A stretch of 64,000 nucleotides of DNA from Ancylobacter rudongensis (GTDB taxonomy: Bacteria; Pseudomonadota; Alphaproteobacteria; Rhizobiales; Xanthobacteraceae): assembly GCF_900100155.1 (NCBI RefSeq), contig NZ_FMTP01000003.1:186001-250000 (forward strand), given 5' to 3'. The notes under the pieces are model-generated. The model was not told the DNA's origin. It was given only the letters and a program-made list of their open reading frames with translations, and made no database searches. Position 1 is the stretch's first letter. Each line of letters starts with the position of its first letter. Shown here piece after piece: positions 1 through 64,000 of this stretch. A program made the translations under genes and the position numbers.

Positions 1-1256
1 TCGGCATCGTCGCGCTGAAGCTGATTGTCGGCTACGACACCGGCCACCCGCTGGCGCCGACACAGACCGGGCCGGCGCTGGCGGCGCTGGTCGTCATGAT
101 CGGCGTCGCCGTGTGGGGCGGGCCGCGTCTGCGCACAATCGCGGTGCTGCTCGGGCTCGGCGCCGGCCTCGCCCTCCACCTGCCCTTCCATCCGCCCACC
201 GGCCCCCTGCACCTCACACCCGAGGATTTCGTGCCCGGAGGGATGGCCTGGCCGCTTTTCGCCCCCCGTTTCGACCTGGTGCTCCTGCCTGGGTTCCTCG
301 TCGGCGCGCTCGCCTGCACGCTGCGCGCCTTCGGCGACGTGGTGGCCAGCCAGAAGATCAACGATCCCGACTGGAAGCGTCCCGACTATGCCGGCATCGA
401 GGCGGGAGTGCTGGCCGATGGGGTCGGAACGCTGGTGGCGGGCCTCATCGGCACGATGGGGCTCAACAGCTATTCCGCCAGCGTCGGTCTGTCGGTGGCG
501 ACGCAGGTGCTGGCCCGCCGGGTGGTCATCGGCGTCGGCATTGGCTGGATCGTCCTTGCCTTCCTGCCGCGCGCCGCCACGCTGCTGCTGATTGTCCCGC
601 AGGGCGTGCTGGGCGCGGCGCTGCTGTTCGCCGCCAGCTTCGTGGCGCTGTCGGGCATCGCCATTCTCGGCCAGCGCGTGCTCGATGCCCGGCGCACGCT
701 GACGATCGGGCTGGCGCTGTTCCTCGGCCTCTCCTTCGACGACCTGCCCGGCTTCTATGCCGCGCACCTTCCCCCGGCCCTGCAGCCCTTCATCACCTCC
801 TCGCTCGTGCTGGCGCTGTTGGCGGCACTGGGGCTGAACGCGCTGTTCCGCCTCGGCGCCCGGGCCTCCCACCGGCTGAGCTGGCACGCGCCGGAAGGCG
901 CTGCGCCGCTGCGGCATTTCCTGGCCGAGATCGGCGCCCGCGAGGGCGTTCGGGCGGAAGCGCTGCTGCGCCTGACCCAGCTGGCCGACGAATTCGCCGA
1001 GGCGGCGCCGAGCCTCTCGCCCGCAGCGCCGATCGCCGTCGCCGCCCGCTTCGACGAATACGCACTGGAGCTCACCTTTGCGTGGACCGGAAAGGCCCTG
1101 ACGGCGGGCCCGGCATTGACCCTCGATCCCGACGCCGACGAGGACGCGCAGATGAACGGCGTGGTGTTCGCGCTGATGACCCGCCTTTCCGACCGGATGA
1201 CGACGTGGGAGCTTCCCGACGACCGGCAGGAACTCACCTGCCGCATCGACCAGTAG
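1..1256 (+). CDS. Xanthine/uracil (NCS2-type) permease, 3' part
   Basis: The frame is already open at base 3 and ends at TAG 1254-1256, so the N-terminal half lies outside the window. The visible 418 residues contain several hydrophobic membrane segments and the stretch ADGVGTLVAGLIGTMGLNSY, which matches the DGxGTxxAGxxGTMxxxSY signature of nucleobase:cation symporters (NCS2). After the last membrane segment (about residue 290) there is a soluble tail of about 120 residues with an ATPase/anti-sigma-like look, which is longer than usual for NCS2 carriers. It probably imports a purine or related base across the inner membrane. Family assignment is fairly safe; the substrate is unknown. It converges with the next gene, 4 bases away. 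Confidence 0.75.
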   Translation, partial: GIVALKLIVGYDTGHPLAPTQTGPALAALVVMIGVAVWGGPRLRTIAVLLGLGAGLALHLPFHPPTGPLHLTPEDFVPGGMAWPLFAPRFDLVLLPGFLVGALACTLRAFGDVVASQKINDPDWKRPDYAGIEAGVLADGVGTLVAGLIGTMGLNSYSASVGLSVATQVLARRVVIGVGIGWIVLAFLPRAATLLLIVPQGVLGAALLFAASFVALSGIAILGQRVLDARRTLTIGLALFLGLSFDDLPGFYAAHLPPALQPFITSSLVLALLAALGLNALFRLGARASHRLSWHAPEGAAPLRHFLAEIGAREGVRAEALLRLTQLADEFAEAAPSLSPAAPIAVAARFDEYALELTFAWTGKALTAGPALTLDPDADEDAQMNGVVFALMTRLSDRMTTWELPDDRQELTCRIDQ

Positions 1257-1260
1257 CGGC

Positions 1261-2508
1261 TCAGGGAGCGATCAGCACGATCCAGCCGGCGGCCATCGCC
1301 ATGCAGGCGAGCGTGACCGGCACGCCGGCGCGGGCGAACTCGCCGAACGAGATTTTCACCCCGCAGGCGGCGGCCTGCTCCACCACGATGATGCCGGCGA
1401 GGCTGCCGAAGACGATGAGGTTGCTGGAAAAGCCGGTGCCCAGCGCCAGCGCCGCGCCCAGCGCCTCGGCGTCCTGGCCGGGGGTGAGGAAGGGGATGAG
1501 CAGCATGACGGCGGGGTTGTTGCCGACGATGTTGCTCAGCGCGCCGCCGACGAGATAGAGAGCCAGCGGATCGTCGAGATTGAGCCCGGTGGCGCGCAGC
1601 CCGCCCAGCAGTTCCTGCGGCAGGCCGGTGGCCGCCATCGCCGCATTGACCACGAACAGCCCCATGATCAGCAGCAGCAGGTCGCCATCGACATGGGCGA
1701 GCAGGTCGCGCGAGGCGATCTGGCGGTTGATCAGCAGCACGCCGGCGGCGCCGAGCGCGATCAGTTCGCGCGGCCAGTCGCTGAAGATGAAAGCCGCCAC
1801 CACGAGGAGCGTCACCAGCCCCGCCTTCGCCGTCTCCACCCGGTTGAGCGGCACCGCGGGCGCGGCCGGCGCGGAGTCCGGGCCCGGCGCCCCGGCGCCC
1901 TGCGGCAGAGTCCAGCGGCCGCGATAGATCAGCGCCACGATCCCCCAGACCAGCGGCAGCGAGGCCAGCGCCGGCAGGCCGGCAATGGCGAGGAACCCGT
2001 TGAAGGACAGGCCGAGCTGCTGCGCGGCGATCATGTTCTGCGGGCTGCCGATCAGCGTGCCGGCGGAGCCCGTATTGGCGGCGAAGCAGAAGGCGAGCAG
2101 GAACGGCACCGGGTTGAGCCCGCGCGCCAAAGTGAGCGAGACCAGCAGCGGCGTCATCGCCACCACCACCACGTCATTGGTCAGCAGCGCCGAGAGCCCG
2201 CCGCCGACGCCGACCAGCACCGCCAGCAGCACCGGCGCGCTCACCGGCAGCAGCGCCACGCGTTCGGCGGTCCAGGCATAGAAGCCGGAGACGACGAAGG
2301 CGGAAGACACCACCATCAGCCCGAACAGCATGCCGACGCTGGCATAATCGATCGACTCCCACGCCGCCTTCGGGCTGATGCCGCCGGCCACCATCACCGC
2401 CAGCGCCCCGACAATGGCGGCGCCGGTGCGGTCGACCTTGAAGCCCGGCAGCTTGCCGAAGCCCATGGCGACATAGACCAGAAGAAAGATCAGGAGGGTC
2501 AGGGCCAT
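1261..2508 (-). CDS. ArsB/NhaD-like (SLC13-type) transporter
   Basis: This is a polytopic inner-membrane protein of 415 residues, nearly all hydrophobic segments with short loops, consistent with 10-12 helices. The two half-repeats each carry a conserved Asn/Gly motif: LLTNDVVVVAMTPLL in the first half and LSNIVGNNPAVMLLIPFL in the second, as in the ArsB/NhaD and SLC13 superfamily of ion and organic-anion transporters. ATG at 2508 is chosen; a GTG nine bases upstream is also possible and neither has a convincing ribosome binding site. No arsenic or sodium genes lie nearby, so the substrate is not predictable. Confidence 0.75.
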   Translation of the reverse strand: MALTLLIFLLVYVAMGFGKLPGFKVDRTGAAIVGALAVMVAGGISPKAAWESIDYASVGMLFGLMVVSSAFVVSGFYAWTAERVALLPVSAPVLLAVLVGVGGGLSALLTNDVVVVAMTPLLVSLTLARGLNPVPFLLAFCFAANTGSAGTLIGSPQNMIAAQQLGLSFNGFLAIAGLPALASLPLVWGIVALIYRGRWTLPQGAGAPGPDSAPAAPAVPLNRVETAKAGLVTLLVVAAFIFSDWPRELIALGAAGVLLINRQIASRDLLAHVDGDLLLLIMGLFVVNAAMAATGLPQELLGGLRATGLNLDDPLALYLVGGALSNIVGNNPAVMLLIPFLTPGQDAEALGAALALGTGFSSNLIVFGSLAGIIVVEQAAACGVKISFGEFARAGVPVTLACMAMAAGWIVLIAP

Positions 2509-2594
2509 GGCGGTCACGGTCTCGGCGGAACGGTCGGCGCGGGTCGCCGGAGGCGGCGATGCTTGAACGCCAACGCTTAGGCAGCCGCGCCTGC

Positions 2595-2648
2595 GGGGGC
2601 AAGTCCTCCTACGGGGGCACGTCTTCCTGCGCGGGCACGTCCTCCCGG
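2595..2648. repeat. Three imperfect 18-bp tandem units
   Basis: The units 2595-2612, 2613-2630 and 2631-2648 all follow the pattern GsGGGCAmGTCyTCCtrc. They lie in the non-coding gap between the nucleotidyltransferase stop and the transporter start. No function is evident. Confidence 0.6.
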
Positions 2649-2664
2649 ACGGCCGCCCCGCCGC

Positions 2665-3735
2665 TCAGCGTTCTTTCGGCGCGCCCGGCGCGATCAGCCG
2701 CGCCACATAATGCGACACCATGGCCGGCGCCCGCCGGGGGTTGGCCAGCACCATTCGCCCTCCCGCACCGAACAGCGAGCGGAACGCCTTCAGCGAATGA
2801 TGCCAGCGCGGCCAGCTGGTGATGCGCTCCAGCATGCGCACCAGCGCCGGGTCGGAGGCAAGCGGATTGGGCAGCCCGAAAAAGCTCTCGGTTAGGGTGA
2901 GCAGGCGCTGGGTCGAGCGTTCCCAGCCCGTCTCCCGGACGCGCGCGATCAGCGCTGGGGGCACGACCCCGCCGAAATCGTCATGGATGCGGGTGGCGAA
3001 ATCGAGCGCCTTCATCAGCGGCACCTCGGCGGTCGCCAGCCGCTCGGAATCGGGGCTGGTGCATTGCGCCAGCGAGCACAGGACCCGCGACAGCGGGTCC
3101 AGCCTGGCGATCCGCAGCCCGTCCCAGTCGAGGCTCTCCACCCCGGCGGCGGCGACATCGACCGGCAGCAGCGCCTCATGGGGACCGACGATGGTGCAGT
3201 GCAGTTCCACCCGTGCCATCTCGCCCGGATGGAAGAACGGCGGATAATGGCGCGGGCCCGCCACCTCGCTCTCCGAGGCATAGCCCAGCCCCCGCAGCAC
3301 CGCCATCGCCGCGCGTTGCCGGCTCTCGCCGGCAAACCAGACGTCGAGGTCCATCATCAGGCGTCCGTCGGCGGGGCCGTGCGCCGGCAGCAGGGTGAGC
3401 GCCCCCTTGAGCCAGACCGGCTCGAGGCCAGCGGCGTTGAAAGCCGCGCTCAGCACCCGCATCTGCCGCCGGAAACCCTCATTGCGCTCAGTGTTCCAGT
3501 CCGCCACCGCCGCCAGAATGTCCGCCACGTCGGCATCCACCCGGTCCTCAAGCCCATGGCGGGCCAACGCGACGGAAAGGGCGGGAAGGAGCCGATGGGT
3601 GTCGGCCTGGGCGAGGAGGGCCTGCCAGGGCGGGTCCGACGGCCAGTCCGCCAGCAGTTGGTCGCGGGTGGAGAAGGGCGAGACCAGCGCGCAGAGCTGG
3701 CGCAGGCTTTCGAGAGCGGTATTCCGGCGTGGCAT
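2665..3735 (-). CDS. Nucleotidyltransferase-fold protein (NTP_transf_5 type), companion of the HprK-like kinase
   Basis: This 356-residue protein has the pattern of the uncharacterised nucleotidyltransferase family (NTP_transf_5): VWLKGALTLL at about 107-116, then GRLMMDLDVWF at about 124-134, where the DxD pair would bind metal. A helical C-terminal half follows. ATG at 3735 is chosen because the longer frame would need a TTG at 3837 and has a low-complexity start. Such proteins are often found with HprK-like kinases and PqqD-like proteins in peptide-tailoring loci. Here it is divergent from three small peptide genes and a PqqD-HprK fusion, so it probably works on the same substrate. Reaction unknown. 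Confidence 0.75.
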   Translation of the reverse strand: MPRRNTALESLRQLCALVSPFSTRDQLLADWPSDPPWQALLAQADTHRLLPALSVALARHGLEDRVDADVADILAAVADWNTERNEGFRRQMRVLSAAFNAAGLEPVWLKGALTLLPAHGPADGRLMMDLDVWFAGESRQRAAMAVLRGLGYASESEVAGPRHYPPFFHPGEMARVELHCTIVGPHEALLPVDVAAAGVESLDWDGLRIARLDPLSRVLCSLAQCTSPDSERLATAEVPLMKALDFATRIHDDFGGVVPPALIARVRETGWERSTQRLLTLTESFFGLPNPLASDPALVRMLERITSWPRWHHSLKAFRSLFGAGGRMVLANPRRAPAMVSHYVARLIAPGAPKER

Positions 3736-3982
3736 GGCGCTTCCCGATAGCTGCTGCAGCGCCACATTGGGCACCAGGTTGGGCGCCGGGGCTTCCGGCG
3801 CCGCGCCAACGGTATTGAAGCCCTCCGAGCCGGGCAAGCACGCCGGCGCGCCCGCGACATGACGCCGATAACGGGCCGTGCCGTCGCCGTCAGTTGACGC
3901 CCCTTTCCCGGCGGTGCATTTTTACCCCCAGGGCCCGGCCGGTGGCGGACGGGCCGTGCCGCAGCCGACAAGAGGAGAACGC
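3736..3982. promoter_or_regulatory. Divergent control region of the peptide locus, with a sigma70-like promoter
   Basis: Between the nucleotidyltransferase (minus) and peptide A (plus), TTGACG at 3894-3899 is followed after 17 bases by CATTTT at 3917-3922, overlapping TTTTTA at 3919-3924. This fits a housekeeping-type promoter for the peptide-kinase operon. The strong ribosome binding site AGAGGAGA at 3971-3978 belongs to peptide A. Confidence 0.5.
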
Positions 3983-4159
3983 ATGGCCACGGACCGCGAA
4001 CCGACCACCGAGAAGAACGCGCCGGCCCCCGCCACGCTACCGGAAGCCACCGACCCGCGCCGCCGTGCGGCACTGGGCAAGCTCGGCCGCACCGCTGCCT
4101 ACGCCGTTCCCGCTACGATCAGCCTGATGATGATGTCCCGCTCCGCCCGGGCGAGCTGA
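3983..4159 (+). CDS. Small peptide A of a three-member paralogous set
   Basis: This 58-residue protein starts at ATG 3983, five bases after AGAGGAGA, a near-ideal ribosome binding site. The first 25 residues are polar, rich in Pro, Ala, Glu and Thr. The rest is DPRRRAALGKLGRTAAYAVP followed by a short Met-rich hydrophobic stretch and the ending RSARAS. The second half is shared with peptides B and C (D..RRAAL.KLG..A.Y.VP.T.SLM......A.A.). It looks like a twin-arginine/hydrophobic segment placed at the C-terminus with an A-x-A pattern one residue before the end. Context suggests a substrate or precursor of the PqqD-HprK protein. Function is inferred, not known. Confidence 0.8.
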   Translation: MATDREPTTEKNAPAPATLPEATDPRRRAALGKLGRTAAYAVPATISLMMMSRSARAS

Positions 4160-4229
4160 TGGCGGCAAGGGCCGCGCGCCGTTGCACCATCGGCTCGGTC
4201 TTTGGCGCACACCCATTTTGGAGACACGC

Positions 4230-4421
4230 ATGAGCCGCGATGACACGACTGCCGACAGCGCCAAGATCCCGCCCGCTGGTGAGGCCGACATCGCGGCGTC
4301 GGCTGTCGTGGCCGATACGCGCCGCCGTGCGGCGCTGTTGAAGCTCGGCCGGGCCGCCGCCTATTCCGTTCCGGCCACGGTCAGCCTGATGGCGATGACC
4401 CGGTCCGCCCGCGCCTGCTGA
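4230..4421 (+). CDS. Small peptide B of the paralogous set, C-terminal cysteine
   Basis: This is 63 residues from ATG 4230, preceded by GGAGA at 4220-4224. The N-terminal 28 residues differ from peptide A, but the second half is nearly identical in pattern: DTRRRAALLKLGRAAAYSVP, a hydrophobic segment, then TRSARAC. It ends in cysteine where A and C end in serine, which may matter if the terminal residue is modified. It lies 70 bases after peptide A. The strong conservation of the C-terminal half against a divergent N-terminal half indicates selection on the C-terminal part. Confidence 0.8.
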   Translation: MSRDDTTADSAKIPPAGEADIAASAVVADTRRRAALLKLGRAAAYSVPATVSLMAMTRSARAC

Positions 4422-4562
4422 CATCCGCGCCGCGGGGTTGGGGCAAGCCATGCCCCGGCACCGATCGCGCATCGGAAATAATCGACAACAGCCCTTCCCG
4501 GGGCGCATCTAGAAAGCCGCGCCCCGCCTCGGGAGCCGGCCGCCGATCGCACGGAGTGAATG

Positions 4563-4721
4563 ATGTCCGCAGAAGACGACGCCCGCCCCGTCAAGAAGGC
4601 CCAGCCGATCGCCGATGAAAACCGGCGCGCCGCCCTGCGCAAGCTCGGTAAGGTCGCGACCTATGGCGTGCCGGTGACGCTCAGCCTGATGTCGATCCGC
4701 CACGCCGCCGCCGCCAGCTAG
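4563..4721 (+). CDS. Small peptide C of the paralogous set
   Basis: This is 52 residues from ATG 4563 with GGAG at 4553-4556. It is the most divergent copy. The core ENRRAALRKLGKVATYGVPV and the SLM that follows are kept, but the end reads RHAAAAS rather than RSARAS/C. The 141-base gap after peptide B is the longest in the set and could hold a promoter or processing site, but none is clear. It lies upstream of the PqqD-HprK gene in the same direction. Confidence 0.78.
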   Translation: MSAEDDARPVKKAQPIADENRRAALRKLGKVATYGVPVTLSLMSIRHAAAAS

Positions 4722-4750
4722 GAACACGCCGCTTTGTCGGAGGTCGTTCA

Positions 4751-4795
4751 GTGCGGCGGGCGTCGGGCCCCAAGCCGAGTGCCTGTGCCGGGTGA
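4751..4795 (+). other. Possible 14-codon leader ORF before the PqqD-HprK gene
   Basis: GGAGG at 4739-4743 sits seven bases before GTG 4751. That opens a 14-codon frame (VRRASGPKPSACAG) ending in TGA at 4793-4795, nine bases before the ATG of the kinase, which itself has only a weak ribosome binding site. This would suit translational coupling, but it may be chance in GC-rich DNA. Confidence 0.3.
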
Positions 4796-4804
4796 CGGTT
4801 CGCG

Positions 4805-6106
4805 ATGACGGACCGCGCTTTCCCGGAAACGACCCGCGACAGCGGCACCGAGCCGCGCTTCTATTTCCGCGTGCTCGACGACCTGCTCTTTGTCTTCGAC
4901 AGGGAGCGGGAGATGGCGCACGCCCTCAATGCCCCCGCCGCGCGGCTCTTCCTCAGCCTGCCGGACGCCTTCACCGCCCCCGCCGCGCTCGGCGAAGCGG
5001 CGGCACTCGGCCCGCAGGACCTGCACGATTGCCTTGCGGCATGGGGGACATTCGGCTGGACCGAGCGGGATGAGGCCGGGCGGGTGCGGCTGAAGGGCCA
5101 CTCGCCACCCGATCCTGATCCGCCCTCCCCGACCGGGCCGGCCCCGGGTGCCGACGAAACGCTGATCGAGAGCGGCCAGGTGCGGCTCGCCGAACGCTCC
5201 GTGGCGTTCCGTCTGCTTGTGGGGGAGTCGCCGACGCCGATAGGGGCCGCCGGCGCCGTGGCGCGGGACGCCGAGCCGGCGGATGCGGACATGCTCGCGT
5301 CGCGGCTGGCCAGCGGCCGGCGCATGTTCGGCTTCTTCGGCGGCTTCCTCGATCCGCTGCCCGATCATCATCCCCCTGTGGCGACCATCGACCTTGTCGT
5401 CAGCCAGGAGGGGTTCCTCCTGCGTTGCGGCGCGCGCCTTCTGTTCTCCGACCAGGTGGTGATCGCGGTCGGCAAGGCGCGGTTGTGGCTGCTCGACCTC
5501 GCTTATCGCGATCCCCGCCCTTCCGTCTTCGTCCATGGCGCCGGGCTGGCGACAGACGAGGGGTCCATGGTGCTGGCGGGGGTGTCCGGTGCCGGCAAGA
5601 GCACGCTCTCGGCCTATCTGGTCACACGCGGCTGGCGCTTCGCCACCGACGATTCCCTCGCTTTGGGATTCCGCCAAGGCGAGACGGTGGTTCTCCCATT
5701 CCCGGGCGCGATCAATATCAAGCCGGGCAGCCTCGCCACCCTGCTGCCCTTCCACCCGCAACTGGCGGCGCTGCCGCTTATTGGCGAGGGCGAGAAGCGC
5801 GGGCGCTACCTCCCGGTGCCGCTCCATCTCCATCTGCGGACTGATGGCGCGGAGAAACGCGTGCGCGGCTTCGTGTTTCCCCGTTTCGAGCCGGGCGCGC
5901 CGCTGAGAGTGGAGCCGCTCTCCGCCGCGCGGGCGCTGCTGGAACTGATGGAAGCGGAATTCGATCTTGCCGAGACAGCCGGCGCGGCCGAACTCGACGC
6001 CTTCTTCGACACGCTGGAGCGGCTGCCGCGCTACGCCATCGTCTATAGCAACCTCGCCGAGATGGAGGCCGCGCTGCGCCGGCTGGTGGCTGGCGCGGAC
6101 GCCTGA
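4805..6106 (+). CDS. PqqD-like/HprK-like fusion kinase
   Basis: The protein has 433 residues. Residues about 18-90 look like a PqqD-type peptide-binding domain (LDDLLFVFD, then MAHALNAPAARLFLSL, which matches the 'y.LN..aa.iw' pattern). A Pro-rich linker covers about 98-116. From about 120 on it is like HPr kinase/phosphorylase: the P-loop GVSGAGKST is at 259-267, TDD at 281-283, and GAINIKPGS at 301-309. HPr itself is not encoded here, so the substrate is probably one of the upstream peptides. PqqD-like and HprK-like proteins are usually separate in the HprK-related kinase A systems that this resembles; here they are one chain. Start ATG 4805 has a weak ribosome binding site. Confidence 0.8.
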   Translation: MTDRAFPETTRDSGTEPRFYFRVLDDLLFVFDREREMAHALNAPAARLFLSLPDAFTAPAALGEAAALGPQDLHDCLAAWGTFGWTERDEAGRVRLKGHSPPDPDPPSPTGPAPGADETLIESGQVRLAERSVAFRLLVGESPTPIGAAGAVARDAEPADADMLASRLASGRRMFGFFGGFLDPLPDHHPPVATIDLVVSQEGFLLRCGARLLFSDQVVIAVGKARLWLLDLAYRDPRPSVFVHGAGLATDEGSMVLAGVSGAGKSTLSAYLVTRGWRFATDDSLALGFRQGETVVLPFPGAINIKPGSLATLLPFHPQLAALPLIGEGEKRGRYLPVPLHLHLRTDGAEKRVRGFVFPRFEPGAPLRVEPLSAARALLELMEAEFDLAETAGAAELDAFFDTLERLPRYAIVYSNLAEMEAALRRLVAGADA

Positions 6107-6124
6107 GTCCTGTGCCAATCCTGG

Positions 6125-7105
6125 TCAGGGCGCCGGCAGGCGCCCGCCCAGCTCTTCCGCGATATACGTGTCGAGGATGGCGGCGAAGTCCGCATCGCCG
6201 ACAAAGCCCAGCGCGCGCGCCCGTGCCGCATCGAAGCGCTGCGGCCAGCTTCCCACCACCCGCGCCACCGTCGGGTCCGGCGCGCGGCGGATCAGCCCGG
6301 CCACCCGCGCGCCCGCCCGCGCCCGCAGCGCCGCGATCTGCTCGCCCACGGTCACGCTGACACCCGGCATGTTGAGGCTGCGGCGGGCGCCGAGCGGTCC
6401 GGTGTCGAGGCTGGCGGCGTGGAGGAGATAGGACACGGCGGCGCGCGGCGAGGCGATCCACACCCGCATCGCCTCATCGACCGGCAGCACCGCCTCCTCA
6501 CCGTTCAGCGGCTCGCGCATGAGCGAGGAGAGGAAGCCCGACAGCGCCGCATTCGGCCGGCCGGGGCGCACGCACACGGTGGGCAGGCGCAGCGCCAGAG
6601 CGTCAATGAAGCCGCGCCGGCTGTAATCGGCCAACAGCAGCTCCACCATCGCCTTCTGCACCCCATAGGAGGAGGACGGCGCGCAGAGATAATCGTCATC
6701 AACCACCTCCGGGCACGGCGCGCCGAACACCGCGAGCGAGGAAGCGAACACCACGCGCGGCCGATAGTCCGGCAATGCCCGGATCGCCTCCAGCAGCGCC
6801 CGCGTGCCGTCGAGATTGACCCGGTAGCCTTCCTCGAACCGCGCCTCCGCCTCGCCGGAGACGATGGAGGCGAGGTGGAAGATCACTGCCGGCCGGCCCG
6901 CCACCAGCTTTTCGGCGGCGCCGGGGGCGGCATAGTCGCCGGAATGGCACTCCACCGCGAAGGGCAGCGGCGATGCCGGCGCGGGGTCGACCACGTCGTG
7001 CAGCACGGCGGTCGTCACTGCCGCCCCGCCGAGCCCTTCCGCCGCCAGACGGGAGAGCAGCTTGCGGCCGAGCATGCCGGCGGCACCGAGGATCAGGATC
7101 TTCAT
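6125..7105 (-). CDS. denD: NAD-dependent D-erythronate dehydrogenase-like epimerase-family protein
   Basis: This is 326 residues of the extended SDR (epimerase/dehydratase) fold. The NAD motif GAAGMLG is at 7-13 and the catalytic YGVQK pair about residue 147. ATG 7105 is chosen over a much longer frame because GGAGA lies nine bases upstream and the NAD motif must be near the start. Sequence pattern and the neighbouring pdxA2-like gene agree with DenD, which oxidises D-erythronate in tetronate catabolism. It is the last gene of a three-gene minus-strand operon, 34 bases after pdxA2. Assignment to the family is solid; the exact tetronate is inferred. Confidence 0.75.
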   Translation of the reverse strand: MKILILGAAGMLGRKLLSRLAAEGLGGAAVTTAVLHDVVDPAPASPLPFAVECHSGDYAAPGAAEKLVAGRPAVIFHLASIVSGEAEARFEEGYRVNLDGTRALLEAIRALPDYRPRVVFASSLAVFGAPCPEVVDDDYLCAPSSSYGVQKAMVELLLADYSRRGFIDALALRLPTVCVRPGRPNAALSGFLSSLMREPLNGEEAVLPVDEAMRVWIASPRAAVSYLLHAASLDTGPLGARRSLNMPGVSVTVGEQIAALRARAGARVAGLIRRAPDPTVARVVGSWPQRFDAARARALGFVGDADFAAILDTYIAEELGGRLPAP

Positions 7106-7139
7106 CGGCGGGTCTCCGTTCAGGACGCCTCGGCTTTTA

Positions 7140-8147
7140 TCAGGCCGCCGGCGCCGCGTCCCGGCGCGCCCGCGCCATGCGGCAGGCGACATCGAACGCC
7201 GCCTGGATGGCGCCCCAGCCGGCCTCGCCCTTGCCATAGCGATCGAAGGCGGTGCCGTGCGCCGGCGTGGCGATCGGGATCGGCATGCCGCCATGCACGG
7301 TGACGCCGCGCGAGAAGCCCATCAGCTTCATCGCGATCTGCCCCTGGTCGTGATACATGGTGACGATGGCGTCGAGCTCGTCCTTCTTCAGGAACAGCGT
7401 GTCGGCGGGGAACAGGCCGAGCACCGGCAGCCCCTGCGCCCGCGCCGCCTCGATGGCGGGGGCGATCACGTCGATTTCCTCGCGGCCGAAGCTGCCATTG
7501 TCGCCGGCATGCGGGTTGAGCCCGCACAGGGCGATGCGCGGCGCCGCCACGCCCACCCGCACCAGCGTCGAGTGAATGAGCCGGATCGCGCCGACGATGC
7601 GCTCCTCGGTCAGCAGCCCCGCCACATCCTTCAGCGGCACATGGCTGGTAACGCGGCTGGTCCATAGCCCGTCCAGCGCGTTCAGTTCGCCATAGGGGCC
7701 GTTGGGCTGCAGCATTTCGGCGAACCAATGGGTCTCGTCGGGATGGCCGAGCCCGCCCAGATGCAGCGAATGCTTGTTCAGCGGGGCGAAGCACACCGCG
7801 TCGGTCACGCCGGCCGTGGTGTACTCGATCGCCCGGCGCAGCGTGTCCATGGCGTAGCGCCCGCCATTGGCGGTGGAGACGGCGCGCTCGAACGGCGCCT
7901 CGCCCCGGCCGCGATAATCCACCAGCACCGGCACGCCGGGGGAGAAGGCCGGGCGCTCGGCATCGCCCGCCAGCGCATAGTCGAAGCGCGCGCCGCAGAT
8001 CCGCATGGCTTCTTCCAGCTCGTCACGGTCGGCGACGATGAGAATGTCGGCGGCGTCGCGGTTCGGCGCATGGGCGAGCAGGCGGACGACGAGTTCGGCG
8101 CCGATGCCGGCGGGGTCGCCGGGCGCGATGGCGATGCGGGGGGTCAT
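7140..8147 (-). CDS. pdxA2: PdxA-family 4-phospho-tetronate dehydrogenase (PdxA2 type)
   Basis: This 335-residue PdxA-family protein starts at ATG 8147 with AAGGAGA upstream. It has the N-terminal APGDPAGIGAEL motif and metal-ligand histidines in HPDETHW, MYHDQGQ and HGTAFDRYGKG. PdxA proper acts in vitamin B6 synthesis. The paralogue PdxA2 oxidises and decarboxylates 4-phospho-D-threonate or -erythronate to dihydroxyacetone phosphate. The location beside denD and under a GntR regulator favours the catabolic role. The tetronate kinase (DUF1537 family) that should make its substrate is not in this window. Confidence 0.78.
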   Translation of the reverse strand: MTPRIAIAPGDPAGIGAELVVRLLAHAPNRDAADILIVADRDELEEAMRICGARFDYALAGDAERPAFSPGVPVLVDYRGRGEAPFERAVSTANGGRYAMDTLRRAIEYTTAGVTDAVCFAPLNKHSLHLGGLGHPDETHWFAEMLQPNGPYGELNALDGLWTSRVTSHVPLKDVAGLLTEERIVGAIRLIHSTLVRVGVAAPRIALCGLNPHAGDNGSFGREEIDVIAPAIEAARAQGLPVLGLFPADTLFLKKDELDAIVTMYHDQGQIAMKLMGFSRGVTVHGGMPIPIATPAHGTAFDRYGKGEAGWGAIQAAFDVACRMARARRDAAPAA

Positions 8148-8176
8148 GGCAGTCTCCTTGATGTCGGCGCGAAGCG

Positions 8177-9577
8177 TCAGGATTGGGCCGGCGCGCCGAA
8201 GAACGCCGCGTCCTGCAGGCGGCGCAGCGCCAGCAGTTCGGAGCCCTCGTCCACCGCGATGTCGGCCATGGTGATCAGCTGCCCGGCCGCCACCGGCCGG
8301 GCGAGCGTACGGTTGGCGGCGAGGTAGAACGGCGCCGGCGCGTCCGGTGTCAGCGCTCTCGCCGGCACCAGCTCCGCTGTTGCGCCCTCGATCGTGTGGT
8401 GATGCCCGCCCATGGCGAGCACGCCGCCGGCCGGCAGGGGCTGGGTGGCGCGGGCGACGAGGTCGAGATGCGGGCGCGGGTCCAGGCCGCCGCTGGAGGC
8501 ACCGAGCAATGCCGCCTCAAGGATGGTGGTCGCCGCTTCTATGCCGAGCAGATGGCGCGGCAGATAGAGCATGGCGGTGGCACCGGAGCGGGAGACGACA
8601 TGGCCCTTCTCCGCCAGCATGTCCCAGGTCTCGCGGTCGGTGCAGCGCACCACCACGAACACGCCGCCGGCAAAGCTCGGCTCGTGCGGCGCCCGCAGGC
8701 AGTGGAACACGTCGATCCGCTGCTCCCCGGCCAGCAGCCCGCCCTCGGTGCGGCCGGCGAGCAGGTCCGGCACTTCGCTGATGCGGGCGATCGGGGCGTG
8801 CAGGTCCGGCCGGTCCGGCAGGAACCCGGTGGCATTGCCGACGACGAGCAGTTCGCACAGGTCAGGCACGGCGCGCTGCGGCAGCATGGCGGCGACCTCC
8901 GCCCGCGCGGCGACGATCTCGGCGGCCGGGCGCGTGCCGATGGTGAGATGCGCGGCCATCCCGGGGGCGGCGATGGAGCGGCCATTGCTGGTCAGCTCGT
9001 CGGTGGCGGCGTCGAACACGAAGTCATATTCGCTCGACTTGCCGGCGGCGACGATCTCGAAGCCAAGCGTCTGCGCCCAGGTGATAAGCCCGATCAAGAG
9101 GCTCGGCTGGTCGCCATCCACCGGCGTCGCCACCACGCCGCGCGCCGCCGCCAGGCGGGCAAGGCCGGGGCCGACCACGCTGTCGAGCTCTTTTGAGACC
9201 ACGGCGAGATGCTTGCCGGCTTCAAGGGTGAGCCGCGCATGGCGGGCGCCGGCCTCGGGATGGCCGGTCGCTTCCACCACCACTTCGACGGGCAGGCCGA
9301 GCACGGTGGCGAGATCGCCCGCCGCGACGAAATCGCCGGCCGCGAAGGCCGCCTGCGCCTCCTCCGGCGTGGTGCAAAGATGAATGCGCGCCGGGTCGAT
9401 GCCGACCGAGGCCAGCGCGCGGGCGGCGACCTCCGCCTCGCGGTCGACGGCGACCCGGCAGCGCATCATCGGCACGCGCAGGCCCTGCGCCAGGAAGCTG
9501 CGGCCGAAGCCGCCAGTGCCGACGACGCAGGTCTCGACCGGGCCCCGGTCGGCGGCGAAATAACGATGGTAGTTCAT
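8177..9577 (-). CDS. Homoserine-dehydrogenase-like oxidoreductase with C-terminal SAF domain
   Basis: This 466-residue protein opens with a Rossmann motif, VVGTGGFGRSF, at about 18-28. It continues like NAD(P)-dependent homoserine dehydrogenase-type enzymes (EATGHPEAGARHA, SKELDSVVGPG) and ends with an SAF-like domain (about 390-455). GAGG sits eight bases before ATG 9577. It is the first gene of the denD operon and so likely acts on a tetronate or a branched sugar acid, but no member with this architecture is recognised with certainty. It faces a divergent GntR gene across 259 bases containing two operator-like palindromes. Confidence 0.65.
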   Translation of the reverse strand: MNYHRYFAADRGPVETCVVGTGGFGRSFLAQGLRVPMMRCRVAVDREAEVAARALASVGIDPARIHLCTTPEEAQAAFAAGDFVAAGDLATVLGLPVEVVVEATGHPEAGARHARLTLEAGKHLAVVSKELDSVVGPGLARLAAARGVVATPVDGDQPSLLIGLITWAQTLGFEIVAAGKSSEYDFVFDAATDELTSNGRSIAAPGMAAHLTIGTRPAAEIVAARAEVAAMLPQRAVPDLCELLVVGNATGFLPDRPDLHAPIARISEVPDLLAGRTEGGLLAGEQRIDVFHCLRAPHEPSFAGGVFVVVRCTDRETWDMLAEKGHVVSRSGATAMLYLPRHLLGIEAATTILEAALLGASSGGLDPRPHLDLVARATQPLPAGGVLAMGGHHHTIEGATAELVPARALTPDAPAPFYLAANRTLARPVAAGQLITMADIAVDEGSELLALRRLQDAAFFGAPAQS

Positions 9578-9785
9578 AGCTTGCCTCGGTGTCGCAGGAC
9601 CTCGGTCACGGTCCGCCCGCGCGGCGGCGCCGGGAATGACGAGGAACGCGCGCGCGGCGATTCAGCCCGCGCGGGCGCGGATGAATGCAAGCGCAGGACG
9701 GCGCCCGCAGCGGCGGCACCTCGCCCTCGACATTTCCTCGCGTTCCGGCGCCTCTTGCACGGGCCTTCGTGAACTCGCGACACAT

Positions 9786-9797
9786 ATTGCATGCAAT
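9786..9797. promoter_or_regulatory. Operator candidate 1 for the tetronate GntR regulator
   Basis: ATTGCATGCAAT is a perfect 12-bp palindrome in the divergent region between the oxidoreductase and the GntR gene. Its core TTGCATGCAA recurs 64 bases away. GntR/FadR-type regulators bind short palindromes of this kind, usually beside their own gene. Confidence 0.6.
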
Positions 9798-9836
9798 CAG
9801 CGGCGGAAATCAACCCGTCTGGACCAATAATGCCGA

Positions 9837-10565
9837 ATGTGCCACGATGTTTGCATGCAATACGCGCCCGACACCGCCACCCCAGAGCCTGCCCCGGAGG
9901 CCCGCAGCCTGCGCGGGCGCAGCGCCGCCTTTGTCGCCGAGCGCATCCGCGAGCGCATCCTCTCCGGCCAATTGCCGCCGGGCGAGCGGCTGTCCGAGCG
10001 CAGCCTGACCGAGGGGCTGGGCGTGACCCGCACCCCGCTGCGCGAGGCGTTCAAGATCCTGGAAGCCGAGGGCCTGCTCGCCATCGTGCCCAATCGCGGC
10101 GCGCAGGTGGTCGAGCTGTCGCCGGCCGATGTCGACATGGCGATGGAGCTGCTGGCCGGGCTGGAGAGCGTGGCGGCGGAGCTGGCCTGCGCGCGCGGCA
10201 CGGACGAGCAGTTCGCGAAAGTTGCCGGGCTGCACGCCCGCATGGTCGCCTGCCAGCGCGCGGGCGATCTGGTCGGCTATTTCCGCGTCAACCAGGACAT
10301 CCACCAGCACATTGTCGACTGCGCCCACAATCCCGCCTTGTCGCGGGTCTACCGCACGGAGAGCGCGCGGGTGCGGCTCTATCGCTTCGCCGGCAACCGG
10401 GTCAGCGCCCGCTGGAGCCGGGCGGTGAGTGAGCATGAGCAGATTCTGCTGGCGCTGCAGCAGCGGCAGGGCCCGCTGCTGCGCGAATTGCTGCGCGCCC
10501 ATCACCTCAATGGCTGGCGCGTCACCCGCAAGGTGCTGGAGAACGAGCTGCAGCCGGATCTGTAA
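9837..10565 (+). CDS. GntR-family (FadR/FCD) regulator of the tetronate operon
   Basis: This is 242 residues. A winged HTH covers about 25-95 (SERSLTEGLGVTRTPLREAF), followed by an all-helical FCD ligand domain to about 230 whose histidines (HQHIVD, SEHEQIL, RAHHLNGW) fit the metal-binding set of this subfamily. FCD regulators sense carboxylates, which fits control of the divergent denD-pdxA2 operon. Start is uncertain: ATG 9837 or ATG 9855. The second lies inside operator candidate 2, so binding there could block its own expression. Neither start has a clear ribosome binding site. Confidence 0.78.
   Translation: MCHDVCMQYAPDTATPEPAPEARSLRGRSAAFVAERIRERILSGQLPPGERLSERSLTEGLGVTRTPLREAFKILEAEGLLAIVPNRGAQVVELSPADVDMAMELLAGLESVAAELACARGTDEQFAKVAGLHARMVACQRAGDLVGYFRVNQDIHQHIVDCAHNPALSRVYRTESARVRLYRFAGNRVSARWSRAVSEHEQILLALQQRQGPLLRELLRAHHLNGWRVTRKVLENELQPDL
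9850..9861. promoter_or_regulatory. Operator candidate 2, overlapping the regulator start
   Basis: TTTGCATGCAAT contains the perfect palindrome TTGCATGCAA at 9851-9860, the same core as the site at 9786-9797. It covers the alternative start codon of the GntR gene, suggesting autorepression. Confidence 0.55.
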
Positions 10566-10577
10566 GGGCAGGCGCGT

Positions 10578-11360
10578 TCAGCTGCCGGTCCAGTTCGGCA
10601 GCGCCTTGGTCTTGGCGAGGAAAGTCTCGACGCCCCGGCGGAAATCGGCGCTGCCATAGACCTCCGCCACAATCGCCTCGATGTCGGGCAGCGTGCCCAG
10701 CGCCAGCAGGCGGATCGTCTCCTTGCTGGCGCGCGTGGTCAGCGGTGCGTTTTCCGCCGCGCGGGCGGTCAGCGCCGCGATCTCGGCATCCATCGCCCCC
10801 GGTTCGACGATCTTCAATAGGAAGCCCTTGTCGAGCATTTCCTGCGCGGTGATGATCTCGCCGAGCAGCACCATCCGCTTGGCGATGCCGACGCCGACCG
10901 CGCCGCCGATGCGAGCCATGGAGAGCGCGGAGAGGCAATTGCCCAGCGTGCGGCCGATCGGCGAGCCGAAGCGCGCGCCCGGTGTGGCGAGGCGGAAATC
11001 GCAGGCGGAGGCGATGTTGAGCCCGCCACCCACCGCCCAGCCATCGACCACGGCGAAGGTCGTCACCGGAATGGCATCCACCGCCGCCATGCATTCGTCG
11101 ATCCGGTGCTCGTAATCGAGCCCGTCAGTGCCGCTGGTGAATTTCGTGAAGCCTGAAATGTCGGTGCCGGAGACGAAGGCCTTGCCGCCGACGCCGCGAA
11201 ACACCGCTGCCCGGATCGAAGAATCCTCCGCGATCCGCAGCGCCGCATCGCGCAGGCCGAGCCACATGTCGGTGGTCAGCGCGTTATGCGCCTCGGGGTT
11301 GTTGAACCGGACGAAGGCGACGTCGCCTTGGCGGTCGAAATCGATGCGCGGGCTGCTCAT
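10578..11360 (-). CDS. Enoyl-CoA hydratase/isomerase family protein
   Basis: This is 260 residues with the crotonase fold: NPEAHNALTTDM near the N-terminus, GTDISGFTKF at about 65-74 in the oxyanion region, and GWAVGGGLNIASACDFRLAT at about 107-126. It hydrates an unsaturated acyl-CoA or isomerises one; the substrate is not evident. Its ATG overlaps the stop of the CoA-transferase gene by one base (TGATG), so the two are translationally coupled. It converges with the GntR gene, 12 bases apart. Confidence 0.85.
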   Translation of the reverse strand: MSSPRIDFDRQGDVAFVRFNNPEAHNALTTDMWLGLRDAALRIAEDSSIRAAVFRGVGGKAFVSGTDISGFTKFTSGTDGLDYEHRIDECMAAVDAIPVTTFAVVDGWAVGGGLNIASACDFRLATPGARFGSPIGRTLGNCLSALSMARIGGAVGVGIAKRMVLLGEIITAQEMLDKGFLLKIVEPGAMDAEIAALTARAAENAPLTTRASKETIRLLALGTLPDIEAIVAEVYGSADFRRGVETFLAKTKALPNWTGS

Positions 11361-12547
11361 CACACAGTCTCCTTGCGGGTCGCGTGCTTCAGCAGCCCCT
11401 TCTCCACCAGCTCGCGGCGCAGTTCGGCGCCATGCTCGTCCAGCAGCGGCGGCGGCAGGCGGATTTCCTGCGGCGTCCCGCTCATCTTCACCGGAAAGCC
11501 GAGCGCGCGGAATTCGCCCTCCACCGGGTGCGGCACCATCTGCACCATCTCGCGCGCCACCGCCTGCTCGCTTTCCACCGCCTCGCCATAGTCGAGGATC
11601 GGCGCGGTCGGCACGCCTGCTTGCGTGAGCGCGTCGATCCACTCTTCGCGGGTGCGGGTGAGGAAGGTCGGCGCCAGCTCTTCCATCAGGGCGAGGCGGT
11701 TGGTCACCCGCGCCGCATTGGTGGCAAAGCGCAGGTCGTCCTGCAATTCGGTGCGGCCCAGCACCTTGAGGAAGGTGAGCCACAGGCCTTGATTGGCCGC
11801 GCCGATGACGAACCAGCCGTCGGAGGCTTCCACCGCCTGATAGGGCGCCGACATGCGGTTGGCCGAACCGATTGGGGTCGGGGACTTGCCGGTGCCCCAC
11901 AATTCGGTGGTCTCCCAGATCGAGAGCGCCAGCGCCGCCTCGAACAGCGAGGCGTCGATATGCTGGCCCTCGCCGCTGGTCTGCCGGCCGATCACCGCGC
12001 TGAGAATGGCGTAGGCGCTGAACAGGCCAGCACCGAGATCGGCGACGGCGATGGAGTTTTTTGCCGGCTCCATATCCGGGAAGCCATTGGAGCTGAGAAT
12101 GCCGGACACCGCCTGCGCGATCAAATCGAAGCCCGGCCGTTGCGACCACGGCCCGGTCTGGCCGAAGCCGGAAATGCTGGCATAGACGAGGCGCGGATTG
12201 ATCGCCTTCAAGGTCGGGTAGTCCATGCCGAGCCGGCCGGCGACGCCGGGGCGGGCATTTTCCACCAGCACGTCGGCGGTTTTCACGAGGGCGTAGAGCA
12301 CCTCGCGATCTTCAGGCGACTTCAGGTCGAGCGTGATCGAGCGCTTGTTGCGGTTGAGCGCCAGAAAGCCCGGGCTGTCGCTGCCTTTCAGGCGGAAGCC
12401 CATGGAATGGCGGGTCGAGTCACCCGTGCCGGGCGGCTCGATCTTGATCACGTCGGCGCCCATATCCGCCAGCAGCATGCAGCAGAAGGGCCCCGCCATC
12501 ACCTGCGAGATGTCGAGCACGCGAATGCCTTGCAGGGGCAGCGCCAT
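11360..12547 (-). CDS. Class III (CaiB/BaiF) CoA-transferase
   Basis: This is 395 residues, the usual length of formyl-CoA/carnitine-CoA transferases. Hallmarks are ADMGADVIKIEPPGTGD at about 27-43, NRNKRSITLDL, and SIAVADLGAGL, in which Asp170 matches the catalytic aspartate of the family (Asp169 in formyl-CoA transferase). ATG 12547 follows GGGAGGAT. It moves CoA from a donor to a carboxylic acid, probably the acid handled by the neighbouring module, with the coupled hydratase acting next. A regulator-type palindrome lies 158 bases upstream. Confidence 0.87.
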   Translation of the reverse strand: MALPLQGIRVLDISQVMAGPFCCMLLADMGADVIKIEPPGTGDSTRHSMGFRLKGSDSPGFLALNRNKRSITLDLKSPEDREVLYALVKTADVLVENARPGVAGRLGMDYPTLKAINPRLVYASISGFGQTGPWSQRPGFDLIAQAVSGILSSNGFPDMEPAKNSIAVADLGAGLFSAYAILSAVIGRQTSGEGQHIDASLFEAALALSIWETTELWGTGKSPTPIGSANRMSAPYQAVEASDGWFVIGAANQGLWLTFLKVLGRTELQDDLRFATNAARVTNRLALMEELAPTFLTRTREEWIDALTQAGVPTAPILDYGEAVESEQAVAREMVQMVPHPVEGEFRALGFPVKMSGTPQEIRLPPPLLDEHGAELRRELVEKGLLKHATRKETV

Positions 12548-12704
12548 CAGAAAATCCTCCCGTTTCGAGTGCCGTCGACCCGCGCCTTGGCGGCGCGCCG
12601 TGCTGGACGGCCTGTTTCTTCGCGGCCGGCGCCTACCGGCCCGCCCCAGTTGGGACGGCCGGCCGGGCGCGAAACGCCCGGGCGGCACGCGCCATCGGTC
12701 ATTA

Positions 12705-12719
12705 CATATATCCTATATG
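12705..12719. promoter_or_regulatory. TATATC-type operator candidate upstream of the CoA-transferase
   Basis: CATATATCCTATATG has perfect 6-bp arms (CATATA/TATATG) around a 3-base centre. Read on the minus strand it matches the site before the GntR gene (13571-13586) at 14 of 17 positions. A related site lies before the tctC operon (19990-20010). Confidence 0.6.
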
Positions 12720-12764
12720 ATTTTGCCGGCGAGCAAAACCCCGCCCCACCCTGCCGGGCGCGGC

Positions 12765-13547
12765 TCAGCGCCGGCGCGAACGCCCGCGCCGGCTCGTTCC
12801 ATCGGGCGTGGGCGTCTGCGCGGCGGCGAGGCGCTCCTGCTCTTCCAGCACGACGTTCATCCGCGCGCGCGAGGCTTCCAGATGCGCCCGCATCGCCCGC
12901 TCGGCCGCCACCGGGTCGCGCGCCAGCAGCGCTGATATGATCGCCTCGTGCTCCTGCAGCGCCTTGGTGGTGGCGTTGGTCTTGAACAGGAAGCGGAAGA
13001 TGTGGAGATGGGCGTGCAGCCCCTCCACCGTCTCGGCGATGAAGCGGTTGCCGCTCGCCGACGCCACCAGATGGTGCAGCCTGGCGTCGCCCTCGGCGAA
13101 CTGGGCATAGGCCAGCTCGTTGCCGGTCTGCGCGTCGGACATCTCCCCGGCAAGGCCGGCGAGGCGCGCCAACGCGCCATCCTCCGCCTTCTGCGCCGCG
13201 AACGCCGCCGCCGCCGGCTCGATCAGCAGGCGCAGCTCGAACAAATCGTGCACCTCCCGCCGGGTCAGCAGCTCGGCGGCGCGGAAGCCGACATTGGGGA
13301 TCTTGTAGGCGAGCTTCTGCGCCTCCAGCAGCGTCAGCGCCTCGCGGATCGGGGTCTGGGAAATGTCCAGCTGCCGCGCCAGCGCCTCGATGCCGATATG
13401 CGCGCCGGGGGCGATCTTCATCGTCACCAGCATGGAGAGCAGCTGCTCGTAGGCCAGTTCCACCAGCGACTGCGGATAGGCCGGCCGCCGCTCGTCGAGT
13501 GTGACCAGCCGCGCGAAGGACAACGGCTCCTGATTGTTGGCAGCCAT
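12765..13547 (-). CDS. GntR-family (FCD) regulator of the carboxylate module
   Basis: This is 260 residues. The winged HTH includes ARQLDISQTPIREALTLLEA at about 61-80, followed by an FCD domain with HDLFELRLLIEPAAA and the ligand histidines of LHHLVASASGNRF and EHEAIIS. The tail is Arg-rich. ATG 13547 is preferred to a TTG 15 bases upstream. It sits between the CoA-transferase/hydratase pair and the dehydrogenase/TctABC operon, all on one strand. Similar AT-rich palindromes precede all three units, so it probably controls them and itself. Confidence 0.82.
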   Translation of the reverse strand: MAANNQEPLSFARLVTLDERRPAYPQSLVELAYEQLLSMLVTMKIAPGAHIGIEALARQLDISQTPIREALTLLEAQKLAYKIPNVGFRAAELLTRREVHDLFELRLLIEPAAAAFAAQKAEDGALARLAGLAGEMSDAQTGNELAYAQFAEGDARLHHLVASASGNRFIAETVEGLHAHLHIFRFLFKTNATTKALQEHEAIISALLARDPVAAERAMRAHLEASRARMNVVLEEQERLAAAQTPTPDGTSRRGRSRRR

Positions 13548-13570
13548 GAGAATCGAACCCAAACCCCGGA

Positions 13571-13586
13571 TGATATAAGATATAGG
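13571..13586. promoter_or_regulatory. TATATC-type operator candidate upstream of the GntR gene
   Basis: TGATATAAGATATAGG is an AT-rich imperfect palindrome 24 bases before the GntR start in otherwise GC-rich DNA. It shares most positions with the palindrome before the CoA-transferase (reverse strand) and resembles the one before tctC. Confidence 0.55.
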
Positions 13587-13685
13587 TTTTCATCATTCCC
13601 ACCAAGCCGGCAGCCGGGCCCGCCTTCACGCGGCTGCCTCCGGGCGGGCGGCGGGCTCCGTGGGGGCCGCCCGCCCGGAGGGCCT

Positions 13686-15197
13686 TCACCAGTTGACCGC
13701 GATATACTTGGCCTCGGTGAATTCCAGCAGGCCGTGATGGGCGCCCTCGCGCCCGAGCCCGCTCTGCTTGACGCCGCCGAACGGCGCCGCCGGATCGGAG
13801 ACAAGGCCGCGATTGAGCGCCACCATGCCGTAGTCCAGCCGCTCGGCCAGCTGCAGGCCGCGCTTCATGTTCTCGGTGTAGACATAGGCGGCGAGGCCAT
13901 ATTCGGTGTCGTTGGCCATCCGCACCGCGTCCTCGACATCGGTGAACTTCACCACCGCCGCCACCGGGCCGAAGATCTCCTCGCGCAGCAAATCGGCATC
14001 AAGTGACACATCGGCCAGCACCGAGGGGGGATAGAAGAAGCCCGCCCCATCAGGCGTCTTGCCGCCGAGCCGCACGCTGGCGCCCTTGGCCACCGCGTCG
14101 TTCACCAGCGTCTCGATCTTGTCGATGGCGGCGCGGTTGATCATCGCCCCGCACTGGCTGGCGGCGTCGGTGCCGGCGCCCATCTTCAGCGCGCCCATCT
14201 TCGCCACCAGCTTGTCGACGAAGGCGTCGTAGATGCCCCCCTGCACATAGAAGCGGTTGGCGGCGGTGCAGGCCTCGCCGGCATTGCGCATCTTGGCGAT
14301 CATCGCCCCGTCAATGGCGGCGTCGAGATCGGCGTCGTCAAGCACCAGGAACGGCGCATTGCCGCCCAGCTCCATCGAGCAGTTGATGACGTTGTAGGAG
14401 GCCTCGCGCAGCAGGATGCGCCCGACCTCGGTGGAGCCGGTGAAGGAGAGCTTGCGCGTGCGCCGGTCGCGCAGGATGGCGCGGCACACGCCGGCGGGGT
14501 CGGAGGTGTTGATGATATTGACCACGCCCGCCGGCACGCCGGCCTGGCGCAATATCTCGCCCACCGCCAGCGCGGTCAGCGGCGTCTCTTCCGCCGGCTT
14601 GAGGATGCAGGTGCAGCCCGCCGCCAGCGCCGGGGCGATCTTGCGGGTGGCCATCGCGGCGGGAAAATTCCACGGCGTGATCAGCAGCGAAACGCCGATC
14701 GGCTGGTACTGCACCATGATGCGGTTGCCGCCGGCCGGGGCGATCGAGATGTCACCATTGATGCGCACCGCCTCCTCCGCGTACCAGCGGAAGAACTCGG
14801 CCGCATACATCACCTCGCCGCGCGCGTCCGGCAGCGCCTTGCCATTCTCCAGCGCGATCAGCTGGGCCAGCCAGTCGACATTGTCGACGATGGCCTGGAA
14901 GCAGCGCTGCAGGATAACGGCGCGGGCGCGCGGCGGGGTCGCGGCCCAGCCGGCGGCGGCCGCTTCGGCAGCATTCAGCGCGGCCATGCCGTCGGCGATG
15001 GTGGCGTCGGCGACCGAGGTCAGCACCCCGCCGGTCGCCGGGTCGAGAATGTCGATGCGCTGGCCCCCGGCGCCGGGCACCCAGGCGTCGCCGACCAGCA
15101 GGTCGGTCGGCACCGGGAAGGCCGCCGCCTCGAAACCGGGAACGAGATAGGTGTTGCCGGCCGTCTGGACCGTCGCGGCTGGAGTGGTGAGGGTCAT
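13686..15197 (-). CDS. NAD(P)-dependent aldehyde dehydrogenase, succinate-semialdehyde type
   Basis: This is 503 residues of the aldehyde dehydrogenase superfamily. Signatures are TPWNFPAAMATRKIAPALAA, the glutamate motif MELGGNAPF, the catalytic cysteine in NAGEACTAANRF, and PFGGVKQSGLGREG near the end. Overall it is most like GabD succinate-semialdehyde dehydrogenases (about 480 residues), with a slightly long N-terminus. It starts 15 bases after the stop of the iron alcohol dehydrogenase, so alcohol to aldehyde to acid is a likely sequence. The substrate chain length is not provable from sequence. Confidence 0.85.
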   Translation of the reverse strand: MTLTTPAATVQTAGNTYLVPGFEAAAFPVPTDLLVGDAWVPGAGGQRIDILDPATGGVLTSVADATIADGMAALNAAEAAAAGWAATPPRARAVILQRCFQAIVDNVDWLAQLIALENGKALPDARGEVMYAAEFFRWYAEEAVRINGDISIAPAGGNRIMVQYQPIGVSLLITPWNFPAAMATRKIAPALAAGCTCILKPAEETPLTALAVGEILRQAGVPAGVVNIINTSDPAGVCRAILRDRRTRKLSFTGSTEVGRILLREASYNVINCSMELGGNAPFLVLDDADLDAAIDGAMIAKMRNAGEACTAANRFYVQGGIYDAFVDKLVAKMGALKMGAGTDAASQCGAMINRAAIDKIETLVNDAVAKGASVRLGGKTPDGAGFFYPPSVLADVSLDADLLREEIFGPVAAVVKFTDVEDAVRMANDTEYGLAAYVYTENMKRGLQLAERLDYGMVALNRGLVSDPAAPFGGVKQSGLGREGAHHGLLEFTEAKYIAVNW

Positions 15198-15212
15198 CGC
15201 TTATATCCCGTG

Positions 15213-16436
15213 TCAGAGGTCGCGCAGGCCGGCGCGTTCGCCTGCAAAGGCGGCCTGGGTGATGTTCAGCATGGCGGCAAGGTCGAGCGGGCGCGGGTTG
15301 TTCTTCACCAGCCGCTCTGCCTTCAGCGCGCCGGCGGCCACGTCCTGCTGCTGGTCGGCGCCAAGGCCCAGCGCCTCCAGCGAGCGCGGAATGCCCACTT
15401 CAGCGAACAGCTTGGCCACCTCGTCGATGAAGAGCTGCGAGCGCGCTTCCACGCCCATGCTGGCATGGCCGAGGCCGACCACACCGGCCAGTTCGGCGAA
15501 GGCGTCCGGATTGGCGGAACGGTTGAACTGCATGACATAGGGCAGTAGCGCCCCCACCCCGTCGCCATGCGAGGTGTGGGTGAGGTTGCCCACCGGGTAT
15601 TGCAGCGCATGCGCCGCTGCCGTGCCCGAGGTGCCGAAGGCGCAGCCGGCGGCGAGCGAGGCCAGCATCAGCCCCTCGCGCGCCTCGACATCGCTGCCAT
15701 CGGTGCAGGCGCGGGCGAGATAGCGGAACACATTCACCACGGCGAGCTTGGCGAAATGGTCGGAGAGCAGGTTCTTGCCGATGAACACATGCTGCTCGGT
15801 CAGCAGCGGCTCGGCCGGGCGGGTCTTGCTGGTAAAGCCTTCCACCGCATGGGCGAGCGCATCGGCGCCGGAGCAGGCGGTCAGCCCCTTCGGGCAGGTC
15901 ATGGTCAGCTCGGGGTCGCACACCGCCATGTGCGGAATGATGTAGGGGCTGGCAATGCCGATCTTGGTGCCGCGCCCGCTGTCGAGGATCACCGCCACTG
16001 GCGTCACCTCCGAGCCGGTGCCCGCCGTGGTCGGCACGGCGATCAGCGGCAGCACCGGGCCGGGCACGGCGAATTCGCCATAATAAGCGCTGACCTCGCC
16101 GCCATGGGTGAGCAGCACCGACACCACCTTCGCCATGTCGATGCAGCTGCCGCCGCCAATGCCGATGATGCTGTCCGGCTTGAAGTCGCCAATGCCGGCG
16201 ACGCATTCGTTGATGGACTCGATCGGCAGGTCGGCGATGGTGCGGTCGAACACCCGCGCTTCCACGCCATGGGCCTGCAGATCCTTCAGCAGATCGGCAA
16301 AGACGGGCAGCTGTGCCAGCCGCGCATCGGTGCACACTAGCGTGCGGGCGCCGATGCGGGCGGCGGCGGCGCCGATGACGTGGCGTTGGCCGCCGCCGAA
16401 GAGGATGGTGTGGGGCAGGCGCAGGGCTCCGAACAT
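15213..16436 (-). CDS. Iron-containing alcohol dehydrogenase
   Basis: This is 407 residues of the group III alcohol dehydrogenase family, with the nucleotide-binding GGGSCIDMAKVV, the substrate-side TTAGTGSEVTPVAV and metal-site segments SGADALAHAVEGFTSK and NLTHTSHGDGVG. ATG 16436 is chosen, with GAGAG upstream; a GTG 12 bases earlier is possible. With the aldehyde dehydrogenase downstream and TctABC upstream it fits oxidation of a hydroxy acid such as 4-hydroxybutyrate to a semialdehyde. That substrate is inference only. Confidence 0.85.
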   Translation of the reverse strand: MFGALRLPHTILFGGGQRHVIGAAAARIGARTLVCTDARLAQLPVFADLLKDLQAHGVEARVFDRTIADLPIESINECVAGIGDFKPDSIIGIGGGSCIDMAKVVSVLLTHGGEVSAYYGEFAVPGPVLPLIAVPTTAGTGSEVTPVAVILDSGRGTKIGIASPYIIPHMAVCDPELTMTCPKGLTACSGADALAHAVEGFTSKTRPAEPLLTEQHVFIGKNLLSDHFAKLAVVNVFRYLARACTDGSDVEAREGLMLASLAAGCAFGTSGTAAAHALQYPVGNLTHTSHGDGVGALLPYVMQFNRSANPDAFAELAGVVGLGHASMGVEARSQLFIDEVAKLFAEVGIPRSLEALGLGADQQQDVAAGALKAERLVKNNPRPLDLAAMLNITQAAFAGERAGLRDL

Positions 16437-16513
16437 GGCGGCTCTCACTGGCTAAAGGTTGCTTGATACCTCTTGGAACATGCGCCGGCCGGACCGCCGC
16501 ATCTCGGCGAGGC

Positions 16514-18037
16514 CTAGGGTCGGGAGGTCTGGCCTTCCTCGGCGCCGCGCCGGAACAGCCCGCCGAACAGCGCGGTGAGCAGCGGCAGCGACAGCAGCAG
16601 AATGCCGATCCCCATCATGGTGGCGACGAGCGACCCCTCGAAGAACACGCTGAGCGAGCCGCCGGAAGACAGCATGGACTGGCGGAAGGCGTCCTCCGCC
16701 TTGTCGCCCAGCACCACCGCCAGCACAAAGGGGGCGAGCGGGTAGTCGAGCTTCTTGAACACATAGCCGACGAGGCCGAAGGCCAGCGCCACCCAGATGT
16801 CGAAGATGTGGTTGGAGACGGTATAGGCGCCGATCAGGCAGATGATGGCGATGAGCGGGCCGACCACGGTGAAGGGCGCGCGCAGGATCCAGGCGAAGAT
16901 CGGCACGGTGGCGAGCACCAGCACCACGGCGATGACATTGCCCAGATACATCGAGGCGATCAGGCCCCAGACGAAATCCGGCCTTGTGGTGAACAGCATC
17001 GGGCCGGGGGAGAGGCCCCAGATCATCAGCCCGCCCATCATCACAGCCGCCGTCGCCGAGCCCGGCACGCCGAGCGCCAGCATCGGCAGCAGGGCGCAGG
17101 AGCCGGCGGAATGGTCGGCGGTCTCGGGGGCGACGATGCCCTCGGGTTCGCCCTTGCCGAAATACTTGCCGCGGCGGGAGAAGCGCCGGCCGAGCGCATA
17201 GCTCATGAAGGAGGCCGCCGTCGGCCCGCCCGGGGTGATGCCCATCCAGCAGCCGATCAGCGCGCTGCGCAGCAGCGTCACCCAGTAGCGCGGCAGCTCG
17301 GCCAGGGTGCGCAGGATCACCCGCAGGCTGAGCTTGGCCTTCACGCCCTCGAACTTGTAGCCTTCGTCGATGGTGAGCAGCAATTCGCCGATGCCGAACA
17401 GGCCGATGACGACGATGAGGAAGGAAATGCCGTTGGTGAGCTGGGTGATGCCGAAGGTCAGCCGCCCCTCGCCCGAGATGGTGTCCATGCCCACCGTGCC
17501 GACGGCAAGGCCTAGCATGATGCAGACCAGCGTCTTGAAGGGCGAGCCGCCCGCCATGCCGATGAAGCTGGCAAAGGCCATGAAGTAGACGGCGAAATAT
17601 TCTGGCGAGCCGAACTGCAGCGCGAAATTCGCCACCCAGCCCGACAGCAGCGTGATCACCACCACGCCGACCATGGCGCCGAAGCCGGCGGAACCGAAGG
17701 CGAGAGTGAGCGCGCGCACCGCCTCGCCCTGCTTGGCCATCGGGTGGCCGTCAAAGGTGGTGGCGACGGAGGAAGGCTCGCCGGGAATGTTGAACAGGAT
17801 CGAGGTGGTCGATCCGCCGAACAGCGCGCCCCAATACATGGAGGTGAGCAGGATGATCGCCGCAATCGGGTCCATGGTGAAGGTCAGCGGCAGCAGCAGC
17901 GACACGCCGTTCGGCGCACCGAGCCCCGGCAGCACGCCGACGACGAGGCCGAGCAGGACGCCGATCACCATGATCATGACGTGATGCATGGTGAGGGCGA
18001 CGACGAACCCGTCCATCAATTGCCCGAAATTGCCCAT
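16514..18037 (-). CDS. tctA: Tripartite tricarboxylate transporter, large membrane subunit
   Basis: This 507-residue polytopic protein, with about 12 membrane segments, carries the TctA hallmarks GVLPGLGAPNGVSLLLPLTF near residue 35 and ALFGGSTTSILFNIPGEPSS near residue 70. ATG 18037 is preceded by GGAAG. It forms the channel of a TTT importer with the small membrane subunit 27 bases upstream and the periplasmic TctC protein. TTT systems take up citrate, aromatic acids and other carboxylates. Confidence 0.92.
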   Translation of the reverse strand: MGNFGQLMDGFVVALTMHHVMIMVIGVLLGLVVGVLPGLGAPNGVSLLLPLTFTMDPIAAIILLTSMYWGALFGGSTTSILFNIPGEPSSVATTFDGHPMAKQGEAVRALTLAFGSAGFGAMVGVVVITLLSGWVANFALQFGSPEYFAVYFMAFASFIGMAGGSPFKTLVCIMLGLAVGTVGMDTISGEGRLTFGITQLTNGISFLIVVIGLFGIGELLLTIDEGYKFEGVKAKLSLRVILRTLAELPRYWVTLLRSALIGCWMGITPGGPTAASFMSYALGRRFSRRGKYFGKGEPEGIVAPETADHSAGSCALLPMLALGVPGSATAAVMMGGLMIWGLSPGPMLFTTRPDFVWGLIASMYLGNVIAVVLVLATVPIFAWILRAPFTVVGPLIAIICLIGAYTVSNHIFDIWVALAFGLVGYVFKKLDYPLAPFVLAVVLGDKAEDAFRQSMLSSGGSLSVFFEGSLVATMMGIGILLLSLPLLTALFGGLFRRGAEEGQTSRP

Positions 18038-18064
18038 GACGCTTCCTCAGTCCGTTCTTGTTCT

Positions 18065-18568
18065 TCAGTAGATGCCGAAATATTCGAGGATGGGTCCCTT
18101 GAGCAGCGGGACCATGAACAGCTTCTCGAACACGATGAAGTTGAGCGCGATCACCAGCAGCGCCGCCGCCAGGCTGGTCAGCGTGCGGAATCCGGCGGAA
18201 ACGCGCATCGTGTAGAAGATGTACAGGCCCATGCCGATATAGAGGCCGAGCCAGGCCGAGATCGCCGTCATCGCCACGATCGGCAGCACGAAGGCCACCA
18301 GCAGGCGAAGCCGCGCCCCGTTGATGAACGGCTCCTCGGGCACGGCGCCGGCGTGGTGCACCCCGGCATGCTTCCACACGGTCTGCACCAGGGTGGCGAG
18401 GCTGCCGAGCAGGATCAGGCAGCCAATGCCGAAGGGGAAATAGCCGGGCTCGGGCCCGCCCGGTCCCCAGCCAATGCCGTTCTCGGTCGAGCCGTAGCAG
18501 ATCAGCGCGCCGACACTGCCGGTCAGCACCGCCGTCGCCACTTCCATGGTCTTGCGGGTTATTTCCAT
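18065..18568 (-). CDS. tctB: Tripartite tricarboxylate transporter, small membrane subunit
   Basis: This is 167 residues with about four membrane helices, typical TctB size. GPGGPEPGYFPFGIGCLILL after the first helix is the conserved GPGxFP turn of the family. ATG 18568 is chosen because GGAG lies nine bases upstream; the longer open frame has a low-complexity N-terminus. Spacing to tctC (127 bases) and tctA (27 bases) supports one operon. Confidence 0.9.
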   Translation of the reverse strand: MEITRKTMEVATAVLTGSVGALICYGSTENGIGWGPGGPEPGYFPFGIGCLILLGSLATLVQTVWKHAGVHHAGAVPEEPFINGARLRLLVAFVLPIVAMTAISAWLGLYIGMGLYIFYTMRVSAGFRTLTSLAAALLVIALNFIVFEKLFMVPLLKGPILEYFGIY

Positions 18569-18695
18569 CGTCTTCACTCCGCGGGAGCCCGGGACGCCGG
18601 CAACACCGGCGCCCCGTCTCGCCCCACCCCGGCACCGGCCGAAGCCGGCGCCCGTCTGGTCCGCCACTCGCGCCGGCCCAGGCCGGCGCGTGGCG

Positions 18696-19736
18696 TCACT
18701 GGCTGGCGGGCAGCAGCCAGTTATTGTCGGCGTAGATCTTCTCGTAGTTCTTGGTCTGCTCGGCGAGGAAGGTCTTCAGCTCGTCGCCGGCCATGAACTT
18801 GGTGATCTGGACGTTGCGGGTCGTGTAGTCCTTGAATTCAGGCGTCTCCATCGCCTTCTTCATCAGCTCGGTGTAGTAGGCGACCGCCTCGGGCGGCACG
18901 TCGGCGGCCATCCACACGGTGCGCGGCTGCACGAAGTCCTTCACGTCGATACCGGCCTCAACGCAGGTCGGGATGTCGGCCCAGCTCATGCCGTCGGCCA
19001 CCACGGTCTTGTCGGTGAGGCGGGCGGAGGTGAAGACGCAGAGCGGCTTCTGGTTGCCGGCCTTCCACTGCTCCAGGCTCTCGCTCGGATTGTTGGTGTT
19101 GGCCTCGATATGGCCGCCCGCGACCTGGATCGCCGCCTCGCTGCCGGACTTGTAGGGGATATAGGCGAGGTCGATGCCGGCGGCGCGCTCCATCAGCGTC
19201 ACCACGGTTTCGTCGGCGTCCTTGGCCTTGGCGCCGGCGACGCGAACCTTGCCGGGGTTTTCCTTCGCCTTGGCGACGAATTCCTGTGCCGTGTTGATGC
19301 CCGAAGCCTTCGGGTTCGACCACAGGATGAACACGTCGAACACCATGGACGCGACCGGCGTCAGGTCCTTCATCGCGTAGTTCACCTTGGTGCCGAGCGG
19401 CAGCACATAGGCGTCCTGGGTGCCGAAATAGACCTTGTACGGGCTGCCGACATTGTCCTCGGCGTAGTTGAACGCCTCGGAGCCGGAGCCGCCCGGCTTG
19501 TTGACGACGATCAGCGGGGTCTCGACCAGCTTGTTCTTGGTCAGCGCCGCCTGCACCACGCGGGTGAAGATGTCGGAGCCGCCGCCCGGGCCGGCGGAGA
19601 CCACCAGCTCGACAGGACGGTTCGGCTTCCATTCGGCCAGCGCCGCCGTGGCGCCGGTGAGGCCAACGGCAAGCGCCGACGCGGTGAGAACGCCCGTGCG
19701 GAGCGACGCGCCGTTGCGCAGCGAAGTGATCTTCAT
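18696..19736 (-). CDS. tctC: Tripartite tricarboxylate transporter, periplasmic binding protein
   Basis: This is 346 residues with an N-terminal signal peptide (about 1-34, ending ALA before EWKPNRP). The mature part has the TctC features VVSAGPGGGSDIFTR and VVNKPGGSGSEAFNY. It binds the carboxylate in the periplasm and hands it to TctAB. GGGAGGA precedes ATG 19736. As first gene of the tctCBA-alcohol dehydrogenase-aldehyde dehydrogenase operon, it defines the promoter side, where a TATATC-type operator lies 254 bases upstream. Confidence 0.92.
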   Translation of the reverse strand: MKITSLRNGASLRTGVLTASALAVGLTGATAALAEWKPNRPVELVVSAGPGGGSDIFTRVVQAALTKNKLVETPLIVVNKPGGSGSEAFNYAEDNVGSPYKVYFGTQDAYVLPLGTKVNYAMKDLTPVASMVFDVFILWSNPKASGINTAQEFVAKAKENPGKVRVAGAKAKDADETVVTLMERAAGIDLAYIPYKSGSEAAIQVAGGHIEANTNNPSESLEQWKAGNQKPLCVFTSARLTDKTVVADGMSWADIPTCVEAGIDVKDFVQPRTVWMAADVPPEAVAYYTELMKKAMETPEFKDYTTRNVQITKFMAGDELKTFLAEQTKNYEKIYADNNWLLPASQ

Positions 19737-19989
19737 GTCGTTTCCTCCCAGTTGCCCTGCGCGTCGCGGCCTCGCGCCGCCCGCCTGCGGGCAATCATTG
19801 CGATGTGACGGGCGCGCCTGTGTCGGCGGCCTCTTGTTGCTGTTGCCTCGCCCGGCGGCGGAACGGACCGCGCCGCGTCGAGGGAAGGGGTCGGCCGCCC
19901 GCGTCCAGGGGCGGGCGGAACCTTGAGGCGAGCTTCGGGCGAACCACCGGAGCGCCCGTCGCGGGGTGGCGAACCCGCCAGCGCGCCAA

Positions 19990-20010
19990 ATCCTATATCA
20001 TCTATGATAT
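19990..20010. promoter_or_regulatory. TATATC-type operator candidate upstream of tctC
   Basis: ATCCTATATCATCTATGATAT contains the nested inverted pair ATATCAT/ATGATAT and shares ATCCTATATsAT with the site before the CoA-transferase. It is the only AT-rich patch in the gap and probably marks the tctC promoter. Confidence 0.5.
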
Positions 20011-20251
20011 TGTCTTCGGCGAAGATCAAGCGTCTTTTGTCTGGCGCCGCAGCTAAACGTTCATCTCCTCCGCTGCACGGCGCCCCTTGGCGGGCGCAGG
20101 CGTCGCAAAAGACACGTCCCGACGCGTGGCCGGCCCAATTTTGCCCGGGGCGATCTCGCACGCCCCCGGCCAGCGCGGCGCAGGCGCCGCGACGACGCGA
20201 GCCCGCCCGCGCAGGCGGCAGGGCTCACGATCCGCAGCGATGCTAAGCGGA

Positions 20252-20265
20252 GCTGGTATGATAGG
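20252..20265. promoter_or_regulatory. GCTGGTATGATAGG site, NanR-like operator candidate
   Basis: The same 14 bases, with one change, occur at 21032-21045 just upstream of the NanR-like gene. NanR proteins bind GGTATA-type repeats. This copy lies just beyond the 3' end of the gene. Confidence 0.35.
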
Positions 20266-20301
20266 TCAATAGGTGGCTAGGGCGAATGCGTCGCCGGGGG
20301 C

Positions 20302-21018
20302 TCAGCCCGCCGGGCGGTCGCGGTCCCAATACAGCGCCGCCACCGATTCCAGATGGGCGCGCATCGCCGCTTCCGCCGCGTCGGGGTCATGGGCGGCGAT
20401 GGCGTCGTAAATGCGCTCATGGAAGGCCAGCGCCATCTCCTTCGCCTGCGCGATCTTCAGCGTGACGCTGCGCTGCTCGGACAGCCACTGCACCACCGCC
20501 CGGTGCACGCCGTCGAACAGCGGGTTCTGCGACACCAGCACGATCTCGTAGTGAAAGGCGATGTCGGAGGCCTCGAACGCCGCCATGTCGCCAAGGTCGC
20601 GCCGGTTGCGGGCCAGCGCGTCGCCAATGCGGGCAATGTCGGCCGGGCTGGCCTCGCGCGCGGCGTGGCGGGTCAGCGCCATTTCCAGATGCAGGCGCGC
20701 ATTCTGGAAATGGCGCATGCCGGCGGGATGGGCGAGATAGGAGCGCACCGAGGCCGAGAGTTCATGGATGAAGTGCTTGGGGTCCGGCCGCACCACCCGC
20801 GCCCGCTCGCCATTGGCGATCGACACCAGCCCGGCCTTTTGCAGCGACATCAGCGCCTCGCGGATCGCCGGCCGCCCGACCTTGAACTGCTCCATCAGCT
20901 CGCGCTCGGAGGGCAGCACGTCACCCTCCCCCAGCGTGCCGTCGAGCATCAGCTGCTGCAGGCGTTCGGCCACATCCTCATAGATGCGGCGGCGGCGGAT
21001 CGGTTCGATGTCGAGCAC
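20302..21018 (-). CDS. NanR-like GntR-family regulator
   Basis: This is 238 residues. The N-terminal HTH has GEGDVLPSERELMEQFKVGR, followed by AIREALMSLQKAGLVSIANG and ERARVVRP, closely matching the pattern of E. coli NanR. An FCD helical domain follows. The start is GTG 21018 with GGGGAGA five bases upstream. It ends the long kinase/PTS operon and probably senses a product of it rather than sialic acid, since no nan genes are present. GGTATGA sites flank the gene. Confidence 0.82.
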   Translation of the reverse strand: MLDIEPIRRRRIYEDVAERLQQLMLDGTLGEGDVLPSERELMEQFKVGRPAIREALMSLQKAGLVSIANGERARVVRPDPKHFIHELSASVRSYLAHPAGMRHFQNARLHLEMALTRHAAREASPADIARIGDALARNRRDLGDMAAFEASDIAFHYEIVLVSQNPLFDGVHRAVVQWLSEQRSVTLKIAQAKEMALAFHERIYDAIAAHDPDAAEAAMRAHLESVAALYWDRDRPAG

Positions 21019-21031
21019 GGTGTCTCCCCTG

Positions 21032-21045
21032 GCTGGTATGAAAGG
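21032..21045. promoter_or_regulatory. GCTGGTATGAAAGG site upstream of the NanR-like gene
   Basis: Lies 14 bases before the GTG start and matches the site at 20252-20265 except for one base. It is a candidate autoregulatory operator. Confidence 0.4.
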
Positions 21046-21205
21046 ATCACCGGCCCGGCCGACCTGTCAACCGCAACGTGCCGACGCAAGATGCCCTGCT
21101 ACCGTCTTACCGCATCTTCGGCTGCACCACGACCGTGGCGGAAAGGCCCGACACCAGTTGCACCCCGGCCGGCAACAGCCCGCCGCGCGCGCCCTCGGCC
21201 TGCCC

Positions 21206-22195
21206 TCACCAGACCAGGGTCGGCGTCGTCACCGGCGCGCACCAGAGGGCGAATTCCTCCGGCGTCAGCAGCGCCAGCGTCACCGACAGCCCGGCCATGT
21301 CGAGAGAGGTGACGAAGGTGCCGACCAGCGCCCGCGCCGGAACGATGCCCTGCCCGCGCAGAAAGGCACGGGTCAGGTTATGAGCGAGGTGCAGCTCGAT
21401 CGGCGGGGTGCCGCCAAAGCCGTTGACGATCAGCAGCGGGCGGGCGTCCGCCAGCGGGGAAAGCTGCGCCAGCACCGGCTCGCACAGCAGCCGCACGATC
21501 TCCTCCGGCCCGGCGCGCCCGGTGCGGTAGAGCCCCGGCTCGCCATGAATGCCGACGCCGATCTCCATCTCGTCCGGCCCGAGGGCGAAGGTCTCGCGGG
21601 CCGTGTCGGGAAGGGTGACGCCGCGCAGGGCGACGCCCATGCTGCGCAGCCGGCCGGAAAGCCCCTCGCCGAGCGCCTTCAGCTCGGCGAGGTCGGTGCC
21701 GCGTTCGGCCGCCGCGCCGAGCAGCTTTTCCACCACCATGGTTCCGGCGACCCCGCGCCGCCCCCGGCTGCGCACGGAAGGGCCATAGGCGGCATCGTCC
21801 TCGACGATCACCGTCTCGATGCGATGGCGGTCGGCGGCCATTTCCGCCGCCATCTCGAAATTCATCACGTCGCCATCATAGTTCTTCACCACCAGCAGGC
21901 AGCCGGCGCCGGTGTCGGTCTCGTCCATCGCGGCGAGGATCTGGTCAGGGGTCGGCGAGGTGAAGACATGGCCGGTGCAGGCCGCATCCAGCATGCCGGT
22001 GCCGATGAAGCCGCAATGCAGCGGCTCATGCCCGGCCCCGCCACCTGAGATCAGCGCCACCTTGCCGGGCGTGAGCCGGCGGCGGCGCACGAACTTGCCC
22101 TCAACGCCAAAGGCGACGAGGTCCTCATGCGCGGCGACGAAACCGGCGAGGCTCTGCGCCACCGCCGTTTCGGCGGCGTGGAGGAGTCGCGTCAT
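21206..22195 (-). CDS. dhaK: Dihydroxyacetone kinase subunit DhaK (PTS-dependent type)
   Basis: This is 329 residues, the normal DhaK length. GGGAGHEP at 51-58 is the substrate-loop motif, and EIGVGIHGEPGLYR places His217 where the family forms a hemiaminal bond to dihydroxyacetone. VKNYDGDVMNF is also typical. It binds the ketose, which is phosphorylated by ADP-DhaL recharged through DhaM. DhaL, DhaM, HPr and Enzyme I are encoded immediately upstream, but DhaK is separated from them by the Enzyme I and small-protein genes, an unusual order. ATG 22195 has a G-run upstream. Confidence 0.88.
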   Translation of the reverse strand: MTRLLHAAETAVAQSLAGFVAAHEDLVAFGVEGKFVRRRRLTPGKVALISGGGAGHEPLHCGFIGTGMLDAACTGHVFTSPTPDQILAAMDETDTGAGCLLVVKNYDGDVMNFEMAAEMAADRHRIETVIVEDDAAYGPSVRSRGRRGVAGTMVVEKLLGAAAERGTDLAELKALGEGLSGRLRSMGVALRGVTLPDTARETFALGPDEMEIGVGIHGEPGLYRTGRAGPEEIVRLLCEPVLAQLSPLADARPLLIVNGFGGTPPIELHLAHNLTRAFLRGQGIVPARALVGTFVTSLDMAGLSVTLALLTPEEFALWCAPVTTPTLVW

Positions 22196-22305
22196 CCGGT
22201 CATCGCCCCCCAGTTGCCATCCATCGCGCCATCGGCCCCGCCCTTTGCCGCACCGGCTCAGCACCGCCCGCCGGGAGTGCCGGCGCCGCACCGCTTCGCG
22301 TGCAT

Positions 22306-22716
22306 TCACTCGCCCCCATTCACCAGCGCCGCCATCTTAGCCACGAAGTCGGAAACGGCATCGTCAAACGTCCGGTTCTTCTTCTCATCGCCGAAATCCG
22401 GCACCATCAGCGCCAGCGTCCGCATGGTCGAGGCGTCCCCGACCTCCGGCAGCCGGCCGGGATGGGCGGCCTGATAGGCGGCGAGAAAGCGCTCCTGCTC
22501 GGCCGGGCTGAAATGGCACACCCGCAAGATGGTCGGCAGGTGCCGGGCCGGCAGCGGCGTGTCGTAGCTCGGGCTGGTCACCTGGGTGACGAAGCTGCGG
22601 TGCTTGCCCAGCGCCGCCGCCAGCCGCTGGCGGGTGCCGGAAGGCCGGTTGTCGAGAATGCCGGCGAGCAGGGTTTTATAGGCGATCACCGCCTCGTCGC
22701 TGGTCTCGCGCGCCAT
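22306..22716 (-). CDS. Small HTH-like protein of unknown function in the dha-PTS operon
   Basis: This is 136 residues from ATG 22716, two bases after the Enzyme I stop. Residues about 25-50 (GTRQRLAAALGKHRSFVTQV) look like a Cro/CI-type helix-turn-helix. The rest is charged and helical, and ends GGE. No membrane segment or signal peptide. It may be a dedicated regulator or adaptor of the dihydroxyacetone PTS. The family is not recognised, so this role rests on position and the HTH-like stretch alone. Confidence 0.55.
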   Translation of the reverse strand: MARETSDEAVIAYKTLLAGILDNRPSGTRQRLAAALGKHRSFVTQVTSPSYDTPLPARHLPTILRVCHFSPAEQERFLAAYQAAHPGRLPEVGDASTMRTLALMVPDFGDEKKNRTFDDAVSDFVAKMAALVNGGE

Positions 22717-22718
22717 GC

Positions 22719-24473
22719 CTAGGCATCCCCCGGCACGGCGACGGCAACACCGGCGCCCAGCGCCGCCCGCAGCGCGGGCAGCCGCCTCGGCGCCACCGAG
22801 AGGCCATCCAGGCCGAGCGCCCGCAGGCGGCCGAGCGCCGCCGGCGCGGCGGCGAGGTCGCCGCACAGCGACACCGGGCGGCCGAGCGCGCGGGCGGCCG
22901 CGCAGATAAGGTCCAGCAGCCGGAACATCGCCGTCTCCGCTCCCGCATAGAGCGGCGCCACGGCAGGATTGTCGCGCGCCGCCGCTGCGAGATACTGCAT
23001 CAGGTCATTGCTGCCCACGGAAAAGAAGGCCGCCTGCCCGAACAGGTCGAGCGTCAGCGCGGTGGCCGGCACCTCCACCATGATGCCGAGCGGCGGGCGC
23101 TTTCCCTCGATTCCCTGCCGCGCCAGCCGCGCCGCCTCCTCGTCGAACAGAGCCGCCATCGCCGCCAGCTCCGTCGGCAGCGTCACCATCGGCAGCAGCA
23201 CGCTCACCGGGCCCTGCCCCGCCGCGCGGATCAGCGCACGGGCCTGGATGCGGGCGAGATCGGGATGGGCGAGCAGAAAGCGCACCCCGCGCACCCCGAG
23301 CATGCCGGCGGGATCGCCCTCGGCAAGGCCCGCCAGCGCCTTGTCGCCGCCGAGATCGAGCATGCGCAGCGTCACCGGCTTGCCGGCGAGATGGGCGAGA
23401 ACGCGGCGGTAGACCGCCAGATGGCGCTCCTCGCTCAGCGCCTCCGCCGCGCTGGTGAGCATAAACTCGGTGCGCACCAGCCCCACCCCGTCCACCTCGG
23501 CGGGATCGAGCGTGTCGAGATCGGCCAGCGTGTCGAGATTGGCGAACAGCCGGGGCCGGCCAGGGGGGCCGGAAGCGGGACGCGAAGGCGGGGCAAGCGG
23601 CGCCGGCCGGGCCATATCGGGCGTGGGGCCGGAGACGGGGGCGACGCGGGGGAGCGGCGCGGCCGGGGGCGGCTCCGGCAAAGGCCTTGACTCGGGCAAG
23701 AGCCGCTCGGGGTCGAGGCAGGCCAGCCCCTGCGTGCCGTCCACCAGCAGCGGCTCGCCGCTCTCGCCCGGCAACGACCCGAGGCCGACCACCATCGGCA
23801 CGCCGCGCGCCCGTGCCAGCAGGGCGACATGGCTCGCCGCGCTGCCGGCGCCGAGCGCGATGGCGCCGCCGCTCGACCAGTCATGGGCGAGAAAGACGCT
23901 GGGCGGCATGTCGCGCCCGACATAGACCGCGCCGGGAGGAAAATCGGGGCGGGTGCGGCCGGCGAGCGCGTCGAGCACGCGGTGCTGCAGGTCCATCAGG
24001 TCGACGGCGCGCAGGGCGAAGGGATCGACCTCGGCCTGATCGGTCTCATCGGCCTCACTGGCGCTCTCATCGGCCCCAATGGCGCTCTCATCGGCCTCAC
24101 CGGCCCGATCGTTCCGATCGGTCTCACCGGCCCCGCTGGCGAGCTCTTCGATCTGATCGTTCAGGGCCGCGGCAAAGGCCAGCGCCGCCCCCTCGCCCCG
24201 GTCGATACGGGCCAGCGCCGGGGCGAGAAGCTCGCCATCGAGCAGCAATTCGATCTGGAAATCGAGGATGCCGGCGCTTTCCGGGTCGGCGTCGGCGGAG
24301 AGCTGGCGCAGCTCGGAAACCGCTCTGTTGACGGCCTTTTTCAGCGCCGCGCGGGCCTCGGCCGCGCTGCCGGCACGGCCAGACGGCGCCGGCGGCTCGC
24401 CCGCGCGGTGCACCGGGCCGACCGCCCGGCCGGGCGAGGCGGGATGGCCGCGAAATTCACACCGGGCGGCCAT
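22719..24473 (-). CDS. PTS Enzyme I-like phosphotransferase of the dihydroxyacetone relay
   Basis: This is 584 residues with the Enzyme I layout: a helical HPr-binding region (about 1-170), the phospho-histidine domain with GSAASHVALLARARGVP (His215), then the PEP-binding barrel with TEFML, LRMLDLGGDK, GSNDLMQYLAAAARDNP and CGDLAA (Cys537). It takes phosphate from PEP and passes it to the adjacent HPr. Oddities are a heptad-repeat acidic linker (about 117-150) and a Pro-rich linker (about 258-306). It overlaps the HPr gene by 17 bases. Confidence 0.87.
   Translation of the reverse strand: MAARCEFRGHPASPGRAVGPVHRAGEPPAPSGRAGSAAEARAALKKAVNRAVSELRQLSADADPESAGILDFQIELLLDGELLAPALARIDRGEGAALAFAAALNDQIEELASGAGETDRNDRAGEADESAIGADESASEADETDQAEVDPFALRAVDLMDLQHRVLDALAGRTRPDFPPGAVYVGRDMPPSVFLAHDWSSGGAIALGAGSAASHVALLARARGVPMVVGLGSLPGESGEPLLVDGTQGLACLDPERLLPESRPLPEPPPAAPLPRVAPVSGPTPDMARPAPLAPPSRPASGPPGRPRLFANLDTLADLDTLDPAEVDGVGLVRTEFMLTSAAEALSEERHLAVYRRVLAHLAGKPVTLRMLDLGGDKALAGLAEGDPAGMLGVRGVRFLLAHPDLARIQARALIRAAGQGPVSVLLPMVTLPTELAAMAALFDEEAARLARQGIEGKRPPLGIMVEVPATALTLDLFGQAAFFSVGSNDLMQYLAAAARDNPAVAPLYAGAETAMFRLLDLICAAARALGRPVSLCGDLAAAPAALGRLRALGLDGLSVAPRRLPALRAALGAGVAVAVPGDA
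24045..24107. repeat. Three 21-bp tandem units inside the Enzyme I gene
   Basis: The units 24045-24065, 24066-24086 and 24087-24107 read CTCATCGGCCyCAmyGGCsC with small changes, and degenerate copies flank them. On the minus strand they encode an acidic heptad (ESAxxAD) within the helical HPr-binding region, so copy number could change without breaking the frame. Confidence 0.65.
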
Positions 24474-24804
24474 CGGCCCGCCCCTGCTTGCGATCCTCGT
24501 CGAAATCGCGCCGCACCAGCCCGCTCAGCGCCGCGACCGCCTCTTCCGCCCGGGCGCCCTCGGCGCGAATTCTCATTTTAGTTCCGCGCCTTATACGGGC
24601 GCCGATGATCTTGACGATGCTCTTTCCGTTCAGCCAGTCGCCCGATCCATCCACCGCCACCTCGATGGTGCAGGGGAAGGTTTTCGCCAGCCGGGTGAAG
24701 GCAACCGAGGGCCGCGCATGCAGCCCGACCCCATGCGTGACCTCGACTTCCGCCTGGCAGCGATGGGTGGAAGGTCGTCCGATGAGGGGAGCAGGTTCGG
24801 CCAT
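24457..24804 (-). CDS. HPr-like PTS phosphocarrier
   Basis: This is 115 residues. VTHGVGLHARPSVAF puts the phospho-accepting histidine at 29, and WLNGKSIVKIIGARI matches the regulatory-helix region of HPr. ATG 24804 overlaps the dhaM stop by one base (TGATG). It carries phosphate from the downstream-encoded Enzyme I to DhaM. In E. coli the HPr module is fused inside DhaM; here it is a separate gene with extra N- and C-terminal residues. Confidence 0.88.
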   Translation of the reverse strand: MAEPAPLIGRPSTHRCQAEVEVTHGVGLHARPSVAFTRLAKTFPCTIEVAVDGSGDWLNGKSIVKIIGARIRRGTKMRIRAEGARAEEAVAALSGLVRRDFDEDRKQGRADGRPV

Positions 24805-25205
24805 CACGCGGACAACTCTTCCGCCGTCGCCACCACCCGCGCCAGCGTCGACCCGCCGGACGCCTCGGCCGCCGCGACCACGGCGCCCTCCACCAGCGGC
24901 GCGTTGCAGATGGCGACCTTGGCGGCGCGTGCCGGCCCGAGCATCTCCACCGCCATCTCGCTATTGGTCTCCGCCCCGCCGAGATCGACAAAGATGGCCA
25001 CACCGGCCTCCGACCAGGCCGCCTCGATAGCTACTAAAATACCAGCAACATGGGTCCCCAAACCGCCCTCGACATTGCCGCCGCTCCAGGCCAGGGGCAC
25101 GCACCCCCCAACCATCTGCCGCACCATATCGGCCGCGCCCTGCGCCACCAGGGGCGAGTGCGACACGATCACGATGCCTACATTGGCGCCGCGGGCGGTG
25201 GTCAT
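24804..25205 (-). CDS. dhaM: PTS EIIA-type subunit DhaM, single domain
   Basis: This 133-residue mannose-family EIIA has VGIVIVSHSPLVAQG, with the phospho-histidine at 16, then VFVDLGG-like AIFVDLGGAETNSEMA. It accepts phosphate from HPr and recharges ADP bound to DhaL. The start ATG 25205 overlaps the dhaL stop (ATGA). Unlike E. coli DhaM it has no HPr or Enzyme I extension; those are separate neighbours. Confidence 0.88.
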   Translation of the reverse strand: MTTARGANVGIVIVSHSPLVAQGAADMVRQMVGGCVPLAWSGGNVEGGLGTHVAGILVAIEAAWSEAGVAIFVDLGGAETNSEMAVEMLGPARAAKVAICNAPLVEGAVVAAAEASGGSTLARVVATAEELSA

Positions 25206-25816
25206 GATGGGGCATGCTCCTGGAAATACTGGCAAATCGTCGTGGCGAGCAGGGCGCAACTCGAGGCGCCGGGGTCTTCATGGCCGATCGAGCGCTCGCC
25301 GAGATAGGACGCCCGGCCGCGCCGCGCCAGCATCATTTCCGTCGCCTGCGCGGCATTGCGGGCGCATTCGGCAATGCGCAGCGGCGCGGCATGGCCTGCG
25401 ATCTCCGCCTGAACGGGATAGAGCACATCCAGCAGCGTCTTGTCGCCCGGCCCGGAACGGCCCCGCCGCGCCACCGCCGCGACCGCCTGGGCGAGGATGG
25501 CGGCGAAATCGGCCTCTTCCTCACCCGTGGCCAGGCCGCGACCGAGCTCCATAAGCAGCGTTCCATAAAGTGGCCCGGCGGCGCCGCCGATGCTCATGAC
25601 AAGCACCAGCCCGATGCGCTCCAGCGCCACCGGCAGCGGCAGGGCGGAAATGGCGTCGCGCTCGCGGTACACCGCCTCCAGCCCGCGCCGCATATTGGCG
25701 CCATGGTCGCCATCGCCGATGGCGCTGTCGAGCCGGCCAAGGCGCTCGCAATGCTGCTCGATTTGCTCACGACAAAGGCCGATGAGGGCCGTGAGATCGG
25801 CGGCATCAAGCGTCAT
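25202..25816 (-). CDS. dhaL: Dihydroxyacetone kinase subunit DhaL
   Basis: This 204-residue DhaL domain has the nucleotide/magnesium motif LDSAIGDGDHGANM at about 30-43 and SIGGAAGPLYGTLL at about 75-88. It holds ADP permanently and transfers phosphate to DhaK-bound ketose. ATG 25816 is preferred to a GTG 15 bases upstream because GGGAG lies before it. It starts 18 bases after the ATP-type kinase gene, so both kinase systems are in one transcript. Confidence 0.88.
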   Translation of the reverse strand: MTLDAADLTALIGLCREQIEQHCERLGRLDSAIGDGDHGANMRRGLEAVYRERDAISALPLPVALERIGLVLVMSIGGAAGPLYGTLLMELGRGLATGEEEADFAAILAQAVAAVARRGRSGPGDKTLLDVLYPVQAEIAGHAAPLRIAECARNAAQATEMMLARRGRASYLGERSIGHEDPGASSCALLATTICQYFQEHAPS

Positions 25817-25834
25817 CGGCCTCACTCCCACGCC

Positions 25835-27469
25835 TCAGCCACGCCCCGCCAGCGCCGCGAACACCTTCGCCACCGCCACCGCGCCGGGATCGGGCGAACC
25901 CTCCAGGTCACGTGCGGCAACATAGGCGGCGCGGCCGGCCCGCGCCCGCGCCATTGATCGGGTTGCCTCCGCTCCCGTCGCGGCGGCTTCGGCGGCGGCG
26001 ATCAGACTGCCGGCGGCGAGCGCCTTCAGGGCCGGCTCGAGCGCATCAATCATCGTGCGGTCGCCGGCAGCGGCGCCGCCATAGAACACAACCCGCTCCA
26101 GTCCGGCGCGCAGGGCGTCGGGCAATGTCTCGCCCGCCTCGCGCGCCTGGGCCGAAGCGGTGAAGAAGATGGAGAGCAGGACCCCGCTCGACCCGCCCAT
26201 GGCAGTGCCGAGTTCGGCGCCGATGGCTTTGAGCGTGGCGGCGGTATCGGCCAGAGGCAGGGCCGGGAGCCGCGCCTCGACGGCGCGGGCGCCGGTGGCG
26301 ACGGTGGAGCCGGTATCGCCGTCTCCGGCGCGGGCGTCGAGCCGGTTCAGCTCCTCCTCGAGCCCGATGAGGGTCGCGCAAGCGGTCCGAATGACGGCCT
26401 CCGCCGCCGCATCGGCGCTGGCAGACAACGCCTCCTCCCGCGGCGCGGAAGGCGCGGCCCACACCTCTACCTTGCCGGCCGCGACCGCCGGGCGCCAAGC
26501 GAGCGGCTCGACCGGAGCGGTCAGCGCCGCCTCGCGCGCGGCGTCGAGCCGGAGATAGGAAAGCGAGAAGCCGTTCATATTCAACGCCGTCATCAGCGGC
26601 GCCGGGCCGATGACCAGCTTCACCCCGCGCCCGAGCTCCGACCCCAGCAGCTCCTCGGCGATCAGACTCATCTCCAGCGGCGGCACGGCGCCGAGATTGT
26701 TGATCAGCAGCGCATATTCGGCGGTGGTGTCGAGCCGGGCGGCAAGGCGCTCGCTCATCAGTGCGACGATGTCGCCGGCCGGCTGCAGCGGGATGCGCTC
26801 CACCCCCGGCTCGCCATGGATGCCAAGACCGAGTTCACCCTCTTCGGCACCGAGCCGCGCCTCGAAGGGCTGGCCGGGAATGGAGCACGAAGACAGCGAG
26901 ACACCGAGAGAGGCGATATCCGCCGCCGCCGCCCGCGCGGCCCCGGCCAAGGTGGCGAGGTCAGCGCCCGTCTCGGCGAGATGGCCGGCGATCTTGTGAA
27001 CGAACAGCGTACCGGCGACGCCGCGTGGCTGGGGAATATCGGGCAGCGCGATGTCATCGGCGACGATCGCCATCTCGACGAGATACCCCTCGGCGCGGGC
27101 GCGTTCGGCGGCGAGGCCGAAATTCAGCCGGTCGCCGGTGTAGTTCTTCACCACCAGCAGGCAGCCCGGCTCGCCTGTCACGGCACGGATGGCGGTGAGC
27201 ACCGCCTCGACGCTGGGCGAGGCAAAGATCTCGCCGGAGACGGCGGCGGTAAGCAGGCCGCGACCGACGAAGCCGGCATGGGAGGGCTCGTGGCCGGCGC
27301 CGCCGCCGGAAATGACGGCGACCTTTGATTTGTCCCAGTCGGCGCGGAGCACGACCTTGATGTCGGGATAGGTGTCGAGCCGGGCCAACCGGCCGGGCGG
27401 CGTCGTGCGCAGCAGCCCGTCCAGCGCCTCGGTGACGATGCTGTCCCGCCGGTTGTAGAAATGTTTCAT
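25835..27469 (-). CDS. ATP-dependent dihydroxyacetone-type kinase (DhaK-DhaL fusion)
   Basis: This is 544 residues. A DhaK domain (1-335) has GGGAGHEP at 55-62 and the covalent-binding histidine 218 in GLGIHGEPGV. A DhaL domain (about 355-544) has DARAGDGDTGSTV for Mg-ATP. Fused enzymes of this kind use ATP directly and phosphorylate dihydroxyacetone; relatives act on L- or D-erythrulose. GGAAGG precedes ATG 27469. It follows the ABC importer by 60 bases and precedes a complete PTS-type kinase, so one of the two may use a ketose other than dihydroxyacetone. Confidence 0.87.
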   Translation of the reverse strand: MKHFYNRRDSIVTEALDGLLRTTPPGRLARLDTYPDIKVVLRADWDKSKVAVISGGGAGHEPSHAGFVGRGLLTAAVSGEIFASPSVEAVLTAIRAVTGEPGCLLVVKNYTGDRLNFGLAAERARAEGYLVEMAIVADDIALPDIPQPRGVAGTLFVHKIAGHLAETGADLATLAGAARAAAADIASLGVSLSSCSIPGQPFEARLGAEEGELGLGIHGEPGVERIPLQPAGDIVALMSERLAARLDTTAEYALLINNLGAVPPLEMSLIAEELLGSELGRGVKLVIGPAPLMTALNMNGFSLSYLRLDAAREAALTAPVEPLAWRPAVAAGKVEVWAAPSAPREEALSASADAAAEAVIRTACATLIGLEEELNRLDARAGDGDTGSTVATGARAVEARLPALPLADTAATLKAIGAELGTAMGGSSGVLLSIFFTASAQAREAGETLPDALRAGLERVVFYGGAAAGDRTMIDALEPALKALAAGSLIAAAEAAATGAEATRSMARARAGRAAYVAARDLEGSPDPGAVAVAKVFAALAGRG

Positions 27470-27529
27470 GGCTGCCTTCCCATCCGTTCGACGCGACATC
27501 CGGTGCGTGTCCGTCCTCACGCACGTCCG

Positions 27530-28546
27530 CTATACAAGCCGCTGGCCGTCCTGCCCGAAATAGAGCGGGTTCCGCAATGACAGGCGGATCCGGTCGCCGG
27601 GAGACACCGCAATGTCAGGGTCGGCGAGCGTCACCAGCTTCTGCTCGCCCAGCTTGATGTGCAGGTGGTTCTGGTCGCCCAGATGCTCGATCCAGTCGAC
27701 CCGTGCATTGCCGCCCTCCTCCCGCGCAATGGCGATGTGCTCGGTGCGCGCGCCGATCGTCTTCGTCCCCGGCGGCACTGGCACATCCGACAGAAGGTCG
27801 ACCGGCAGCAGATTGATGTGCGGCTGGCCCAGCCGGGCGGCGACGTGGAGATTGGCCGGGTCGGCATAGATTTCGCGCGGCGTGCCGATCTGGACCAGAC
27901 GACCCTCAGCGAGAATGCCGATGCGATCAGCCATGGTCATCGCCTCGATCTGGTCGTGGGTGACATAGAGCAGCGTCGCGCCGAGGTCCCTCTGGATGCG
28001 CTTCAGTTCCAGTCGCAATTCGCCGCGCAGTTTGGCGTCGAGCGAAGAGAGGGGCTCGTCCATGAGGTAAATGGAAGGCCGGCGGACCAGCGCCCGGCCG
28101 ATCGCGACGCGCTGCATCTCGCCACCGGAGAGGCGGGTGGAGCGGTTCTCCAGCTTGTGGTCGATGCGGACCATCTTCGCCACCTCGCGCACCCGTGCGT
28201 CGACGGTGGCCGGGTCCATGCGCCGGGCCGGCGAGCGCAATGGAAAGGCGAGGTTCTCGTACACTGTGAGGTGCGGATAGAGCGAATATTGCTGGAAGAC
28301 GAAGGCGACGTCGCGGCTCGCCGGGGCCAGTCCCGCCATCGGCCGCCCGCCAATGCTCACCGTGCCGGAATCCGGCGTCTCGATGCCAGCGATCAGGCGC
28401 AAGGTCGTAGTCTTGCCGGCACCGGTGGGGCCGAGGAGAACCACGAATTCGCCATCCGCAATGGTGAGGTCGATCCCGTCGACCGCGCGTTTGGCCCCGC
28501 CTTTGCCGAAGCTCTTGGTGATCCCCTTGAGTGTCACATCAGCCAT
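27530..28546 (-). CDS. ABC importer ATPase, sugar/polyol type (second)
   Basis: This 338-residue CUT1-type ATPase has Walker A GPTGAGKTT, signature LSGGEMQRV, Walker B IYLMDEPLSSLD, the switch histidine in YVTHDQIEA, and a C-terminal regulatory OB domain (about 235-338). All catalytic motifs are intact. ATG 28546 lies inside the previous ATPase gene (8-base overlap) and has GGGAGG upstream. Two different ATPases in one operon suggest a heterodimer powering the importer encoded upstream. Confidence 0.9.
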   Translation of the reverse strand: MADVTLKGITKSFGKGGAKRAVDGIDLTIADGEFVVLLGPTGAGKTTTLRLIAGIETPDSGTVSIGGRPMAGLAPASRDVAFVFQQYSLYPHLTVYENLAFPLRSPARRMDPATVDARVREVAKMVRIDHKLENRSTRLSGGEMQRVAIGRALVRRPSIYLMDEPLSSLDAKLRGELRLELKRIQRDLGATLLYVTHDQIEAMTMADRIGILAEGRLVQIGTPREIYADPANLHVAARLGQPHINLLPVDLLSDVPVPPGTKTIGARTEHIAIAREEGGNARVDWIEHLGDQNHLHIKLGEQKLVTLADPDIAVSPGDRIRLSLRNPLYFGQDGQRLV

Positions 28547-29651
28547 GGCGGGCCTCCCGGCGCAGCGCGCCCTCATAGAGGGCAGAAGGAATGGCGCGGC
28601 CGGAGACGGCGTCGAACAGCGAAAGCCGCTCGCTCTTGAACGTAAGCCCCACCGGCTCGCCGATCCGGTAGTTCTGCTCGGCCGGGAGGCGCGCGCGCAC
28701 CAGCCCGCCCTCGGTCTCCACCGTCACGATCTGGTTGGTGCCGAGATACTCGCTGCCATAGACCGCGCCGCGCAGCGGCGAGGCGTCGGAAAAACGCACA
28801 TGCTCCGGCCGCACGCCAAGCGCCAGTTCGCCGGGGGCGACGTCAGCGCGCAGCTCCGGCATTGCCACCTCCGCCGCGCCGATCCGCGCCGTGCGCGCGC
28901 CCCGCGCCAGCCCGCCGGTGAAGCGGATGAAATTCATCGGCGGCGAGCCGATGAAGTCGGCGACGTACATGGAAGCCGGCCGGTCGTAGATTTCCTGCGG
29001 CGTGCCGAACTGCTCGATGACGCCGTGATTCATCACCGCAATCTTGTCGGCCATCGCCATGGCCTCTATCTGGTCATGGGTGACATAGACCGTGGTGGCG
29101 TGGATGCGGTTATGCAACTCCCGCAGTTCGCGCACCATCACCTCGCGGAACTCGGCGTCGAGCGTGCCGAGCGGCTCGTCCATGAGGAAGCACATCGGGC
29201 GGCGGACGATGGCCCGGCCAAGCGCCACGCGCTGGCGGTCGCCGCCAGCAAGACCCGACACTGGGCGGTCGAGGATATGGTCGATCTGCAGCAGGCGCGC
29301 CGTCTCCTCCACCCGCGCCTTGATCTCCGCCTTCGGCACCCCTTGGGCGAGCAGCGGAAAGCCGATGTTCTTGCGCACATTCATATGCGGGTAGAGCGCG
29401 AACAGCTGGAACACGAAGGCAATGTCGCGCTCGCTCGCGCGCCTGTAGGTTACATCCTCGCCACCGAGGCGGATGGTGCCGCCGGTCGGCAGCTCCAGTC
29501 CGGCGATCATGCGCAGCGTGGTGGTCTTGCCGCAGCCCGAAGGGCCGAGCAAGGCGAGAAACTCGCCGTCCTCGACGGTGAAGCTCGAATCCTGCACGGC
29601 GACGAACTCGCCGAACGCCTTGCGCAGATGCTCGACCCTGATCTCGGCCAT
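28539..29651 (-). CDS. ABC importer ATPase, sugar/polyol type (first)
   Basis: This 370-residue CUT1-type ATPase has Walker A GPSGCGKTT, signature LAGGDRQRV (Ala and Asp replace the usual Ser and Gln), Walker B CFLMDEPLGTLD and YVTHDQIEA. The C-terminal regulatory domain is full length. It starts four bases after the small membrane protein gene. It is paired with the second ATPase and the two permeases upstream. Confidence 0.9.
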   Translation of the reverse strand: MAEIRVEHLRKAFGEFVAVQDSSFTVEDGEFLALLGPSGCGKTTTLRMIAGLELPTGGTIRLGGEDVTYRRASERDIAFVFQLFALYPHMNVRKNIGFPLLAQGVPKAEIKARVEETARLLQIDHILDRPVSGLAGGDRQRVALGRAIVRRPMCFLMDEPLGTLDAEFREVMVRELRELHNRIHATTVYVTHDQIEAMAMADKIAVMNHGVIEQFGTPQEIYDRPASMYVADFIGSPPMNFIRFTGGLARGARTARIGAAEVAMPELRADVAPGELALGVRPEHVRFSDASPLRGAVYGSEYLGTNQIVTVETEGGLVRARLPAEQNYRIGEPVGLTFKSERLSLFDAVSGRAIPSALYEGALRREARHG

Positions 29652-29655
29652 GCGC

Positions 29656-29877
29656 CTACTCCGGAAACTTGGACACGATCATGAACATGAACGTGCCGAC
29701 GAGAAGGGTGACGAGCGAATAGGTGTAGAGCACCAGCGCGAAGGGCTGGAACAGCATGAGGAAACCGAGCGCGATGATGGTGACGGCCACCGCCTCCATC
29801 GGCCCGCGCCGTAGGAAGAAGGGGCGGCGCCCCGGCGGCAGGGTCGGGCTTTGCAGGGTGAGGACGGGATCGTTCAT
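29656..29877 (-). CDS. Small two-helix membrane protein of the ABC operon
   Basis: This is 73 residues: a Pro-rich cytoplasmic-looking start and two hydrophobic segments (about 28-46 and 48-69), ending SKFPE. ATG 29877 overlaps the permease stop (ATGA). It occupies the same kind of position as the DUF2160 membrane protein in the glp importer operon on the other strand, but sequence similarity is not evident. Probably an accessory of the permease complex; function unknown. Confidence 0.65.
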   Translation of the reverse strand: MNDPVLTLQSPTLPPGRRPFFLRRGPMEAVAVTIIALGFLMLFQPFALVLYTYSLVTLLVGTFMFMIVSKFPE

Positions 29878-30827
29878 TTGCGCACCGCCCCGAAGGTGAT
29901 GCCACGCAGCAACTGCTTGCGCAGCAGGATGGTGAAGACGAGGATCGGCACCAGGAAGATCGTCGTACCCGCCGCCACCGCCGGCCAGTCCTGCCCGCCC
30001 TCGCCGATGATAGTGGGGATGAAGGGCGGCGCGGTCTGGGCGCTGCCGGAGGTGAGCAGCGAGGCGAAGGCATATTCGTTCCAGGCGAAGATCAGGCAGA
30101 AGATGGCGGTGGCCGCGATGCCTGTCGTGGCCTGCGGCAGCACGACCTTGCGGAAGGCTTGAAGCCGGGAATAGCCGTCAATCATCGCCGCCTCCTCATA
30201 TTCGCGGGGAATCTCGTCGATGAAACCCTTGAGCAGCCAGACGGCGAGCGAGACGTTGACCGCCGTATAGAGCAGCATCATGCCAAGCGCGGTGTCGGAG
30301 AGACCGAGCTGCCGGTACATCAGGTAGATAGGGATGGCGACGGCGATCGGCGGCATCATCCGGGTGGAGAGGATGAAGAACAACAGATCGTCAGCCAGCG
30401 GCACCTTAAAGCGCGAGAAGCCATAGGCCGCCAGCGTGCCGAGCCCCACGGCGAGGAAGGTTGAGCCGAAGGCTATGATCAGCGAATTGGTGAAGCGCGG
30501 CAGGAAGTTGGACGGACCGGCGATCACCATGTTGCGCTCGCGCGTGACCGCGTCGCACATGCCCTCCGGCGGCGGAAGGGACGCGATGTACTCAGGGGTC
30601 TGCCGCGTGCGCGTGGTGAAGAGGTTGCAGTAGCCTTCCAGCGACGGCGTGAACAGGATTTTCGGCGGATAGGAAATCGAGTCGGGCGGCGACTTGATCG
30701 AGGTGAGGAAAATCCACACCAGCGGAATCATGGTGATGACCGCGTAGAGGATCACCAGCGTCGCGGCGATGCGCTTGGAGCGGGCGCTCGGCTCGACGAC
30801 CGAATGGGCGGTGTTTGCCGAGCTCAT
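29874..30827 (-). CDS. ABC importer permease, MalG type
   Basis: This 317-residue protein has six predicted membrane helices and the EAA loop EYEEAAMIDGYSRLQAFRKV at about 215-234. A large periplasmic loop between helices 1 and 2 (about 45-105) includes the cysteines of YCNLF and GMCDAV. ATG 30827 overlaps the stop of the partner permease (ATGA). It imports a sugar or polyol together with the MalF-type permease upstream. Confidence 0.9.
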   Translation of the reverse strand: MSSANTAHSVVEPSARSKRIAATLVILYAVITMIPLVWIFLTSIKSPPDSISYPPKILFTPSLEGYCNLFTTRTRQTPEYIASLPPPEGMCDAVTRERNMVIAGPSNFLPRFTNSLIIAFGSTFLAVGLGTLAAYGFSRFKVPLADDLLFFILSTRMMPPIAVAIPIYLMYRQLGLSDTALGMMLLYTAVNVSLAVWLLKGFIDEIPREYEEAAMIDGYSRLQAFRKVVLPQATTGIAATAIFCLIFAWNEYAFASLLTSGSAQTAPPFIPTIIGEGGQDWPAVAAGTTIFLVPILVFTILLRKQLLRGITFGAVRK

Positions 30828-31792
30828 CGCTGTTTCACCCTGTTGAGCGCCTTGACGTAGATATTCGCGAGGCCGAACACGGCGACGAACAGCACTATGG
30901 CGAATGCCGAGGAGCGCCCGGTAGCCCACGCCTCGAAGGCATCGCGCTTGAGCGTGATCGAGGCGACCTCGGTGGTCGAGCCGGGCCCGCCGCCGGTGAG
31001 GAGGTTCACCATGTCGAACATCTTGAAGTTCTCGATGCCGCGGAACAGCACCGCCAGCATGATGAAGGGCAGCGCCATCGGCACGGTGATCGACCAGAAC
31101 TGCCGCCAGTTCGAGGCGCGGTCCACCTCGGCCGCCTCGTAGATATAATCGGGAATGGAGCGCAACCCGGCGAGGCAGATCAGCATCACGTAGGGCGTCC
31201 ACATCCAGGTATCGACGATGATGATCGCCCAGGGCGCCAGGTTGACGCTGCCGAGCATCTGGATCTCGGAGGTCGGAATGCCGGTTAGGAAGGAGACCGC
31301 ATAGGCGAACAGGCCGATCTGAGGCTCATAGAGAAAGCGCCAGAAATTACCGACCACGGCGGGTGACAGCATCATTGGAATAAGGATGAGCGTTGTCCAG
31401 AAGGCGTGGCCACGGAACTTGCGGTCGATGAGATAGGCCAGCGCGAAGCCGATCACTGTCTGGAGAAGGATGGTCCAGAACACGAAATGCGCCGTGGTCT
31501 GCATCGAGGCCCAGATATCGGGGTCGTTCAGCACCCGCGAATAATTGCCGAGGCCGACATTCTTGACCTCCGCATTGGGGCGGTTGGCGCGGTAGTTGGT
31601 GAAGGAGAGGTAGATCGCCCAGAACAGCGGGAAGATGTTGATCGCCAGCAGCAGCGCGATGGTGGGCGCGATGAACAACCAGGCAATGGCCTTGTCCGAA
31701 AGCGCCCGTACCCGCCTCACGAGAGGTTCCGGGGTTGCCCGCACCGCCGCCTCGGCAGCCTTGTCGGCATAGGTGTGTGGGGATGTCGTCAC
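30824..31792 (-). CDS. ABC importer permease, MalF type
   Basis: This 322-residue protein has six predicted helices and the EAA loop YIYEAAEVDRASNWRQFWSI at about 216-235. The start is GTG 31792, with GAGGG upstream. The gene is separated from the binding-protein gene by 206 bases holding two perfect hairpins, whereas all later genes overlap, so expression of the binding protein can exceed that of the membrane parts. Confidence 0.88.
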   Translation of the reverse strand: MTTSPHTYADKAAEAAVRATPEPLVRRVRALSDKAIAWLFIAPTIALLLAINIFPLFWAIYLSFTNYRANRPNAEVKNVGLGNYSRVLNDPDIWASMQTTAHFVFWTILLQTVIGFALAYLIDRKFRGHAFWTTLILIPMMLSPAVVGNFWRFLYEPQIGLFAYAVSFLTGIPTSEIQMLGSVNLAPWAIIIVDTWMWTPYVMLICLAGLRSIPDYIYEAAEVDRASNWRQFWSITVPMALPFIMLAVLFRGIENFKMFDMVNLLTGGGPGSTTEVASITLKRDAFEAWATGRSSAFAIVLFVAVFGLANIYVKALNRVKQR

Positions 31793-31882
31793 GCGCGCCC
31801 TCGCTGGCGTCGGCGGAAAAGGGGCGATCCGGTGGGTCTCGGGATGAGCCGGATCGCCCGCGGGAGGAAGCGGAGCCTACTC

Positions 31883-31981
31883 CCTCTCCCCGCCGGGGAG
31901 AGGATGGGGCGAGGGGCGCTCAACGCGCGGATCACCCGCTCACCGACCCGCTTGGCGGGCCCCTCTCCCGGACGGGAGAGG
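31883..31981. repeat. Pair of perfect hairpins between binding-protein and permease genes
   Basis: Hairpin 1 (31883-31903) has arms CCTCTCCCC/GGGGAGAGG and a 3-base loop. Hairpin 2 (31962-31981) has arms CCTCTCCCG/CGGGAGAGG and a 2-base loop. They share the CCTCTCCC arm, as in dispersed palindromic (REP/BIME-like) elements. They could protect the upstream transcript or end most transcription after the binding protein. Confidence 0.7.
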
Positions 31982-31998
31982 ATCACATGGTCGCGATC

Positions 31999-33321
31999 TC
32001 AGATCTTGCCGTCTTCCTCGAAGATCTCGGTCCAGTCCTTCTCCAGACCGTCGAGTGCTTCTTTCGCCGTGCCCTTGCCGGCGACGACATAGTCATGCAC
32101 CCGCTTCTGCATCGCCTGGAGAAGCTCGGCATAGGAGGGCTCTGCCCAGAAATCCTTCACGATCGCCATGGATTCGAGGAAGGCGGGCGCATAGGGCTGG
32201 CTGGTCTTGAAGTCCGGCGCGTCGACCACCGCCTTCAGGCAGGAATAGCCGCCGAACTGCCACCACTTGGCCTGCACATCCGGCTGGGCGAACCACTTGA
32301 TGTACTGCAGTGCCGCGTCGCGCTTGTCGGAATAGGACACGACCGAGATGCCCTGCCCGCCCAGCTGGGCGAAATGGTACTTCTCCGCCGGGTTGGGGAA
32401 GAAGCCGATGCGGTCGCCGCCCACCTTCTCGTCCTTGTAGAGGCCCGGCCAGGTGAAGGCGAAGTTCATCTGCATCGCCACCTGCCCGGATTTGAAGGCG
32501 TCAGCCGATTCCACCATGTAGACGTTGGAGGCGCCCGGCGGGGTGCAGCAATCATAGAGGGACTTGTAGAATTCGAGGCCCTTCACCGCGTCCGGCGAGT
32601 TCACATAACCCTGCATATCGTAGGGCTTTTTGGGGTTCTCATACATGAAGCCCCAGTCATAGAGGACGTTGGTCACGCCCATGGTGATGCCTTCCGAGCC
32701 GCGCTCGGTGTAGATGGAGGCGCCGTAAACGGTCTTGCCGTCGATCTCGCGCTTCTGGAAGAATTCGGCAATCTGCTTGAGCTGGTCGTAGGTCTTGGGC
32801 GCGGCGAGGTCCCAGCCATACTTGGCCTTGAACTCCTTCTGGATCTCGGGGCGCTCGAACCAGTCCTTGCGGTAGGTCCAGCCGACCACGTCGCCCATGG
32901 CCGGCAGCGCCCAGTAGTTGGGCGTATTCTTCGGCCATTCGGAATAGCCGACGACGGTCGCCGGAACGAAGTCATCCATCGAGATGCCTTCCTTGGCGAA
33001 GAAGTCGTTCAGCTTCACATAATGGCCGTTCTCGGCCGCACCGCCGACCCACTGGCTGTCGCCGATGATCAGGTCGCACAGCTTGCCGCGCGAATTGAGC
33101 TCGTTGAGGAAGCGGTCGGCATAGCTCGTCCACGGGACGAACTCGAACTTCATGTCGATGCCGGTCTTGGTGGTGAAATCCTTGGAGAGTTCGACCAGCG
33201 CATTGGCCGGGTCCCAGGCCGCCCAGCACAGGGTAAGCTGTTCGGCCTTCGCCGCCTGTGGCGCGGACATCAATGCGCAAACGGCCGTCGCCCCAAGAAG
33301 GGGTATCCACTGCTTCAGCAT
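31999..33321 (-). CDS. ABC importer periplasmic binding protein, sugar/polyol type
   Basis: This is 440 residues with a signal peptide (about 1-26, ending AKA before EQLTLCW) and a family 1 solute-binding fold (VELSKDFTTKTGIDMKFEFV, then YRKDWFERPEIQKEF). GGGAGGAGA precedes ATG 33321. It captures the substrate for the two permeases and two ATPases downstream. Kinases for dihydroxyacetone-type ketoses follow in the operon, so a C3 or C4 polyol or ketose is a reasonable guess. It is divergent from glpD. Confidence 0.9.
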   Translation of the reverse strand: MLKQWIPLLGATAVCALMSAPQAAKAEQLTLCWAAWDPANALVELSKDFTTKTGIDMKFEFVPWTSYADRFLNELNSRGKLCDLIIGDSQWVGGAAENGHYVKLNDFFAKEGISMDDFVPATVVGYSEWPKNTPNYWALPAMGDVVGWTYRKDWFERPEIQKEFKAKYGWDLAAPKTYDQLKQIAEFFQKREIDGKTVYGASIYTERGSEGITMGVTNVLYDWGFMYENPKKPYDMQGYVNSPDAVKGLEFYKSLYDCCTPPGASNVYMVESADAFKSGQVAMQMNFAFTWPGLYKDEKVGGDRIGFFPNPAEKYHFAQLGGQGISVVSYSDKRDAALQYIKWFAQPDVQAKWWQFGGYSCLKAVVDAPDFKTSQPYAPAFLESMAIVKDFWAEPSYAELLQAMQKRVHDYVVAGKGTAKEALDGLEKDWTEIFEEDGKI

Positions 33322-33784
33322 GCTCTCCTCCCAGAGAACGAAGGGGCTTTCTGCCCCTTTCATGGCTCACACTGGCGCAATGCGCGCCGGCACGATTTAG
33401 CTTTATGTTTAGCTTTGCTCGATTTGCTCAACATGACAAGAGCAATTCGTTGCTGCAGTGCAGCGGTGCGTCGGAACCACCGGAGCCATCGCCACAGGCC
33501 TGCAGGCAGGTCGCGCATCCTCTTTCGGAAAGCGCGCCCCAACGGGGTTGAATGGAGGGCAAGGATGCCGGCCCTGCCGCCGCCCGCAGTGGGTCGCGAT
33601 GGCCCAGCGGGAGTAGGGCCGCTGGCATGCCAGAAACGCCCCAGATTTGCTGCAATGCACCTAAACGAAGGTTCGCTTCTTTCGATTTTGCGCCCTTGCG
33701 ACCAAAAATACTTTCGTATAGCGTCGATATGAAGATAAAAACGAAAGCGCTGCTGACCTAAAGCAGCGCACCGGGAGAGGCGCC
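33322..33784. promoter_or_regulatory. 463-bp divergent control region between the polyol importer and glpD
   Basis: No gene. Near the importer side, TTTAGCTTT occurs twice, 12 bases apart (33396-33404 and 33408-33416). Near glpD, TTCG/CGAA motifs cluster (33664-33684, 33711-33718, 33740-33747), as seen in DeoR/GlpR-type operators. This 110-base stretch is much richer in AT than its surroundings. Confidence 0.5.
33747..33769 (+). promoter_or_regulatory. Hairpin in the glpD leader just before the ribosome binding site
   Basis: GCGCTGCT (33747-33754) and AGCAGCGC (33762-33769) are perfect 8-bp arms with a 7-base loop, ending three bases before GGGAGAGG (33773-33780) of glpD. It may be an operator in DNA or a translation-control structure in RNA. 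Confidence 0.5.
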
Positions 33785-35335
33785 TTGAACGCTCGTACCT
33801 TGGACGAGATCTACGACCTTGCGATCATTGGCGGGGGCGTGAATGGATGCGGTATCGCCCGCGACGCCGCCGGCCGTGGCGTGTCGGTCGTGCTGCTGGA
33901 AAAGGGCGATTTCGCCGGCGCCACCTCCTCAGCCTCGACCAAGCTGATTCATGGCGGCCTGCGCTATCTCGAACAATACGAGTTCCGCCTCGTCCATGAG
34001 GCCCTGGCCGAGCGCGAAGTGCTGTGGGCCATCGCCCCGCACATCATCCGCCCGCTGCGCTTCGTGCTGCCGCACCATGCGGGCCTGCGCCCCGCATGGC
34101 TGCTGCGCCTCGGCCTGTTCCTCTATGATCATCTCGGCGGGCGGAAGCTTCTGCCGGCCACCCGCTCGCTTGACCTGACCCGCGACCCCGCCGGCCGGCC
34201 GCTGCGCGAAGGCTATCGGAGGGCGTTCGAATATTCCGACTGCTGGGTCGAGGACAGCCGCCTCGTGGTGCTGAACGCTCTCGATGCGGCTGAGCGCGGC
34301 GCCGACATCCGGCGCGGCACACGCGTGATCTCGGCAAGCCGCGAGGCCGAGTTCTGGCGCGTCGAGTTCGAGGAAGACGGCATGCGCCGCGTCGTCAATG
34401 CGCGCGTGCTGGTGAACGCCGCCGGCCCCTGGGTGCACGAGGTGCTGGCGCATGTGCTGCGCGCCAACTCGCCCGCCAATGTCCGCCTCGTACAGGGCAG
34501 CCATATCGTCGTGCCCCGGCTTTATGAGCATGACCGCGCCTACATCTTCCAGAACGCAGACGGCCGCATAATCTTCGCCATTCCCTATGAGCAGGATTTC
34601 ACCCTGATCGGCACCACAGACCGCGACTTCGGCCGCACACCGAGCCCGCCGGTGGCGAGCGAGGAGGAGATCGCCTATCTCTGTGCCGCCGCCAGCGAGT
34701 ATTTCCGCCAGCCGGTGACGCCGGGTGACGTGGTGTGGACCTATTCCGGCGTGCGCCCGCTTTATGACGACGGTGCCTCCAAGGCGCAGGAAGCCACCCG
34801 CGACTACGTGCTCGAACTGGACGAGCAGGACGGGCGCGTGCCCGTGCTGTCGGTGTTCGGCGGTAAGATCACCACCTATCGCCGCCTGGCCGAACACGCG
34901 ATGCAGAAGCTCGCGCCCTTCCTGCCCCGCGCCTCCAAAACGTCGTGGACCGGCACCGCGCCGCTGCCGGGCGGCGATTTCGGCGTGCACGACCAGCCGC
35001 GCGTGGTCTCCCAGCTGCTGCGTGCCCATCCTTGGCTCGACGAGCATCTCGCCAGGCGCCTGGTCGTTGCCTACGGCACGCGCGCCATGCGTATCCTCGA
35101 CGGCACCCGCTCTTCGCATGATCTCGGCCGGGTGTTCGGCGCCGACCTGACCGAGGCGGAAGTGCGCTATCTGATGCGCGAGGAGTGGGCCCGCACCGCC
35201 GAGGATGTACTATGGCGGCGTTCCAAGCTCGGCCTGCGCTTCTCTCCCGAGGAGACCGCCGCGCTCGACGCCTTCATGGCAGAGAGCGCTCTGCATGGCG
35301 CATCGCCGGCCTCGCTGCGGGGAGTTGCGCAATGA
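33785..35335 (+). CDS. glpD: Aerobic glycerol-3-phosphate dehydrogenase
   Basis: This 516-residue FAD enzyme of the inner-membrane surface oxidises sn-glycerol-3-phosphate to dihydroxyacetone phosphate. It opens with the FAD motif DLAIIGGGVNGCGIARDAAG and continues with SSASTKLIHGGLRYLEQYEF and GGKITTYRRLAEHAM, all standard for GlpD. TTG 33785 is chosen as start: GGGAGAGG lies just upstream and the FAD motif begins 15 residues later, as expected. It heads the glycerol operon and its stop overlaps glpS (ATGA). Confidence 0.92.
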   Translation: MNARTLDEIYDLAIIGGGVNGCGIARDAAGRGVSVVLLEKGDFAGATSSASTKLIHGGLRYLEQYEFRLVHEALAEREVLWAIAPHIIRPLRFVLPHHAGLRPAWLLRLGLFLYDHLGGRKLLPATRSLDLTRDPAGRPLREGYRRAFEYSDCWVEDSRLVVLNALDAAERGADIRRGTRVISASREAEFWRVEFEEDGMRRVVNARVLVNAAGPWVHEVLAHVLRANSPANVRLVQGSHIVVPRLYEHDRAYIFQNADGRIIFAIPYEQDFTLIGTTDRDFGRTPSPPVASEEEIAYLCAAASEYFRQPVTPGDVVWTYSGVRPLYDDGASKAQEATRDYVLELDEQDGRVPVLSVFGGKITTYRRLAEHAMQKLAPFLPRASKTSWTGTAPLPGGDFGVHDQPRVVSQLLRAHPWLDEHLARRLVVAYGTRAMRILDGTRSSHDLGRVFGADLTEAEVRYLMREEWARTAEDVLWRRSKLGLRFSPEETAALDAFMAESALHGASPASLRGVAQ

Positions 35336-36441
35336 CGCTCGAACTCGATCACGTCTCGCTCCGCGTGCGCGGCGTGCCCTTCATAAAGGATGTTTCGCTG
35401 CAGTTGGAGCGTGGCAGCCTCAACGTTCTGCTCGGCGCCACCCTTGCCGGCAAGACCAGCCTCATGCGGCTGATGGCCGGGCTCGATGCCCCCACCTCCG
35501 GCCGCGTGCGGATGGAGGGACGCGACGTCACCGGCCTTTCGGTGAAGAAGCGCAGCGTCGCCATGGTCTACCAGCAGTTCATCAACTACCCCTCGCTGAC
35601 CGTGTATGAGAACATCGCCTCGCCGCTGCGCGTGGTCGGACTGCCGCGGGCGGAGATCGAGGCGCGCGTTATCAGCGCGGCGAAGCTACTGAAGCTCGAA
35701 CCCTACCTGCAGCGTACCCCGCTGGCACTGTCGGGCGGCCAGCAGCAGCGCACCGCCATCGCGCGCGCGTTGGTTAAGCGTGCCGATCTCGTCCTGCTCG
35801 ACGAGCCGCTGGCCAATCTCGACTACAAGCTGCGCGAGGAACTGCGGGAAGAACTGCCCCGCATCTTCGCCTCCACCGGCGCCGTGTTCGTCTATGCCAC
35901 CACCGAGCCGACCGAGGCCCTGCTGCTGGGTGGCCACACTGCCACGCTACTGGAGGGTGCCGTGACGCAGTTCGGCCCGACCGCCGAGGTCTATCGCCGG
36001 CCAGCCAACCTCGCCACCGCACGGGTGTTCTCCGATCCGCCGCTCAACGCGCTGCGCGTGACCAAGCAGGGCCATACGGTGCTGATGGAAAACGGCACCG
36101 TGCTGCCGGCAAGCGGCCCCCTCGCGCAGGTGCCGAACGGTGTCTACACGATCGGCGTGCGCGCTCACCATCTGGAGGTGGAGGATATCGCCACTGCCGA
36201 GCGCATGACCGGCAATGGCCTCATCCGGCTTGGCGCCACCATAGCGGTCACCGAAGTCACCGGCTCGGAGAGCTTCCTCCATATGGATATGGGCCAAGAG
36301 CGCCTCACCGCTCTGGTTGCCGGCGTGCGGCGTCTGGAGCCCGATGCGCCGGTGGAGGTGCTGATCGACCCCCGCCACATCCTGCTGTTCGGTGCCGACG
36401 GACAGGCCATCGCGCCCGCCCGCGACGCCGCGGCCGCCTGA
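35332..36441 (+). CDS. glpS: Glycerol ABC importer ATPase GlpS
   Basis: This is 369 residues. The P-loop is the unusual GATLAGKTS (35-43), the signature is intact ([15 protein letters not shown]) and Walker B is [12 protein letters not shown]. The switch-histidine segment reads [10 protein letters not shown] where YVTHDQxEA is normal, so the histidine is missing. A C-terminal OB domain follows. In the GlpSTPQV importer of Rhizobium this subunit pairs with GlpT; together their motifs predict one normal and one weak ATP site. Confidence 0.9.
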
Positions 36442-36452
36442 GGGAGAGCATC

Positions 36453-37555
36453 ATGGCCAGCATCACCCTCGACGGTCTCGCCCATGCCTACCGGCCCGAT
36501 CCGCGCGGTCCGCAGGATTATGCGCTCAAGGAAATCAACCATGTCTGGCGGCAGGGCGGCGCCTATGCGCTGCTCGGTCCTTCCGGCTGCGGCAAGACCA
36601 CCCTGCTGAACATCATATCCGGCCTCGTTATCCCGACGCGTGGCCGCATACTGTTTGATGATCGCGACGTGACGCGCCTGCCGACCGAGGCGCGCAACAT
36701 CGCGCAGGTGTTCCAGTTCCCGGTCGTCTACGACACGATGACCGTGCGCGAAAATCTCGCCTTCCCGCTGAAGAACCGGAAGATGCCGCGCGAGGCGATC
36801 GCCCGCCGCGTCGAGGAGATCGCCAGCCGGCTTGATCTGAGCTCGGTGCTCGACCGCAAAGCCTCCAACCTCACCGCCGACGCCAAGCAGAAGATCTCGC
36901 TGGGGCGCGGACTGGTGCGCGAGGATGTCGCCGCCATCCTGTTCGACGAGCCGCTGACCGTCATCGACCCGCATCTAAAATGGCAGTTGCGCTCCTCATT
37001 GAAGGAACTGCATCGCGCGCTCGACCTGACCATGATCTATGTGACGCACGACCAGACTGAGGCGCTGACCTTCGCCGATACGGTAGTGGTGATGCATGAC
37101 GGTGCCGTGGTGCAGACCGGCACGCCGGAAGAGCTGTTCGAGCGCCCGGCCCACACCTTCGTCGGCCATTTCATCGGCTCGCCGGGCATGAACGTACTCC
37201 CGGCGCGAGTTGCGGGCCGCACGGCGCATGTGGGCGATGTCGCCATCGCGCTCGATCACGGCTATGCCGCCCGTCCGACTGGCGAGCGGATCGAACTCGG
37301 CGTGCGGCCCGAATTCGCCACCCTGGCGGCGCCCGGAACAGGCCTGCCGGTGAAGGTGACGCGCATCGAGGACATCGGGCGCGCTCGCATCGCCCGCATC
37401 GAGATTTCAGGTAACCCTGCCGCCGCCATGGTGCCGGAGGACTTGTCGCTGGACGGCGACAGCGCCGGCCTCACCCTCGATCCTCGGCAAATCCACATCT
37501 ATGCCGATGGCGTGCTGGTGCCTGGCGAAGCCGCCGGCCGCGAGGGAGTCGCGTG

Positions 37556-37556
<1 letters not shown>
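36453..37556 (+). CDS. glpT: Glycerol ABC importer ATPase GlpT
   Basis: This is 367 residues. Walker A GPSGCGKTT, Walker B AILFDEPLTVID and the switch YVTHDQTEA are normal, but the signature reads NLTADAKQKISLGRGLV instead of LSGGQxQR. The weak signature complements GlpS, whose signature is normal but whose switch histidine is lost. GGGAGAG precedes ATG 36453. Its stop overlaps glpP by one base. The name refers to the ABC ATPase, not to the E. coli glycerol-3-phosphate antiporter. Confidence 0.9.
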
Positions 37557-38454
<898 letters not shown>

Positions 38455-38458
<4 letters not shown>

Positions 38459-39276
38459 GTTCGCACGTGCAACCCTCCTCGCGCGCCGGCACCTTCGTCA
38501 TGGCGCTGTATCTGGCGTTCCTGATCCTGCCGATCTACTGGCTCGTCAATATGAGCCTGAAGACCAATTTTGAGATCAATACAACCGTCTCGCTGTGGCC
38601 GAACGAGATCACCTTCGAGCACTACATCAAGATCTTCACCGATTCGAGCTGGTACTCGGGCTACATCAATTCGCTGACCTACGTGGCGCTGAACACCATC
38701 ATCTCGATCACGCTGGCGCTGCCGGCGGCCTATGCCTTCTCGCGCTACAGTTTCGTCGGCGAGAAGCACCTGTTCTTCTGGCTGCTGTCCAACCGCATGG
38801 CGCCGCCGGCGGTGTTCGCCCTGCCCTTCTTCAACCTATACTCGGCCATCGGCTTGTTCGACACGCCCTGGGCCGTGGCGCTGGCGCACTGCTTGTTCAA
38901 CGTGCCCCTCGCCGTCTGGATCCTGGAAGGTTTCATGTCCGGCGTGCCGCGCGAGATCGATGAGACGGCGGCGATCGACGGCTATTCCTTCCCGCGTTTC
39001 TTCATCAAGATCTTCATGCCGCTGATCGCGAGCGGCATCGGCGTCGCCGCCTTTTTCTGCTTCATGTTCTCCTGGGTGGAGTTGTTGCTAGCCCGCACCC
39101 TCACCGCCACCAATGCCAAGCCGATCGCGGTGACGATGACGCGCACCGTCTCCGCCGCCGGCATGGACTGGGGCCTGCTCGCCGCGGCTGGCGTGCTCAC
39201 CATCATTCCCGGCGCGCTGGTGATCTGGTTCGTGCGCAACTACATCGCCAAGGGCTTCGCCCTCGGGCGGGTGTGA
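38455..39276 (+). CDS. glpQ: Glycerol ABC importer permease GlpQ
   Basis: This 273-residue MalG-like permease has six helices and the EAA loop EIDETAAIDGYSFPRFFIKI at about 165-184. ATG 38455 overlaps the glpP stop (ATGA), with GGAGGAGA upstream. The motif LSNRMAPPAVFALPFFNLY mid-protein parallels LSTRMMPPIAVAIPIYLMY in the polyol importer permease on the opposite strand, so the two transporters are related. Confidence 0.92.
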
Positions 39277-39287
39277 GGGAGGACGCC

Positions 39288-39605
39288 ATGGAAAACGCCC
39301 CCGCCCCGTTCCTCGAAACCCTCGCCGAGAACACCGCCTGGATGGCGTGGACCTGGCCGACGGCGGCATTCTTCGCCGTCATCGCCAGCCTGCTCGCCAT
39401 CTTCACCGTGCTGGCGCTGTGGAAGCCCGAGCGTGCCCGGGTGGGCATGCTCGGCATTCCCACCACGCGGGGCGACCGGCTGTTCATCACGCTGCTCGGC
39501 AGTGCCTTCATCAATCTCGCCTGGCTCGCGCTGGTGGGACCCAATCTCGGCTGGGCGCTCGCGCTCTGCCTTGTCTACGCGCTGGCGGTGTTCCGCCTCG
39601 TGTGA
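39288..39605 (+). CDS. DUF2160-type small membrane protein of the glycerol importer
   Basis: This is 105 residues with three hydrophobic segments and the motif WTWPTAAFFAVI followed by LGIPTTRGDRLFITLLGSAF, characteristic of DUF2160 proteins that sit between glycerol permease and binding-protein genes. ATG 39288 has GGGAGGA upstream. Probably an accessory membrane subunit; its role is not established. Confidence 0.82.
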   Translation: MENAPAPFLETLAENTAWMAWTWPTAAFFAVIASLLAIFTVLALWKPERARVGMLGIPTTRGDRLFITLLGSAFINLAWLALVGPNLGWALALCLVYALAVFRLV

Positions 39606-39663
39606 ATTCGCCTAAGCGGCAGCAAGCCGCGGAATTCTGGGAAGAAAACGGGAGGAAAGACCC

Positions 39664-41421
39664 ATGTTGCCGTCTAAGAGCCGAGGCCGGCTTCTGCTGG
39701 CTGCCAGCGCCATGGCGCTGATCGCCTTCGCCGCGCCCGTCCGCGCGGACGAGGCTGCCGCCAAGAAGTGGATCGACAGCGAATTCCAGCCCTCCACGCT
39801 CTCCAAGGACGAGCAGATGCGGGAGATGGAATGGTTCATCAAGGCTGCCGAACCGTTCAAGGGCATGGAGATCAACGTCGTCTCCGAGACCATCACCACG
39901 CATGAATACGAGGCCAAGGTCCTCGCCAAGGCGTTCTCCGAGATCACCGGGATCAAGCTCACCCACGACCTCATCCAGGAAGGTGACGTGGTCGAGAAGA
40001 TCCAGACCCAGATGCAGTCGGGCAAGAACATCTACGATGCGTGGGTGAACGATTCCGACCTCATCGGCACCCATTTCCGCTACAAGCAGGCCGTGCCGCT
40101 GACCGACTGGATGGCCGGCGAAGGCAAGGACGTCACCTCGCCCTCGCTCGACCTGCCGGACTTCATCGGCCTGTCCTTCACCACGGCGCCGGACGGCAAG
40201 CTCTACCAGCTGCCCGACCAGCAGTTCGCGAACCTGTACTGGTTCCGCTATGACTGGTTCACCAACCCGGACATCAAGGCCAAGTTCAAGGCCAAGTACG
40301 GCTACGAGCTCGGCGTGCCGGTGAACTGGTCGGCCTATGAGGACATCGCCGAGTTCTTCACCAATGACGTCAAGGAGATCGACGGCGTCAAGGTCTATGG
40401 CAACATGGACTACGGCAAGAAGGACCCCTCGCTCGGCTGGCGCTTCACCGATGCCTGGCTCTCCATGGCCGGCAATGGCGATCGCGGCCTGCCCAACGGC
40501 AAGCCGGTCGACGAATGGGGCATCCGCATGGAAGGCTGCCGCCCCACCGGCTCGACCGTCGAGCGCGGCGGCGACACCAACGGCCCCGCCGCCGTCTACT
40601 CCATCGCCAAGTATATCGAGTGGCTAAAGAAGTACACGCCGCCGCAGGCCGCCGGCATGACCTTCTCCGAGGCCGGCCCGGTGCCGGCGCAGGGCAACAT
40701 CGCCCAGCAGATGTTCTGGTACACCGCCTTCACCGCCGACATGGTGAAGCCCGGCCTGCCGGTCATGAACGCCGACGGCACGCCGAAATGGCGCATGGCT
40801 CCGAGCCCCAAGGGTGCCTATTGGAAGGACGGCATGAAGCTCGGCTACCAGGACGTCGGTTCCTGGACCCTGCTGAAGTCGACCCCGGTCGATCGCCGCA
40901 AGGCGGCCTGGCTCTACGCCCAGTTCGTCACCTCCAAGACCGTTTCGCTGAAGAAGAGCCATGTCGGCCTCACCTTCATCCGCGAGAGCGACATCTGGGA
41001 CAAGAGCTTCACCGAGCGCGCGCCCCAGCTCGGCGGCCTGATCGAGTTCTACCGCTCGCCGGCCCGCGTGCAGTGGTCGCCCACCGGCGCCAACGTGCCG
41101 GACTACCCCAAGCTTGCCCAGCTCTGGTGGCAGGCGATCGGTGACGCCTCCTCCGGCGCCAAGACCCCGCAGGCGGCGATGGACTCGCTGGCGCTCGCGC
41201 AGGAATCGGTGATGGAGCGGCTGGAGCGTTCGGGCGTGCAGGGCGACTGCGGCCCGAAGCTGAACGCCAAGCAGCCGATGGAATACTGGGTCAAGCTCGC
41301 CAAGGAATCCGGCAATCTCGCGCCGCAGCCCAAGCTCGCCAACGAGAAGCCGCAGGGCGAGACCATCGACTATGACACGCTGATCGGCTCCTGGCCCGCC
41401 ACCCCGCCGAAAAAGAACTGA
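39664..41421 (+). CDS. glpV: Glycerol ABC importer periplasmic binding protein GlpV
   Basis: This is 585 residues, much longer than ordinary sugar-binding proteins (about 430) but usual for GlpV. The signal peptide spans about 1-28 (AAPVRA before DEAAAKKW). Aromatic-rich strands (YWFRYDWFTNPDIKAKF, MFWYTAF) fit a polyol pocket. GGGAGGA precedes ATG 39664. It delivers glycerol to GlpPQ. A run of three hairpins separates it from glpK. Confidence 0.9.
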   Translation: MLPSKSRGRLLLAASAMALIAFAAPVRADEAAAKKWIDSEFQPSTLSKDEQMREMEWFIKAAEPFKGMEINVVSETITTHEYEAKVLAKAFSEITGIKLTHDLIQEGDVVEKIQTQMQSGKNIYDAWVNDSDLIGTHFRYKQAVPLTDWMAGEGKDVTSPSLDLPDFIGLSFTTAPDGKLYQLPDQQFANLYWFRYDWFTNPDIKAKFKAKYGYELGVPVNWSAYEDIAEFFTNDVKEIDGVKVYGNMDYGKKDPSLGWRFTDAWLSMAGNGDRGLPNGKPVDEWGIRMEGCRPTGSTVERGGDTNGPAAVYSIAKYIEWLKKYTPPQAAGMTFSEAGPVPAQGNIAQQMFWYTAFTADMVKPGLPVMNADGTPKWRMAPSPKGAYWKDGMKLGYQDVGSWTLLKSTPVDRRKAAWLYAQFVTSKTVSLKKSHVGLTFIRESDIWDKSFTERAPQLGGLIEFYRSPARVQWSPTGANVPDYPKLAQLWWQAIGDASSGAKTPQAAMDSLALAQESVMERLERSGVQGDCGPKLNAKQPMEYWVKLAKESGNLAPQPKLANEKPQGETIDYDTLIGSWPATPPKKN

Positions 41422-41476
41422 CGCGGATCGGTTGAACTCCACGCCGGGGGGCATCAGGACTCCGCCCCGGCACCTT

Positions 41477-41590
41477 GTCCCGGACGCCCCCGCCGTCCGG
41501 GACCACCTTTCTCCGTCATGCCGTCCCCCCGACGGCATCCCGCCCGACCAGGACACTCATCCCGGACAGGGGCAAACCCTTCCGGGATGA
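41477..41590. repeat. Three consecutive perfect hairpins between glpV and glpK
   Basis: Hairpin 1: GTCCCGGAC/GTCCGGGAC (41477-41503). Hairpin 2: ATGCCGTC/GACGGCAT (41518-41538). Hairpin 3: TCATCCCGGA/TCCGGGATGA (41557-41590), with a nested AGGG/CCCT in the loop. Related to dispersed palindromic repeats; may attenuate transcription into glpK or stabilise the glpV message. Confidence 0.65.
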
Positions 41591-41611
41591 CGCCTTTTCG
41601 CGGAGCGCCAC

Positions 41612-43114
41612 GTGACGACCCATCTTCTCGCCATCGACCAGGGCACCACGTCTTCGCGTGCCATCCTGTTCCGGCCCGACACATCCATCGCGGCGCAGGC
41701 GCAGCAGGAATTCCCGCAGCACTTCCCGGCGTCGGGCTGGGTCGAGCATGAGGCCGAAGACCTCTGGCAGACAACTCTCGCCACCTGCCGCGCCGTGATG
41801 GAGCAGGCCGGCCTCACGGCCGCCGACATCGCTGCCATTGGCATCACCAATCAGCGCGAGACCACCGTGGTGTGGGACCGCAAGACCGGCGCCGCCATTC
41901 ATCGCGCGATCGTCTGGCAGGACCGGCGCACCGCGGATCTCTGCGCCCGTCTGCGCGGCGATGGGCATGAGCCGCTGGTCAGCGAACGCACCGGGCTGAT
42001 CCTCGACCCATATTTCTCCGGCACCAAGATCGGCTGGATCCTCGACCATGTGCCGGGCGCCCGCGCCCGCGCCGAGCGCGGCGAACTCGCCTTCGGCACG
42101 GTGGACAGCTGGCTGCTGTGGAAGCTCACCGGCGGGCAGGTTCACGCCACCGATGCCACCAACGCCGCCCGCACGCTGCTTTTCAACATCCACACCGGCG
42201 CCTGGGACGAAGATCTGCTGGCCCTGCTGCGCGTGCCGCGCTCCATGCTGCCGGAGGTGAAGGACTGCGCCGCCGACTTCGGCACCACGCAGCCGCACTT
42301 CTTCGGTGGCGCCATTGCCATTGGCGGCATTGCCGGCGACCAGCATGCCGCCACCGTCGGCCAGGCCTGCTTCCAGCCGGGCATGATCAAGTCGACCTAC
42401 GGCACCGGCTGCTTTGCCCTGCTCAATACCGGCCCGACAGCGGTCGTGTCGCAGAACCGCCTGCTCACCACCATTGCCTACCAGCTCGGCGGCAAGCGCA
42501 CCTATGCGCTGGAAGGCTCGATCTTCGTGGCCGGCGCGGCGGTGCAGTGGCTGCGCGACGGGCTCGGCATCATCAAAAACTCGGCCGAGAGCGAAGCGCT
42601 GGCGGAATCGGCCGATCCAGCCCAGCAGGTCTATCTGGTGCCGGCCTTTGTCGGCCTCGGCGCACCGCACTGGAACCCCGATGTACGCGGGGCGATGTTC
42701 GGCCTCACCCGCAATTCCGGGCCGGCCGAGTTCTGCCTCGCCGCGCTGGAGAGCGTCTGCTACCAGACCGCCGACCTGATCGCGGCGATGAATGCCGACT
42801 GGGCGCGCTCGGGCGCGGCGGGCCATCGCACGCCGGTGTTGCGGGTCGATGGGGGCATGGTGGCCTCGAATTTCGCCATGCAGCGGCTCGCCGATCTGCT
42901 CGCCGCGCCGGTCGATCGGCCGGTGATCCGCGAGACGACGGCGCTTGGCGCGGCCTATCTGGCCGGCTATCAGGCCGGCATCATGCCGGCACCGGGGCGG
43001 TTCGCCGATTCCTGGCGGCTCGACCACCGCTTCGATCCCACCATGCCGGCGGAGACCCGCGAGACGAAGATCGCCGGCTGGCGCGATGCCGTGCGTCGTC
43101 TCACCCTACCCTGA
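41612..43114 (+). CDS. glpK: Glycerol kinase
   Basis: This 500-residue FGGY kinase makes sn-glycerol-3-phosphate from imported glycerol. Typical GlpK segments are [16 protein letters not shown] at the start, [37 protein letters not shown] and [20 protein letters not shown]. The start is GTG 41612 with GGAG nine bases upstream. It ends the glycerol operon; GlpD at the front of the operon completes the route to dihydroxyacetone phosphate. Confidence 0.94.
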
Positions 43115-43126
43115 TCGACACTGCTA

Positions 43127-43142
43127 AGCCTCTGAAAAGGCT
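43127..43142. terminator. Possible bidirectional terminator between glpK and pduE
   Basis: AGCCT and AGGCT form 5-bp arms around a 6-base loop in the 27-base gap between two convergent genes. A short T-rich stretch follows on the plus side. Weak but well placed. Confidence 0.35.
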
Positions 43143-43573
43143 CAGTATCTCTTTACGAACAGGCCGCGCCTCGTATAGACGGCGGCGGCTTCCTCGATGA
43201 GGGTGGCGACCCGTTCGGCGCCGTAGTCGCGGCGCAGAAGCGCCGCCCGGTCGAGCAGTTCCTGGGCGCTGCCGGCGCGGCCCGGGCGCAGCAGCTCATA
43301 GGTGTCGAGGATCAGTTCCTGCGGCACGCCCACCAGATCGGCGGCGCGCTCGAAGTTCTCCGCCAGCGTCGCGCGCCCGGCGGCGCGGGCGATTTTCGCC
43401 TGCAACATCAAGGCCTCAGGGGTGATGGCGATGTCCTCGGCGCCGATCTCGCCGGCGAGCACCGCCTCCAATGTGAGGGCGGAAAGCGGCTTGCCGGTGG
43501 GGGTCTTCACCCGCTCCGGGGCCTTTTCGGCGACGGGGTAGAGGTCGAGGTCGCTGACGGATTTTACACTCAT
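43142..43573 (-). CDS. pduE: Diol/glycerol dehydratase small subunit
   Basis: This 143-residue gamma subunit of the coenzyme B12-dependent dehydratase has KTPTGKPLSALTLEAVLAGE at about 22-41 and ELLRPGRAGSAQEL near the middle, as in PduE/DhaE. ATG 43573 overlaps the stop of the large-medium subunit gene (ATGA). With its partner it would convert 1,2-propanediol or glycerol to the aldehyde. Confidence 0.9.
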   Translation of the reverse strand: MSVKSVSDLDLYPVAEKAPERVKTPTGKPLSALTLEAVLAGEIGAEDIAITPEALMLQAKIARAAGRATLAENFERAADLVGVPQELILDTYELLRPGRAGSAQELLDRAALLRRDYGAERVATLIEEAAAVYTRRGLFVKRY

Positions 43574-45894
43574 TGCGCAGCCTCCGGCGCTCGCATTTCG
43601 GGGCGGTAGGCCAGTTCGATGGGGTGGCCGATCGGATCGATGAGACCGGTCTCGATCGCGTAGAGCAGCGCCACCCGCACATGGAAGCGGGCGCCGAGCG
43701 CTTCGCCATGGGTGGGCACCACCACCGGCTCGGGCGTCTCGCCGAAGGTGTGGCGGGCGGCGTTGCGGCCGAGCGCGTGGTAATGGTCGAGCCCGGTGAG
43801 GGGAGCGTTGGAGAACAGTTCGAGGTTCATGTGCGGCATGCGGTCGGCCTGGTGCAAGACGGTGGTGCCCTTGGCCTGGATGCCGATGCCGAAGCCGGAC
43901 CCCGACAGCCGCGCGGCGGCGAGGCCGAGGAAGGAGGTGTCGGCGGTGTGCAGCATCCGCACCAGCCGCGCCGTGCCGCCCCCGGCCGTGATGCCGCTGA
44001 CCAGCGCCGCCACCACATCGACCAGCGCATGGCCGGCCGTGGTCTGGTGCAGCTGGCGGGCGAAGGCGGGGCTGACGCCGATCACCACCTCGTGGTGGCC
44101 CGTGCCCTTCTGCGCCGGGCCGGCGGCCACCAGCCAGTCCACCTCCGCGCCGCCGGCGCCAGCGACGACATTCTCCGCCGCCAGCACCCGCTCGCGGGTG
44201 AGCACGTTGCGGATGCCCTGCACCGCCTGCCAGCGCTCCTCCGGCATGCGGTAGCCGGTGCCCGGGCCGCGATAATCATTGGGATCATTGATGGCGCTCA
44301 TCACCCGCCCGTCGCGCACCAGGGCGGAGGTCTGCAGATAGTCGCCGGAAATGCGCTGGCGCAGCATGAGCAGGAGATTTTCCGCCTCCTCGGTGAAGCC
44401 GCGCTTGCCCAGCGCCCGCACCACATCGATGGCGGTGAGGCCGCGCGCCTTGATGGCGGCGCTGATCGGCGTCACCTCGCCCGGGGTGTAGCTCACCGTC
44501 TCCTCCGAGCCGGAGGCGAACACTACCGACATCATCCGCGCCCGCGGCACGGTGCCGAGGCCCAGCTCTTCCATAACCGCGCCCAGCGCCTCCACCGCCC
44601 GCACCCGCAGGCCCAGCACCTGGTCCTCCTCCACCGGGGTCAGGCCGCCATCGGTCTGGAAATCGCGCTGGAGCAGCAGATAGTCCTCGATCTCCTCGCC
44701 ATTGAACAGCGAGGGGTTGAACGAATTGTCGTATTTCTTGATCGAGCCGAAGCCCGAGCAGATGAGGTCGGAGCCGGCCAGCAGATAGGGCGTGATCTTG
44801 GCGCCGACGCGGATTTCCGATTCGCTGGTGCGGCAGTCATTGCCGGAAGCGCATTCGAGCCCGAGCCAGACGGCGATGAGGTTTTCCGCCATCAGCTCGC
44901 GTACCCCGCCGGCCATGGAGGCGGTGAGCGGGGCGCCGTCAATGCCGCCATTCTGCGTGCCCTGCACGCCCATGGCCCGCTGCAGGCACAGGCAGCGCGC
45001 TTCGAGATAGAGCAGCGAGCGCTGCTCGTGAAAGCCCATCAAGAGTTCCGCCGCCGCGCCCGAGGTGCAGCGGGCCTTGATGCCGCGCGAGGCATAGGCG
45101 GCGGTAAGCAGCGCCTTCGACCACGGCGTGTCGTCGCCATCGATAAAGGCGCGCTCTGTGCCATAGACCGACACCGTCTCGGCATAGGAGGAAAGCCCGG
45201 CGAGGCCGATCTGCAGCTCCTCCGCCTCCTCGATCGAGCACTGGAACAGCACCCCGCCGCGCCCGACCGCCGCCCCCACCGTGCAGGCCAGCGCATTGGC
45301 CCAGCTGTTGGAGGCCACCCGCATCGTGGTCTCGATCTCGTCAAAGCCGAGCGCCACGGTGACGGCGGCATCGGCGGCCAGCTGCAGCGGGTCGTCCTTG
45401 GCGTTGGTCACATGCGCCTGATTGCCGGGGGTCTGGCGCTGGCGCATTTTTGAGTAGGCGAAAGCGATTTCCAGCGCCGACAGCCGGCCCACCACTTCGG
45501 CGAGCCGCGCCGGGGTGAGGCCGCGCGCCAGCGCTTCGAGTTCATGGCGCGGCACATTGATGTCGACCAGCTTGCGGGCGATCTCGCCCGGGTCCATCGC
45601 CATCGCCACCTCCGCCATGGCGGGGTCGATGTGATGGGCGGCGATGAAGGCGTCGAGAATGTCGAAATCGGCCGCCGCCTTGCCGTCCATGACCGTGACT
45701 TGGCCATCCTCGATGCTGAGCGAGGGCGCGGGGTCATAGGGGCTGTGGAACACCGAGAAGCCGGCCTCGGGATTTTCCGCCGCGAACAGATCGTGCCGCA
45801 GCGGCCGCGCGTCCCACTCGGCGAAACGGCGCCAGCGATTGGAGCTTTGAGGCGCACCCGAGGGGGGCGAAGCGGTTTCGGGCGCGTCAGTCAT
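43570..45894 (-). CDS. Fused large and medium subunits of B12-dependent diol/glycerol dehydratase
   Basis: This is 774 residues. Residues 1-560 match PduC (RWRRFAEWDARPL, ASNSWANALACTVGAAVG, LECASGNDCRTSESEIR, YRGPGTGYRMPEERW). Residues about 595-745 match PduD (HHEVVIGVSPAF, RLSGSGFGIGIQAKGTTVLH, NLELFSNAPL). In enteric bacteria these are separate chains of 554 and 224 residues. GGGAGG precedes ATG 45894. No reactivase, aldehyde dehydrogenase of the pdu type or microcompartment shell gene accompanies it. The product would be 3-hydroxypropionaldehyde or propionaldehyde. Confidence 0.9.
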   Translation of the reverse strand: MTDAPETASPPSGAPQSSNRWRRFAEWDARPLRHDLFAAENPEAGFSVFHSPYDPAPSLSIEDGQVTVMDGKAAADFDILDAFIAAHHIDPAMAEVAMAMDPGEIARKLVDINVPRHELEALARGLTPARLAEVVGRLSALEIAFAYSKMRQRQTPGNQAHVTNAKDDPLQLAADAAVTVALGFDEIETTMRVASNSWANALACTVGAAVGRGGVLFQCSIEEAEELQIGLAGLSSYAETVSVYGTERAFIDGDDTPWSKALLTAAYASRGIKARCTSGAAAELLMGFHEQRSLLYLEARCLCLQRAMGVQGTQNGGIDGAPLTASMAGGVRELMAENLIAVWLGLECASGNDCRTSESEIRVGAKITPYLLAGSDLICSGFGSIKKYDNSFNPSLFNGEEIEDYLLLQRDFQTDGGLTPVEEDQVLGLRVRAVEALGAVMEELGLGTVPRARMMSVVFASGSEETVSYTPGEVTPISAAIKARGLTAIDVVRALGKRGFTEEAENLLLMLRQRISGDYLQTSALVRDGRVMSAINDPNDYRGPGTGYRMPEERWQAVQGIRNVLTRERVLAAENVVAGAGGAEVDWLVAAGPAQKGTGHHEVVIGVSPAFARQLHQTTAGHALVDVVAALVSGITAGGGTARLVRMLHTADTSFLGLAAARLSGSGFGIGIQAKGTTVLHQADRMPHMNLELFSNAPLTGLDHYHALGRNAARHTFGETPEPVVVPTHGEALGARFHVRVALLYAIETGLIDPIGHPIELAYRPEMRAPEAAQ

Positions 45895-46005
45895 GCTCAG
45901 GCCTCCCGCATGGTCCTCTCCGGGACCCATGTCAGGATAGTGAAGACGGGAGGCGGGATAAAGCCGGCAGCGGCCGCCTGTCCGATGTCCGGCGCGCCGA
46001 CGCTT

Positions 46006-46121
46006 TAGAGCACGCGCCGATCAGTTTGCATCGCAAGCTGATCGGATAACGCGTTCTCTCTCCTGGAGTTAGAGGGCGATTTGCCGATCAGATTGATTCA
46101 ATCTGATCGGATCGCACTCTA
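46006..46121. repeat. Dispersed palindromic repeat element with two long hairpins
   Basis: Palindrome 1 (46017-46045) has 13-bp arms CCGATCAGTTTGC/GCAAGCTGATCGG with one mismatch. Palindrome 2 (46084-46110) has perfect 13-bp arms CCGATCAGATTGA/TCAATCTGATCGG around one base. Outer ends read AGAGCACGCG and CGCACTCT, a rough inverted pair. Elements with this CCGATCAG core are common in Hyphomicrobiales intergenic DNA. It sits upstream of the dehydratase and touches the stop of the BON gene. Confidence 0.75.
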
Positions 46122-46373
46122 GTGGAACCGCACGGCCCGGTGGCAGAGCAGCGGCTCGACCTTCACCTGATTGACGATGGTGAAGTCGCCGGCGAGGCGG
46201 CCGACGGCGTCCTCGATCAGGATCTGGACGCCGCGCGAGGAGACGCGGCCGGTGAGGGTGATGATTCCCTTGTCCGGGCAGATGCCGACATCGACCTCGG
46301 CGCCCTCCCAAGCCTGATCGACGGCGTGATCCACGGCGTCCCGAAGGCGGCGATAAAGCGCGGCGTCCTGCAT
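46119..46373 (-). CDS. BON-domain protein
   Basis: This is 84 residues and a single BON domain: VDVGICPDKGIITLTGRVSS at about 27-46, followed by an Ile/Val-rich helix and VNQVKVE. No signal peptide, so cytoplasmic. GGGAGGA precedes ATG 46373. The TAG stop comes from the very end of the palindromic repeat element, suggesting that insertion of the element set the present C-terminus. BON domains bind lipids or proteins; role here unknown. Confidence 0.75.
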   Translation of the reverse strand: MQDAALYRRLRDAVDHAVDQAWEGAEVDVGICPDKGIITLTGRVSSRGVQILIEDAVGRLAGDFTIVNQVKVEPLLCHRAVRFH

Positions 46374-46513
46374 GGCATCCTCCCACTTCGGCAGCGGACA
46401 CATCCGAATGGGCCGCTGGCACAAGTGAATGGGTGAAGCCAAGCACGCCGGGCGGGCCGGCGCCTTGATTTGCCGCAAACCCGCCCTGGCGCTGGATGCC
46501 CAGCCCGCGAGGC

Positions 46514-47359
46514 TCAGCCGGCCGCGACGAGACGCTGTTCCTGCACGCCGAGGCCCGACACCGAGAGCCGCATGGTCTGGCCGGGGGTGAGATAGACCGG
46601 CGGTTTCATGCCGAGGCCGACGCCCGGCGGCGTGCCGGTGGAGATGATGTCGCCCGGCTGCAGGCTCATGAACTGGCTGACATAGGAGACCAGGGTCGGC
46701 ACGTCGAAGATCATGGTGCGGGTGGAACCCGACTGGCGGCGCACGCCGTCCACCTCCAGCCACATGTCCAGCGCCTGCGGGTCGGGAATCTCGTCCGTCG
46801 TCACCAGCCACGGGCCGACGGGGCCGAAGGTGTCGCAGCCCTTGCCCTTGTCCCAGGTGCCGCCGCGCTCCAGCTGGAAGCCGCGCTCGGACACGTCGTT
46901 GACGACGCAATAGCCGGCGATATGGGCGTAAGCCTCTTCCACAGTGATATATTTAGCCGGCTTGCCGATGACGATGCCCAGTTCGACCTCCCAGTCGGTC
47001 TTGGTCGCGCCGCGCGGGATCTCGACATTGTCGTTCGGCCCGACGATGCAGCTTGTCGGCTTGAGGAACACCACCGGCTCCTCGGGGATCGGCAGGCCGG
47101 CCTCGCGCGCGTGGTCGGTGTAGTTGAGGCCGATGCAGACGAATTTGCCGACGTGACCGACGCAGGCGCCGAGGCGCGGCGCGCCCTCCACCGGCAGCAA
47201 CTCCTCCGTGTCGACCGCGCGCAGGCGTGCGAGGCTTTCCGGCAGCAGCACCTTGCCGGCAATGTCGGACACCAGCGAGGACAGATCGCGCAGCACGCCG
47301 GCCTCGTCGATCAGGCCGGGGCGCTCATGCCCGATCTCTCCATAGCGAACGAGCTTCAT
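46514..47359 (-). CDS. Fumarylacetoacetate hydrolase-family protein
   Basis: This is 282 residues with the FAH fold: GKFVCIGLNYTDHAREAG at about 71-88, EPVVFLKPTSCIVGPND, DWEVELGIVIGK (metal-binding acidic residues) and GDIISTGTPPGVGLGMKPP near the C-terminus. Relatives cleave or dehydrate acylpyruvates and 2-keto-3-deoxy sugar acids such as the 2,4-diketo-3-deoxy-L-fuconate product. GGGAGA precedes ATG 47359. No pathway partners are adjacent, so the substrate is open. Confidence 0.85.
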   Translation of the reverse strand: MKLVRYGEIGHERPGLIDEAGVLRDLSSLVSDIAGKVLLPESLARLRAVDTEELLPVEGAPRLGACVGHVGKFVCIGLNYTDHAREAGLPIPEEPVVFLKPTSCIVGPNDNVEIPRGATKTDWEVELGIVIGKPAKYITVEEAYAHIAGYCVVNDVSERGFQLERGGTWDKGKGCDTFGPVGPWLVTTDEIPDPQALDMWLEVDGVRRQSGSTRTMIFDVPTLVSYVSQFMSLQPGDIISTGTPPGVGLGMKPPVYLTPGQTMRLSVSGLGVQEQRLVAAG

Positions 47360-47553
47360 CGGACGTTTCTCCCTGCCGCCAGAACCGATCCGCCGGGCTT
47401 TGCCTATACCTTCGCCGGCGAGCGCCCTCAGAGGTACCGGCAAAGCCCGGCGGCGTCGAGGCCGCGGGCGGCGGGTTGGCGTGCCGGCTTGTCGAATCAG
47501 GGCCGCTCTCCTATCGCTCGGGACACGGCGCGCCGGCCGTGCGGGAGACAGAT

Positions 47554-48411
47554 ATGGGCCATGTGCTGGTGGCCGGAAGCGTCAATGTCGACCGCATCTG
47601 GCGGCTCGCCGCCCCGCTGCGGGCCGGCGAGCGGCTGACGCGCAGCGAGGTGACGCTGCGCTGTGGCGGCGGCGGCTTCAACACCGGCGCGGCGCTCCTC
47701 GCGCTCGGCCACCGGGTGACGCTTGTAGCGACGCTTTCCACCGACGCCGCCGGCGCCGCCTGCCGCGCCCGGCTGGAGGCGATGGGCTTCGACCTGCGCT
47801 ATCTGAGCGATACCGACGCGCCCACCGTGCCGCTGGACCTTCTCGTCGACCCCACGGGCGAGCGCACCATCATCGCCCCGGCCACGACCGAGGCGCGCCT
47901 TCTCACCGCCCTGCCGGCGATCGAGGCCGACATCGCCTATATCAATGTCCGCCGCACCGCGCCCGGCGTGCTGGAGGCGCTGGCCGCGCGCACACAGGTG
48001 GTGGCGCAGATGCCGCTGGAGCACATGGAGCGACGGCCGGCGCAGGTGCTCATCGCCTCCGCCGCCGACCACGCGCTGTTCGCCGGCACGGACGCCTTCG
48101 CCCACGCGCGGGCGATCGGCGGCGAGGGGCTGGCGGCGCTGGTGCTGACGCAGGGGGCCGGGCCGGTGGAACTGTGCGAGGCGCAGCGGCGGATGAGCCT
48201 CGCCGTGCCGCCGCGCGCCGTGCCGGGCGACACCACCGGGGCGGGCGATGCCTTCGCCGCCGGCTTCATCGATGGCTGGCTGGCCGGCGCGCCGCTGCCG
48301 GCGGCGGTGCGGCGCGGCATCGCCATTGCCGGGCGGGTGCTGGCCGGCGACACCGGGTTCGAGCGCCCGGCGCCGCTGCCGCTGACGACCGTGCTGGTCG
48401 CCGCCGACTGA
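47554..48411 (+). CDS. PfkB-family carbohydrate kinase
   Basis: This 285-residue ribokinase/PfkB kinase has the N-terminal GGGGFNTGAALLALGH and the C-terminal VPGDTTGAGDAFAAGFIDGW, whose second-last Asp is the catalytic base. GGGAGA precedes ATG 47554. It is divergent from the FAH hydrolase with a 194-base gap. Sugar phosphorylation is likely; which sugar cannot be told. Confidence 0.87.
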   Translation: MGHVLVAGSVNVDRIWRLAAPLRAGERLTRSEVTLRCGGGGFNTGAALLALGHRVTLVATLSTDAAGAACRARLEAMGFDLRYLSDTDAPTVPLDLLVDPTGERTIIAPATTEARLLTALPAIEADIAYINVRRTAPGVLEALAARTQVVAQMPLEHMERRPAQVLIASAADHALFAGTDAFAHARAIGGEGLAALVLTQGAGPVELCEAQRRMSLAVPPRAVPGDTTGAGDAFAAGFIDGWLAGAPLPAAVRRGIAIAGRVLAGDTGFERPAPLPLTTVLVAAD

Positions 48412-48498
48412 CCCGCATCAAGGAAGATGGGTTGCCGCGTGGTAAGCTCGGCCTTGGTGCCGACAGGGGCGTCCGCCCGTGCGGCCGAGGAGGACGCC

Positions 48499-49587
48499 AT
48501 GTCGCCACGCGCGCCATTGCCCGAGCCTTTCGCCCCGCTGCAGGCAGCGCAGCGCGCCGCGCAGGAGAACTGGCGCCAGACGCAGGCCGGCACGCTGGAC
48601 CTGCTCGGCTATGGCGTTGCCGAACACCCCTATGAGATCGCCGCCGAGGCGCCGCTGCTGCGGCTGCGGCATTACCGGCAGTCGGCGGCGCCTCTGGCGG
48701 CTCCGGCGGGACCGGCGGTGCTGATGATCCCCGCCCCGATCAAGCGCCCCTATGTCTGGGACCTGACGGCGGAGCTCAGCGTGGTGCGCTTCTGCCTCGA
48801 TCGCGGCATGGACGTGTTTCTCACGGAGTGGCGCCCGCCGGTGGAAGGCGGCGCGCCGCACGGGCTGGAGGACTATGCCCTCGCCCTGCTCGACGCCGCG
48901 CGCGAAGTGGCGGACCGGAGCGGGCGGGCGCCGGTGGTGCTCGGCCATTCGCTCGGCGGCACGCTGGCGGCATTGGCGGCCGCGCTGGAGCCGGCGCTTT
49001 TTCGCGGGCTGGTGCTGCTCGCCGCGCCGGTGAGCTTCGCGCCCGGCTCCAGCGCCTTCCGCGACAGCGTGGCGGCGCAGGACGCGCGCGCGGGCGAGGA
49101 CGGCATCCTGCCCGGCGGGCTGCTGGCGCAGTCCTGCGCCCTGCTCGCGCCCGCCACCTTCGTCTGGAACCGCTGGCTGGACGGGGCGCTGAGCCTGACC
49201 GATCCGGCGGCGCTCGACCTGCATCTGCGCATCACCCGCTGGGCACTGGACGAGGTGCCGCTGGCCGGCCGGCTGGTGCATGAAATGGTGGACTGGCTCT
49301 ACCGGGAGGACCGCTTCAGCCAAGGCCGGCTGGAGCTGGGCGGGCGGCTTCTGGGGCCGGAGGCGCTGCGCCTGCCGGCGCTGGCGGTGGTGAACGCCGC
49401 CGACGAAATCGGCCCGCGCGCGGCGGTGGCGCCGTTCTTCGCCCGCATGGCGAAAGGCAGCACCGAGATCATCGAGCACCCCACCGAGGTCGGCGTCGGG
49501 CTGCAGCACCTCGCCATTCTCGCCGGGCGGCAGGCGCACCGGCAGGTGTGGCCGCGCATCGCCGACTGGATTTTCGCCCGCGCGTGA
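48499..49587 (+). CDS. PhaC-like alpha/beta hydrolase
   Basis: This is 362 residues. MIPAPIKRPYVWDL, FLTEWRPP and VVNAADEIGPRAAVAPFF resemble the catalytic half of polyhydroxyalkanoate synthases. The nucleophile elbow, however, is GHSLGGT with serine, where true PhaC has GxCxG with cysteine. That favours a hydrolase or an uncharacterised PhaC-like enzyme over a polymerase. ATG 48499 is chosen because GAGGAGGA lies just upstream; a longer frame begins at a poor start. Confidence 0.75.
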   Translation: MSPRAPLPEPFAPLQAAQRAAQENWRQTQAGTLDLLGYGVAEHPYEIAAEAPLLRLRHYRQSAAPLAAPAGPAVLMIPAPIKRPYVWDLTAELSVVRFCLDRGMDVFLTEWRPPVEGGAPHGLEDYALALLDAAREVADRSGRAPVVLGHSLGGTLAALAAALEPALFRGLVLLAAPVSFAPGSSAFRDSVAAQDARAGEDGILPGGLLAQSCALLAPATFVWNRWLDGALSLTDPAALDLHLRITRWALDEVPLAGRLVHEMVDWLYREDRFSQGRLELGGRLLGPEALRLPALAVVNAADEIGPRAAVAPFFARMAKGSTEIIEHPTEVGVGLQHLAILAGRQAHRQVWPRIADWIFARA

Positions 49588-49609
49588 GCACGCACCTAAA
49601 CCCGCGCCG

Positions 49610-50359
49610 TCAGCGCGCGGGCCGCTTCAGCCCGTCCGCCACCAGCTGGGTCCAGATGTCCTCGGCTGTGTCGGCGAAGCGGATCAGACCCACTTCTCCC
49701 GCGCTCACCATGCCCTCGTCGATCAGCGCCTGGAAATTGACCACCGAGCGCCAATAGGCCTCGTCGAACAGCACGACGGCCACCGGCGGCGCCTTGCCTG
49801 TTATCTGCAGGTTGAGGATCTCGAACAGCTCGTCCAACGTGCCGAAGCCGCCGGGAAACACCACCAGCGCATTGGCGCGCATGGCCAGGTGCATCTTGCG
49901 CATGGCGAAGTAGTGGAAGCGGAAGGTCAGCTGCGGCGTGGTGTAGGGGTTGGGGACCTGCTCGTGCGGCAGCGAGATGTTGAAGCCGATGCTGGGCGCC
50001 GCCACCTCATAGGCGCCGCGATTGGCCGCCTCCATCACCCCCGGACCGCCGCCGGTGGCGATGACATTGTCGCGGTAGCCGCCCTCGGACACATCGAGCG
50101 CGCCGCCGCGCTGCGAGGCGAGGCGCCCGAAAGCCCGCGCCTGCTCATAGATGAAGGGCTGGCGGCCGGGACCGTTCTCCCGCACCCGGGCCGAGCCGAA
50201 CACCACGAGGGTGGAGCGGATGCGCCAGCGCCGCAGCTCTTCCTCCGGCTTGGCGTATTCCAGCTGGAAGCGCAGGCCGCGCATGGAATCACCGAGGATG
50301 AAATCCTGGTCCAGCGCCGCCAGGCGGTAGCTGTGATGGGGGGAGATGTCGTCGTTCAC
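49610..50359 (-). CDS. LOG-family protein (nucleotide 5'-monophosphate phosphoribohydrolase type)
   Basis: This is 249 residues with both LOG motifs, TGGGPGVMEAANRGA at about 114-128 and FPGGFGTLDELFE at about 168-180. Family members hydrolyse AMP-type nucleotides, including cytokinin precursors, to the free base and ribose-5-phosphate. The start is GTG 50359 with AAGGA upstream. It lies next to NAD synthetase, which may reflect a shared nucleotide-salvage setting. Confidence 0.85.
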   Translation of the reverse strand: MNDDISPHHSYRLAALDQDFILGDSMRGLRFQLEYAKPEEELRRWRIRSTLVVFGSARVRENGPGRQPFIYEQARAFGRLASQRGGALDVSEGGYRDNVIATGGGPGVMEAANRGAYEVAAPSIGFNISLPHEQVPNPYTTPQLTFRFHYFAMRKMHLAMRANALVVFPGGFGTLDELFEILNLQITGKAPPVAVVLFDEAYWRSVVNFQALIDEGMVSAGEVGLIRFADTAEDIWTQLVADGLKRPAR

Positions 50360-50418
50360 GCCTGTTTCCTTCACGCGCGCATCGCCGCGCGGCTCTCTCG
50401 CCTGCGGCAAATACCGGC

Positions 50419-52473
<2,055 letters not shown>

Positions 52474-52516
52474 TACGCCCTCATCAATGCAATAATAGGC
52501 TGATATTTAACCGCTC

Positions 52517-53881
52517 ATGCGCCGCGAACCAGCAAAAGCCGCAGAGGATGTGCGCCATTCGCGCCGACGAGGGCCGCTGCCCGCTCCATGCGGGCGCGGC
52601 GCGGCGGCAGGAAGCGCGGCCGGACTCGTCGCGGCCTTGCTCGCGGCAACGGCGCCGGACGCGCAGGCGGCCCAGCCGCCGGGCCCGGCTTCCGCACCTT
52701 ATGTGAAGGCCTGCAAGGCGGAAGGGCCGGGCTTCGCCTACATACCCGGCTCGGACACCTGCCTGCGGCTCGGCGGCTATCTCTGGGCCGAGACCTATGC
52801 CAACAGCTACACCGACTATCCCGCCGCCAATGCGAGGAGCTACTGGGTCTCCACCTTCGGGCTGGTGACGGATGCCCGCACGCGCACGGAATACGGCACG
52901 CTGCGCTCCTACACCGATCTGCGGATCATCTGGCGAACCGCCGACCCCTGGGGCGAGGGGGTGCGGGACGGCGTCGACTTCGACCCCTACGACATGCATA
53001 TCGAGTTCGCCGGCTTCACCTTCGGCTATCTCCAGTCCTTCTTCGACTTCTACGCCAATGCCAATGTGATGGGCACCGACCCGGCGACCATCGGCGACCA
53101 GACCCAGCTGCCCGTGCTCGGCTATAGCTGGCACCTGCGGGACGGGTTCCTCGCCCAGCTCTCGCTGGAAGGATCGGCCAACCGCGACAATGGCATCCTG
53201 CCTGTCGTGGAATGCGGCGCCGCTGTGGTCGCTGATGACGAGGCGGAGGCGGGAGGGGCGGCGGGCTGGCCAGAGATCGTCGCCACTTTCGGCCAGAGCG
53301 GCGACTGGGGAAATTTCCAGTTCTCGGGCGCGCTGCACCAGATCGCGCAATCGCCGGTGAGCGAGCGGATCGGCGCCTCGACCAATGAGTGGGGCTACGC
53401 GCTTCAGGCCGGGGTGATGGTCAACCTGCCGGCACTCGGGCCGGGCGACACGCTCTACCTCCAGGCGGCCTATGCCCTTGGGGCGACTTCCTATCTCGGG
53501 CTGATCGACCCGAGTGGCCGCTTTTCCGCCCCTGACGCCTTCCAGCGGCTCGACGGCTCGCTGTCAAAGGTGGAGGGCTGGAGCGCGGTCGGCCAGTTCC
53601 TGCACAACTGGAACGACGAGTGGAACTCGGCCTTCTTCGCCGGCTATGGCCGGTTCGACATCGCCGACCCGCTGGCGCGGCTCACCTATGGCGCCAGCGG
53701 CATCGGCAACTGGAACCTTGGCGCCAATCTCAGCTGGACGCCGGTCGGGCCGTTCACGGTGACGCTGCAATATCAGTACAATCTCTACGAGGCCGACGGC
53801 TTCCGCCCCGGCACGCAGGGCCTCCCGCTCGCCTCGCAGGCGGCGAACGACTTCCTGCTGATGTTCGCCGCCACCTTCTGA
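52517..53881 (+). CDS. Alphaproteobacterial outer-membrane porin
   Basis: This is 454 residues. A signal region ends near residue 51 (DAQA before AQPPGPAS), then comes the family's two-cysteine segment VKACKAEGPGFAYIPGSDTC and LRLGGYLWAE. The rest is alternating beta-strand sequence and ends in Phe (LLMFAATF), as outer-membrane barrels do. It resembles the Omp2b/porin_2 family. ATG 52517 has a weak ribosome binding site and the N-terminus is long and Arg-rich, so a downstream start is possible. Confidence 0.87.
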   Translation: MRREPAKAAEDVRHSRRRGPLPAPCGRGAAAGSAAGLVAALLAATAPDAQAAQPPGPASAPYVKACKAEGPGFAYIPGSDTCLRLGGYLWAETYANSYTDYPAANARSYWVSTFGLVTDARTRTEYGTLRSYTDLRIIWRTADPWGEGVRDGVDFDPYDMHIEFAGFTFGYLQSFFDFYANANVMGTDPATIGDQTQLPVLGYSWHLRDGFLAQLSLEGSANRDNGILPVVECGAAVVADDEAEAGGAAGWPEIVATFGQSGDWGNFQFSGALHQIAQSPVSERIGASTNEWGYALQAGVMVNLPALGPGDTLYLQAAYALGATSYLGLIDPSGRFSAPDAFQRLDGSLSKVEGWSAVGQFLHNWNDEWNSAFFAGYGRFDIADPLARLTYGASGIGNWNLGANLSWTPVGPFTVTLQYQYNLYEADGFRPGTQGLPLASQAANDFLLMFAATF

Positions 53882-53894
53882 GCGCGCGGCAGGG

Positions 53895-54674
53895 TCAGGC
53901 GGTGCCCATCTCGTCCAGCGCCATCGGCGATTCCGGCAGCACCTGGCCGCCATCGATCACCATGCCCTGGCCGGTGATGTAGCCGGCTTCCTCGCTGGCG
54001 AAGAACAGCGCGGCATTGGCGATGTCGAACACGCTGCCGAGCTTCTTCATCGGCACGCAGGCGGCGGTGGAGGCGATATAGGCCTCGCCCATGCCCTCCA
54101 TGCCTTCGGTCAGGATATTGCCCGGCATGACGGCGTTGACGGTGATGTTCCACGGCGCCAGCTCGATCGCCGCCGTGCGCATGAAGCCCATCTGCCCGGC
54201 CTTGGAGGCGCCGTAATGGGTCCAGCCGGGAAAGCCGGTGATCGGGCCGGTGATGGAGGAGGTGAGGATGATGCGGCCCTTCTTCGCCGCCTTCATCGCC
54301 GGCAGCACGGCGGAGACGGAGAGGAAGGTGCCCTTGAGATTGGTGCCGATGACATGGTCGAAATCGTCCCCGGTCATCTCGCCGAGCTTGGCGGCGGGGA
54401 AGATGCCGGCATTGGCGCAGAGCACGTCGATGGCGCCGTAGCGCTCCAGCGCCGCCGCGGCCATCGCCGCCATGTCCTCCGCCTTGGTCACGTCGGCGGC
54501 GAAGGCGGAGGCGTGGGGGCCGATTTCGGCCGCCACCTTCTCGGCCTCAGTGAGCGCGCGGCTGACCACCAGCACGTTGAGCCCGGCCTGGCCGAAGCGC
54601 AGCGCCAGGCCGCGCCCGATCCCCTTGCTGGCGCCGGTGACGATGACGGTCTTGCCTTGAAGCGACATGAACAT
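53895..54674 (-). CDS. Short-chain dehydrogenase/reductase
   Basis: This is about 259 residues of the classical SDR fold: TGASKGIGRG (cofactor), LCANAGIF, ILTSSITG with the catalytic Ser, YGASKAGQMGF with Tyr and Lys, and VMPGNILTEGMEGMG. ATG 54674 or ATG 54668 could start it. It is divergent from the spermidine-type ABC operon across a 253-base gap, which suggests it acts on the same substrate, for example oxidising an alcohol. Substrate unknown. Confidence 0.87.
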   Translation of the reverse strand: MFMSLQGKTVIVTGASKGIGRGLALRFGQAGLNVLVVSRALTEAEKVAAEIGPHASAFAADVTKAEDMAAMAAAALERYGAIDVLCANAGIFPAAKLGEMTGDDFDHVIGTNLKGTFLSVSAVLPAMKAAKKGRIILTSSITGPITGFPGWTHYGASKAGQMGFMRTAAIELAPWNITVNAVMPGNILTEGMEGMGEAYIASTAACVPMKKLGSVFDIANAALFFASEEAGYITGQGMVIDGGQVLPESPMALDEMGTA

Positions 54675-54927
54675 GGTGCGGCTGTTCCCGATGGAGTTCT
54701 GGAGTTTGTTTTCCGGCAAATCATACCGCCGGCGGCCGGCATGCCGTGAAAACAGGCTGCCTTCCTTTTCATCAGGTTGAGCCGCAAATTTAGTGTTGTA
54801 AAGCCCAAATCCAGATGTTTAGGATCACACACAGTCCAACATGTCTCCCACATCCGCCCAACGCCGGATGCCGAACGAATGCGCGGCCGCCCAAGGTTCC
54901 GCGCCAACAATCCAGAGGGACTTCGAG

Positions 54928-56082
54928 ATGGCGCATATTTCGAGAAGGTCGGTCTTGCAGGGCATGGGAGCGGGCCTTGGCGCGCTCGCCGCCGCCGGTC
55001 CGCTGTTCAACGCCAACAAGGCGTTCGCGGCGCGCGAGAAGGAGCTGAACATCCTGTGCTGGGAGGGCTACAATTCCGCCCAGGTGCTGGACCCGTTCCG
55101 CTCGCAGACCGGGGCGACGGTGAAGGCGGAAAGCCTGACCAACGACCCCACCATGATCAACCGGCTGCGCGCCGGCGAGATCAACACCTGGGACCTGATC
55201 AACGTCAACAATCCCTGGGCACGCAAGGTGATGCTGCCCGAGAAGCTGATCAAGCCGCTGCCCAAGGCCGAGTTCGAGCCGTTCTTCGCCAAGATGATGC
55301 CGGAGTTCAAATGGCCCTATAAATGGGCGATGAGCGAAGATGGCTCCGAGCTGATCGGCATGGCCCAGCGCTTCGGGCCCTACAGCTTCGTGGTCAATAC
55401 CGACAAGATCTCCCGCAAGACCGCGGAAGACACCGGCTGGGACCTGTTCAACGACCCCGCGCTCGCCGGCAAATACGGCATTCTCGAATCCGACGACTGG
55501 AACGTCTTCAACATCTTCATCATCGCCGGCATCGACCCGTTCAAGGTGCACACGCCGGAGGAGTTCACCAAGTTCGAGGAGACCGCCAAGCGCGTCTTCA
55601 AGGGCGCCAAGCTGATCGGCGACATCGCCTCGATGAACCAGGCGCTGATCTCGGGCGAGATCGACCTGCACATGACCGGCGGCACCTATTCGGTTTCCCC
55701 CGCCCGCGCCGACGGCCACCCGAACCTGCGCGGCATCACCCCGCTCCGGGGCCCGCTGCCCGGCGGCAAGGGCGGCATCGCCTGGATCGAGATCACCTCG
55801 ACGGTGAACAACCCGAACCTGTCGCCGCTGGCGCTCGACTTCCTGAAATATGTGCAGGCGCCCGACGTCGCCCACACCGTGGCCTTCGCCGAGGGCACGT
55901 TCAACCCGGTGGCGCAGATGGGCAACAAGGCCTGCTTCGACCTGTTCACCAAGGACGAGCTGGACGCGATCCAGTGGGACAGCCTGCAGGAAGAGATGGA
56001 CCGCTCAGCCGAGTACGACATCGTTCCGGACTACGACAAGGCGCTCGACCTGATGAACGCCGCCAAGCGCCTGCGGGGGTGA
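54928..56082 (+). CDS. ABC importer periplasmic binding protein, PotD type
   Basis: This is 384 residues with a twin-arginine signal (ISRRSVLQGMG, then a hydrophobic stretch ending AFA at about 34). The mature sequence NILCWEGYNSAQVLDPFRSQ is typical of polyamine-type binding proteins. AGAGGGA precedes ATG 54928. It starts the importer operon potA-, potB- and potC-like genes, after which a regulator and two enzymes follow. Confidence 0.88.
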   Translation: MAHISRRSVLQGMGAGLGALAAAGPLFNANKAFAAREKELNILCWEGYNSAQVLDPFRSQTGATVKAESLTNDPTMINRLRAGEINTWDLINVNNPWARKVMLPEKLIKPLPKAEFEPFFAKMMPEFKWPYKWAMSEDGSELIGMAQRFGPYSFVVNTDKISRKTAEDTGWDLFNDPALAGKYGILESDDWNVFNIFIIAGIDPFKVHTPEEFTKFEETAKRVFKGAKLIGDIASMNQALISGEIDLHMTGGTYSVSPARADGHPNLRGITPLRGPLPGGKGGIAWIEITSTVNNPNLSPLALDFLKYVQAPDVAHTVAFAEGTFNPVAQMGNKACFDLFTKDELDAIQWDSLQEEMDRSAEYDIVPDYDKALDLMNAAKRLRG

Positions 56083-56106
56083 GGCGGAGAGGACCTGAGT
56101 CCGTCA

Positions 56107-56207
56107 CCTCATCCTGCCCTCATGGCCGGGCTTGACCCGGCCACCCAGGGGCGACGCCATGCGACGGCGGGAACATCTGGGTCCCCGGGCCAAGCCCGGG
56201 GATGAGG
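56107..56207. repeat. Palindromic repeat element between binding protein and ATPase genes
   Basis: Outer inverted ends CCTCATCC (56107-56114) and GGATGAGG (56200-56207) enclose hairpin GGCCGGG/CCCGGCC (56124-56142) and hairpin CCCCGGGC/GCCCGGGG (56183-56201). The compact, symmetrical build suggests a non-autonomous dispersed repeat. Confidence 0.7.
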
Positions 56208-56283
56208 GGCGGATCGGAACGATCGATATCCTCGGCCCACCATCGGCGGTGACCACCCGCCCCGGCCCATGACGGAAGACCTG

Positions 56284-57390
56284 ATGCTCCAGACCTCGCC
56301 GGCCGCCCCGCAGAGCGCCGAACTGCCGAAGCCGATCCTCCAGCTTGTCGGCATCCGCAAGACCTTCGGCGCCTTCACCGCGGTCGAGAACATCGATCTC
56401 GACGTGCGCGAGGGCGAATTCCTCACCATTGTCGGCCCTTCCGGCTCGGGCAAGACCACGCTTTTGCGCATGCTCGCCGGCATGGACACGCCGAGCGAGG
56501 GCAACATCACCCTGCACGGCCAGCTGATCAACGACGTGCCGCCCAACAAGCGGCCGACCTGCCTGGTGTTCCAGTCGCTCGCTTTGTTTCCGCACAAGAG
56601 CGTCGGCGAGAACATCGCCTTCCCGCTCAAGGTGAAGGGCGTCGACCCGGCCGCCCGCAAGGCGCGGGCGCTGGAGCTGATGCGGGTGGTGCGGCTGCCG
56701 GAAAGCTACTTCGACAAGAACGTGATGAAGTGCTCGGGCGGCGAGCGCCAGCGTGTCGCGCTCGCCCGGGCGCTGGCCTATGACCCCGAGGTGCTGTTCT
56801 TCGACGAGCCGCTCTCGGCCATCGACTACAAGCTGAAGAAGACGCTGGAAAAGGAGCTGAAGGACCTGCACCGGGAGACCGGCAAGACCTTCATCTACAT
56901 CACCCATTCGCTGGAGGAGGCGATGGTGATGTCGGACCGCATCGGCGTCATGCGCGCCGGGCGGATCGTGCAGATCGGCACGCCGGAAGAGATCTACGGC
57001 GCCCCGGTCGACCGCTTCGTCTGCGAATTCGTCGGCGAGGTGAACACGCTGAAGGTCACGCGCGGGCCGGACGGCGCCTGGCAGGGCGTCGACGTGCCCG
57101 GCACCTTCACCTTGGCGCCGCCCCGCAGCGGGGCCGATCTCAAGGAAGCCTTCGTGGTGGTGCGCCCCGAATTCATGCGCATTCTCGGGCCCGGCGAGAG
57201 CGCCGACAACCGGCTGGAGGGCGTCGTTTACAACGAATATTCGCTCGGCTCGCGCATCCAGTACCAGGTGCGGGTCGGGGCCAAGGTGATGCTGGTCGAG
57301 CTGTCGCGCGGGCGCGCTTTGCCCGCCAGCGCCGACCGCAAGGTGACGCTCGGCTGGGACGCCGCCGACGCCTTCACGCTGGAGAGCTGA
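56284..57390 (+). CDS. ABC importer ATPase, PotA type
   Basis: This is 368 residues with Walker A GPSGSGKTT, signature CSGGERQRV, Walker B VLFFDEPLSAIDYKL, YITHSLEEA for the switch region and a C-terminal TOBE domain. ATG 56284 is chosen because GGAAGA lies before it; ATG 56269 in the same frame has no ribosome binding site. It powers the PotBC-type permeases two bases downstream. Confidence 0.9.
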   Translation: MLQTSPAAPQSAELPKPILQLVGIRKTFGAFTAVENIDLDVREGEFLTIVGPSGSGKTTLLRMLAGMDTPSEGNITLHGQLINDVPPNKRPTCLVFQSLALFPHKSVGENIAFPLKVKGVDPAARKARALELMRVVRLPESYFDKNVMKCSGGERQRVALARALAYDPEVLFFDEPLSAIDYKLKKTLEKELKDLHRETGKTFIYITHSLEEAMVMSDRIGVMRAGRIVQIGTPEEIYGAPVDRFVCEFVGEVNTLKVTRGPDGAWQGVDVPGTFTLAPPRSGADLKEAFVVVRPEFMRILGPGESADNRLEGVVYNEYSLGSRIQYQVRVGAKVMLVELSRGRALPASADRKVTLGWDAADAFTLES

Positions 57391-57392
57391 GC

Positions 57393-58310
57393 ATGGCCGA
57401 CCTCGCCATTGCCCCCGCGCGGGAGGCCGCCCCGGAAAGCACCGCGCAGCTGCGCCACGCCCGGATGCTCTCGGTCGGCGCGCGCTGCGCGCTCCCCGTC
57501 GCGCTGCTGCTCGGCATCGGATTCTTGGCCCCGCTGGTGGCGATCTTCGGCTATGCCTTCGCCACGCCGCGCAGCTTCGACGTCTTCACCAGCTTCACCC
57601 TGGCCAATTTCGCCACCCTGTTCGACACCACCAACACGGTGTGGCTGTCCTTCTTCTGGTCCTGCGGCCTGGCGCTGCTCACGGTGGCGATCCTGGCCGT
57701 GATCGCCTACCCCATCGCCTATGGGCTGAACCTCGTCTTCGGCCGCTGGTCGGCGCTGATCAGCGTGTTCTTCGTGTTCCCGCTCTTCGTCTCGGAGAAT
57801 GTGCGGCTCTATGGCTGGGTGCTCTTCTTCATCAAGAACGGCGTGCTCGACGGCACGCTGAAATGGCTTGGCCTCTCCGGCGGGCCGGAGGTGCTGTACA
57901 CGCCCGGCATCACCCTGTTCGGCATGGTCTACACCTACCTGCCCTTCATGCTGTTTCCGATGACGCTGGGCCTCGCCCTCGTGCCGCGCGACCTCGTGGA
58001 CGCGGCGCGCGACCTCGGCGCCGGGCGGCTGTTCATCTGGCGCGAGATCGAACTGCCGCTGGCCATGCCGGGAATCCTCATCGGCATGCTGCTCACCTTC
58101 GTGCTCGCCATCGGCGCCACGGCGGAGGCGAAGATCCTTGGCGGCCAGTCGATCATCGTCATCTCGCACGATATCGAGATCGCCTTCACCTATTCGCAGA
58201 ACTGGCCGCTGGGCTCGGCGCTGGCGGTGCTGGTCACCTTCTTCATCGGCGCACTCACCTTGTTCGCCCTGTCGAAGCTGGACCTCGACCGCATGCTGGG
58301 GAGGCGCTGA
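57393..58310 (+). CDS. ABC importer permease, PotB type
   Basis: This is 305 residues with six helices after a 30-residue cytoplasmic start and the EAA loop DLVDAARDLGAGRLFIWREI at about 199-218. GGAGAG precedes ATG 57393. It pairs with the PotC-type permease. Confidence 0.9.
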   Translation: MADLAIAPAREAAPESTAQLRHARMLSVGARCALPVALLLGIGFLAPLVAIFGYAFATPRSFDVFTSFTLANFATLFDTTNTVWLSFFWSCGLALLTVAILAVIAYPIAYGLNLVFGRWSALISVFFVFPLFVSENVRLYGWVLFFIKNGVLDGTLKWLGLSGGPEVLYTPGITLFGMVYTYLPFMLFPMTLGLALVPRDLVDAARDLGAGRLFIWREIELPLAMPGILIGMLLTFVLAIGATAEAKILGGQSIIVISHDIEIAFTYSQNWPLGSALAVLVTFFIGALTLFALSKLDLDRMLGRR

Positions 58311-58313
58311 GCC

Positions 58314-59108
58314 ATGGGCCACAGGCGCACCAATGCCGCCATCTGGACCTGGACGCTGTTTGTCCTCGTCGCGATCTACCTGCCCATTGTCTGCGGGGCG
58401 CTGGCGAGCTTCAACAAGAGCCGGTATTTCGGCTTCCCGATCAAGACCTACTCGACCGAATGGTGGCAGAAGACGCTGGATTCGATCGAGATCGGCATGA
58501 TCGTCAAGACCTCGATCTCGATCGCGCTCCTGGTGACGGTGTTCTCCGTCGTCATCGCCACTTTCGGCGCGCTCGCCTTCGCCCGCTATGAGTGGAAGGG
58601 GCGCAGGTTCTACCAGAAGCTGATCCTGCTGCCGATCTTCTTTCCCCAGCCGGTGCTGGGGCTGGCCATGCTGCTCGGCTTCAACGCGGTGGGCATCCAG
58701 ACCAGCTGGATGACGGCGGTGTTCGCCCACATGATCTGGATCGTGCCCGTGGTGACGCTGGTCATCGCCATCCAGGTCTATGGCTTCGACCCCTCGCTGG
58801 AGGAGGCCGCCTATGATCTCGGCTGCTCGCGCACGCAGGTTTTCCGCGAGGTGACGCTGCCGCTGCTGTGGCCGGGCATCTGGTCCGGCATGCTGTTCGC
58901 GTTCCTGCTGTCCTGGAGCAATTTTCCGCTCTCGCTCTACACGACAGGGGCCGACTCGACGATTCCCGAATGGCTCTACGCCAAGATGGTCGCCGGCTAC
59001 ACGCCGATGGTGCCGGCGCTCGGCACCATGGCGACGCTGGGCGCGGCGGGCCTGCTGCTGGCCGGCGGGCTGATCGGCCTCCTGCTGCGGCGGCGGGCGG
59101 CGGCATGA
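58314..59108 (+). CDS. ABC importer permease, PotC type
   Basis: This is 264 residues with six helices and the EAA loop SLEEAAYDLGCSRTQVFREV at about 162-181. It begins four bases after the PotB gene and its stop overlaps the regulator start (ATGA). Confidence 0.9.
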   Translation: MGHRRTNAAIWTWTLFVLVAIYLPIVCGALASFNKSRYFGFPIKTYSTEWWQKTLDSIEIGMIVKTSISIALLVTVFSVVIATFGALAFARYEWKGRRFYQKLILLPIFFPQPVLGLAMLLGFNAVGIQTSWMTAVFAHMIWIVPVVTLVIAIQVYGFDPSLEEAAYDLGCSRTQVFREVTLPLLWPGIWSGMLFAFLLSWSNFPLSLYTTGADSTIPEWLYAKMVAGYTPMVPALGTMATLGAAGLLLAGGLIGLLLRRRAAA

Positions 59109-59914
59109 GCCGGGCCGACCCCCTCGCACGGGCCGAGCGCCGCCCGCCCCGGCTCGACAAGGCCGCCCGGCAGGCGCGCATCCTCGCCGAAATGCGCGCC
59201 TCGGCGACGCTGCGCGTCGGCGACCTCGCCACCGAGCTGAACGTCTCGACCGAGACGATCCGGCGCGACCTGTTCGAGCTGGGCGAAAAGGGCCTGATCA
59301 ACCGCACCTATGGCGGCGCGGTGCGCCCCTTCGCTTCCGAGCCCTCCGTCACCGAGCGGCACGGGCTGATGGTGGCGGAGCGCGAGGCGATCGCCGCCGC
59401 CACCGTGCAGCTGATCAAGCCGAAGGAGGTGATCGCCATCGGCGCCGGCGCCACCACCACCCATGTCGCCCGCCGCATGGCCGCCGCCTGCCGCGACCTG
59501 ACCGTCATCACCCATTCCTTCTCGGTGGCGACGGTGGTGTCCGCCAACCCGACCATCGACGTCATCATGTGCCCCGGCCGCTACAATGCCCGCGAGGGGA
59601 TGATGGTGGGGGTGGAGACCGGCGAGTTCCTGCAGAACTACAATGTGAACCGCGCCATTCTCGGCATTTCAGGCCTCACCACCGATGGCCTCGCCGATGC
59701 CGAGCCGGACGCCGCCTTCGTCTACCGGGCGATGATGAACCGGGCGGCGCAGACCATCATCGTCTCCGACCACCAGAAATTCGACGTGCCCTCGCTCGCC
59801 ATCTGGGCCCGCATTCCCGACATCCAGCACCTGGTCACCGACCGGGCCCCCGAGGGCGCGGTGGCGCGCGCTCTCGGCCGGGCACGGGTCGAGATTACCG
59901 TTGCCGAGACGTGA
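59105..59914 (+). CDS. DeoR-family regulator of the importer operon
   Basis: This is 269 residues. The N-terminal HTH has LATELNVSTETIRRDLFELG at about 40-59 and RTYGGAV, followed by the sugar-phosphate-isomerase-like sensor domain (IAIGAGATTTHVARRM, SDHQKFDV). DeoR proteins usually sense a phosphorylated intermediate, here perhaps the product of the APH-fold kinase encoded next. ATG 59105 overlaps the permease stop. Confidence 0.9.
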   Translation: MSRADPLARAERRPPRLDKAARQARILAEMRASATLRVGDLATELNVSTETIRRDLFELGEKGLINRTYGGAVRPFASEPSVTERHGLMVAEREAIAAATVQLIKPKEVIAIGAGATTTHVARRMAAACRDLTVITHSFSVATVVSANPTIDVIMCPGRYNAREGMMVGVETGEFLQNYNVNRAILGISGLTTDGLADAEPDAAFVYRAMMNRAAQTIIVSDHQKFDVPSLAIWARIPDIQHLVTDRAPEGAVARALGRARVEITVAET

Positions 59915-59917
59915 GCC

Positions 59918-60952
59918 ATGACCCAGCCGATCTATGACGACGCCTTCCTGTCCCGCATCGAAGACGCGCTGCGCGCCGCCCTGCCGCGCTGGGGGCTTTC
60001 GGGCGAGAGCGACCTGCGGCTGCTCACCATTTCCGAGAACGCCACCTTCCGCGCCCATGACCCGGCCACGCGGCGCGACGTGGTGTTCCGCGTCCACCGG
60101 CCGGGCTATCACAGCCGCGACGAGATCGACTCCGAGCTCGCCTGGCTGACCGCGCTCGGCCGCGAGGAGGTGGTGGCGACGCTGACGCCGGTACCGCAAA
60201 CCGATGGCGGCCTGATCGCCGAGCTCGACGAGGGCGGCACGCTGCGGCACGCGGTGGCGTTCGAGCTGGTGGCGGGGCGCGAGCCGGCGGAGGGCGACGA
60301 CCTCGCCCGCTGGTACCGCGAGCTCGGCGCCATCAATGCCCGCCTGCACCTGCATGCGCGGGGCTGGCAGCGCCCGGCGGGCTTCACCCGCAAGCGCTGG
60401 GACTATGACGCCATGCTGGGCGAGGTGAAGCTGTGGGGCGACTGGCGCGCGGCGCTCGGCCTCACCCGCGAGGGCCGTGCCGTGCTGGAGCGCACCGCCA
60501 CGGTGCTGCGCGCCCTGCTGGACGCGTACGGCACCGGCGAGGACCGCTTCGGCCTCGTCCATGCCGATATGCGCCTCGCCAATCTGCTGGTCGAGGGCGA
60601 CACGCTGTCGGTGATCGATTTCGACGATTGCGGCTTCAGCTGGTATCTCTACGACTTCGCCTCCGCCATCAGCTTCAGCGAGCACGAGCCCTATATCCCG
60701 ACGCTGCAGGCGGCGTGGATCGAGGGCTACCGCACCGTCGCGCCGCTCGCCGATGAAGACTGCGCGATGCTGCCGGTGTTCATCATGCTGCGCCGGCTGC
60801 TGCTCACCGCCTGGATCGCCTCGCATGCCGAGACCCCCACCGCACAGGCGCTGGGCGAGGGCTACACCCATGGCACGGTCGATCTCGCCCGCGCCTTTCT
60901 CGCGACCTATGACGCGCCGGCAATGGCCGCAGCCGGGAGGGTGGCCTCGTGA
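59918..60952 (+). CDS. APH-fold phosphotransferase (amino-alcohol/homoserine-kinase-like)
   Basis: This is 344 residues of the aminoglycoside phosphotransferase/choline kinase fold: ISENATFRAHD and VFRVHRPGYHS in the nucleotide lobe, and the catalytic segment GLVHADMRLANLLV with metal-binding VIDFDDCGFSWYLYD. Such kinases phosphorylate small hydroxyl compounds. It overlaps a class III PLP enzyme; in hydroxylysine and ethanolamine breakdown a kinase of this type and a PLP phospho-lyase work in sequence. The amino-alcohol substrate is inferred from that pairing. Confidence 0.82.
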   Translation: MTQPIYDDAFLSRIEDALRAALPRWGLSGESDLRLLTISENATFRAHDPATRRDVVFRVHRPGYHSRDEIDSELAWLTALGREEVVATLTPVPQTDGGLIAELDEGGTLRHAVAFELVAGREPAEGDDLARWYRELGAINARLHLHARGWQRPAGFTRKRWDYDAMLGEVKLWGDWRAALGLTREGRAVLERTATVLRALLDAYGTGEDRFGLVHADMRLANLLVEGDTLSVIDFDDCGFSWYLYDFASAISFSEHEPYIPTLQAAWIEGYRTVAPLADEDCAMLPVFIMLRRLLLTAWIASHAETPTAQALGEGYTHGTVDLARAFLATYDAPAMAAAGRVAS

Positions 60953-62274
60953 AGAGCCTTCAGAAGACCGAGGAACTGCAGATCCTGGCGCTCAACGCCT
61001 TTTCCGGCGCCACCGGCCCGATGGCGCCGGATGTTGCGGCGCTGGTGGAGCGGCGGCGGCGCAGCTTCGGAGCCGCCTCGGTGCTGTTCTATGACGAGCC
61101 GCTGCGCATCGTGCGGGCGGAAGGCGCCACCATCCACGCCTCCGACGGGCGGGCCTATCTCGATTTCTACAACAATGTCCCGACCGTCGGCCATTGCCAC
61201 CCCAAGGTGGTGGAGGCGGTGCGGGCGCAGCTCGGCACCTTCAACACCCATTCGCGCTATCTGTTCGACGTGGCGCATGACTACGCCGAAAAGCTGCTCG
61301 CCACCTTCCCGGCCGAGCTGAGCAATGTGGTGCTCGCCTGCACGGGGAGCGAGAGCAACGACCTCGCTCTGCGGCTCGCCCGCAAGGTGAGCGGCAAAGC
61401 GGGCATCATCGTCACCCGCGCCGCCTATCACGGCAACACCGCCACCGTCACCGAGGTCTCGCCCTCCTCCTACAAGACCGGCGCGCCGCCGCGCCATGTC
61501 CGCACCGTGCCCCCGCCCGACCCGGCGCTGTTCGGCAATGACGTGGCGCAGGGCTTCGCCGATGCGGTGAAGGCCGAGATCGCGGCGCTGGAGGCGGACG
61601 GCATCGGCTTCGCCGGGCTGCTGGTCGACACCATCTTCTCCTCCGATGGCGTCTATGCCGACCCGCCGGGCTTCCTGAAGACGGCGGTGGAGGTGACACG
61701 CGCGGCTGGCGGGCTGTTCATCGCCGACGAGGTGCAGCCGGGATTCGGGCGCACCGGCGAGGGCATGTGGGGCTTTTCCCGCCATGGCGTGGTGCCTGAC
61801 ATCGTCACCATGGGCAAGCCGATGGGCAATGGCTACCCGATGGCCGGCCTCGTCACCCGGCCCGATATCCTTGACACCTTCTGCGCCGATGTCGGCTATT
61901 TCAACACCTTCGCCGGCAGCCCGGCGGCCTGCGCAGCCGGGCTCGCCGTGCTGGAGGCGATCGAGGAAGACGGCCTCATCGCCAATGCCGCCCGCGTCGG
62001 CCGGCATCTCACCGCGCGGCTGAAGCGGCTGCAGGCGCGGGCGCCGATCACCGCCGTGCGCGGGGCCGGGCTTTATCTCGGCGTGGAGTTCGGCACCGAG
62101 AAGGGCCCGGCGCCTGACATCGCCAAGGGGCTGATCAACGGGCTGCGCGACCACGGCATCCTCATCGGCGCCGCCGGCCGCTATGGCAATGTGCTGAAGA
62201 TCCGCCCGCCGCTTTGCGTGACCACGGCGGATGCGGATGTGCTGGTCGACGCGCTGGAGGAACTGCTGGCCTGA
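60949..62274 (+). CDS. Class III PLP enzyme (aminotransferase or phospho-lyase)
   Basis: This is 441 residues with LDFYNNVPTVGHCHPKVVEA, ACTGSESNDLALRLAR (phosphate cup), FIADEVQPGFGRTG and the PLP lysine in DIVTMGKPMGNGYPMAG. The NNV..VGHCHP pattern is like the AGXT2L (ethanolamine-phosphate/phosphohydroxylysine phospho-lyase) branch. The start is GTG 60949, overlapping the kinase stop (GTGA) with GGGAGG upstream. It probably removes phosphate and ammonia from the kinase product, or transaminates it. Confidence 0.85.
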   Translation: MKSLQKTEELQILALNAFSGATGPMAPDVAALVERRRRSFGAASVLFYDEPLRIVRAEGATIHASDGRAYLDFYNNVPTVGHCHPKVVEAVRAQLGTFNTHSRYLFDVAHDYAEKLLATFPAELSNVVLACTGSESNDLALRLARKVSGKAGIIVTRAAYHGNTATVTEVSPSSYKTGAPPRHVRTVPPPDPALFGNDVAQGFADAVKAEIAALEADGIGFAGLLVDTIFSSDGVYADPPGFLKTAVEVTRAAGGLFIADEVQPGFGRTGEGMWGFSRHGVVPDIVTMGKPMGNGYPMAGLVTRPDILDTFCADVGYFNTFAGSPAACAAGLAVLEAIEEDGLIANAARVGRHLTARLKRLQARAPITAVRGAGLYLGVEFGTEKGPAPDIAKGLINGLRDHGILIGAAGRYGNVLKIRPPLCVTTADADVLVDALEELLA

Positions 62275-62284
62275 GACGGCCGGA

Positions 62285-62923
62285 TCAGCCGAACAGCGCC
62301 AGCAGGTTTTCCAGCCGGTCGATCTCCAGGTCGACCGCCTCGAAACCGCCGCCGGTGGGGGTGTAGCCCACCACGAACAGCCCCGCCGCGCGGGCGGAGA
62401 GCGCGCCGGAGCGGCTGTCCTCGACCGCGACCACGCTTTCCGGCGGCAGGCCGAGCCGGGTGCAGGCGCGGCGATAGGGCTCGGGATCGGGCTTGCCGGC
62501 CGCCACATCGTCGAGGCTGAGCGAGAAGGAGAGCGCGTCGGCAATGCCGAGCGCGGCGATGTTGGCGTCCACCACCGAGCGGCTGGAATTGGAGACGCAG
62601 GCCTGCGTGACGCCGAGCTTCGCCAGCGCCCGGATGGTGGCGACGGCGCCGGGCAGGGCGATCAGGCTGTCGCGGTTGTCGACATAATGGGCATTGATCC
62701 GCGCCGCCCATTCGGCTTCGGCGACGGCGGCGGGCAGGCGCGGCGATACCTGTTTCCACACATCGCCCATATGGATGCCGCGAAAAGCCTGGTCCGGCAG
62801 ATCGGAAAGATCCGCGCCGAGCGCCCGGCAGGCGGCCACCAGCGCGCGATGGTGCAGCGGCTCGCTGTCGATCAGCGTGCCGTCAATGTCCCAGGCGACC
62901 GCCTTCAGCGCCGGGCGGCTCAT
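62285..62923 (-). CDS. HAD-superfamily phosphatase
   Basis: This is 212 residues with the HAD motifs DIDGTLIDSEPLHH (nucleophile Asp), SNSSRSVVDA, the lysine of GKPDPEPYRRAC and VEDSRSGALSARAAG. It resembles beta-phosphoglucomutase/sugar phosphatase types. ATG 62923 overlaps the stop of the FGGY kinase gene (ATGA). It may remove excess sugar phosphate made by that kinase. Confidence 0.87.
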   Translation of the reverse strand: MSRPALKAVAWDIDGTLIDSEPLHHRALVAACRALGADLSDLPDQAFRGIHMGDVWKQVSPRLPAAVAEAEWAARINAHYVDNRDSLIALPGAVATIRALAKLGVTQACVSNSSRSVVDANIAALGIADALSFSLSLDDVAAGKPDPEPYRRACTRLGLPPESVVAVEDSRSGALSARAAGLFVVGYTPTGGGFEAVDLEIDRLENLLALFG

Positions 62924-64000
62924 GCGGGTCGGCCTTCGAGGCGGCGGTAGAGATCGCGGTAGCGGGCATAGCCGGCGGCATAGGTTTCAGCGGAGGCAGG
63001 GTTGGGCTGCAAGGTCTCGCCCTGCTCGACAAAGCGGGAAATGCCGCTCCAGGTCGCCGCGCCGATGCCGACCGCTGCCGTCCAGGCGGCGCCGAGGGAG
63101 GAGCCGGGATGGCCTTTCAGCCGGTGCACCGGCTGCTGCAGCACATCAGCGATAATCTGCATCCACACCCGCGAATTCGAGCCGCCATCGGACACCAGCA
63201 CACGACCGGCGGCATGGCCCATATCGGCCAGCACCTCGACATGGTGGGCGCAGGCATAGGCATAGCCTTCCAAGAGCGCCCGCCAGACATGGCCGATATC
63301 GTGCGAGAGGGTGAGCCCGTCGATCACCCCGCGCGCGGCGGGGTCGTGGATCGGGGTCTTCTCGCCGAGGAAATAGGGCAGGATCGTCAGCCCGTCGGCG
63401 CCGGCGGGGCGCTGGTCTGCGAGGGCGTCGAGATGCTGGTGCAGCGTCAGCCCGGCCCTCTCGGCCGCCGCCGCCTCGCCGCCGGCGAAGTTGCGCACGA
63501 ACCAATTCAGCCCCGAGCCGCCGGTCGCCATGCAGCCATTGGGCATGTAGAGGCCGGGAATGAGGTGATAGTCGAGATAGAGCCGCGGGTCCGGCTTCAC
63601 CTGATCAGTGGCGACCAGAATATCGATGGCACCGCCGAATTTGAGCAGAATATCGCCGCGCTGGGTGACGCCGGCCCCGAGCGCCGAGGCGATCATGTCA
63701 GCCGCGCCGCCGATGACAGGCGTGCCGGCGGCAAGGCCGGTCTCAGCCGCGCCCTCAGCCGACATGCGGCCCATCACCTCGTGCGAGGCGGTCTTGCGCG
63801 GAATGGCGCTGCGGGGAATGCGGGCCCAGGCGACGAGATCGTCGTCGATGGCGTGGCGGGAGACGTCGATGAAGCCGGCCTCCAGCGCCCAGTTCTGCTC
63901 CACCGCCCGCTCGCCGGTGAGGCGCCAGTTCACATAATCATAGGAGCCGAACACGGTGGCGATCTGCGTGAACACGTCGGGCTCGTGGCGGGCGATCCAG
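62920..64000 (-). CDS. FGGY-family carbohydrate kinase, truncated by the window end
   Basis: About 360 residues of the C-terminal part are visible; the frame stays open to base 64000 with WIARHEPDVFTQIATVFG, YDYVNWRLTGE typical of FGGY kinases. Further motifs are GGAADMIASALGAGV, ATGGSGLNWFVRNF and the late VSDGGSNSRVWMQIIADVLQ. Xylulose/erythritol-type kinases look like this. The specific sugar is not known, and the N-terminus is missing. Confidence 0.87.
   Translation of the reverse strand, partial: WIARHEPDVFTQIATVFGSYDYVNWRLTGERAVEQNWALEAGFIDVSRHAIDDDLVAWARIPRSAIPRKTASHEVMGRMSAEGAAETGLAAGTPVIGGAADMIASALGAGVTQRGDILLKFGGAIDILVATDQVKPDPRLYLDYHLIPGLYMPNGCMATGGSGLNWFVRNFAGGEAAAAERAGLTLHQHLDALADQRPAGADGLTILPYFLGEKTPIHDPAARGVIDGLTLSHDIGHVWRALLEGYAYACAHHVEVLADMGHAAGRVLVSDGGSNSRVWMQIIADVLQQPVHRLKGHPGSSLGAAWTAAVGIGAATWSGISRFVEQGETLQPNPASAETYAAGYARYRDLYRRLEGRPA

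Follow-up and report, generated by a model that had tools for sequence, protein, structure and literature searches.

What is made by a locus that encodes three small paralogous peptides, a kinase fused to a leader-binding domain and a nucleotidyltransferase? We address this question for the window, by which we mean the whole 64,000-nucleotide stretch of Ancylobacter rudongensis DNA that was analyzed. The best explanation, which we consider reasonably probable, is that the locus makes linear ribosomal peptides that are phosphorylated, and then probably further modified by the nucleotidyltransferase (NTase), with a RiPP recognition element (RRE) guiding phosphorylation to the residue 15 positions after a leader proline (+15).

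A discrete cassette

The NTP_transf_5 gene, the three peptide genes and the RRE (PqqD-like)-HprK fusion kinase gene form one 3.6-kb module (2540..6124, no strand assigned). Its limits come from a blastn search of the window against a congener (locus L176, genome G583), which matches window positions 1-2539 and 6125-7373, lacks the cassette as a block and carries a spacer of ∼210 bp of other sequence at that position. The cassette is a discrete module, present or absent as a unit. According to the open reading frame list, the block missing from G583 holds no recognizable gene beyond the peptides, kinase and NTase, and no SpI-type peptidase or MsbA-like transporter is found in the stretch that the empty site delimits.

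As the sequence-only reading had described, the NTP_transf_5 nucleotidyltransferase-like protein is encoded on the minus strand (2665..3837), opposed to the peptide and kinase genes. It matches PF14907 at 2.9e-29, and its 102.8 bits exceed the gathering cut-off of 31.2. Its start is ambiguous, either TTG at 3837 (390 aa) or ATG at 3735 (∼356 aa), and a D-x-D motif (DLD) can be read in the protein. The plus strand carries precursor peptides 1 (58 aa, 3983..4159), 2 (63 aa, 4230..4421) and 3 (52 aa, 4563..4721, with a second ATG at 4560), followed by the 433-aa kinase (4805..6106). An alignment of seven orthologous upstream regions revealed a promoter-like box, TTGACG-N17-CATTTT, 5' of peptide 1 (3894..3922, plus strand); TTGACG is kept in 7/7 genomes, and the -10-like CATTTT that follows after 17 bp is kept in 6/7, the exception being L131.

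Among 30 congeneric genomes, the kinase has a match in 10 and a clear orthologue (E below 1e-140) in 7. Each of these seven genomes carries 3-6 peptide copies, one of the A. polymorphus copies being truncated. The cassette is present in Ancylobacter aquaticus DSM 101. Divergence is far greater in the cassette than in its flanks: the kinase and the intact NTases are 59-69% identical to those of congeners, compared to 88-97% for the flanking CitMHS. The A. polymorphus NTase is a C-terminal remnant, and all three peptides in that species are off pattern (Arg at +15, NxxP replacing YxxP, and the 5' truncation). The fused chain and three-peptide array had been thought undescribed. They are not unique to this locus: a Bosea assembly also encodes a set of three peptides of this kind, and other Alphaproteobacteria have fused kinases adjoining RR-leader genes.

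The fused kinase and its N-terminal domain

The C-terminal part of the kinase (∼aa 240-427; 5522..6085, plus strand) is HprK-like, as first proposed. It matches HprK_rel_A (TIGR04352) at 8e-24 over aa 240-427 and HprK structures both by profile (1.8e-5) and by fold. The suggested resemblance to HprK-related kinase A systems stands insofar as this is the best-matching kinase family, but the scores fall short of the curated cut-offs, with 84.2 bits against 200 for TIGR04352 and 15.3 bits against 35 for PqqD_rel_X (TIGR04353; 0.029 over aa 24-59). HPr kinase/phosphorylase (TIGR00679) gave 17 bits, below its curated cut-off of 240, and ScmC of SynChlorMet gave a very weak match (0.016). ScmC and ScmD of SynChlorMet are a pairing of HprK-like and PqqD-like proteins. 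The kinase domain has H244, a Walker A motif (GVSGAGKST) with K265, and D282-D283. This H, K, D, D set is invariant across the seven fused kinases of our alignment, while the fused kinase of locus L090 has Glu in place of D282. The same residues are reported by a review to be catalytic in lasso kinases (PMC9266682).

The N-terminal domain (∼aa 14-95; 4844..5089, plus strand) had been read as a PqqD-type leader-binding fold, and profile and structural comparisons support this. A profile of nine fused kinases found TbiB1 (2.6e-7), TfuB1 (4.2e-5) and LppB (1.1e-4) as its sole credible PDB matches; a profile from the five closest N-terminal domains matched no RRE in PDB. The predicted model of the domain has a pLDDT of 83.7, and its top Foldseek match is TbiB1 (E 5e-3). 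Kinase residues N42 and D72 align with LppB residues that, by their spacing, are N33 and D70, which have been shown to secure the kinked Pro and the Tyr of the leader (PMC13381572). From sequence comparison and modeling, the kinase N-terminus looks like an RRE.

Peptides and the +15 residue

The peptides are conserved toward their C-termini, as had been noted: of 20 invariant columns, one is M1 and 19 lie at or beyond residue 24 of peptide 1. Common features are RRxxLxK, YxxP and an AxA-like end, which read RRRAALGKLG, YAVP and C-terminal ARAS in peptide 1, RRRAALLKLG, YSVP and ARAC in peptide 2, and NRRAALRKLG, YGVP and AAAS in peptide 3. The +15 residue is Ser, Cys and Ser, respectively, and in peptides 1 and 3 this Ser is the very last residue. 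YxxP is present in 28/32 close peptides. At +15, 32 peptides from eight loci, which are mutually related and not independent, have 24 Ser (including one peptide unassigned in one count and Ser in another comparison), 6 Cys, 1 Tyr and 1 Arg. The last 31 codons are under purifying selection (dN/dS 0.16-0.57 in 14/14 comparisons), with 0.30-1.26 in the N-terminal parts. Several of the peptide classes that adjoin separate HprK genes (L058, L062 and L101) break the +15 rule.

The six Cys at +15 are all kept within one paralogue group. Peptide 2 may not accept phosphate, because it has Cys at +15 and LppK did not phosphorylate Thr or Tyr at that site (PMC13381572). This conserved Cys could fit a different transfer to the C-terminal Ser or Cys, e.g., nucleotidylation first or glycan attachment, with the P-loop domain as an activating ATPase. 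The NTase step leaves room for this, in that lppN deletion had no detectable effect in a heterologous host (PMC13381572). However, the H-K-D-D set is that of the Ser kinases of this family and the +15 residue is mostly Ser, and we regard this alternative as having a rather small chance of being correct.

The RR...hydrophobic...AxA layout resembles a Tat-like export signal, so the product is probably located in the envelope. Might the peptides simply be small Tat- or Sec-exported envelope peptides themselves, with the kinase and NTase acting on another target, for example a polysaccharide or lipid carrier? Besides this layout, one relative weakly matches TAT_signal_seq (TIGR01409; 14.6 bits, 0.033, under the curated cut-off of 16.7), though none of the three window peptides does. 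Peptides of the wider family are frequently found without an adjacent kinase, and canonical HprK_rel_A kinases lie near glycosyltransferases, with a cluster of related ORFs in 19/31 loci; that of L159 is PEP-CTERM/XrtA TIGR03087 (473 bits). On the other hand, the kinase has the Asn and Asp for leader binding in an RRE-like domain, no recognized gene apart from those for the peptides, kinase and NTase lies in the block absent from G583, and the peptides are off pattern where the NTase is lost, in A. polymorphus. We therefore consider separate targets unlikely, if somewhat less so than another transfer chemistry.

Comparison with LPP, lasso and HPr-rel-A systems

By analogy, the cassette resembles a Gram-positive pathway described in 2026, the Linear Polyphosphorylated Peptides (LPP) of the Paenibacillus alginolyticus lpp cluster (PMC13381572), and seems to be a reduced Gram-negative version of it. 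Both have an RRE, an HprK-like kinase, an NTP transferase, a YxxP leader and no cyclase, and the 1-3 precursors per LPP cluster resemble the three-peptide array. LppA has been shown by experiment to be phosphorylated on Ser3. This Ser lies 15 positions after P-13, the same Pro-to-Ser spacing as in window peptides 1 and 3. The TbiB1, TfuB1 and LppB profile matches, together with the frequent YxxP, suggest that the window domain is of the RRE type that binds a YxxP leader. The differences are also clear. LPP has a discrete RRE protein, whereas the window has RRE and kinase in one reading frame; LPP has a SpI-type peptidase and an MsbA-like exporter, whereas the cassette has neither; the LPP core is 45 residues, whereas the window tail is one to four. 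The RR motif and the Pseudomonadota host set the window apart, and its peptides lack the full LPP motif YxxPxVLxHQxIxFETxxS, with just YxxP and the spacing in common. That paper calls LPP restricted to Bacillota, and "proteobacteria" and "pseudomonadota" have zero occurrences in its main text. In the open-access library searched we found no description of the RRE-HprK-NTase-peptide combination in Pseudomonadota.

HprK and NTase are also shared with lasso systems, whose precursor is different. Two papers (PMC9266682, PMC8498205) describe RRE, HprK and NTase as lasso tailoring partners, PadeK and PsmK of paeninodin and pseudomycoidin as HprK homologues acting on a C-terminal Ser, and PsmN-type NTases as reported to put hexose on phosphoserine. 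Could the cassette be the tailoring part of a lasso pathway, with B2 peptidase and cyclase in trans? The genome does have a single B2-like PF13471 match, on contig C9. However, no RRE, kinase, NTase or peptide match lies within 18 kb of it, no B2 peptidase or macrolactam cyclase is recognized in the cassette, and the leader is followed by one to a few residues, too short a tail for lasso formation. This origin is highly improbable.

Returning to RRE-guided phosphorylation, the phosphorylation, NTase chemistry, export and biological role that we infer would proceed as follows. Through its RRE domain, the fused kinase would bind the YxxP segment of each precursor and present the residue 15 downstream of Pro to its kinase domain, which would place phosphate on Ser; in peptides 1 and 3 this Ser is C-terminal. 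The phosphoserine may next be modified by the NTP_transf_5 enzyme, which would attach a hexose or a nucleotidyl group, as is reported of pseudomycoidin. The precursor may remain uncleaved, given its tail of one to few residues, and the product would probably reside in the envelope after export. HprK-related kinase A, the PqqD-like protein that accompanies it and NTP_transf_5 are an orphan set of annotated families; candidate substrates and a predicted site of modification are now tied to them, so that the function of the set can be tested directly. If true, the Pseudomonadota would join the Bacillota as a source of phosphopeptide RiPPs, in a form where RRE and kinase are one chain and hardly any core is left. 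This compact enzyme may set phosphate at a fixed distance from a short docking motif.

How far might this reach? HPr-rel-A systems (TIGR04352 kinase, TIGR04353 PqqD-like chaperone, with PF14907) share the NTase partner, but have a separate PqqD gene instead of a fused chain. Their candidate substrate is a protein that is longer, looks exported and has a similar leader (RR..LLK...P....L....A.A); its tail of mostly ∼100-120 aa and the polysaccharide-type glycosyltransferase neighbors are unlike the window cassette. A tentative proposal, which we hold to be possible without being probable, is that the RRE-HprK-NTase systems of proteobacteria, among them the widespread HPr-rel-A, form one phospho-modification family for exported proteins, in which the RR-leader is both export signal and RRE ligand and residue 15 after Pro is marked. 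The window would be its extreme, and since the RiPP "core" is then a single residue, what reaches the envelope would be a signal-like peptide that bears the modification, or one modified amino acid. Canonical HprK_rel_A loci also count both for and against RRE-guided phosphorylation itself. An RR-leader gene is present in 23/30 of them, and the leaders lack the Tyr of YxxP. In unseen canonical loci, our leader model had no match in 11/20, and Ser was at +15 in just 5/9 leader matches. In the training loci, Ser is at +15 in 21/23 leader proteins and is encoded by both codon classes (16 AGY and 5 TCN). Ser at +7, inside the leader, is also common (16/23 in training and 6/9 in unseen loci).

The cassette kinase and its canonical relatives

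The cassette fills window positions 2540-6124 and consists of an NTP_transf_5 nucleotidyltransferase gene (NTase; 3837-2665, minus strand) opposed, on the plus strand, by a kinase gene and the genes for three paralogous peptides; no further gene was recognised in this block in the ORF list. Within the HprK fold family, the C-terminal part of the kinase sits with the HprK-related kinase A group (8e-24, below the equivalog cut-off), its profile matches HprK structures at 1.8e-5, and its structural matches are PEPCK and HprK folds. H244, K265, D282 and D283 are invariant in 7/7 aligned kinases that carry a fused RiPP recognition element (RRE), and the same His, Lys, Asp, Asp set is required by lasso-peptide kinases, according to PMC9266682. 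In the Rhodovulum marinum kinase (L090), outside that alignment, Glu replaces D282.

Canonical HprK_rel_A kinases, which have a separate PqqD gene, were above cut-off in 50/299 genomes of the phylum. Beside the kinase, 23 of 30 canonical loci encode a protein with an RR..LLK...(V/A)P....L....A.A leader, followed in all but one of the 23 by a tail of ~100-120 aa. We infer that these RR-leader proteins are substrates of the canonical system; no report of such an association was found in the literature searched. At 19/31 canonical loci, related glycosyltransferase ORFs form a cluster. Two of these ORFs were tested: one is TIGR03087 (PEP-CTERM/XrtA; 473 bits), and the other is a partial match to TIGR03088, below its cut-off.

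A serine 15 residues after the leader proline

In the 23 canonical leaders, our training set, residue 15 after the conserved Pro (+15) is Ser in 21 (AGY codons in 16, TCN in 5). In the rest of the tails the share of Ser is 8%, and +7, within the leader, is also often Ser (16/23). The +15 rule was fixed as a prediction before 20 other over-cut-off canonical loci were tested. Nine had a leader match, five of them with Ser at +15; of the misses, two have Ala and are nearly identical, one has Thr and one is a marginal leader. Among the 11 loci without a leader match, some stop close to the end of a contig, and L197 and L198 encode an RR-leader protein lacking the Pro. This result supports the rule, less strongly than the training set does.

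Window peptides 1, 2 and 3 end at +15, with Ser, Cys and Ser, respectively. Among 32 peptides from seven congeners and Bosea, which are related sequences rather than independent events, residue +15 is Ser in 24, Cys in 6, Tyr in 1 and Arg in 1. Agreement that was not built into any of our alignments comes from the linear polyphosphorylated peptides (LPP) of Paenibacillus alginolyticus. As described in PMC13381572, the final Ser of the consensus YxxPxVLxHQxIxFETxxS is also at +15, LppK was demonstrated to (poly)phosphorylate Ser3 (P-13 plus 15), and Thr or Tyr at this position was not phosphorylated. The Cys of peptide 2 is not accounted for by a Ser-phosphorylation scheme.

Distribution of the cassette, peptides and fused kinases

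A kinase orthologue is present in 7/30 genomes of the genus, including Ancylobacter aquaticus and A. polymorphus. In G583, a genome without a kinase match, the CitMHS transporter and D-erythronate dehydrogenase genes are parted by a short spacer; the alignment covers window 1-2539 and 6125-7373, and the cassette is absent between them. Two further genomes without a kinase match (G597, G584) have the transporter, there the only stretch matched. Among carriers, identity to the window is 88-97% for the transporter and 90-94% for the dehydrogenase (three carriers whose fetched stretch includes it), and 59-69% for the kinase and intact NTases; peptide copies number 3-6 per genome. These comparisons indicate that the cassette is gained or lost as one unit and evolves rapidly. 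In A. polymorphus the NTase is a C-terminal remnant and the kinase frame is open; one peptide is 5'-truncated, a second has a terminal Arg in place of Ser, and in a third Asn replaces the Tyr of YxxP. This single case is compatible with one function lost as a unit.

The sequence-only reading noted three peptide genes followed by the kinase. Peptides and kinase occur together in the seven congeners and in a Bosea assembly (L034), where three peptides, fused kinase and NTase stand in one row. Across the loci matched by a peptide profile, a kinase lies within 1.5 kb at 9/29. At E <= 0.01 the profile had matches, some of them clearly false, in 37/385 genomes of the class. In 20 larger stretches, covering 20 of the 36 other genomes, family peptides were seen by eye in 16, five of these with a kinase; one further stretch (L102) pairs a kinase with a longer RR-leader protein. 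Three matches are doubtful. From the 1.5-kb and larger-stretch counts, the wider peptide motif family often occurs without a cassette-type kinase. Eight peptide loci without an HprK match (L093, L094, L096, L097, L100, L103, L104 and L110) have a common neighbour, which we take to be hldE-like. Their RR..AL..LG...YxAP-type peptides have mostly Cys-containing tails (PCPPP and similar) and are perhaps a separate exported-peptide family.

Starting from the kinase, we covered 16 loci where it is fused or of fused length (the window, L033-L038, L042, L090, L128-L133 and L138; L133 and L138 counted from length alone). An RR-leader peptide or protein was found nearby at 14 of them and not near L036 or L138; the candidates of L037, L038, L042 and L133 were picked by a pattern scan that had no chance control. 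Other long kinase matches (e.g., L048, L052) were checked by the first pattern only. L037, L038 and L042 show a second substrate class, RR.FL...GRFA..TPPAVTLLL...A.A.SG, with Ser after the AxA-like end at 19 residues, not 15, from the first Pro (counted by eye). In Rhodovulum marinum, a polysaccharide chain-length gene (L090:8577-10943), its product presumably Wzc/GumC-like as named from sequence, lies directly 3' of the fused kinase.

Relation to known systems

LPP and lasso tailoring enzymes already follow this scheme, so the cassette is not a new principle. It is set apart as a variant of the LPP scheme because several LPP features fail: LPP has a discrete RRE, whereas here RRE and kinase form one chain; the peptidase and exporter of LPP have no dedicated counterparts; and the peptides do not match the full precursor motif. 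They also have tails of one to four residues and come from a different phylum. We propose that the RRE would dock the YxxP of a precursor peptide, that the fused kinase would transfer phosphate to the +15 Ser, and that the NTase might then act on the phosphoserine, by analogy with PsmN, reported to attach a hexose to phosphorylated pseudomycoidin (PMC9266682, PMC8498205). The layout of RR, hydrophobic stretch and AxA suggests that the peptides may be exported; the curated Tat profile did not reach its cut-off.

Elsewhere in the same genome (G000), a second, stronger NTP_transf_5 gene (C7:86451-87218, L039; 8.7e-47) has no kinase, RRE or peptide match within 17 kb, and a lasso B2-like gene (PF13471; C9:83718-84050, L204 and L205) has no RRE, kinase, NTase or peptide match within 18 kb. 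Further HprK-like genes are on C2 (L134), C8 (L135) and C7 (L136), the last two with a separate PqqD-like gene on the same stretch.
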